From Tindallia sp. (GTDB taxonomy: Bacteria > Bacillota > Clostridia > Peptostreptococcales > Tindalliaceae): a stretch of 32,869 bases of DNA. Numbering within the stretch: position 1 is the stretch's first letter; every line of letters starts with the position of its first letter. The stretch is from the NCBI GenBank assembly GCA_007134225.1, contig SLLE01000197.1:1-32869 (forward strand). Reading direction: 5' to 3'. The translations under genes and the position numbers were made by a program. This document shows, piece by piece, positions 1-32,869 of this stretch. The notes beneath the pieces are model-generated. The model was given only the letters and a program-made list of their open reading frames with translations. It ran no database searches and had not been told where the DNA came from.

Positions 1-3
1 TCT

Positions 4-10
4 CCCTCCC
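4..10 (-). promoter_or_regulatory. Possible ribosome binding site of a gene beyond the left edge
   Basis: On the minus strand the end of the window reads GGGAGGG about 50 nt after the dehydratase stop codon. This is a strong Shine-Dalgarno sequence, so another minus-strand gene probably starts a few bases outside the window and could continue the dehydratase/transporter unit. The start codon itself is not visible. Confidence 0.3.
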
Positions 11-61
11 ATTTCTCATCCGGTTCGTTAACAGGGTCCTGCGTCCTTTTTGCTTCTCCTG

Positions 62-1027
62 TTATGGATACTTGTGGAGCAGTTTTGTCAGAAGATCTCC
101 GTCTATATTGGCGCCGGAGATCACCAGGGCAACGTTTTTCCCGCGGATCCGTTCACCATGTTCCATGATGGCGGCCGCTGTCGTAGCGCTTCCAGGCTCC
201 AGGATCAATTTTTCTTTTTTTGCCATAAAGCTGACGGCTTTTCCGATGCTCTCCTCCGAAACAGCTAAAAATTCATCAACATAGTGGTGCGCCATTTCGT
301 AGCTTAAGGATCCAATCCCACCAATCAGGGCATCGCAGAGAGAGGGATCACTTGGATATTCTGCATGACAAATCCCATCGGAGTAGGATTGAATCATGGC
401 GGGACAGGCTTCTGTCTGCACTCCGATGACTCGAATATCCGGCTTCATGGCTTTTGCCGCAACAGCAACTCCGGTGATGAGGCCGCCTCCTCCAATAGGT
501 ACCACAATGGTGTCGATCTCGCTATTTTGCTCCAATATCTCCACGGCAATGGTTCCCTGACCCGCATATACCAGTTCGTCCCGATCATAGGAATCGATAT
601 TGATTAACTCATTTTCGATAATATATGCTTCTCCCAGGGCGTGAGCCTCATCGTAATCTTTTCCCATCAACCGGACATCTGCTCCATAATACTTTATTTT
701 GTCTATTTTGCTTTGAGGTGTTGTCTCCGGAACAATGATCACCGCTTTTTCTATGTCCAAAACAGATGCAGCATAACTGACGGAAATGCCATGATTCCCA
801 GAGGAGATGGTTGTCACTCCCAGGGTTTTTTCTTTTTCCGTCAGGCATAGCATTCGATTGAAAGCACCCCGAATTTTAAAGCTTTTGACTTTTTGAAGGG
901 ATTCCAGCTTAAAAAAAACGTTCCTTCTTTGCCCCTTCAAATAATAGGATTCTTCCAGTAGTGTTTGCCGCACGTATGGCCTGATGCGCATGTAGGCATC
1001 CTGGATATCTTTGAAATGAAATGACAT
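62..1027 (-). CDS. Threonine/serine dehydratase, PLP-dependent, catabolic type without ACT domain
   Basis: The 321-residue protein is a fold-type II PLP enzyme of the threonine dehydratase/serine racemase group. Such enzymes deaminate threonine or serine to the 2-oxo acid and ammonia. The Schiff-base lysine is K51 in SFKIRGAFN, SSGNHG follows at about 75-80, and the phosphate-binding glycine run GGGGLITG is at about 177-184. There is no C-terminal ACT domain, so this is the short catabolic form rather than biosynthetic IlvA. The start is placed at the ATG at 1027 because GGGAGGGG lies at the right distance; the ATG 15 nt upstream overlaps this site. The gene follows an osmoprotectant transporter after only 25 nt and is probably co-transcribed. 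The hydroxyectoine-pathway enzyme EutB belongs to the same superfamily, so that role is possible, but nothing in the sequence settles the substrate. Confidence 0.85.
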   Translation of the reverse strand: MSFHFKDIQDAYMRIRPYVRQTLLEESYYLKGQRRNVFFKLESLQKVKSFKIRGAFNRMLCLTEKEKTLGVTTISSGNHGISVSYAASVLDIEKAVIIVPETTPQSKIDKIKYYGADVRLMGKDYDEAHALGEAYIIENELINIDSYDRDELVYAGQGTIAVEILEQNSEIDTIVVPIGGGGLITGVAVAAKAMKPDIRVIGVQTEACPAMIQSYSDGICHAEYPSDPSLCDALIGGIGSLSYEMAHHYVDEFLAVSEESIGKAVSFMAKKEKLILEPGSATTAAAIMEHGERIRGKNVALVISGANIDGDLLTKLLHKYP

Positions 1028-1052
1028 GTTGTCCCCTCCCATCTCCTGATTC

Positions 1053-1877
1053 TCATTTCAATCTCAGATAAACTTCCTCCATGCTGATTTTTTCCTCCAG
1101 GATCTGCTGATAAAGATGCTTCATCTTCTTTTCATCCAATAGAGCCATAAAGCCTTTGGTTCCCATGAACCGGCGGACAAAGTCGTTGGCCGGACGAAGA
1201 ATCAGTTCTTCTTTGGTACCGGCCTGTTCAATCCGCCCCTGGTTCATCAGGACAATCCGGGTGCCCAGCTTCACGGCTTCCTGGATATCGTGGGTCACAA
1301 AGATAATGGTACATTGGAGCTGCTGATGAATGTTGAGGAGTTCATCCTGGAGCAGGTTTCTGGTCTGCTCATCTACAGCACCGAAGGGTTCATCCATCAG
1401 AATAATTTCCGGGCTGGCGGCCAGGGCTCTTGCGACCCCTACCCTCTGCCGCTGGCCGCCGCTCAGTTCTCTTGGGTAACGCCTGAGAAACTCCTGGGGC
1501 AGACCCACCAGTTCCATCAGTTCTTCTGCCCGCTGACGCTGTTTTACTTTTGGAATCCCCTGCAGGGACAGGACATAAGCCACGTTGTTCATCACCGTCA
1601 TATGAGGGAAAAGCCCAATCTGCTGAATGACATAGCCAATTTCCCGGCGCAGGGTCACGATGTCCCATTCGCTCAGCTTCCGCCCCCTGATCCAGACATG
1701 ACCGGTGTCGAAAGAAACCATTCGGTTAATGATTTTCAGCATCGTGGTTTTGCCGCAGCCAGACTCTCCCAACAGCGTCAGAAACTCTCCCTTTTCAACC
1801 TTCAGATCCAGTCCTCTAAGCACATCGACTTCATCGCCGTAAGCTTTGGTGACTTTCTGGAATTCGATGACAGCCAT
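1053..1877 (-). CDS. Osmoprotectant (glycine betaine/carnitine/choline) ABC transporter ATP-binding protein, OpuCA/OpuBA-like
   Basis: This 274-residue ATPase energises uptake of a quaternary-amine-like solute. It has Walker A GESGCGKT (37-44), a Q-loop in VIQQIGLFPHMT, the ABC signature LSGGQRQRVGVARALA and Walker B IILMDEPFGAVD, followed by the switch histidine in FVTHD. The sequence stops shortly after the nucleotide-binding domain, so the tandem CBS domains that sense ionic strength in longer OpuCA/ProV proteins are missing or reduced. Its ATG directly abuts the TAA of the binding-protein gene, which suggests translational coupling. It is the third gene of a permease, binding protein, ATPase unit. 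The exact substrate (betaine, carnitine, choline or another solute) cannot be read from the sequence. Confidence 0.9.
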   Translation of the reverse strand: MAVIEFQKVTKAYGDEVDVLRGLDLKVEKGEFLTLLGESGCGKTTMLKIINRMVSFDTGHVWIRGRKLSEWDIVTLRREIGYVIQQIGLFPHMTVMNNVAYVLSLQGIPKVKQRQRAEELMELVGLPQEFLRRYPRELSGGQRQRVGVARALAASPEIILMDEPFGAVDEQTRNLLQDELLNIHQQLQCTIIFVTHDIQEAVKLGTRIVLMNQGRIEQAGTKEELILRPANDFVRRFMGTKGFMALLDEKKMKHLYQQILEEKISMEEVYLRLK

Positions 1878-2792
1878 TTATAGCAGTCCTTTCTCCCGCA
1901 GAAAATCTTCTGCTACCTTCGCCGGATCTTCATTCTCAACTTCCACGGCATAATTCATTGCAATCATTGCTTCATTAGGAATAAGTCCAGTCAATTTTTC
2001 CAATACTTCTTCCAGTTCAGGATAACGGTCCAGTGTTTCCTGACGAATCAGGGTGGCAGCATCATAACCGGGGAAGAAATACTTGTCGTCTTTCAGAACC
2101 ACCACATCAGCTTCTTCCAGCTGACCATCTGTAGTAAAAATTGCCAGGGCGTCTACGTTGCCACTGCTTAATACATCATAGCGAAGACCTATGTCGATTT
2201 CCTTCAGCGTTCCAAAATCAAGGCCATACACTTCCTGAAGTCCCGGATATCCGTCATCTCTTTCGAAAAAATCACTGTTGGTGGCAAAGGTTAGTTGAGG
2301 GCTGACCGCCGCCAAATCCGATATCGTTTCAAGGTCATAAGTTTCTGCCACTTCCCTGAGGACCGCCATTCCATATGTGTTTTCGAAACCATATAGGCCT
2401 GTCCAATGAATATGGTATTCCTCAGCGTAGGAATTCTTCGTTGCTTCATATAGCTGAACCGGATCACGGATCAGTTCTTCTTTTAAAACAAAAAGCCAGC
2501 CAGTTCCGGTGTATTCCGGATAAAGATCGATTTCTCCGTTGATCATAGCGGGATGAATGTTGGATGTTCCACCACCGATGCCCAGGGTCTGTTCCACTTC
2601 AATGTCCGTTTCTGCTTCAATCAGCAACGTTAACATTTCTGCCAGAATAAATTGCTCTGTCATAGGCTTACTGGCAAGCACAATTTTCCCCGTTTCCGGT
2701 TGCTCTTCCTCCTCTTCTCCGGCGCAGCCTCCCAATAAACTAAATGCCACTACCAAACTCAGTAGGATCATCCATTTTCTTCTATGCTTCAT
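1878..2792 (-). CDS. Osmoprotectant ABC transporter substrate-binding lipoprotein, OpuCC/OpuBC-like
   Basis: The 304-residue extracellular binding protein begins with a lipoprotein signal peptide: basic MKHRRK, a hydrophobic stretch, and the lipobox LLGGC with the lipidated Cys at about residue 23, followed by a run of Glu. The body matches the QAT-family binding proteins: VLASKPMTEQFILAEML near the start, then GGGTSNIHPAMINGEIDLYPEYTGTGW, the typical two-lobed fold for quaternary amines. A good ribosome binding site (GGAGGAG) precedes the ATG at 2792. The gene start overlaps the end of the permease gene by 11 nt and its stop abuts the ATPase start, so the three genes form a tight operon. Confidence 0.9.
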   Translation of the reverse strand: MKHRRKWMILLSLVVAFSLLGGCAGEEEEEQPETGKIVLASKPMTEQFILAEMLTLLIEAETDIEVEQTLGIGGGTSNIHPAMINGEIDLYPEYTGTGWLFVLKEELIRDPVQLYEATKNSYAEEYHIHWTGLYGFENTYGMAVLREVAETYDLETISDLAAVSPQLTFATNSDFFERDDGYPGLQEVYGLDFGTLKEIDIGLRYDVLSSGNVDALAIFTTDGQLEEADVVVLKDDKYFFPGYDAATLIRQETLDRYPELEEVLEKLTGLIPNEAMIAMNYAVEVENEDPAKVAEDFLREKGLL

Positions 2793-3447
2793 GTTTTTCT
2801 CCTCCTTCTCCTAAATAACGATAACGGACCAGTCTTTCAATCATTCCCAGTAGATAGTCAGTAAAAATGGCCAGGGCGGCAATCAAAAGGCTCCCGGCAA
2901 TGGTCATTTCCGGAAAGTTAGTGGAAATTCCCCGCCAGATGGCCCGGCCCATGCCGCCGGCCCCAATAAAGGAGGCGATGCCCCCCAGGGCAATGGTCAT
3001 AACCACCATGGTGCGAAACCCGCTGAAAATTACCGGAAAGGCCAGGGGCAGCTGAATTCGAAACAGCAGCTGAGCCGGTGTACTGCCCATGCCCACCGCC
3101 GCTTCCACGATCTCCCGGTCCACTTCCGTCAGTCCAGTGTAGGTGTTTCGAATCATTGGCAGTAAGCCGTAAAGGACGATGGCAATAAGGGCACTTTTCA
3201 GTCCGATTCCTGTGAGGGAAACTAATACACCAAAAAGGGCAATGGATGGAATGGTAAACAAAAAGCTGGTAACTCTCAGGATCCCTCCTGCCAGCCAGCG
3301 GTTTCGTGTCATGAGAATGCCCACGGTTAATCCGATCACCGTGATCAGCGTAACGGCCAGAAATGTGATGTGCAGATGTTGAATAAATAATTCGACAAAA
3401 AAAGAAGACCGCTCCCGATACAATACAAAAATACGGGAAATCAGCAT
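2782..3447 (-). CDS. Osmoprotectant ABC transporter permease, OpuCB/OpuBB-like
   Basis: The 221-residue integral membrane protein has about six predicted helices and the permease cytoplasmic loop around EIVEAAVGMGSTPAQLLFRIQLPLAFPVIFSG, the EAA-type motif that docks onto the ATPase. The length is normal for OpuCB/OpuBB. AAAGGAGGG precedes the ATG at 3447. It is the first gene of the unit and overlaps the binding-protein gene. Only one permease gene is present, whereas Bacillus OpuB/OpuC have two (CB and CD), so either the permease is a homodimer or the second gene is elsewhere. Confidence 0.88.
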   Translation of the reverse strand: MLISRIFVLYRERSSFFVELFIQHLHITFLAVTLITVIGLTVGILMTRNRWLAGGILRVTSFLFTIPSIALFGVLVSLTGIGLKSALIAIVLYGLLPMIRNTYTGLTEVDREIVEAAVGMGSTPAQLLFRIQLPLAFPVIFSGFRTMVVMTIALGGIASFIGAGGMGRAIWRGISTNFPEMTIAGSLLIAALAIFTDYLLGMIERLVRYRYLGEGGEKHEA

Positions 3448-3539
3448 GCTTTCCCTCCTTTCGATTCAGGTTCCTTAGATAATACCCGATTGATGAGGGT
3501 TCACGCAGGATGAGCGGTTTTCCTGTCCCTTTTTTTCAG

Positions 3540-6500
3540 TTATGCATTTACCCGTATGCTGGTGGTGCTGCTGCCATCGGGTCTTTTTATGACTTCCAGG
3601 ACAGCCGGCAGTTGTTCCTTCATTTCGCTGACATGGGAAATAACGCCAATCACCCGGCCGGTTTCCTGGATCCGGTTTAGCATTTGAATGGCTCGCGGCA
3701 ACGATTCCTGGGTGTCCAAAGAACCGAAGCCTTCATCAATAAACATGGTTTTCATTTCCGTACCGCCGCTTTCGCTCTGAATGACGTCAAAGAGGCCCAG
3801 GGCCAGGCAAAGGGAAGCGTTAAATTTTTCTCCCCCGGAGAAGGTTCTAACACTTCGCCGCTGCTCGTTAAAGGAATCAATCACATCGATTCCCAGACCA
3901 CTGCGTCCGCCATGCTTTTCCCTTTCTTCATCCGCCACCAGCCGGTATCTTCCCATGGTCAGTTCATCCAGGCGCAGGTTTGCAGCTGCCAGCACACGGT
4001 GAAAATAATGCTGTAATACGTAAGTTTCCAGGGCTAGCTTTTGATCATTTCCTGTCCCGTTGGCACATTGGTACAACTCTGTAAAACGGTTTCGTTTTTC
4101 TTCCACCTGCTGCAAGATCGCCCATTCTTTCTCAATGGATTCTTTTAAGCTGGCGGCCTCCCGAACTAAAGCCTCCTTTCTTCCGTATTTTTTTTGCAGT
4201 TGTTTCTGTTCCCGCCTCAATTGATTGCAATATTGAAGAAGGGCTTCCAAATCAGCTTTTTCCATTTTTTGCAGCGCTTTTTCCATGTGTTTGATTTTTT
4301 CTTCCGTCAAGGTCCACTGATCCCGGAACTGTTGCAGTTCATACTGAAGGCTTTTAATCTGCTCTGCCGGCATGCTGGCGGCTGCATAGGCCTCCTCTGA
4401 TGAAAAGCCTTCCCGCAGGAGACTTTCCTGCCATTGCAGCCAAACCGTTTCCACCACTTTTTTTGCTTCTTTGGCATTCTCCCCGGCATTCTGCAGATTA
4501 GCACCGGCAGTAGCTCTCTCTTCTCTTAAACGACTGTATTGTTTTTCAGCTTTCTCGTAGGCTTGCTGCGCCTTTTTCAATTCTTCCTCAAAGCTATTCA
4601 TCTGTGTTTCCATTTGCTCCAAGTTCATTAGATTTTCCGGAATGGACTCCTGGATGCTTTCGATGTTTCCCCGGCGGACTGCCATCTGCTCCTCCAAATG
4701 CTGCCGTTTTTCCTCCACCTGTTTCAGTTTTTCTGACAGTTGGCCGATTTCCTTTTCCGCTGCGTCCATTTCCCTTTTCAGTTCCTGGTCTTTTTTTCGC
4801 TGGTTTTCGATACGATTCAATTTTTCATCAACAGCCAGCTTTTCTTCTGCCAGCGTCTTTTCCTGTTTCTTCAATTCTACCATGCTGCTATGATCCACTT
4901 CCCACTGTTCCACCAAATCATGTATTGCCTGCTGAGTTGTTTCAAGCTTTGTGGCAAGTTGAATCCGTTTTCCGCTGGAAACGCTTTCTTGTTCTTTGGC
5001 TTTTTCCAGTTTTTCCCGACTGATCTCATCCCCCAGGCCGGTAGCTTTCTTCGGGTGCTCATGGCTGCCGCAAACCGGACAAGGTTGGCCTTTCTGAAGA
5101 TTCACAGCCATGAAAGCTGCCTGATTTTCGATCCATCTGTTTTCCAGTGATTTCGTTTCTTTTTTGCAGGTCTCCCACGCTGAACGGGCTTTATTCGTTT
5201 TTTCCTGCAACTGTTTTTCTTCATCTTTTAGCCGGATCACTTCCTGCCGTTCTTTGTGCTGCTGGTGAAGAGCGCTTTGCTTTTTAAGGAGCCGTGGTTC
5301 TTCCTCCAGTTCGGAAGCCAGTGTTTCTCGCTCTTCTTTCTTTTCTTTCAGTTTTTCCTGAAGGGATTGCAGTGTTTTTTTCATCCCGCCCAGCTCTTGT
5401 TGAAGCTTTTCGGCTTCTTTCTGCTGTTTAAGCAGTACTCCTTTTTTATCTGAAAGATCCTTTACTTTTGGCAGTGCTTCCAGCATTTGGTTGTATTGTT
5501 TTTCTTTTTCTTGTCGCAGAGGTGTTTCTTTTTGATGGTTCTCCCACTCTTTCTGCGCCTTCACCAGTTTTTCTTCTGTTGTTTTAAACTTTTCTTCCGC
5601 CAACTTCCAGCCCTTTGTTTTTTGTTCGTACTCTTTTCGGCTTTCTTCTCTTCTTCGGTATAGATGTTCAATTTTTTGTGCTTTATGCGCCTCTTCCAGT
5701 GATTGTTGCTTCTTATCCATTGCTGCCTTTCTTTCTTGCAGTTCCTTCATCTTCTGTCGCTGGGATTCCAGTTCCTCTATCTGACGATTGTTCTGTTTGG
5801 CCTGATGGTAGGCTTCATCTGCTTTTTGAATGTTTCCATCCTGTTGTTCCAGTTGCATTTCAAGCTTTTTGGCTTCTTCCTCCAGATTTTTGATATCTTT
5901 TGGCAAGATTTCCATGAGCCGATAGGTATTTCGTTCCCCTTCTTGCAACAGTTCATTAACGGCCAGGCTTTCCTCTTCCTTTAGAAGTTCTTCCAGGCTG
6001 TCTTCCCGGCTTCGTATGTTTTGCCGGTACTGGTGATACTCCAGTTCCGCATCTTTTCTTCTCTGATCCAGTTTTTCCGTAAACCGTTGGTAAAGGCTGG
6101 TATGGAAAATCTGACGGAGGACGCGCATTTTGTCTTCCGCTTTTGCCAGCAGCAGTTTTTCAAATTCACCCTGGGGAAGCATCACAATCTGTCGGAACTG
6201 GTCCACATCCAAGCCTGTCAGCTCCAGCACCTTTTCGTTCATTTCGCTGACCTTTCCTGATTCCAGCATGGATTCCCAGCCAGCCTCCGCTGTTTCATCC
6301 GAAACAGTCCACCGATGCAACTCCATGGCTCCTCCAGTTTTGGTTTTATTGTTTCGTTTAATATGGCCCATTAGGCGACTGGCTTTGTATCGTTGGCTCT
6401 GGATAGTAAACTCCAGCGTCGCTTCAGTGTAGTCTTCATCGTCAGCATAGATACAGCGCAGTTCCTCCGCATTGCTGCGGTGCTGTCCGCTGGCTCTTCC

Positions 6501-6659
6501 GTAAAGGGCATAGCAGATTCCGTCAAAAATCGCTGTTTTCCCGGCACCGGTATTGCCACTGATGGCGAATAGCTGGGCTTTATTCAACGTATCAAAATCG
6601 ATTACTTCTTTTCCTTTATAAGGGCCCAGGGCCTGGATGATCAGTTGGTTCAGGATCAT
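3540..6659 (-). CDS. sbcC: Nuclease SbcCD subunit C (Rad50-like SMC-family ATPase)
   Basis: The 1039-residue protein has the Rad50/SbcC layout: N-terminal Walker A GNTGAGKT (35-42) with the following Q-loop region, two very long Lys/Glu/Gln-rich coiled coils, a central zinc hook CPVCGSHEHP at about residue 525, and a C-terminal lobe with signature TFSGGEKFNASLCLALGL and Walker B FIDEGFGSLD near residue 973. With SbcD it forms the ATP-dependent exo/endonuclease that cuts DNA hairpins and protein-blocked ends and removes long palindromes. Its start overlaps the sbcD stop by four bases (ATGA), so translation is coupled. Many long reverse-frame ORFs in this gene are artefacts of its Glu/Lys-rich coiled-coil codons. 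Confidence 0.97.
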   Translation of the reverse strand: MILNQLIIQALGPYKGKEVIDFDTLNKAQLFAISGNTGAGKTAIFDGICYALYGRASGQHRSNAEELRCIYADDEDYTEATLEFTIQSQRYKASRLMGHIKRNNKTKTGGAMELHRWTVSDETAEAGWESMLESGKVSEMNEKVLELTGLDVDQFRQIVMLPQGEFEKLLLAKAEDKMRVLRQIFHTSLYQRFTEKLDQRRKDAELEYHQYRQNIRSREDSLEELLKEEESLAVNELLQEGERNTYRLMEILPKDIKNLEEEAKKLEMQLEQQDGNIQKADEAYHQAKQNNRQIEELESQRQKMKELQERKAAMDKKQQSLEEAHKAQKIEHLYRRREESRKEYEQKTKGWKLAEEKFKTTEEKLVKAQKEWENHQKETPLRQEKEKQYNQMLEALPKVKDLSDKKGVLLKQQKEAEKLQQELGGMKKTLQSLQEKLKEKKEERETLASELEEEPRLLKKQSALHQQHKERQEVIRLKDEEKQLQEKTNKARSAWETCKKETKSLENRWIENQAAFMAVNLQKGQPCPVCGSHEHPKKATGLGDEISREKLEKAKEQESVSSGKRIQLATKLETTQQAIHDLVEQWEVDHSSMVELKKQEKTLAEEKLAVDEKLNRIENQRKKDQELKREMDAAEKEIGQLSEKLKQVEEKRQHLEEQMAVRRGNIESIQESIPENLMNLEQMETQMNSFEEELKKAQQAYEKAEKQYSRLREERATAGANLQNAGENAKEAKKVVETVWLQWQESLLREGFSSEEAYAAASMPAEQIKSLQYELQQFRDQWTLTEEKIKHMEKALQKMEKADLEALLQYCNQLRREQKQLQKKYGRKEALVREAASLKESIEKEWAILQQVEEKRNRFTELYQCANGTGNDQKLALETYVLQHYFHRVLAAANLRLDELTMGRYRLVADEEREKHGGRSGLGIDVIDSFNEQRRSVRTFSGGEKFNASLCLALGLFDVIQSESGGTEMKTMFIDEGFGSLDTQESLPRAIQMLNRIQETGRVIGVISHVSEMKEQLPAVLEVIKRPDGSSTTSIRVNA

Positions 6660-7816
6660 AGCGTATCCTCCCTTTGTTCGCGAATCAGTGACGCCAGCAC
6701 TTCTTCCAGAATTGTTTCAGATATTTTGTCAGGCTTTTCTCCCTGGACCTGCCGGTAAAATTCAGTAATGATTTCCATGGGCCTTTTCTTCCCAATATCT
6801 TCTGCTGTCATAGGGTTTTCAACGTTTCTGTCCCGGCTGGCCCGCCCGAGATGAAGGGCATTTGGATAAACGGTTCGGATTCTTTCCATAGCATCCGATA
6901 CGGGTTTCTGATCCAGCAAACGGATAAAGACATAATCCCCGGATTTTTCATGCTTCAATAGTTCCTGAAAACTTCCTTCCACGGTCCGAATATCTCTGAT
7001 CGGTTCTATTGGTATTTTTGTGATCTCTACTTTTCCTTCTCCATCCAAATCCACCAGAGTGATACCTTTTTCATGATGTTCTTCACTAATGGAGTATTTT
7101 AAGGGCGAACCGCTGTATCGAATATGCTCCCGGTTCACTTTCATCTCTCGATGCAAATGCCCCAAGGCGACGTAATGGAAAGCATGGAACAATTCTGCCG
7201 GGACTTGTTCCACTCCGCCTACGGCAGTCAACTGACGTTCCGAGTCCGAAGTGGCCTCCATTTTGACCCCTCCTGGGGTGACAAAGCCATGGGTTAGCAG
7301 AATACTTCTCATTGCCGGATCCATTTTTCGCTGAATGGTTTCTATTATTAGCTGATACGCTTCGGCATAGCTGGGCGTTTTTTCCAGCTGGAAATAATCA
7401 CGAATCTGTCCTGGTGTTGCATAAGGAATGAGAAATACCTGCACCACTCCGTGCTGGTCTTTCAAAATCACTGGCTCAAAGGCTTCCTGCAGACTGCCGA
7501 CAACGTGATATCCCACACTTTTCATCAGTCGATTCCCAAACCGCACCCGTTCTGCACTGTCGTGGTTCCCGACAATGGCCAGCACCGGTGTTTTTAGTTT
7601 GACGACAAGTTGATGCAAAGTCTGATCCAACAGTTTGACCGCGTCTGCCGAAGGAACAGATTGATCATAAAGATCTCCCGCCAACAGGAGGGCATCCGGT
7701 TTTTCTTCTTCCGTTATTTTCACTAACTGTTCTAGCATGTACCGCTGATCTTCCAGTAACGACTGTTCTTTCAGGACTTTTCCCAGATGCCAGTCGGATG
7801 TATGAATAAAACGCAT
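6656..7816 (-). CDS. sbcD: Nuclease SbcCD subunit D (Mre11-like)
   Basis: The 386-residue calcineurin-like phosphoesterase is the nuclease subunit of SbcCD. The metal-binding motifs are in order: DWHLG (8-12), GDLYD, GNHDS, LLTHGF and GHLH. A C-terminal capping region with a SbcD_C-like part is present. It lies directly upstream of sbcC with a four-base overlap, the usual bacterial arrangement. A ribosome binding site (GGAGG) precedes the ATG at 7816. The length is typical. No clear promoter could be assigned in the 163 nt upstream. Confidence 0.96.
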   Translation of the reverse strand: MRFIHTSDWHLGKVLKEQSLLEDQRYMLEQLVKITEEEKPDALLLAGDLYDQSVPSADAVKLLDQTLHQLVVKLKTPVLAIVGNHDSAERVRFGNRLMKSVGYHVVGSLQEAFEPVILKDQHGVVQVFLIPYATPGQIRDYFQLEKTPSYAEAYQLIIETIQRKMDPAMRSILLTHGFVTPGGVKMEATSDSERQLTAVGGVEQVPAELFHAFHYVALGHLHREMKVNREHIRYSGSPLKYSISEEHHEKGITLVDLDGEGKVEITKIPIEPIRDIRTVEGSFQELLKHEKSGDYVFIRLLDQKPVSDAMERIRTVYPNALHLGRASRDRNVENPMTAEDIGKKRPMEIITEFYRQVQGEKPDKISETILEEVLASLIREQREDTL

Positions 7817-7948
7817 GTCTGCACCTCCGTTATTAGAATCATATGTATTATTTAATCACCCATTACAAATTGAGTCAATTGAACATGCGAACGAAGACGC
7901 TGCGCATCTCTTTAGTGGTTAGGGATTGGAAATAAACAGGATTTTTAG

Positions 7949-7978
7949 CTTCAGGTGGAGTTTTAACTCCATCTGAAG
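7949..7978 (-). terminator. Hairpin directly after yaaA, possible terminator
   Basis: A near-perfect inverted repeat of 14 + 14 nt (CTTCAGGTGGAGTT / AACTCCATCTGAAG, one G-T type mismatch, 2-nt loop) begins one base after the yaaA stop codon. On the minus strand it is followed by CTAAAAATCC rather than a uridine run, so it may stabilise or process RNA rather than stop transcription on its own. Confidence 0.5.
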
Positions 7979-7979
7979 G

Positions 7980-8735
7980 TTAGAATGCGCTATCCAGACG
8001 GATAAAAATGAAGTTGTTTTCGTCCGACAAATCCTCTTCAAATCTATAGTTTAGTCGATTAAACTTTTTTAAATCCTGAATGTCCTCAATTTTATTTTCT
8101 GCCATAAACCGCACCATCTCACCTCTGGCCATTTTTGCCAAGGTGCCTTTTTCGATGACTTTTTCGCCCTTCATTTCGCCAAAGATACAGGTGAGAAAAT
8201 GGTTGTCTTCTGTTAAGTAGCGGGAGATGCATTTGCTGTACTCTTCTGAAGCCAGATTAACAATGCATTGGCTTTCGGAGAAAAGCTGCTTTGACAGTTT
8301 TTGGTTCCAGAATTCATAGAGAGAGTCCACTTTTTTTCCTTTAAGCCTGGACTTCATTTCCAGCCGATAAGGGCTAACGCCGTCGAAAGGACGAAGCATT
8401 CCGTAAAAGCCTGATAAAATGCGTAAATGCTTTTCGATGTACTCAAAGTCATTGTGATCGAATACGACAGGCGCCATATATTGATACTGGATTCCTTCAA
8501 AAGCCAGAATGGCCGGTGTCAGGTTTCGATACAAATTCATGTTTCGGATCCGCTCATCATTAAGCACTGCAATTTTATCGCTGCAGCTCCAGATTGATTT
8601 CAATTCGCCGTAGGTTTTTCTCTGGAGTTCCTCCAGCAGTATTTCCGTATCCTGAATAAAAGCCGGCAGCTGCTGATGCTGAAGGGAGTCGTTGTTTACA
8701 TTCATGGTTTTAGCAGGGGAAATGATGATTCGCAT
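7980..8735 (-). CDS. yaaA: Peroxide stress protein YaaA (UPF0246/DUF328 family)
   Basis: The 251-residue cytosolic protein starts with MRIIISPAKTMN, the hallmark of the YaaA family, and carries the family's other conserved blocks: FEGIQYQYM, RILSGFYGMLRPFDGVSPYRLEM, VNLASEEYSK and a C-terminal FIR stretch. E. coli YaaA helps limit free iron and oxidative damage during peroxide stress, and the fold binds DNA in vitro. The length matches the family. GGAGG precedes the ATG at 8735. The gene follows the EamA transporter by 29 nt and may share its transcript. A strong hairpin lies right after its stop codon. Confidence 0.93.
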   Translation of the reverse strand: MRIIISPAKTMNVNNDSLQHQQLPAFIQDTEILLEELQRKTYGELKSIWSCSDKIAVLNDERIRNMNLYRNLTPAILAFEGIQYQYMAPVVFDHNDFEYIEKHLRILSGFYGMLRPFDGVSPYRLEMKSRLKGKKVDSLYEFWNQKLSKQLFSESQCIVNLASEEYSKCISRYLTEDNHFLTCIFGEMKGEKVIEKGTLAKMARGEMVRFMAENKIEDIQDLKKFNRLNYRFEEDLSDENNFIFIRLDSAF

Positions 8736-8764
8736 AGGGTCCTCCTTATCCTTGATAAAGCTGC

Positions 8765-9643
8765 TTATACGTTGAGGGGCTTTTTTTGACTCTGCTTCAC
8801 ACTTAAGATGGTAACGGTCACCAGAATGATCCCCATCCCACCAAGTTGGTTTCCACTAAGGACTTGGCTCAGAACAATAAATCCAAAAAGGGAGGCGGTG
8901 ACCGGTTCCACCATCGCGATGATGGAAGCGGAAGTCGATGTGGTTCGTTTTAATCCAGTGATATAAAAGAAGAAGGACAATCCTGCTCCAAAAATTCCTA
9001 AAAGAACCATCCAGAGTAAATCCGTTGAACTTAAAACGGATACCAATTCACCGCGGTCGATGAACGGCAGCATAATGACTGAAAAGGAGAGGAATGCGAT
9101 GGTTAAAATTCCTTGTGGCTGCCCGTAATTGTTTGCATATTTAAAACCAAAAATGAACAACGCGTAAGACATCCCCGCCGCAAGTCCTGAAAACAGTCCG
9201 ACCATCGTAATGCTATCCGGGCCAACGTTGTACACTTCTGTCAGCAATACCACTCCAGCCATCACAAAAACGATGGCCAGCCATTTAAATATTGACATCT
9301 CTTCCAGACGGAATATGTATGATATAAGGAAAACGAAAATGGGCGCCGTGTACATCAAGGTTGCTGCTACAGCAATGCTTGCCTCTGAAATGCTGATAAA
9401 GTAAAAACCAAAATTTCCTGCTACTCCAACGCCTGCAACAATAGACCAGAACAGCATTGGCTTATTCCACCGTGACGGCTGGAAGAAGAGCCAAATAAGA
9501 ATGCATATTAAACCCACTGTTCCTCTGTAAAAGGAGATGACCAGGGGATTCCAGCCTTTATCCATTAAGAAGCCGCCTAGCCCTCCGGAAAGGCCCCACA
9601 AAATTGCTGCTAAAACAACTAATCCTACCCCACTAACACGCAT
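8765..9643 (-). CDS. EamA/DMT-family transporter (RhaT/YdcZ-like drug/metabolite exporter)
   Basis: The 292-residue membrane protein has ten predicted transmembrane helices in two homologous EamA halves, about residues 5-135 and 150-285. The first half begins GLVVLAAILWGLSGG and the second contains GLFSGLAAGMSYALFIFGFKY. Family members move amino acids, nucleosides or other small metabolites, usually outward; the substrate cannot be inferred here. GGAGGT precedes the ATG at 9643. It is followed by yaaA after 29 nt and preceded by rlmH with a 27-nt gap, so it may be read from the murA-walJ-htrA-rlmH transcript. Confidence 0.88.
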   Translation of the reverse strand: MRVSGVGLVVLAAILWGLSGGLGGFLMDKGWNPLVISFYRGTVGLICILIWLFFQPSRWNKPMLFWSIVAGVGVAGNFGFYFISISEASIAVAATLMYTAPIFVFLISYIFRLEEMSIFKWLAIVFVMAGVVLLTEVYNVGPDSITMVGLFSGLAAGMSYALFIFGFKYANNYGQPQGILTIAFLSFSVIMLPFIDRGELVSVLSSTDLLWMVLLGIFGAGLSFFFYITGLKRTTSTSASIIAMVEPVTASLFGFIVLSQVLSGNQLGGMGIILVTVTILSVKQSQKKPLNV

Positions 9644-9670
9644 ATCGTTACCTCCACATCATAATTTCAT

Positions 9671-10150
9671 TTACTTATGGTACGGTTCTTTTCGATTGAT
9701 TTTAAAGCCCCTATAAACCTGTTCCAGCAGGATGACTTTCATTAATTGGTGGGGAAAGGTCATTTTTGAGAAGGAAAGCTTTTCGTCGGCCCTTGTTAAG
9801 ACTTCTGAAGAAAGACCCAGTGATCCGCCAATGACAAAGGCTAATTGACTTTTTCCATTGAGGGCCAGCTTTTCCAGTTTTTTGGCAAAGTCTTGTGAGC
9901 TTAGCATGGTTCCCTTTAGCTCCAGGGCGATGACATGGTGCTGATCTGATATATTTCGCAAGATACGCTGGCCTTCTTTGTTTTTCACCTGCTCTTCTTC
10001 TGCAAAGCTTAAATGTTCCGGCGCTTTTTCGTCTGCCACTTCCACATGGCTCAGTTTACAGTAGCGGCTTAACCGTTTACTGTATTCCTGGATGGCCTGT
10101 GTCAGGTATTTTTCTTTGATTTTGCCTACGGTGATGATGGTAATGTTCAT
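9671..10150 (-). CDS. rlmH: 23S rRNA (pseudouridine1915-N3)-methyltransferase RlmH
   Basis: The 159-residue SPOUT methyltransferase modifies pseudouridine 1915 in helix 69 of 23S rRNA, at the subunit interface. It starts [16 protein letters not shown], has [10 protein letters not shown] (the SAM-binding trefoil knot) and ends with the invariant [26 protein letters not shown] region. Length and ends match the family exactly. AGGAGAGG precedes the ATG at 10150. It follows the HtrA gene, the usual place at the end of wal-type operons, with a strong hairpin in the gap. Confidence 0.97.
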
Positions 10151-10172
10151 ACAAGACCTCTCCTATCGCATG

Positions 10173-10198
10173 AGAGCCCCGCCAACTGGCGAGGCTCT
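10173..10198 (-). other. GC-rich hairpin between htrA and rlmH
   Basis: An inverted repeat (AGAGCC-C-CGCCA, 2-nt loop, TGGCG-A-GGCTCT) lies between the htrA stop codon and the rlmH ribosome binding site. There is no T-run on either strand, so it is probably an RNA processing or stability element, or an attenuator, not a complete intrinsic terminator. Confidence 0.5.
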
Positions 10199-10221
10199 TG
10201 ACTGAATACATGTCCTGTCCT

Positions 10222-11541
10222 TTACTCCTGCAATACGATCTCCACGCTAAGCTCCCGCTCATTACGAATGAAGTCAACGGTAGTCTCATCGCCAGGACGG
10301 TATTTATACAGTTCCCGAATCAGATCTCCCATGGTTTCAACGGTTTCATCTCCAATACCGACAATTACATCCTCAGTTCGGATATCGGCAAATTCCGCAG
10401 CAGAACCCTCTACGACTTCAACAATATACACACCGTATTCGGCACTTAATTCCACACCGGTGGCTCCTTCAAAGTCGCTGACGTTATAGCCACGAACGCC
10501 CAGGTATACACGACTGAATTCGCCACGTTCGATAAATTGATCCACGATGGGTTTAGCTGTGTTAATAGGAATGGCAAAGCCCAGACCTTCCCCTGTCTGC
10601 ACTTTCGCTGTGTTGATTCCAATCACCTGTCCCCGGGAATTAAGCAAAGGGCCTCCACTGTTGCCCGGGTTGATGGAGGCGTCCGTCTGTATTAAATTAT
10701 CAATGGCGACGCCCTGGCCCAATTGAATGCTTCGATTCAAACCACTGATGACTCCCTGGGTCAGGGTGCGTTCAAAGTTCAGTCCCAGTGGGTTTCCAAT
10801 GGCCACGGCAATTTCGCCTACGTCCAGGTCACCGCTGTCTCCCAGCTCTGCCGGTTGAAGGCTTACATCACTTTCTACCTTGATAACCGCCAGGTCCATG
10901 GACTGTTCATACCAGAGCACCTCTGCCTGCAGTTGTCTTCCATCGTGGAGCATCACTACCAGCTCTTCCGCCTGCCCATCTCCAATGACATGGGAATTGG
11001 TCAGAATGTATCCTCTTTCATCCACAATAACACCTGTTCCCAGTCCCTCTGCGCGGCGGGTGCCGAAGAAGCGATCTCTTTGCAGCTGTATCGTGCTGAC
11101 TCCCACAACAGAAGGCATGGCTTTCTGGGCCACTGCTGTGTATACGCTAATATCCTCTGTTGTTTCAATCACGACAGATTGTCTCGCATCCGATGCATTG
11201 GGAAGACCTATTTGCGCCATGATTTCCGGAAGGAACTGGTATACTGTGGCAACGGTTATCACACTTCCCAATAGTGCCGCTGCTACCAACATAACAAATA
11301 GCTTTCCGCCGGAGATACCCTTACGGCTGTTTTCTTCGCGGTTTTTTTTCTTTTGCTGCTGCGCTTCCTGCATAATGACTTTTCCCATATGGTTGGCATG
11401 AGCAGTTCCCATTTCTAGAGAGACTCCTTCTTCTTTAGAATCTTCTTTCTGTTCAGGATCCATAGGAGAGGTTTCATACTCATGTCTTTCCTGGTTTTGT
11501 TCTTCAGGATTATGTCTGTCATTGTTTTTGAATTCGTCCAT
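10222..11541 (-). CDS. HtrA/DegP-like membrane-anchored serine protease with PDZ domain
   Basis: The 439-residue protein has an unusually acidic, Glu/Asn-rich cytoplasmic N-terminus (1-79), one transmembrane helix (about 81-103), a trypsin-like domain and a C-terminal PDZ domain (about 345-435). The catalytic triad is H184 (TNSHVI), D216 (MDLAVI) and S295 (NPGNSGGPLL). Such proteases degrade or refold damaged extracytoplasmic proteins, and the wal-operon copy (HtrC/YycK in Bacillus) sits next to rlmH as here. The start is set at the ATG at 11541, with GGAGGTGAT correctly spaced; the longer reading frame would need a TTG that overlaps this site. Confidence 0.95.
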   Translation of the reverse strand: MDEFKNNDRHNPEEQNQERHEYETSPMDPEQKEDSKEEGVSLEMGTAHANHMGKVIMQEAQQQKKKNREENSRKGISGGKLFVMLVAAALLGSVITVATVYQFLPEIMAQIGLPNASDARQSVVIETTEDISVYTAVAQKAMPSVVGVSTIQLQRDRFFGTRRAEGLGTGVIVDERGYILTNSHVIGDGQAEELVVMLHDGRQLQAEVLWYEQSMDLAVIKVESDVSLQPAELGDSGDLDVGEIAVAIGNPLGLNFERTLTQGVISGLNRSIQLGQGVAIDNLIQTDASINPGNSGGPLLNSRGQVIGINTAKVQTGEGLGFAIPINTAKPIVDQFIERGEFSRVYLGVRGYNVSDFEGATGVELSAEYGVYIVEVVEGSAAEFADIRTEDVIVGIGDETVETMGDLIRELYKYRPGDETTVDFIRNERELSVEIVLQE

Positions 11542-11572
11542 TTTTATCACCTCCAAAGCTCAATAAGGCAGT

Positions 11573-11670
11573 TCTTAAGAATTAAAAATTATGTATTATT
11601 AGCCACAACATACGGAGAATTCAATCTTTTGAACTTCAATTCTTAATTCATCATTCATCATTCTCAATTG
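11573..11670. repeat. AT-rich intergenic repeat element, copy 1
   Basis: The gap between htrA and walJ contains GAATTAA/AATTCTTAATTCAT-type heptamer repeats in opposite orientations around a short unique centre. It shares TTTTGAACTT and the ATTCTTAATTCAT core with a second element on the other side of walJ (12521-12617). It encodes nothing visible and resembles a small dispersed inverted-repeat element. Confidence 0.55.
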
Positions 11671-11680
11671 CTTTTAAATC

Positions 11681-12484
11681 CTACCCGCTTTTATAAGCAT
11701 ACAAACAGCTGATAGCCTCTCTGGTAGAGAGATTGAGACGGATATCGTTTGTCGGCTTCATCCCATTTTCCGCCATAATGCCGGTGACGGTGGAATAGGC
11801 AAGTTCCGGAAAATTGTTCTCTTTACTTAAATGTGCCAGAAGGATGGCTTTGACGTTTCTGCGAATCATTTCCACCACGGCAAATCCGGCGCTTTCGTTG
11901 GATAAGTGACCATGATCCGATAATACCCGCCGCTTCAAATAGTATGGATAACTGCCTACTTGCAGCATATCGACATCGTGATTGGATTCCATCACCAAAA
12001 GGTCTGCATTTTCAGCCACCTTATAAAGCGAGTCCGGCACATGACCCATATCTGTTGCCAAACAGATCTTAAAGGAGTGACTTTCCAGGGCAAATCCCAT
12101 AGGATCTGCTGCATCATGAGATAAAGAATAGGGTGTTACAGAAATATCACCAATGGTAAAGGGTTTTTGGCTGTCAAAAACCCGACGGTGCTCCGGTTTC
12201 ACCGGGCCAATTTTTTCATCCATCGCCATCCAGGTTTTTTCGTTGGCAAAAATCGGCAATTGAAAACGGCGCGAAAGAATTCCCGCGCCTTTAATATGAT
12301 CTGAATGTTCATGACTTACCAGAATTCCTGACAGTTTTTCAGGAGTCATTCCGGCATCCAGTAGTCGGTTTTGAATCTGTTTTCCACTGAGGCCTGCATC
12401 AATAAGCAGTTGCTGATTTCCATCAGACAGCACGTGGCAATTGCCACTGCTTCCGCTGGCCAAGGTGCAGAAAGTTGCCGTCAT
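11681..12484 (-). CDS. walJ: MBL-fold metallohydrolase WalJ (YycJ/VicX)
   Basis: The 267-residue metallo-beta-lactamase-fold protein carries the metal site SHEHSDH (HxHxDH) at about 56-62 and later histidines in SLSHD, MESNHD, SDHGHLSNE and LLAHLS. It begins with FCTLASGSSGNCHVL, typical of YycJ/WalJ. Members are probable nucleases or phosphodiesterases co-inherited with WalRK and linked to DNA-repair/cell-division coordination; the Bacillus protein has 5' exonuclease-type activity. The start ATG at 12484 has GGAGG with 7-nt spacing. It lies between murA and htrA and is flanked on both sides by AT-rich repeat elements. Confidence 0.93.
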   Translation of the reverse strand: MTATFCTLASGSSGNCHVLSDGNQQLLIDAGLSGKQIQNRLLDAGMTPEKLSGILVSHEHSDHIKGAGILSRRFQLPIFANEKTWMAMDEKIGPVKPEHRRVFDSQKPFTIGDISVTPYSLSHDAADPMGFALESHSFKICLATDMGHVPDSLYKVAENADLLVMESNHDVDMLQVGSYPYYLKRRVLSDHGHLSNESAGFAVVEMIRRNVKAILLAHLSKENNFPELAYSTVTGIMAENGMKPTNDIRLNLSTREAISCLYAYKSG

Positions 12485-12520
12485 TTCATCGCCTCCAGAA
12501 CAAAGACACAGGACGTCTTT

Positions 12521-12617
12521 GTTAATTGAGAATTAAGAATTGAGAATTGATTGTCCTTCGGGGTTAACATTTTTTGAACTTTAAATCATCATTCTTAATT
12601 CATAATTCTTCATTTAA
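12521..12617. repeat. AT-rich intergenic repeat element, copy 2 (imperfect inverted repeat)
   Basis: The left arm (12521-12553) consists of GAATTAAGAATTGAGAATTG-like heptamers. The right arm (12583-12617) is its imperfect reverse complement (ATTCTTAATTCATAATTC). About 30 nt separate the arms. The right arm runs into the last codons of murA, so the murA stop codon lies inside the element. It resembles copy 1 at 11573-11670. Confidence 0.6.
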
Positions 12618-13887
12618 CACGATGTACCTGAGCACCCAGACGGGTGATTTTTTCGTCAAAGAGGTCGTAACCCCGATCGATATAGAAAATGTTTTCCACT
12701 TCCGTCTCGCCCTCCGCCATCAATCCGGCAATGACAAGGGATGCCGCCGCTCTTAAATCCGTGGCTGTCACAGTGGCTCCCATGAGGCGATCCACACCAT
12801 CAATGACCGCCATACGGCCTTCTACTTTAATGTTGGCTCCCATTTTTTTCAGCTGTTCCACGTGCTTAAACCGGCCTTCAAAAATAGTTTCCGTCACCAT
12901 GCCTATGCCCTTGGCAACGGTTAGCAAGCTGCTCATGGGTTGCTGAAGATCTGTGGGAAACCCTGGATAGACCAGGGTTTTGATGCTGACATTTTTAAGT
13001 CCCTTAGAAGCATCCACGCGCACCCGCAGGGACTCATCCTCTTGTGTTATTGACACACCCATCTCCCGGAGCTTGGCAATGACAGACTCCAGGTGTTTGG
13101 GGATCACTTTATTAATCGTCACATCGCCGCCAGTGGCCGCCGCTGCGATCATATAGGTTCCGGCTTCAATCTGGTCCGGAATCACCGTATGATGACATCC
13201 ACCCACTTCCTGGACACCATTGATTTTAATAACGTCGGTTCCGGCGCCACGAACATCAGCGCCCAAGCAGTTCAGAAAGTTTGCCACATCAACGATGTGT
13301 GGTTCTTTCGCCGCATTTTCAATAACGGTTTTGCCTTCGGCGCGGATGGCTGCCAGCATAATATTAATGGTAGCACCAACGCTGACCACATCCAGATAAA
13401 TTTCAGCACCTGTCAGTTTTTCCGCTTCCACGGAAATAATACCGTGTTCGATAGCAACTGTCGCACCAAGGGCTTCAAAGCCTTTGATATGCTGATCAAT
13501 GGGTCGTACGCCTATGTCGCACCCACCAGGATAGGCTACTTTTGCTCTTTTGAACCGACCAAGGGCGGCTCCCAGCAGATAGTAGGACGCCCTTAAGTTT
13601 TTCGCCGTCTCATGGTCAGCATAACATTCCGTCATGGCAGTGGTATCAATTCGAATAGAATGAGATCCATTGTCCATATCCTGTCCTTTTCGTTCCACTT
13701 TTGCACCTAAACTCTCCAAAATTTGGGTTAAAATCTTTATATCGCTTATTCCAGGAAGGTTATCAATGACACAGGGTCCTCCTGCTGCCACTGTAGCGGG
13801 AATAATAGCCACTGCTGCATTTTTGAATCCACTGATATCAACTTGACCCTTAAGTTTTACGCCACCTTTAATTACTAATTTTTCCAT
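12610..13887 (-). CDS. murA: UDP-N-acetylglucosamine 1-carboxyvinyltransferase (MurA/MurZ)
   Basis: The 425-residue enolpyruvyl transferase catalyses the first committed step of peptidoglycan synthesis, adding enolpyruvate to UDP-GlcNAc. The catalytic Cys is C123 in [14 protein letters not shown], so the enzyme should be fosfomycin-sensitive. K22 and N23 of the substrate-binding motif are present (GFKNAA). The length is normal. It heads a likely murA-walJ-htrA-rlmH unit. The ribosome binding site is weak and is covered by a 15-nt palindrome just before the ATG. A TTGACA/TAAAGT promoter about 180 nt upstream fits a long leader. The family often has two paralogues in Firmicutes; which one this is cannot be decided without an alignment. 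Confidence 0.95.
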
Positions 13888-13894
13888 ATAGTAC

Positions 13895-13909
13895 CTGACA
13901 AATTGTCAG
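13895..13909 (-). promoter_or_regulatory. Palindrome overlapping the murA ribosome binding region
   Basis: CTGACA-aat-TGTCAG is a perfect 6-bp inverted repeat ending 8 nt before the murA start codon. In the murA mRNA its 3' arm contains the only SD-like bases (CAGG), so the hairpin could hide the ribosome binding site. It could equally be an operator at DNA level. Confidence 0.4.
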
Positions 13910-14074
13910 TTGTTCACCACCCTCAGTAAATTAATCCTGCTCCTCTGTATGCTTTCCAAAAAACGGCTCGGCCCTGAACATACCTGGTTTTTTAATACAA
14001 CGCTTAAAACCACGGATGTACAGGTCTTTTCACTGTTTTATGCTGAATTCCTTCTCAGAAAAATCTTCATTCTG

Positions 14075-14103
14075 ACTTTATGCTATTTTTTCCTTCTTGT
14101 CAA
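14075..14103 (-). promoter_or_regulatory. Sigma-A promoter for murA-walJ-htrA-rlmH
   Basis: On the minus strand TTGACA (14098-14103) is followed after exactly 17 nt by TAAAGT (14075-14080). The implied transcript has a leader of roughly 180 nt before murA. No ORF of note lies in this leader; it contains a TGGTTTT/AAAACCA inverted repeat and the palindrome next to the start codon. Confidence 0.6.
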
Positions 14104-14143
14104 GTTTTCCTGTTATTTTGGAATCTTTCTGACGATTAAGCCG

Positions 14144-14180
14144 AAAAAAAAAAGAGGCTGGATTGTTAATCCAGTCCCCT
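14144..14180 (-). terminator. Intrinsic terminator of the glutamate dehydrogenase operon
   Basis: On the minus strand CTGGATT-AAC-AATCCAG, extended by AGGGGA before and CCTC after, forms a stem-loop followed by ten uridines. The stem overlaps the last codons and the stop of the downstream glutamate dehydrogenase gene. It separates this operon from the murA promoter. Confidence 0.85.
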
Positions 14181-15497
14181 GCTTAACATCGCTTCGGCGA
14201 CCCGTAAAAAAGCGGCGACGTTTGCTCCTTTTACATAATCAACTTTACTGCCATTATCTCCGTATTCCACGCATTGATCATGGATATTTTTCATGATTTT
14301 TTTGAGCCGATCGTCCACCTCTGCAATTTCCCAGTTAAGGCGTTGGCTGGTCTGAGACATTTCCAGCCCGGAAACAGCCACGCCGCCGGCATTGGCAGCT
14401 TTACCCGGCGCAAACAACATGTTGCTTTCCTTAATTAATGCCGCCGCTTTCGATTCCGTTGCACGATTGGCACCCTCCACCAGACAAAGACAGGAGTTGG
14501 CCAGCAGGGCTTTTGCATCTTCTTCGCCAATATCATTAATGTTTGCACAGGGAATGGCCACATCGCAGGGAATGCTCCAGGGCTTTTGATCTGGGTAAAA
14601 CGTCACTCCAAATTGATCGGCATAGTCGCTTACCTTTCCATTCCGGTCTGCTTTTATTTCTTTAAGGTATTCTAATTTTTCACCGTTAACCCCTTCCGGA
14701 TCGTGCACAAAGCCAGAGGCATCGGAAACCGTCACCACTTTTCCGCCCAGTTCGTTTACCTTTTCAATAACGTATTGGGCTACGTTTCCATAGCCAGAAA
14801 CCGTCACGGTTTTTTCTTCCACGGATTCGCCGATAGTAGACAGCATCTCTTCGGCAAAGTAGACATTTCCATAGCCGGCGGCTTCAACTCGCAGAGGACT
14901 TCCTCCCAGACCAAGGCTTCTTCCTGTCAACACACCGGTATAATCATTTTTGATTTTTCCATAGGCACCAAAGAGATACCCTATCTCCCGTTCACTGACG
15001 CCCATATCCCTGGCAGGCACATCTATATTGGGACCGATATGCCGATACAATTCCATCATCAGGTTATTGCAAAATCGCCGAATTTCATTCTCAGACTTGC
15101 CTTTTGGATCAAAATCAGCTCCACCCTGACCTCCACCCATTGGGAGTAATGTCAGACTGTTTTTAAGGGTTTGTTCAAATCCGAGGAATTTCATAATAGA
15201 CTGATTCACTTCCGGATGAAAACGCATGCCACCCTTATAGGGACCAAGGGCACTGTTATATTGAATCCGAAAAGCGCGATTCACTTGCATTTCGCCCTGA
15301 TCATCCACCCAGCTTACACGAAAAACCAATTGCCGCTCTGGCTCTACCATGCACTGGAACACTCTATTATCATAAAGCTCTTTTTTGCTTTCATAAAAGG
15401 GCCAAATGGATTCTGCTGTTTCTCGGATCACCTGCAAAAATTCTGTTTCTTTTGGACTTCTGGCTTCTACCCAGTTCAAAAACTCATTCATTGACAT
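14166..15497 (-). CDS. Glutamate dehydrogenase paralogue lacking the catalytic lysine (probable pseudoenzyme/regulatory subunit)
   Basis: The 443-residue protein is full length and aligns without gaps over the N-terminal substrate domain with the neighbouring gene, and closely with the hexameric GDH family (C. symbiosum/E. coli type). Substrate lysines K88 (KGGMRF) and K112 are kept, as is D164. However, the catalytic lysine of the GGGKGG motif is Gln (GGGQGG, Q124, codon CAG), and the glycine before the catalytic Asp is Arg (VPARD, R163). In the coenzyme domain PCASQNEL and EGANMPTT of the neighbour are PCANINDI and EGANRATE here. No frameshift or stop is present, so selection appears to keep the fold. 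It is the second gene of a two-gene operon, 21 nt after the intact copy, with its own ribosome binding site (AGAGGTGG). A regulatory subunit of a mixed hexamer is the simplest reading (inference). Confidence 0.85.
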   Translation of the reverse strand: MSMNEFLNWVEARSPKETEFLQVIRETAESIWPFYESKKELYDNRVFQCMVEPERQLVFRVSWVDDQGEMQVNRAFRIQYNSALGPYKGGMRFHPEVNQSIMKFLGFEQTLKNSLTLLPMGGGQGGADFDPKGKSENEIRRFCNNLMMELYRHIGPNIDVPARDMGVSEREIGYLFGAYGKIKNDYTGVLTGRSLGLGGSPLRVEAAGYGNVYFAEEMLSTIGESVEEKTVTVSGYGNVAQYVIEKVNELGGKVVTVSDASGFVHDPEGVNGEKLEYLKEIKADRNGKVSDYADQFGVTFYPDQKPWSIPCDVAIPCANINDIGEEDAKALLANSCLCLVEGANRATESKAAALIKESNMLFAPGKAANAGGVAVSGLEMSQTSQRLNWEIAEVDDRLKKIMKNIHDQCVEYGDNGSKVDYVKGANVAAFLRVAEAMLSRGLD

Positions 15498-15518
15498 CGA
15501 ATTTCCACCTCTCTTTCT

Positions 15519-16850
15519 TTATTCCAGTCCCCGACTGATCATTGCATTGGCAACCCGGATAAATCCAGCTACGTTGGCACCCTTTACATAGTCAATTTGC
15601 TTTTTCTCCGCTCCATGTTCGGCGCATTGGGCGTGGATGGACTGCATAACCCCTTTTAACCGACGATCCACCTCTTCCGGCTCCCAGTTGAGCCGCTGAC
15701 TGGTCTGAGACATTTCAAAGCCGGAAGTGGCTACTCCTCCAGCGTTGGACGCTTTTCCAGGAGCGAAAAGCACTCCGCTTTCTTTGAAAATCGCCATGGC
15801 ATCCGGTGTGGTCGGCATATTGGCGCCTTCCGCAACGTACTTCACGCCATTTTTGACCAATTCCTTCGCGTCTTCCGCATAGAGCTCGTTTTGGCTGGCG
15901 CAGGGCAAGGCAATGTCACAGGCGACATCCCAGGGCTTCTTATTTTCAAAATACTGGGTTTTGTATTTTTTCGCATATTCACTGATTCGGCCGCGCTGCT
16001 TTTGCTTCAAATCCAGCAAATAATCAAGTTTTTCGCCTTTGATCCCTTCCGGATCATAAACATACCCTGATGAATCTGAAGCTGTGATCGCCAAACCACC
16101 TAACTCTTCCAATTTTTTCATGGCGTATTGGGCCACGTTACCGGAACCGGATACCGCCACTCGTTTCCCTTCCAGGGAGTCTCCAACATTTTTAAGCATT
16201 TCTTCAACAAAATAAACGACACCAAAGCCGGTAGCCTGTGAACGAAGCGGACTTCCTCCAAGGCCAAGGCTGCGACCGGTTAAAACACCGGTGTAGTCAT
16301 TTTTAATTTTTCCATAAGCGCCAAACATATAGCCTATTTCCCGCTGACCAACACCGATATCCCCGGCCGGCACATCCACATCCGGTCCAATATGACGGTA
16401 GAGCTCCATCATCATATTTTTGCAAAAACGCCTGACTTCATGATCGGATTTTCCTTTCGGATCAAAATCCGCGCCGCCTTTTCCACCGCCCATTGCCAAC
16501 ATCGTCAGGCTGTTTTTAAAGGTCTGCTCAAATCCAAGGAATTTGAGAATGGATTGATTGACTGTCGGGTGAAACCGCATGCCACCCTTATAAGGTCCTA
16601 ATGCGCTATTATACTGAATTCGATAAGCTCGATTCACCTGAATTTTTCCGTTATCATCCATCCAGCTAACCCGAAAACTGATCTGCCTTTCCGGCTCCAC
16701 CATAAGATCCAGCAACTTGCTCTGATAGAACTCCGGAGTGCTTTCGTAGACTGGCCATACAGATTCCACCACTTCGTGAACCGCCTGCATGAATTCCGGC
16801 TGATCTGGATTTCTGGCTTCAACACGATTTAAAAAATCATTCATTAACAT
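15519..16850 (-). CDS. gdhA: Glutamate dehydrogenase, catalytically intact copy
   Basis: The 443-residue hexameric-type GDH reversibly deaminates glutamate to 2-oxoglutarate and ammonia with NAD(P). All key residues are present: K88 (KGGMRF), K112 (EQTFKNSL), catalytic K124 (GGGKGGADFDPKGKS), catalytic D164 (VPAGDIGVG), the dinucleotide motif SGSGNVAQ, and the substrate serine in GGVATSGFEMSQ. Coenzyme preference is not clear from the sequence. It is the first gene of the operon, preceded by GGGAGG and a consensus promoter. In amino-acid-fermenting Clostridia this enzyme is a central and abundant catabolic step. It is followed by a paralogue of the same length that has lost the catalytic lysine. 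Confidence 0.95.
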   Translation of the reverse strand: MLMNDFLNRVEARNPDQPEFMQAVHEVVESVWPVYESTPEFYQSKLLDLMVEPERQISFRVSWMDDNGKIQVNRAYRIQYNSALGPYKGGMRFHPTVNQSILKFLGFEQTFKNSLTMLAMGGGKGGADFDPKGKSDHEVRRFCKNMMMELYRHIGPDVDVPAGDIGVGQREIGYMFGAYGKIKNDYTGVLTGRSLGLGGSPLRSQATGFGVVYFVEEMLKNVGDSLEGKRVAVSGSGNVAQYAMKKLEELGGLAITASDSSGYVYDPEGIKGEKLDYLLDLKQKQRGRISEYAKKYKTQYFENKKPWDVACDIALPCASQNELYAEDAKELVKNGVKYVAEGANMPTTPDAMAIFKESGVLFAPGKASNAGGVATSGFEMSQTSQRLNWEPEEVDRRLKGVMQSIHAQCAEHGAEKKQIDYVKGANVAGFIRVANAMISRGLE

Positions 16851-16892
16851 GATCTTTCCTCCCTTGTAACAAGTGTCCCAAAATTACCCATA

Positions 16893-16921
16893 AGTATATG
16901 GTTATTGCTTTTCTTTGTCAA
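16893..16921 (-). promoter_or_regulatory. Strong sigma-A promoter of the gdh operon
   Basis: On the minus strand TTGACA (16916-16921), a 17-nt spacer and TATACT (16893-16898) form a near-consensus promoter. Transcription would start about 35 nt before the gdhA start codon. The near-perfect match suggests high expression of both glutamate dehydrogenase genes. Confidence 0.85.
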
Positions 16922-17017
16922 GAAAATCTTTCGAATTGTCGAACTTTTTCATCCAAAAAAAGCCGCCTTTTCCTACGCAGATCGCATATTAAGGTAGCTG
17001 TTTCAATTGTGCTTCAT

Positions 17018-17896
17018 TTAAAACGCTTCCTGATAAAAGGTTTTTCCATCTTTCAAAACAATCTTCCAGGCTGGCACTGCGGTTCCCGATTCAATAGGGT
17101 CCCCTTCTGCAATGGTTTGTCTTGTCAATGGAAAGTAGTATCCCGGAAGCACTTCCGTAATTACTGCCGGTCCATCGGAAGTATGATAGTCCTGAATCTG
17201 TTTGACGGTTCTTAGCAACGCCTCCGGTGCAGAAATCATGGTGTGGCCAGCAGCCCCTTCACCAATGCTCCGAATTTTTTCCAGCAACAAGGCTTCGACG
17301 GCCACAATGCCATGGCTGCCGATATAAATATTGACGTAGCTCTCACCAATAAACCGTTCCTGGTAGGTTTGCTGATACACCAGTTTATGAAGCGGATCTT
17401 CCTGATATTCAGGCTCCACGCCAAAATAGATTTGCTCTAATTGGAGGCCTTCTAGATACAGGTCATAGGTTTTTAGAAAATCACTGGCTATTGTTACCAG
17501 CTTTTCTTCATCCAAGTTCGCTAAAATATTTCCCTGCTCTTTTTTTTGATAAATGAGGATTTTTTCTTCCGATACTGTGAGCCTACCTCTATCATTCTCA
17601 TACGTGTTCATGTCCAATCGGATTAAGTCTTCCCCCAATACAGTTTCAGCCATTTCCCGGGGCGAAAAAAAATGGTACTCTACCGTTACAGAACTCAAGG
17701 AAGGTGCTGTCAGAGGGAGTTCTGTCCGCAGCTCAATGTTTTGCTCTTCAAGGAACTGGATGGTTTGAGCCACATATTGATCGCTGACAGCCGACGACAC
17801 CCTCCCCTGCTGTCCGCCATAAAGCATGACCAGCAAAAACAGGTTTGTCACCAAAAAGGCGGCAATCAGAATATTTTTTGCTTTTGTCCAATCCAT
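17018..17896 (-). CDS. walI: WalI (YycI), membrane-anchored WalK partner
   Basis: The 292-residue protein has a short cytoplasmic N-terminus (MDWTKAKN), one transmembrane helix (about 9-27) and an extracytoplasmic domain. It starts with the typical YycI block DWTKAKNILIAAFLVTNLFLL. In Bacillus YycI and YycH bind each other and WalK and restrain its activity; in Staphylococcus they activate it. GGAGGGG precedes the ATG at 17896. It is the last gene of the walR-walK-(secreted protein)-walH-walI unit and follows walH after 29 nt. Downstream lies the separate gdh promoter. Confidence 0.85.
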   Translation of the reverse strand: MDWTKAKNILIAAFLVTNLFLLVMLYGGQQGRVSSAVSDQYVAQTIQFLEEQNIELRTELPLTAPSLSSVTVEYHFFSPREMAETVLGEDLIRLDMNTYENDRGRLTVSEEKILIYQKKEQGNILANLDEEKLVTIASDFLKTYDLYLEGLQLEQIYFGVEPEYQEDPLHKLVYQQTYQERFIGESYVNIYIGSHGIVAVEALLLEKIRSIGEGAAGHTMISAPEALLRTVKQIQDYHTSDGPAVITEVLPGYYFPLTRQTIAEGDPIESGTAVPAWKIVLKDGKTFYQEAF

Positions 17897-17925
17897 CCGA
17901 ACCCCTCCAAGAGCTGTTGGTCCCT

Positions 17926-19371
17926 TTACCGGTTTAGCTGTATTCCTTCATGAGCATCAAAATAATAGACTTCTCCATCAATTTGAATTCTCCATGCGGG
18001 AATCAGCATTTGGCGCCGATTGGTTTCTTCCCTGTCCCAATAGATCAACCTGATATCCTCAATCTGCCGAAGAAGTTCATCTCCTTCGACGTCTTCTTCG
18101 TAGGTCTCCACCTCATCATCAACCGCCATGCGATGCCGAAGATCCTCCAGCAATGCATTAAAATGGTCTTCGATGAGACGATGCGGAGAGATAATGCCTT
18201 CTTCCGGTCTAACTTCAGGCATTCCCATCACCTGTCGTGTCATGGCCTGGTATCTTTTTACCAGGTCGCCGTAAACGTCGATTTCTATCGGGTTCGAGGA
18301 TGCGATTCGTTTTTGTTCCACCGGAAAACCCTTCATGCAGTAGCCAAAAGAAAAGGAAAATCCCCGGTTGCCATTTTCCTCAATCGCGGTGACTGCTTTC
18401 AGATAAGCCCCCTCCGGAAATCCGCCGTTTATCAGAATAAATTCCAGTGCCGTGTTAAAGGCTCTGTTTAAATTCGATCCGGATTCGTTTCCGGTTTCAG
18501 CCGTATATTCAAGGCGTCCCTGTTTTGATACCCGTACTTCCTGCTGTCCATAACCGTACATATAGATATGGCTGCCGGTGGTTTCCCGGATAATTTTAAC
18601 AAAGTCAAAATTTTCATCAAAAAATGTGCGCACACGCTCATGCAACCGACTTTCATTACTGGTATCCACTTCGCTCTCCACAAAAATACGAGGCAAATTT
18701 TCTTCGTAACTTAAGGGCAGCAATACATCGTTACCCACATAAGTAAACAAGGGGTAATACTTTACATAGGTCCCCGGTCTGTTGTTTTCCAAGAGTTCCA
18801 CCAAATCCGGCCAGTCTCCCTCCAATGGTGTTTCTTCCAGAGAGAGCTGATAATACGTTCCGTCTCCGTCAACCATATAAATGACCTCCGGGCTTCTTGC
18901 CGGAATCAGTATTCTTTGGATCATTTGAAGGTTTTGGGTTACCGAATTATCCATTGGGCCTAATAATGCGGCCAAAAAAGTTGAAGGCGTGCCTTCTCCG
19001 AAGTAAAATTCCAGGTTTCTGCCTGAAAATGCCTGAAAATAGGTTTCATATGAAACAACCTGAACATCTGCTTCCTGGGTAAAATACTCGGCCAGCACCG
19101 TTTTGCCAGCTTCCCAGTAAGGGTTCAGGTTTGAATGATCCAGATGCGTATGATGACTGTTGTTGATGCCACCACCAAATCCCAGCACGATTCGCTCCGG
19201 ACGAAGAACAATTTCACGGGTTTCCGCCAGTAACGCTTCGCTGACTTCAAAATAAGAAGCCTCTGTTTGTAATAACTCCAGAGGCGAACGAAACCAGACT
19301 CGCTGGGTCAGCATGACACTGGTGATAATGAGAAACACCAGCAACAGGCTTTTCAGTTTTTCTTTATTCAT
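17926..19371 (-). CDS. walH: WalH (YycH), membrane-anchored WalK partner
   Basis: The 481-residue protein has a short basic N-terminus, a single transmembrane helix (about 7-25, LKSLLLVFLIITSVMLTQRVWF) and a large extracytoplasmic part that fits the YycH family. YycH acts with YycI on the sensor kinase WalK in the membrane. GGAGTG precedes the ATG at 19371 with 7-nt spacing. Position between walK and walI supports the call even where the sequence is divergent. An acidic stretch (EVETYEEDVEGDE) occurs near residue 440. Confidence 0.85.
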   Translation of the reverse strand: MNKEKLKSLLLVFLIITSVMLTQRVWFRSPLELLQTEASYFEVSEALLAETREIVLRPERIVLGFGGGINNSHHTHLDHSNLNPYWEAGKTVLAEYFTQEADVQVVSYETYFQAFSGRNLEFYFGEGTPSTFLAALLGPMDNSVTQNLQMIQRILIPARSPEVIYMVDGDGTYYQLSLEETPLEGDWPDLVELLENNRPGTYVKYYPLFTYVGNDVLLPLSYEENLPRIFVESEVDTSNESRLHERVRTFFDENFDFVKIIRETTGSHIYMYGYGQQEVRVSKQGRLEYTAETGNESGSNLNRAFNTALEFILINGGFPEGAYLKAVTAIEENGNRGFSFSFGYCMKGFPVEQKRIASSNPIEIDVYGDLVKRYQAMTRQVMGMPEVRPEEGIISPHRLIEDHFNALLEDLRHRMAVDDEVETYEEDVEGDELLRQIEDIRLIYWDREETNRRQMLIPAWRIQIDGEVYYFDAHEGIQLNR

Positions 19372-19391
19372 GACGAGTCACTCCATTGAGG

Positions 19392-19919
19392 CTATCGCCC
19401 CATATTCATCAATCGTTTCAGAATATCCGTTGTGCTCGATTCCCGAACATCCCGGGTTACTTCCTCTTTCATTTCTTCCCGATCTTTGACCGTGATCACC
19501 CGCTCCACGGTTGGCAGGGGAGCTTCATTCAAGGTGCCGGTGAATACCAATTTGTTTTTACCTTTTTTCAATTCAATACCAGCTACCCAGCCTCGCTGCA
19601 GGGCACCAATTTGAAATTCCATCGGTTCGTAAATCCGCAGATAGTTTTCTCCTTCTTCCATCAAGCTGGCATTGTGAAGCACTTCCAGTATTACCGTGCT
19701 GCCTTCTGGTGCCTTAAAAGAAATCATCGGATTGCGACGGCTCGTCATGCCATCCCGTAGAGGCTGTACCACTTGGATTACATTCTCTTCCAGCTCAGCT
19801 ACCTCTTCCAGGCTGACTTGGCTTTCCGTTATGGGATCATCATCCGTTGCGAAAGCAACGGTCATCTGTATGCTTATCACCAGTAATACCAGCAGGCTGA
19901 TTATCAGAGACTTCTTCAT
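19392..19919 (-). CDS. Secreted protein of unknown function inside the wal operon
   Basis: I do not recognise this 175-residue protein. It has a clear signal peptide (MKKSLIISLLVLLVISIQMTV, cleavage likely after AFA near residue 24), an acidic segment, and then a region (about 60-140) rich in beta-type stretches such as MISFKAPEGSTVILEVLHN and GIELKKGKNKLVFTGTL, which suggests an Ig-like or beta-sandwich fold. The C-terminus is charged and probably helical. The start is at 19919, where GGAGGAG has 5-6 nt spacing; a longer frame starting upstream has no such site. The gene lies between walK and walH, where Bacillus has none, so it may be an extracytoplasmic partner of the Wal sensor (inference). 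Confidence 0.75.
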   Translation of the reverse strand: MKKSLIISLLVLLVISIQMTVAFATDDDPITESQVSLEEVAELEENVIQVVQPLRDGMTSRRNPMISFKAPEGSTVILEVLHNASLMEEGENYLRIYEPMEFQIGALQRGWVAGIELKKGKNKLVFTGTLNEAPLPTVERVITVKDREEMKEEVTRDVRESSTTDILKRLMNMGR

Positions 19920-19995
19920 ATAAACTCCTCCACATCTAATTACTGTCTTCATTATACAAAAAAAATGTTGCAGGAGTATTACAGCCTAATTAAGA

Positions 19996-21801
19996 TCAGG
20001 TGACACCTTGATTTTCCTGTTGATAGAGGGGAAAGCGCATGATCACGCGTGTGCCTTTGTCTTCCCGGCTATAGAGATGAAGGGTTCCGCCATGGGCCTC
20101 CATGATCTGCTGAGCGATGGATAATCCCAGTCCGGTACCTCCCTGTTCCCTTGACCTGGCTTTGTCAACCCGATAAAAACGTTCAAAAACACGAGGCAAA
20201 TCCTGGCTGGGAATGCCCATACCGTTATCCTGAATGGTCAGGGCTGCCGTCTGGTTTTCTTTTTGCAGGTACACCCGGATTTCTCCTTCCTCCGGCGTAT
20301 ATTTAATGGCATTGCTGAGGATATTCAAAATGACCTGCTCGATGGCATCTTCGTCGCCTCTGGTCATAACAGGTTCCTCCGGTGGTTGATAGACTAACTG
20401 CTGATCCTTTGCTTTCATGGTGTGTTCCATGGTGATGAGGGTCTTATGAGTCAACTCCAGCAGATTAATGGGTTGCTGCTCCCATTTGGTTTGCTGAAAA
20501 TCCATATTGGACAATTGGAGCAAATCTCTTACCAGGCGGGCCATTCGATCTGTTTCGCTGTCGATGACGCCCAGAAACTGCTGTTGCATTTCCGAGTCGT
20601 CCACACCGCCTTCCATCATGGTTTCCGTATAGCTTTTGATGGTGGTTAGTGGTGTTTTTAACTCATGAGAAACATTTGCCACAAATTCCTTTCGCATGCT
20701 TTCCAGCTTTTCGTGCTCCGTTATATCCTGTAGTAGAAAGATGATGCCTTCCATTTCTTCCTTTTCATTTCGATAAGGTGCATAGCTGGCACGAATTTTC
20801 GTCCCGTCTCTCATTTCCAACACTTCACTGCCACTCCATCCGCTGGGATCCCCTTGGAAATCATCCAGGCACAGGGATGGTTTCGCACAACCAAAGAGTT
20901 GATCAAAGGCCATTTCCTGGCTTCCCTTGCGATCCAGAGATAACATAGACAGCGCCCTGGGATTAATATGCACCAGAGTCCCCTCCATAGATGTCGCCAC
21001 AACGCCGTCGGCCATATAGGTCAGAATGGCATCCAGTTTTTGTTTTTCATTGGAGATCTCCTGCAAAGAAGTTTTTAAGCGGGCAGTCAGGTAATTAAAC
21101 ATGCCGGCCAACTGGCCGATTTCATCGTTGGACTTGACTTCCACCACCTGATCAAAATCGCCGCCTGCCATTTTGGAAGCCTTGGTAGTGACATCCCGAA
21201 TGGGTCCAGTTATGCTGGCGGCAATGAAATATCCCAACACAATGGTAATCATCAGCGCCACCGCCGTTGAACGCACTAAAATAACCCGGGACTGATCCAA
21301 TGTCTGATAAATGTCTCCCAGGTCTCTTCTCACGTAAATCACACCGGAGATCCGGCTGGTTTCATCATAGAGAGGAAAGGCCATGTTTTTCGATCGAACA
21401 CTTTGCTGTCCGCTGCTGATCATGTCTTTTTCCACATCTTCGCCGTTGAAGGCGCCCAGAATCAATTCCGGCTCCAGAATATGGGCAGCATTTTGATCCC
21501 GGTGGGCCGGATTGGTGCTGGCCACAATTTTAAAGTCACTGTCTTTTTCAACGATATATATTTCCATTCCGACCCGTTCGTAAAAACCAATGGTTTCCTG
21601 GGCTTCGTCCTGTTGTTCTTCCCAGTCCATGTTTTGAAGCGTTGCCGAGACACTGTTGGAAACCTGTACAATGTTATTGCGTTCCACATCCAGATGATAG
21701 CTCTCAAACTGCTGTATAATAAAAACGCCAACGATAACCATTGCAATAAAAATCAGCAAGAAATAGATGGTAATCATCTTGATTCGAATGCTTTTGAACA
21801 T
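19996..21801 (-). CDS. walK: Sensor histidine kinase WalK (YycG)
   Basis: The 601-residue membrane kinase has TM1 (about 10-30), an extracytoplasmic sensor domain (31-175), TM2 (about 176-196), HAMP (197-245), a PAS domain (about 255-360), HisKA with the phospho-acceptor H379 (FVANVSHELKTPLTT) and a C-terminal HATPase domain with the N box, DNGMGI, RFYRVDKARS and GTGLGLSI motifs. This is the full WalK architecture. It phosphorylates WalR to control cell-wall hydrolases. Its ribosome binding site AGGAGG lies in the last codons of walR, and only one base separates the two genes, so they are translationally coupled. Confidence 0.96.
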   Translation of the reverse strand: MFKSIRIKMITIYFLLIFIAMVIVGVFIIQQFESYHLDVERNNIVQVSNSVSATLQNMDWEEQQDEAQETIGFYERVGMEIYIVEKDSDFKIVASTNPAHRDQNAAHILEPELILGAFNGEDVEKDMISSGQQSVRSKNMAFPLYDETSRISGVIYVRRDLGDIYQTLDQSRVILVRSTAVALMITIVLGYFIAASITGPIRDVTTKASKMAGGDFDQVVEVKSNDEIGQLAGMFNYLTARLKTSLQEISNEKQKLDAILTYMADGVVATSMEGTLVHINPRALSMLSLDRKGSQEMAFDQLFGCAKPSLCLDDFQGDPSGWSGSEVLEMRDGTKIRASYAPYRNEKEEMEGIIFLLQDITEHEKLESMRKEFVANVSHELKTPLTTIKSYTETMMEGGVDDSEMQQQFLGVIDSETDRMARLVRDLLQLSNMDFQQTKWEQQPINLLELTHKTLITMEHTMKAKDQQLVYQPPEEPVMTRGDEDAIEQVILNILSNAIKYTPEEGEIRVYLQKENQTAALTIQDNGMGIPSQDLPRVFERFYRVDKARSREQGGTGLGLSIAQQIMEAHGGTLHLYSREDKGTRVIMRFPLYQQENQGVT

Positions 21802-21802
21802 A

Positions 21803-22489
21803 CTACGGCCTCCTGAAATAGTATCCGACCCCTCGTTTTGTCACGATAAATAGTGGGCTTCCGGCGTCGTCTTCTATTTTCTCCCGAAGCCGTCGAACCG
21901 TCACATCCACGGTGCGAATATCGCCATAATATTCATAACCCCATACTTCTTTCAACAATTGTTCTCTTGTAAACACCTGGTCTGGCTTCACTGCCAGAAA
22001 ACGAAGCAATTCAAATTCCCTGATGGTGAGTTCCACCACTGTATTCTCTTTCTTCACTTCGTATTTTGACAGGTCTATATGAAGATTACCCGCATCGATA
22101 AGGTTATTCTCCCCGCTTACTTCGCCGCCGGTGCGCCGCAGATTGGCCTTCACCCTTGCCAGCAATTCCCGCATGCCAAAAGGCTTGGTAATATAGTCAT
22201 CGGCTCCCATTTCCAGCCCCAGGACTTTATCTACTTCCTCTTCTTTCGCCGTCAACATGATAATAGGCATAGCGTATTGCTCCCGAACCTTCCGGCATAC
22301 CTGAAATCCGTCTAATTTGGGAAGCATCAAGTCCAGCAAAATCAGGTCCGGTTGACAGGACACAACTTTTTTTAATGCTTCTTCTCCGTCATAAGCTACT
22401 TCTGTATGGTATCCGTCTTTTTCAAGGTTGAATTTAACAATATCCGAAATCTTCTTTTCATCTTCCACAATCAATATGGTTGTTTTCAT
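21803..22489 (-). CDS. walR: Response regulator WalR (YycF), OmpR family
   Basis: The 228-residue regulator has a receiver domain (about 1-118; phospho-acceptor D53 in LILLDLMLPKLDG, conserved K in DDYITKPF) and an OmpR-type winged helix (about 130-226; TREQLLKEVWGYEYYGDIRTVDVTVRRLREKIE). WalR governs peptidoglycan hydrolases and wall metabolism and is essential in many Firmicutes. The start is taken at 22489, where GAAAGGAAG has 6-7 nt spacing; the ATG six bases upstream is too close to it. It is the first gene of the wal operon. Confidence 0.96.
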   Translation of the reverse strand: MKTTILIVEDEKKISDIVKFNLEKDGYHTEVAYDGEEALKKVVSCQPDLILLDLMLPKLDGFQVCRKVREQYAMPIIMLTAKEEEVDKVLGLEMGADDYITKPFGMRELLARVKANLRRTGGEVSGENNLIDAGNLHIDLSKYEVKKENTVVELTIREFELLRFLAVKPDQVFTREQLLKEVWGYEYYGDIRTVDVTVRRLREKIEDDAGSPLFIVTKRGVGYYFRRP

Positions 22490-22599
22490 TCTCATCTTCC
22501 TTTCAACGAGTTCGTTTCATAGAAATTCTTAGTCTTTCTTAGGCCTCTTTGCGTTCTTTGTGGTCACTATCTGGTGTGGATTTTTTTTCTTTTCTTTTC

Positions 22600-22632
22600 C
22601 TTTCCAACTGACCACCTAACCAACTGACCAAC
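22600..22632. repeat. CCAACTGA-type octamer repeats in the wal leader
   Basis: Tandem imperfect octamers (CCAACTGA, CCACCTAA, CCAACTGA, CCAACTAA on the plus strand) lie in the 5' leader of the wal operon. A 27-nt segment (22600-22626) recurs with 25 matches at 24668-24694 in the dnaD leader, in the opposite sense relative to transcription. Confidence 0.65.
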
Positions 22633-22660
22633 TAACAAAGATGCTCCACATCTTTTCCCT

Positions 22661-22689
22661 ATCATACCAGAAACGACCAGGAATGAAAA
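22661..22689 (-). promoter_or_regulatory. Probable promoter of the wal operon
   Basis: On the minus strand TTTTCA (22684-22689), a 17-nt spacer and TATGAT (22661-22666) with an upstream TGG make an extended -10 promoter just after the M23 gene terminator. The leader would be about 165 nt, beginning with a small hairpin (AAGATG-tggag-CATCTT) and then the octamer repeats. Confidence 0.55.
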
Positions 22690-22690
22690 T

Positions 22691-22729
22691 ATAAAAGAAA
22701 AGGCACTACGGGTTATCTCCATAGTGCCT
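22691..22729 (-). terminator. Intrinsic terminator of the M23 peptidase gene
   Basis: On the minus strand the inverted repeat AGGCACTA / TAGTGCCT with a 13-nt loop is followed by TTTCTTTTAT, 21 nt after the peptidase stop codon. Confidence 0.85.
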
Positions 22730-22750
22730 CTACATTGTGCCTCAATGTCT

Positions 22751-24319
22751 TTAAATGCTTACATAGTTTCTGGGGTTCACCGGTGTTCCGTTCTTTCGTA
22801 CTTCAAAATGCAAATGAGGTCCGGTGCTGCGCCCGGTGCTTCCAACGGTTCCAATTTGTTGGTCTTTGTATACTCGTTCACCACTGGAAACGGAAATGGT
22901 GTTCATGTGGGCGTAGTAGGTCTGGTAGCCATTTTCATGATCAATGATCACCAGTCTGCCATAAGCTCCCCGGCTTCCGGCAAAGGAAACGCGTCCGGCG
23001 TCGGAAGCTGTGATAGGAGTGCCGGTGGCGTTGGCAATATCAATACCCGTGTGGCGTCGGCCGCTTCTCATCCCGAAAGGTGACGTAAGCCTTCCCCTGG
23101 TGGGATTAATGAAGGTTCCTGTGGCCATGGTAGTGGGTCTTTTTTTGACTCCTACTGCAACAACCCTCGTTACCGGTTCTGCATGTATGTTTTCTTTCAG
23201 TATTTCCCGTTCTGTAAGAACGCCGTTTTCTTCAACGAGATACGCTTTAATGTCACGCTTTCCCTTTTCCCCCTGAACCGTGATGCGCTGGTCCCCTTCA
23301 TACATGGATTCTGTCTCCACATTCTCGGTTTCAAAAGGAATTTCTTCTGTTTGCTCTACATAATAACGGCTTTTTACAGTAAGATAAGGTTTCGGTACAA
23401 TTAAGTTTAATTCCTCACCAATGCTCAGCAATTCCAGGTTAACATCCAGATTGGCTTCGGCAATTTCCTCCACGGTCATGTCATTTCTTTCTGCAATAAA
23501 CCAGCTGCTGTCCCCCGGCTCCACCGTATAGACTTTTTCTTCATCCGTTCCGGTTCGAACAAAGTGTAAGGCGTCTTCCAACGGCCTTATTTCAGCGATC
23601 TGAGCCACGATTTCCACAATTTCCACATCTTCCAGAAAGTCCACTTCCGTGTATTCAATCCCTTCCGTCAGATAAGGTTCCTGTATCTTTCCCAGCAAAT
23701 CTCTAGCTTCCGCTTCCGTACGAAGGGTTACCAGCGGTTCCCCCTCGACATGGATTGCAACTGCCTGAACCTTTTGCCCCAACTGTGAGCGGATACCGCT
23801 TATCAGAACTTCCCTGGAGCTTAACTGTTCATCCTGGGCTTTCACTTCCACCCATTCATGATTCTCCGGTATGTAGGCTTCCAGATCATGGCTGCGCTTC
23901 ATTTCCTGCTTCAATACTTCTTTGGCTTCTTCAAATTCCGCTTCTTCCCGGACGATACCAATAAAGCTTCCTTCCAGGTACACTTCATAAGCCTTCATAG
24001 AAGCCTGATGCTGCTGATAGCCTGCCACAGAAATGGCAACTACAACCGCTACTGCAACAAATCCCCAAATGATCTGTTTTTGTTTTCTGTTTCGTGACTG
24101 CCAATAATCTGCCACTTTTTGACTGATATTTTTCGCCTGTCTTTCAATCTTTGACCAGTTCGGACCAGCTTCTTTTATCATTTCACGTACATTTCGGTTA
24201 ATAGTGGCAGCTGCTTCCTGAGTCTCAGAAACTGCCTGCTTTCCAAATTTATGCAGCTGATTCTTTACCTGTCTTAACAATTGAGCCGGACTGTCTTTCT
24301 CTGGTTGCCGTTCGCTCAT
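22751..24319 (-). CDS. Membrane-anchored LysM-G5-M23 peptidoglycan endopeptidase
   Basis: The 522-residue protein has a charged, helical cytoplasmic N-terminus (1-80), one transmembrane helix (about 82-101), an extracytoplasmic linker, a LysM-like domain (about 262-308, YTVEPGDSSWFIAERNDMTVEE), a G5 domain (about 313-393) and a C-terminal M23 domain (about 405-522). The zinc ligands are H423 and D427 (HTGID) and H504 (GPHLHFEV); H471 and H502 are the other conserved active-site histidines. It should cut peptide cross-links of peptidoglycan outside the membrane. Start ATG at 24319 follows AGGAGGGG. It has its own promoter and terminator and is next to walR, a known type of autolysin regulator. 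A 28-codon ORF precedes it in the same transcript. Confidence 0.92.
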   Translation of the reverse strand: MSERQPEKDSPAQLLRQVKNQLHKFGKQAVSETQEAAATINRNVREMIKEAGPNWSKIERQAKNISQKVADYWQSRNRKQKQIIWGFVAVAVVVAISVAGYQQHQASMKAYEVYLEGSFIGIVREEAEFEEAKEVLKQEMKRSHDLEAYIPENHEWVEVKAQDEQLSSREVLISGIRSQLGQKVQAVAIHVEGEPLVTLRTEAEARDLLGKIQEPYLTEGIEYTEVDFLEDVEIVEIVAQIAEIRPLEDALHFVRTGTDEEKVYTVEPGDSSWFIAERNDMTVEEIAEANLDVNLELLSIGEELNLIVPKPYLTVKSRYYVEQTEEIPFETENVETESMYEGDQRITVQGEKGKRDIKAYLVEENGVLTEREILKENIHAEPVTRVVAVGVKKRPTTMATGTFINPTRGRLTSPFGMRSGRRHTGIDIANATGTPITASDAGRVSFAGSRGAYGRLVIIDHENGYQTYYAHMNTISVSSGERVYKDQQIGTVGSTGRSTGPHLHFEVRKNGTPVNPRNYVSI

Positions 24320-24322
24320 GAT

Positions 24323-24409
24323 TCAATCCCCTCCTGCTATTTCATGATGATGGTGATCATGTCTTTGTCGGCACTCTTTCAGCCTTGGAGGTCGAATGTT
24401 TTTGCCCAT
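24323..24409 (-). CDS. Short His-rich leader ORF (28 aa) upstream of the M23 peptidase
   Basis: This ORF starts at an ATG 20-30 nt after the predicted transcription start and has its own ribosome binding site (TTGGAG, about 7 nt upstream). The 28-residue peptide is basic in its first half (RPPRLKECRQR), then has a metal-ligand-like cluster CRQRHDHHHHE, and ends in IAGGD. Its stop TGA lies three bases before the peptidase ATG, and the peptidase ribosome binding site is inside its last codons, so translation of the two is likely coupled. No homologue is known to me. It may be a regulatory leader peptide, possibly responding to histidine or zinc, or only chance. Confidence 0.5.
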   Translation of the reverse strand: MGKNIRPPRLKECRQRHDHHHHEIAGGD

Positions 24410-24436
24410 TAATGATTCTCCAATTTACCAACACAC

Positions 24437-24466
24437 ATTATACCCCACTAAAGGCTTATAAATCAA
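24437..24466 (-). promoter_or_regulatory. Promoter of the leader ORF and M23 peptidase gene
   Basis: On the minus strand TTGATT (24461-24466), an 18-nt spacer and a perfect TATAAT (24437-24442) precede the leader ORF by about 30 nt. Confidence 0.7.
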
Positions 24467-24470
24467 TCCG

Positions 24471-24526
24471 AAACGTACGTTTACGCTCTTTCAATGTTGA
24501 AATGTCAACGTTATAAACATTTATAC
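24471..24526. promoter_or_regulatory. Cluster of three palindromes between the divergent M23 and dnaD promoters
   Basis: Within 56 nt there are a perfect 12-bp palindrome AAACGTACGTTT (24471-24482), an inverted repeat GTTGA-aatg-TCAAC (24497-24510) and TATAAA-ca-TTTATA (24513-24526). They lie just upstream of the M23 -35 region and about 100 nt before the dnaD -10. Binding sites for one or more regulators are plausible. I could not fit them to the published WalR half-site spacing. The rest of the gap 24410-24716 holds the two promoters and the octamer repeat and no other gene. Confidence 0.45.
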
Positions 24527-24621
24527 AGCTGCTATCCTGATAATATAATAATAGTATTAGCGTCGACAGACTGATCGATTTGCCAGCTAAGTTGCAGGAA
24601 TTTTAGGTTCTTGGCTTCTAT

Positions 24622-24629
24622 GTTATAAT
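24622..24629 (+). promoter_or_regulatory. Extended -10 promoter for dnaD-dnaC
   Basis: TGTTATAAT-type extended -10 (TATAAT at 24624-24629 with TG one base upstream). No good -35 is visible, which is usual for extended -10 promoters. The leader is about 80 nt and contains the octamer repeat. Confidence 0.6.
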
Positions 24630-24667
24630 GAATCAAAGGCGCTACGCGTTAATCATTTTCTGACCAA

Positions 24668-24694
24668 CTTTCCAACTGACCAACTAACTAACTG
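24668..24694. repeat. CCAACTGA-type repeat in the dnaD leader
   Basis: This 27-nt segment matches 22600-22626 at 25 of 27 positions on the same strand. It ends 22 nt before the dnaD start codon. Because walR is transcribed in the opposite direction, the two leader RNAs are complementary here. Confidence 0.65.
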
Positions 24695-24716
24695 CCTTAA
24701 GGATGGTGTTATATCG

Positions 24717-25826
24717 ATGGCTTTTTACATTCAAAGTGTTCCGGTGGATCTTGGAGATACCCCGCTGGAAAACATTTATATTGACCTCTACATGCCAACT
24801 GCTCCCGGTGATTACGTAAAAGTATACTTGCTGGGATATCGTTATGCGCAGCTGGGAGAGGAAGCAAAAAAATTTTCCCATCAAAATTTGGCAAACAATC
24901 TAAACTTGAATCTGAAAGACATCTTGGAAGCTTGGAATTACTGGGAAGAGCGCAATGTCATTCAAAAAAAATGGGATGCGCATGCCGCAGAATCCGACCA
25001 TGCAGATCCGTATTCCCCGGCTTTTGACGTCGTCTTCACTTCCCTTAAGCAGCTTCATTTGGAAGAACTGCACTATGTGGAAAAAAAAGGGAACGCCACC
25101 GACTCATCCGATTATTCCCAGAAATCCGAGCCCGACTCGTATGCGGCCTCTCCGACGGATATTATGTCGGCGGTTCGGGACCCAGAACTGCGGGAACTTT
25201 TTCAGCAGCTAAACCAGATTATGCAACGATCCCTGGTGCCTAATGAGCAAATGGAAGTCCTTCAGTGGATCCAACATTATAATCTTGAGCCTGAAATTGT
25301 TCGCCAGGCTTTTCTCTATGCCTGTCAACAGCGGGAAGTAAGAAGTGTTCGTTATGTTGGTGGAATTCTTCGAAACTGGCAGGACCAGGGTCTGAGGGAT
25401 TCAAAGTCTCTGGAGCAGCATCTGGATCGGCAAGGTGAACGATATCGTATGTACGACCAAATTTTTCGCGAACTGGGTTTCTTCAGTCGAATGCCTACCC
25501 AGGCAGAAGCCAGTCTTATGAATCAGTGGCTGGATGACTTTCAGTTCAGCATGGAAATGATTTTAAAAGCTTGCAGCTATACCACACAAACATCCAGGCC
25601 CAGCATCAAATATATTCACGGAATTTTAACCCGTTGGCAAAAGGAAGGTATTAAAGACCTTAAAACACTGGAAGTTCAAGAACAGAGTAAATCTAAACCA
25701 GCGAAAGAACCTAAAAAGACTCAGTTTCATCTGGCAGACAGCCGTGGCAAAGATTATTCCAATGATGAACTGGAAGATATTCTGCTGGGTCGTAAGCGCC
25801 GCCGAACAACCAAGGAGGACTCCTAA
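24717..25826 (+). CDS. dnaD: DnaD-domain replication protein
   Basis: The 369-residue protein belongs to the DnaD/DnaB primosomal family of Firmicutes, which helps load the replicative helicase at oriC and at stalled forks. An N-terminal winged-helix-like region (about 25-95, with YAQLGEEAKKFSHQNLANNLNLNLKDILEAW) is followed by two DnaD C-terminal (DnaB_2) repeats at about 140-230 and 235-325, seen in the paired blocks VRYVGGILRNWQDQGL and IKYIHGILTRWQKEGI. The C-terminus is basic (LLGRKRRRTTKED). The ATG at 24717 follows AAGGATGG. Its stop overlaps the start of the dnaC gene (TAATG). Confidence 0.9.
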   Translation: MAFYIQSVPVDLGDTPLENIYIDLYMPTAPGDYVKVYLLGYRYAQLGEEAKKFSHQNLANNLNLNLKDILEAWNYWEERNVIQKKWDAHAAESDHADPYSPAFDVVFTSLKQLHLEELHYVEKKGNATDSSDYSQKSEPDSYAASPTDIMSAVRDPELRELFQQLNQIMQRSLVPNEQMEVLQWIQHYNLEPEIVRQAFLYACQQREVRSVRYVGGILRNWQDQGLRDSKSLEQHLDRQGERYRMYDQIFRELGFFSRMPTQAEASLMNQWLDDFQFSMEMILKACSYTTQTSRPSIKYIHGILTRWQKEGIKDLKTLEVQEQSKSKPAKEPKKTQFHLADSRGKDYSNDELEDILLGRKRRRTTKEDS

Positions 25827-26812
25827 TGAAACGTTCCACTATGATCCGGGACATTAAAAAAAACTATGATAAAAAGAGGCTGCAGGCTCAGCGTAAGCAT
25901 GAAGAAAAAATGCAGGCACTTTACGAATCCCTGCCGGAGCTGGAAAAAATCAATGGACAGATCACCCGATTAGGCCTTTCCGTCAGCCGGGCGTTGATCG
26001 CCGGTGAGCGGCGGCAAAAAGAAGTCCTCAACAACCTTCGTCGGGAAATGGAAGCTTTAAAGCAGCAAAAAACCCAGCTGTTACAAGGGCTGGGTCTAAC
26101 GGAAAAAGATTTGCAGGTGGAGTATGAATGCGCTGACTGTCAGGACCGGGGGGTGTTAGAAAACGGCAAACACTGCCACTGTTATCAACAGGAGTTGATT
26201 GTCCGGGCCTACGCCATGTCCAATCTTTCCGGTATTCTGGAGAAAGAGAATTTTAAAACCTTCCGGCTGAATTTGTTTTCCGATCAGGTTCCGGCGGGGG
26301 AACCCCTTTCGCCAAGAGACAATATGATACAAATTCTTCAGCAATGCGAGGGCTACGTATTCAATTTTCATGCTTCTTCTTCAGAAGAGAAAGCTAACTT
26401 GCTTTTCTACGGCCCAACCGGGCTGGGGAAAACCTTTATGGCGAACTGCATCGCTAAAGGCTTGCTGGATCAGGGGAAAATTGTCATTTATCAGACTGCC
26501 TATCAGCTGATTTCCCTGCTGGAAAAGCACCAGTTTCAGGAAAAACAGGATCCACAAACCATACGCCTGCTTTCCACCTGTGATCTGTTGATTCTGGATG
26601 ACTTAGGAACAGAAATGACCAACAGCTTCACCAACAGCCAAATTTTCCAGCTTATCAACACCAGGCATCTGGAGGGCACCCGGACCCTTATCTCCACCAA
26701 CTTAACACCAAAAGAGCTGATGCTTCGCTATGACGACCGCATCTGTTCCCGGCTGTATGCCTATTATGATTTTGTGAAGTTTTTCGGAGAGGACCTACGC
26801 TGGCAGCGATAA
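25826..26812 (+). CDS. dnaC: DnaC/DnaI-like AAA+ helicase loader
   Basis: The 328-residue ATPase has an N-terminal coiled-coil-like region, a zinc-ribbon-like cluster C102-x2-C105...C117-x-C119 and a C-terminal AAA+ domain with Walker A GPTGLGKT (196-203), Walker B LLILDDLG (about 255-261), sensor 1 in TLISTNL and an arginine in ICSRLYAYYDFVKFFGEDLR. This is the standard layout of clostridial helicase loaders that place DnaB on DNA. It starts within the dnaD stop codon with GGAGG upstream, so the pair is translationally coupled. Two bases separate its stop from the stop of the convergent small gene, and no terminator is visible between them. Confidence 0.93.
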   Translation: MKRSTMIRDIKKNYDKKRLQAQRKHEEKMQALYESLPELEKINGQITRLGLSVSRALIAGERRQKEVLNNLRREMEALKQQKTQLLQGLGLTEKDLQVEYECADCQDRGVLENGKHCHCYQQELIVRAYAMSNLSGILEKENFKTFRLNLFSDQVPAGEPLSPRDNMIQILQQCEGYVFNFHASSSEEKANLLFYGPTGLGKTFMANCIAKGLLDQGKIVIYQTAYQLISLLEKHQFQEKQDPQTIRLLSTCDLLILDDLGTEMTNSFTNSQIFQLINTRHLEGTRTLISTNLTPKELMLRYDDRICSRLYAYYDFVKFFGEDLRWQR

Positions 26813-26814
26813 TG

Positions 26815-27021
26815 TCAGATTTTTTTCCGAACCATAAATCCAAGTCCTGCCAGTACCAAGCCTACAGAAGTGTATGCCAGGGCATTTATGCTCCCAGTCT
26901 GGGGAATCACTGCTGCGAGCAGGCTTTCACTTTCAACAGCGAATACGGTCGCTCCGCCTGATAACCACATAGCAGTTACAAGTAGGCAAACAGTCAATAC
27001 ACGTTCTCTATTTTTTTTCAT
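26815..27021 (-). CDS. Minimal sortase-substrate-like secreted peptide (IPQTG signal)
   Basis: The 68-residue protein consists almost only of two export signals. Residues 1-28 form a signal peptide (MKKNRER, hydrophobic core, likely cleavage after ATVFA). IPQTG at 39-43 is an LPXTG-like motif, followed by a hydrophobic stretch (about 46-63) and the basic tail RKKI. Cleavage by both signal peptidase and sortase would leave a peptide of about 14 residues (VESESLLAAVIPQT) attached to the wall or to another protein. GGAGGTG gives good spacing to the ATG at 27021. It lies 29 nt after the small WQGTIQW gene and is probably co-transcribed with it. No sortase gene is in the window. A two-helix membrane miniprotein is the alternative. 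Confidence 0.7.
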   Translation of the reverse strand: MKKNRERVLTVCLLVTAMWLSGGATVFAVESESLLAAVIPQTGSINALAYTSVGLVLAGLGFMVRKKI

Positions 27022-27050
27022 TTTGCACACCTCCATGCTATTGCCATTAC

Positions 27051-27296
27051 TTATCCGCTTTCTTCCTTGCCTTTCCAGTTACGAAACTGACCCTCAACTT
27101 CATTCCCTCTGTGGATGTGTATGGCATCTTCCATGAGATGAACCATCTCCAACATGCTTCTGAAAGATGACATTTTGCCGCCATCCAGCCATTGGATCGT
27201 TCCCTGCCATGTTTGATGCTGACCATATTGGATGCGAATCAGAAAATTAGTGCCACCAGGCACACGAAATTCGTCTTCCTGCATGCTAGGGTTCAA
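27051..27296 (-). CDS. Small conserved-looking protein with WQGTIQW motif
   Basis: With the TTG start at 27296 (GGAGGG, 6-nt spacing) the product has 81 residues. It contains FLIRIQYGQHQTWQGTIQW, then FRSMLEMVHLMEDAI and a charged C-terminus. The first part looks like a few beta strands and the second like one amphipathic helix. There is no signal peptide or membrane segment. I recall similar short proteins in Clostridia next to SARP/BTAD regulators, but no function is known to me. It is transcribed away from the regulator gene and is followed by the IPQTG peptide gene. An ATG 12 nt further in is an alternative start without a well-spaced ribosome site. Confidence 0.7.
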   Translation of the reverse strand: MNPSMQEDEFRVPGGTNFLIRIQYGQHQTWQGTIQWLDGGKMSSFRSMLEMVHLMEDAIHIHRGNEVEGQFRNWKGKEESG

Positions 27297-27400
27297 TTTC
27301 TTCCCTCCTTTGCAGAGACAACAGACCACTGCCGTCTCATACACAACAATAAATGTTTCTTATCTCCCATTAAAGTCAATTGGGAATGACACCACAGATA

Positions 27401-27429
27401 CATCAACGTTTCATTTACGTTACATCAAC
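27401..27429. promoter_or_regulatory. Three heptamers at 11-bp period, candidate SARP binding site
   Basis: CATCAAC (27401-27407), CATTTAC (27412-27418) and CATCAAC (27423-27429) are separated by 4 bp each (GTTT, GTTA), so they repeat every 11 bp on one face of the helix. A weaker CACCACA is one period earlier (27390-27396). SARP-type OmpR-like domains are known to bind heptameric direct repeats with this period. The site is in the gap between the SARP-type gene and the divergent small genes. The rest of the 283-nt gap shows no ORF; promoters could not be assigned with confidence. Confidence 0.55.
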
Positions 27430-27579
27430 AAAAACGCCTGGGGTGGTTATTACGAATGCGCCATGAATCTCTACAGGCTGTCGTTTTGGATGTGGTTCTC
27501 CGGGTATCATTGAAAAGAAGAAGGAATGACTGTTTCAATCTAAGACTCCTTAAATTCAAGTAGCCTTTCGTCTTTTTCT

Positions 27580-28911
27580 ATGGCTCACAAGTCACTAGCC
27601 AGGGATGAATTGGAAGAGACAGTCTTAGGAAAAGGAAACCGGGTGGTGGTTATTTTGAGGTCCGAAGAAAGCGTGAAAGAATATCAAAGTGAAGGTTCCT
27701 ATCTAGAAATCGATACATTGGGCCGTTTTGTTGTGAAAAATAACCAAAAAGTGTTGACGGCGGGAGTGAGAAGTTCAAAAAAAATCTGGACGCTGTTCAT
27801 GTATCTCTTGACCTACCGGCAAAAGAGTCTTTTACCGGAAGTGATCGTTGACCATCTCTGGCCGGAAGGAAACTATGAAAATCCCAGAGGTTTGTTGAGG
27901 ACACAAATGCATCGCCTGAGAAAACTGATGGACACCCCAATGGAAGAAGGCCGAAGCAGTTTCATATGTTATCATAACGGTGCTTATTACTGGAACCCGG
28001 ATGTGCAGATCAAGATTGATGCAGATCTCTTTGAAGCGCTTTCAGCGGATGCCCGGACAAAGAGTGGGAGCGATCCTCAGGGGGCGGTACAACTTTTCCT
28101 GCGTGCGTTGGAATATTACCAGGGAGATTATCTGCCTGAATGTGCGGGAGAAGCTTGGGCGATCCCAGCAAAAGTGCATTACCGCCGGCTGTTTATTAAC
28201 AATGTGATGGAACTCTGCGGTTTGCTGACAACCATTCATCAGTACAGTAAAGTGCTGAATGTGTGTGATAGAGCCATGCTTCTGGAACCGTCGGAAGAAT
28301 CGTTCCATCTAATTTATCTGGATACACTTTTAAAATCCGGAAAGCTTTCAGAAGCCCAGCATCATTACCAGTATGCCACGTCTCTCCACTATCGGGAGCT
28401 GGGAATTGTGCCCAGTGCCTCCATGAAAAAGATCTACCAGCAGATTGTCAGCCAACAAACTGCTGGTCTGATACTTGAAAAAAACGTCGGCGAACAAACC
28501 CAGAATACTGCTTTTTACTGCCACCCAACGGTTTTTAATTCCATCTGTCAGTTGGAGAAGAGAAAATCCGAGAGAAACGGCACCAGCAACCATATGTGTA
28601 TTTTTAGCTGGACACCCACTGATCCGGATCTATCCATAACAGAACTGGATAAAATTGAAATTAAAGTACAACATTATTTACTGCATCATTTGCGCCACAG
28701 CGATGCCCTCACCAGATGGAGTGACCGGCGTTTTGCTGCTCTTTTCCCTGGTCTGACCCTCAGCCAGACGAAACAATTGGTTCATCGGCTAATGGCCCAC
28801 TTTAATGACAACAAGAAGGCATTAGGCATTCAGATGACAGTGACAATTCAAGATTCACACGTGAATTCTTTCTGTGAAGAAGAGATGGATGAATCATTTT
28901 ATTCTGAGTAA
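27580..28911 (+). CDS. SARP-type transcriptional regulator: winged helix, BTAD and degenerate GGDEF-like domain
   Basis: The 443-residue protein has an OmpR-like winged helix (about 40-128; LEIDTLGRFVVKNNQKVL then LLPEVIVDHLWPEGNYENPRGLLRTQMHRLRKLMD), a BTAD helical-repeat domain (about 140-285; ALEYYQGDYLPE, LLEPSEESFHLIYLDTLLKSG) and a C-terminal region (about 310-430) that resembles a GGDEF fold. In this last part the signature is RWSDRRFAALFPG where active cyclases have RYGGDEFAVLLPG, so it should be inactive and may bind a ligand or partner. The annotated ATG lacks a clear ribosome binding site, and an in-frame GTG near 27639 preceded by AAAGGAAA is possible. It is divergent from two small genes that are its likely targets. 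Confidence 0.85.
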   Translation: MAHKSLARDELEETVLGKGNRVVVILRSEESVKEYQSEGSYLEIDTLGRFVVKNNQKVLTAGVRSSKKIWTLFMYLLTYRQKSLLPEVIVDHLWPEGNYENPRGLLRTQMHRLRKLMDTPMEEGRSSFICYHNGAYYWNPDVQIKIDADLFEALSADARTKSGSDPQGAVQLFLRALEYYQGDYLPECAGEAWAIPAKVHYRRLFINNVMELCGLLTTIHQYSKVLNVCDRAMLLEPSEESFHLIYLDTLLKSGKLSEAQHHYQYATSLHYRELGIVPSASMKKIYQQIVSQQTAGLILEKNVGEQTQNTAFYCHPTVFNSICQLEKRKSERNGTSNHMCIFSWTPTDPDLSITELDKIEIKVQHYLLHHLRHSDALTRWSDRRFAALFPGLTLSQTKQLVHRLMAHFNDNKKALGIQMTVTIQDSHVNSFCEEEMDESFYSE

Positions 28912-28928
28912 AACTTGGTTGGAGAAAA

Positions 28929-29903
28929 TCATCCCTGATGGTATTTTTTAAACCATTTTACAAATTTTTCCAGTCCTTCTTCAATCCCTGTCGATGGTGT
29001 AAAGCCTGTGTCTTTCGTTAGCTCAGAGATATCTGCGTAAGTTTTCACCACATCTCCTGGCTGCATATCCATGTATTGTTTATGTGCTTTTTTCCCAAGA
29101 TTTCTCTCTAGAATGGCTATGAATTTTTCCAACTGAACTGGCTTGGCATTCCCGATGTTATAGATTTTATAGGGTGGCTTTGAAGTGGGTGTCAGGGGAA
29201 TGATTTTCTCTATTCCTTTGATCACATCATCAATGTAGGTGAAATCCCGTTCCATTTTCCCGTGGTTGAACACCTTAATCGGTTTTCCCTTCATAATGTT
29301 GTCCGAAAATGAGTAGTAGGCCATGTCCGGTCTTCCCCATGGACCGTAAACCGTAAAAAAGCGGAGCCCTGTGGTTGGAATTCCATAGAGGTGACTATAG
29401 GTGTGTGCCATCAACTCGTTGGCTTTTTTCGTAGCGGCATATAAGCTGACCGGATGATCCACTGAATCTTCCGTTGAAAAAGGCACTTTTTGATTTCCCC
29501 CATACACTGAACTGGAAGATGCATAGACCAGATGTCGTACAGGATTGTGTCGACAGGCTTCCAGTATGTTTAAAAACCCAGTCATGTTGGAATCCATGTA
29601 CGCATACGGGTTCTCTATGCTGTAGCGGACCCCTGCCTGTGCAGCCAAATTGACCACCGTGTCAAAGGCATAGGATGAAAAGAGGTCATCTAACTTCTCT
29701 TTATCCTTTATATCAATCTGCAGAAAAGTGAAACCAGGATGCTGTTTCAATATTTCCAATCGATTTATTTTCAGCTTCGGGTCATAATAATCATTCAAAT
29801 TATCAATGCCGACAACCCTTTCTCCCTTTTTTAGACGAGACAAAGAAAGATGAAAGCCTATAAAACCGGCTGCACCTGTCACCAATAGGTCGAACTTTTT
29901 CAT
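28929..29903 (-). CDS. UDP-glucuronate 4-epimerase-like NAD-dependent sugar epimerase
   Basis: The 324-residue short-chain dehydrogenase/reductase has TGAAGFIGFHLS (NAD-binding glycines, about 8-19), GIDNLNDYYDPKLK, AAQAGVRYSIENPYAYMDSN, the SSSSVYG serine and the YAATK catalytic Tyr-Lys pair, and GPWGRPDMAYY. This set is typical of UDP-glucuronate 4-epimerases, which make UDP-galacturonate for capsules or teichuronic-type polymers. The start is at 29903, with GGAGG at 6-nt spacing; the longer frame has no ribosome site. It fits with the divergent UDP-glucose dehydrogenase, which would supply UDP-glucuronate. Confidence 0.9.
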   Translation of the reverse strand: MKKFDLLVTGAAGFIGFHLSLSRLKKGERVVGIDNLNDYYDPKLKINRLEILKQHPGFTFLQIDIKDKEKLDDLFSSYAFDTVVNLAAQAGVRYSIENPYAYMDSNMTGFLNILEACRHNPVRHLVYASSSSVYGGNQKVPFSTEDSVDHPVSLYAATKKANELMAHTYSHLYGIPTTGLRFFTVYGPWGRPDMAYYSFSDNIMKGKPIKVFNHGKMERDFTYIDDVIKGIEKIIPLTPTSKPPYKIYNIGNAKPVQLEKFIAILERNLGKKAHKQYMDMQPGDVVKTYADISELTKDTGFTPSTGIEEGLEKFVKWFKKYHQG

Positions 29904-29928
29904 ACAAACCCTCCTTGAAATCCGATTG

Positions 29929-30078
29929 TCAATGACTACATTCACTGTCAATCATGGGATCTGACCAGACTATTTGGCCATGATCGTCGCGTTCATAAGT
30001 GCTTTTACTTTTTTCGTTTACTTCAAGTGGTCCGTTTCTACTCAGCACCACAAAACCATTTCTGAAAAAGAGTACCAA
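29929..30078 (-). CDS. Possible small ORF (49 aa) upstream of the epimerase gene
   Basis: A TTG start at 30078 has an excellent ribosome binding site (AAAAGGAGG, 8-nt spacing). The 49-residue product begins hydrophobic (VLFFRNGFVVLSRNG) and ends polar and acidic (YERDDHGQIVWSDP, DSECSH). Its stop lies 25 nt before the epimerase start, so the two could be co-translated. I do not recognise it. The strong ribosome site is the main reason to list it; it could also be chance. Confidence 0.35.
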   Translation of the reverse strand: MVLFFRNGFVVLSRNGPLEVNEKSKSTYERDDHGQIVWSDPMIDSECSH

Positions 30079-30477
30079 CTGACAAACCTCCTTTTGCGGC
30101 CTTTTGGCCAATTATCGTTCACTTGGAGTACAAACAATGCGCTGCATGCTGCTTCAGGCAAGCAGTTTATGCACTTTTAAGTGACTAAACGAGCAAGCTT
30201 TAAGTGTTTAAGTCGTTCATTCTCAAGCACTGAGACTCATTGGTTTTTTTAATACCCAATAAACAACTTACAAATCTAACTCTCTTCGTTTGTTGTGATT
30301 CGATTTACTCCGTATTCGATAGTAAAATGGCAGGTCAAACAGGCTGAAAAACTCACGGTATATGGTGAAATGTAGGCCATTTAGGGTATAGGATGACTAT
30401 AATCTGTGAATGTCCAGGCAGATGGTTCGCTGATGTGGGCTTCTCTTCAGATATTTGCAAAAAAGGGGATGAATTCG
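30079..30477. other. Intergenic region between the divergent epimerase and ugd units
   Basis: No convincing ORF is seen in these 399 nt. The segment has a perfect TATAAT at 30398-30403 that may serve ugd, and three TTTAAGTG/TTTAAGTC repeats (30176-30183, 30199-30206, 30207-30214) that could be regulator sites. The plus-strand ORF across 29974-30180 lacks a ribosome binding site. Confidence 0.4.
30398..30403 (+). promoter_or_regulatory. -10 element, possible promoter of ugd
   Basis: A perfect TATAAT lies about 75 nt before the ugd start. No good -35 was found at 16-19 nt upstream, so the call is tentative. Confidence 0.4.
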
Positions 30478-31644
30478 ATGAAAATAGCCGTGGCAGGGGC
30501 AGGTTATGTGGGATTGTCAAATGCAGTGCTGCTGGCCCAGCAGCATGAGGTAACGGTACTGATGCTTCACCAGGAAAAGGCGGTAATGATTAACCAGGGC
30601 AAATCGCCCATTGTGGACCGGGAACTGGAGGAATATCTGACAGAAAAGAAACTGTCGTTAAAGGCTGACACGAATTTTGATGATGCTTTTCAGGAAGCTG
30701 AGCTGGTGGTGATTGCCACTCCCACTAATTATGACGTGAAACTGAATTTTTTCAATACTGAAACGGTGGAAGAAATGATTGCCAAGGTGCTTGCGGTGAA
30801 TCCACAAGCGTTGATCGTTATCAAATCAACGGTTCCGGTGGGATATACAGAAAGTGTCAAAGAAAAGTTTGAAACGGACAATATTTTGTTTTCTCCGGAG
30901 TTCTTGCGGGAAGGAAAAGCCCTGTACGACAACCTTTACCCTTCTCGGATTGTGGTGGGGGAAAAGTCAGAAAGGGGCCGTCGGTTTGCAGATCTGATGG
31001 TGCAAGGATCGCTGACACCTGATGTACCGGTGCTGCTCACGAACCCCACAGAAGCGGAAGCGATCAAGCTTTTTTCCAACACCTACCTGGCCATGCGGGT
31101 AGCGTTTTTCAATGAACTGGATTCCTACGCAGAGGTGCGGGGCCTGAACACCCGGCAGATAATTGACGGGGTGGGACTGGATCCGCGGATCGGCAATCAT
31201 TACAACAACCCTTCCTTCGGGTATGGCGGCTACTGCCTGCCCAAGGATACGAGGCAGCTGCTGGCTAACTATGCGGATGTGCCGCAGAACATCATGTCCG
31301 CCATTGTGGATGCCAACCGCACCCGGAAGGATCACATTGCCGAAATGATTCTAAAACGAAATCCAAGAACAGTTGGAATCTACCGGCTTACGATGAAAAT
31401 GGATTCAGACAACTTCCGTCAGTCAGCCATTCAGGGGATCATGAAGCGGATCAAAGCAAAGGGGATCGAAGTGGTTGTCTATGAACCAAATCTGGCGACC
31501 GAGGATTTCTACAATTCCAGGGTTATCCGCGATCTTGGAGAATTTAAGGCTATGGCAGACGTCATTGTTGCCAACCGTATGGTGGAGGAACTGATGGATA
31601 GTGAGGCAAAAGTGTACACACGGGATCTGTATCAACGGGATTAG
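30478..31644 (+). CDS. ugd: UDP-glucose 6-dehydrogenase
   Basis: The 388-residue enzyme oxidises UDP-glucose twice to UDP-glucuronate. It has an N-terminal Rossmann motif [12 protein letters not shown] (6-17), [34 protein letters not shown] and the catalytic cysteine in [11 protein letters not shown]. The length fits the short UGD class. The start is at 30478, where AAAAGGGGAT gives 8-nt spacing; earlier in-frame starts have no ribosome site. An odd point is at residue 29: the family's Asp at the end of the second Rossmann strand (LDI), which holds the NAD ribose, is Met (VTVLML). This may change coenzyme use. The gene begins a plus-strand polysaccharide unit. Confidence 0.93.
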
Positions 31645-31662
31645 AAGTACGGGAGCAAGGAG

Positions 31663-32076
31663 ATGATCATTTTGCCTAGTCGCTTTGTTAGTTGGGTCAA
31701 GACTCAAAATGCTCATGGACGCTTATTATGGCTGAGATCGTTAGCCAGCATGAAAAGATCCCTCGTTAAAAGGAATCGAGAATTCTGGAGACCGGAAACG
31801 ATTTACAAATCCATAAAGCAGTCGGCTGATGAACTGATTTATAATCCGGAAAAATTTCTAAATGGATTTTGAATATTCATTGCGATTGGGATCTGCAAAA
31901 CCTGGTATATAGTGAGGCTAAAAACCGAATTATGATCGTGGATCTGGAAGGATTTTTTTTACCAGGATGGTGAAATTGAAACACAGTTGAACGCATTAAA
32001 GATAATCTGTACAGCATTAAAACAATGCACTGATTCAGCAGTATTTATAACAAATCACATGACTTTTATCCGATAA
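31663..32076 (+). pseudogene. Frameshifted remnant, kinase-like (HxDxxxxN...DxE) protein
   Basis: A first frame runs from the ATG at 31663 (AAGGAG just upstream) to a TGA at 31870. The next frame then reads IHCDWDLQNLVYSEAKNRI and IVDLEGF, which matches the catalytic loop and metal motif of APH/ChoK-like kinases. It ends at TGA 31971 after a run of eight T. The original frame resumes at this T-run (YQDGEIETQLNALKIICTAL) and continues to TAA at 32074-32076. The two shifts compensate each other. The remaining length is about 137 codons, short for a kinase, so the N-terminus may be missing too. Sequencing error in the T-run would explain one shift but not both easily. A HAD-type reading of DLEG...FITN is a weaker alternative. 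Confidence 0.5.
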
Positions 32077-32117
32077 CTACCGCCGCTTTGATTTTGAACA
32101 GCAATAGGGAGGATGTG

Positions 32118-32869
32118 ATGTGCGTGGTGAAAAAGAGTATTATCCTTAATGCGGATGACTTTGGTATGACAGAAGGGTGCAATGCAGGCATTATCAAGGC
32201 GATGAAAGAAGGCATTGTCACCAGTACAAGCATCTTTATGAATATGGCAAAAACAGATCAGGGCATTGCGTTAGCCCGTCAGCATAAGATTCAGGCAATG
32301 GGTGTCCACATAAACATTTCAGAGGGGCCATCGTTATTGCCCAGGGAGGAAGTCTCATCGTTGGTCGATGAAAGCGGCCGGTTTATCCTGGGGGTGAGGG
32401 ACGGTAACCTTGATAAAGTGCATGAGTTAACTTTAACGTTAAGTGAGAAGGAAATTGAGAAGGAATCAAGAGAACAGATTGAACGGTTTAGAAGATCTGG
32501 GATAAAACTGTCTCATCTGGACACACATAATTCCATCCATATGAGGCGTGAATTTAGACATATTTTTATTAAGCTTGCCAATGAATACAGAGTACCCTTG
32601 CGAAAAATCAACTATAGTTACACAACACTCAAAAGAAGAATTTATGAAAAATATATTAGGCGTGATATCTATCGTTCAGTAGATCGGTTTACAACCCAAT
32701 TTTTTGAAGAAGGTGTCAGCATGGATGTTCTAAAGAATATAATTTTGGAAGCGCCGGCAGGGGTGACCGAAATCATGTGTCATCCGGGGTATGTGGACGA
32801 TGAACTGATGGCCATCAGCGGCTATAACACTAAACGCGGGGAAGAACTGGAGATCCTGACCAGCGAAGA
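32118..32869 (+). CDS. ChbG/YdjC-family carbohydrate deacetylase (3' end beyond window)
   Basis: The reading frame is open from the ATG at 32118 (AGGGAGG, 5-nt spacing) to the window edge, 250 codons, and probably lacks only the end. It begins with SIILNADDFGMTEGCNAGI, the signature of YdjC/ChbG metal-dependent deacetylases. The expected metal and catalytic residues are present: D13/D14 (ADDFG), H64 (GVHIN), H136 and H140 (DTHNSIH) and H221 (CHPGY). Such enzymes remove acetyl groups from N-acetylated sugars; related ones sit in polysaccharide clusters and may act on lipid-linked or nucleotide-linked intermediates. Here it follows ugd and a kinase-like remnant. The substrate is unknown. Confidence 0.9.
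   Translation, partial: MCVVKKSIILNADDFGMTEGCNAGIIKAMKEGIVTSTSIFMNMAKTDQGIALARQHKIQAMGVHINISEGPSLLPREEVSSLVDESGRFILGVRDGNLDKVHELTLTLSEKEIEKESREQIERFRRSGIKLSHLDTHNSIHMRREFRHIFIKLANEYRVPLRKINYSYTTLKRRIYEKYIRRDIYRSVDRFTTQFFEEGVSMDVLKNIILEAPAGVTEIMCHPGYVDDELMAISGYNTKRGEELEILTSE

Follow-up and report, generated by a model that had tools for sequence, protein, structure and literature searches.

A conserved 11-bp repeat array in front of WQG genes as the likely operator of a clostridial SARP-type regulator with a degenerate GGDEF domain

Previously, the SARP operators of Streptomyces (the afs box, and the DnrI and ActII-ORF4 sites) have been shown to consist of 11-bp direct repeats in 2-4 or more units, which overlap the -35 position and keep a fixed distance to the -10 element (PMC10936776, PMC10972967). 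In the afs box, two repeats of 11 bp are each contacted by AfsR over their first 8 bp; by the printed coordinates, the downstream repeat starts 17 bp before the -10 element (PMC10936776). In SARP operators generally, the spacing to the -10 element is 8 bp from the promoter-proximal repeat. The WalR box, TGTWAH-N5-TGTWAH (PMC9210968), also has an 11-bp period. The present study describes an array of this general form in Clostridia. Like the Streptomyces operators, it is built of 11-bp direct repeats that overlap the -35 position at a fixed distance from the -10 element; in contrast to them, its core is TGTnAC rather than CGTTYATC or the antibiotic-SARP heptamers, and it fronts surface and biofilm genes instead of antibiotic clusters.

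The array lies in the window, i.e., the whole 32.9-kb stretch of DNA that was analysed (Table 1). The original prediction named three heptamers, CATCAAC/CATTTAC/CATCAAC, at an 11-bp period, with a fourth, weaker copy one period away; CATCAACGTTTCATTTACGTTACATCAAC is indeed present at exactly 27401-27429, and the fourth copy is real. A blind scan of the window for trios of 7-mers with an 11-bp period and a minimum of 17/21 pairwise matches returned two hits, both within this site, against an expectation of 0.37 per first-order Markov window. Among shuffled 281-bp gaps, 0.36% scored as high as the site (P = 0.004), and 1% reached the score of the array when periods of 10-12 were allowed. Taken alone, these repeats exceed chance only modestly. 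The 11-bp period held in comparison with relatives, but the proposed register of heptamer plus N4 did not, as it is shifted by ~5 bp from the core conserved there, which reads TGTnAC on the minus strand. The supposed N4 spacers (GTTT, GTTA) contain most of the conserved bases, and the heptamers straddle the edge of the conserved core. In the corrected register, the unit cores of the window are TGTAAC, TGAAAC, TGTATC, and TGTCAT.

Table 1. Features of the window and genes of other loci with a predicted operator site in front
Feature	Location	Strand	Remarks
Predicted operator, four 11-bp direct-repeat units TGTAACGTAAA / TGAAACGTTGA / TGTATCTGTGG / TGTCATTCCCA, core TGTnAC	27381..27424	-	aligned with 13 homologous operators
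Operator unit TGTAACGTAAA	27414-27424	-	
Operator unit TGAAACGTTGA	27403-27413	-	
Operator unit TGTATCTGTGG	27392-27402	-	
Operator unit TGTCATTCCCA	27381-27391	-	
-10-like element TTTAAT (TATAAT in relatives)	27369..27374	-	17 bp from start of last unit
WQG gene, 81 aa, TTG start, ribosome site AAAGGAGGG	27051..27296	-	predicted beta-beta-beta-alpha; no Pfam family
73-aa secreted peptide, LPXTG-like sorting signal (IPQTG)	26815..27036	-	next gene of presumed operon
Regulator, 443-aa ORF (true start may be GTG ~27649)	27580..28911	+	OmpR-type winged helix + BTAD (AfsR SARP fold, 40-296) + degenerate GGDEF fold (313-431), R372, D375, R403
Look-alike, probably WalR-type box, TGTAAT-N5-TGCAAC-N10-TATAAT	19951..20005	-	between walK and 186-aa secreted-protein gene, inside wal operon
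Surface protein with thioester domain	L051		predicted operator site in front
VWA protein with GBS104-like tip-pilin domain	L167		predicted operator site in front
SipW signal peptidase + BsaA-type matrix protein	L168		predicted operator site in front
InlB/MucBP-type protein	L188		predicted operator site in front
PilB-type ATPase with MshEN domain	L200		predicted operator site in front
Pilin-like membrane protein	L204		predicted operator site in front
Orthologous sugar transferase in two species	L207, L208		predicted operator site in front

Conservation in related species had been set beforehand as a test, and the array is conserved. All 14 first-found homologues of the WQG gene, from 7 genomes of the same family, have an 11-bp-period array upstream. 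A scan of named genomes yielded 191 relatives and 80 loci across Clostridia, including Anoxynatronum, Tindallia, Dethiobacter, Syntrophomonas, Sinanaerobacter, Halobacteroidaceae, Oscillospiraceae, Lachnospiraceae, and others. In 105 distinct WQG upstream regions, 36 TGTnAC pairs at lag 11 were found on the WQG strand, in 33 loci, versus an expectation of 0.31 derived from the remainder of those loci. The corresponding counts were 10 at lag 22, 3 at lag 11 on the opposite strand, and 0 at every lag of 6-10, 12, and 14-21. Under the TGTnAC rule, approximately one-third of the WQG regions are without a clear array. A chance repeat was rejected as an explanation because of this conservation at lag 11 in dozens of loci, which also keep a fixed spacing to the -10 box. 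One array (C65) was found by pattern ahead of the recognition of its WQG gene.

The two traits expected of a SARP-type operator, direct repeats at an 11- or 22-bp period and a fixed short distance to the -10 element, are both present: counted from the first base of the last unit, the -10 box begins 16 bp downstream in 21/26 cases and 17 bp downstream in 2, and the window has 17 bp. The fourth base of the core is G in 25/39 last units and C in Anoxynatronum; the core is TGTAAC in Tindalliaceae and T[ACT]TAACC in Halobacteroidaceae. At one locus (L013, ~1300-1400), about seven ATAACG-type units with an 11-bp period lie upstream of the WQG gene; the neighbouring BTAD regulator differs in its recognition helix, and the genome that holds it (G005) has two other operator flavours besides this row.

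The WQG gene is named after the invariant W-Q-G motif of its 81-aa product. No family in Pfam or NCBIfam matched the protein, and in a structure search with its model none of the matches was better than E = 0.16. The WQG proteins of gut Clostridia (L087-L092, L102, L108, L119, L121) are longer, ~150-190 aa, and have a second, related-looking domain, FRDVxE...LE..FD.LSFPQ. This second domain is sometimes encoded alone after the regulator (L187, L188).

The protein encoded on the other side of the divergent gap is of SARP type. Residues 40-296 of its AlphaFold model have the AfsR SARP fold (Z 18.4), and AfsR (PDB 8hvr, 8k60) and EmbR (2fez) share the winged helix and BTAD with it at Z 17-18 over ~245 residues. 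PF03704 was found in 24/24 aligned regulators and Trans_reg_C in 22/24. The C-terminal domain sets the proteins apart, being a degenerate GGDEF domain in the clostridial regulator, NOD/TPR in AfsR, and FHA in EmbR. The recognition helix has the same residues as that of AfsR, and the DNA-contact residues R87, T88, R92, R94, K95, and W74 are all kept in the window regulator; the T88 and R92 positions vary in the regulators of other clades. Specifically, the R92 position is Y in Halobacteroidaceae regulators, where the core base G2 is A/C/T (17/0 versus 0/5), a covariation that rests on one lineage, with an unreadable helix in 1/5 cases (L097, gene split). It fits direct readout of the operator by the regulator. 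Besides, each of the six more complete family genomes has one orphan regulator paralogue beside a sortase gene (L002, L019-L023), and several of these loci encode a secreted transglutaminase-like protein close by. Recognition helices starting with PRS occur with TGTCAC arrays in the genus Anoxynatronum (L019/L022), and those starting with PRG occur with TGTAAC arrays in Tindallia (L002/L020/L021/L023), possibly a further covariation of helix and operator.

The regulator family and the operator also occur together across genomes. In a set of 391 Clostridia genomes, the regulator family is present in 44 and WQG in 19, and every one of the WQG genomes also has the regulator family (P = 1.5e-20). 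The genomes with TGTGAC-type promoters found by pattern alone are regulator genomes in 4/4 cases (5/5 with an alternative pattern). Operator model R1, built from 14 sites, gave matches in 7/7 family genomes and in 0/34 genomes of other families in the order. The regulator gene adjoins WQG in most WQG loci; in several other cases there is none within 5 kb of WQG, and action in trans is therefore assumed there.

The pattern TGTnAC-N5-TGTnAC-N10-TATAAT was tried as a regulon finder and rejected, since it returns mainly the wal-operon site. In the form TGTAAC-N5-TGTAAC-N10-TATAAT it occurs in 28/391 genomes, and its overlap with regulator genomes (4 versus 3.2 expected) indicates no link. Examination of these loci found walK beside 12/28, with the site in front of a secreted-protein gene. 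Many Clostridia that lack BTAD regulators have boxes next to walK that are similar to the one in the wal operon of the window.

Which gene the array serves, and which protein reads it, can be weighed on this evidence. The original prediction implied that the operator is that of the SARP-type regulator gene itself, and an autoregulatory operator would explain why array and regulator gene have a divergent gap in common in the source genome, at both of its divergent WQG/regulator pairs (C80, i.e., the window, and C118). However, the orientation of the array and its -10 spacing point toward WQG. In Anoxynatronum, two related MAGs, and most of the distant loci, the regulator gene precedes WQG in the same orientation, with the repeats between its stop codon and WQG, and thus downstream of the regulator gene; orphan WQG genes without a nearby regulator gene still retain the array. 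Since the array stays next to WQG in both situations, it belongs to the WQG promoter. On this gene arrangement, the array at 27381-27424 is part of the promoter of the minus-strand WQG gene and the LPXTG-like peptide, not of the regulator. The autoregulatory reading was rejected as highly improbable, because the array follows the WQG gene and not the regulator gene across loci; the array may have a minor second role within the divergent gap. As for the reader, the array might be bound by WalR (YycF, gene at 21803-22495) or by a different response regulator of the OmpR/PhoB type, the BTAD gene being a mere neighbour. The shared 11-bp period speaks for it. So do the WalR-like boxes with equal -10 distance, which in the window, as in many Clostridia, lie between walK and a gene for a secreted protein, and AfsR and PhoP of Streptomyces are known to bind overlapping sites (PMC10972967). 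The Tindalliaceae core TGTAAC fits the WalR consensus too; of the window units, only the first (TGTAAC) fits it exactly. In contrast, neither the G found as fourth base in most clades, nor the C of Anoxynatronum, nor the Halobacteroidaceae core fits WalR, whose box has A/T at this base and two units, and stands beside walK with no BTAD/WQG link. Furthermore, TGTGAC sites occur only in BTAD-family genomes, whereas WalRK is reported in all Firmicutes; WQG genes were never found without the BTAD family among the 391 genomes; and the wal-operon site of the window was not returned by model R1 at E <= 1. We consider such a binder unlikely overall; in Tindallia, WalR stays a live and serious rival on sequence, because the operators there carry TGTAAC.

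Residues 313-431 of the AlphaFold model of the regulator have the GGDEF fold, with Z 13.6 and rmsd 2.2 over 119 residues to PleD with c-di-GMP (2wb4). The domain profile matches 4urg at E = 1.3e-9 and aligns with c-di-GMP-bound cyclases at the positions of R372, D375, and R403. The catalytic GG[D/E]EF motif is replaced in 24/24 aligned regulators (WNDSQF and similar), and the I-site residues R372, D375, and R403 (RxxD, with Arg at +31) are invariant in 24/24. Their spacing is the same as in the primary I-site of PleD (R359, D362, and R390). The degenerate GGDEF fold could instead be a dimerisation or protein-contact module in a regulator that binds the array without sensing c-di-GMP. Degenerate GGDEF domains can be structural, and for Pfam GGDEF the window protein scores 19.6, under the gathering cut-off of 23.8, so we regard this as a possibility of some weight, albeit a less than even one. 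Against it, the three primary I-site positions are invariant in a domain that has lost its catalytic motif and otherwise varies, with a mean column identity of ~50% or lower. B. cereus PelD, whose degenerate GGDEF domain likewise has RxxD and an Arg further downstream, binds c-di-GMP at ~0.1 uM (PMC7112168). Because the I-site residues are kept at PleD spacing and PelD binds c-di-GMP with a similar site, c-di-GMP sensing is to be expected, and the domain of the regulator most likely binds c-di-GMP; the motif predicts this ligand but does not prove it. PelD-type receptors resemble the regulator in having lost the catalytic motif and kept RxxD and the downstream Arg (PMC7112168). In contrast to PelD, a post-translational activator of polysaccharide synthesis, the clostridial domain is fused to a transcription factor.

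Operator sites in front of genes other than WQG were located by pattern or by the operator model (Table 1). As predicted targets, these genes form an adhesion and biofilm set, in which the sugar transferase probably primes exopolysaccharide synthesis. The MshEN domain is a known c-di-GMP binder. Type IV pilus genes (PilB/PilT-type ATPases, pilin-like protein) adjoin the array, WQG, or the regulator at six loci (L200, L204, L076, L092, L125, L171).

Taken with the fold models and the analogy to AfsR, these observations make it likely that the array is an activator site of the WQG promoter, read by a clostridial SARP-type regulator that probably senses c-di-GMP and controls surface genes. The earlier idea of a SARP-style operator tied to a BTAD regulator holds for the direct repeats, the 11-bp period, and the fixed -10 distance; the genomic association of array and regulator suggests that the regulator would bind there. 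Either the regulator encoded in the window or its sortase-linked paralogue would probably bind the 11-bp units via the major groove as a head-to-tail row. The promoter-proximal unit, 16-17 bp before the -10 element, would then replace the -35 element, and the regulator would recruit RNA polymerase, as AfsR does. Activation rather than repression is suggested by the orientation and the -10 spacing, and the WQG protein would have a role as a partner in this system. The C-terminal GGDEF fold, most likely a c-di-GMP sensor, would make transcription of the genes for surface proteins, pili, matrix, and exopolysaccharide depend on this messenger.

The SARP operator and the SARP protein are known elements; the clostridial lineage, the TGTnAC core, the putative sensor made of a dead GGDEF domain, the surface/biofilm targets, and the WQG partner are new. 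Searches of the open-licence literature, which combined BTAD with GGDEF or c-di-GMP and SARP with sortase and Clostridium, yielded no account of this regulator family. In Clostridia, c-di-GMP control of surface proteins has been documented mainly via riboswitches (PMC6200980). Thus, our study provides a defined, conserved operator and a predicted target set for a SARP lineage outside Actinobacteria for which we had found no described target. It also predicts a protein-based link from c-di-GMP to the transcription of adhesion and biofilm genes in Clostridia.
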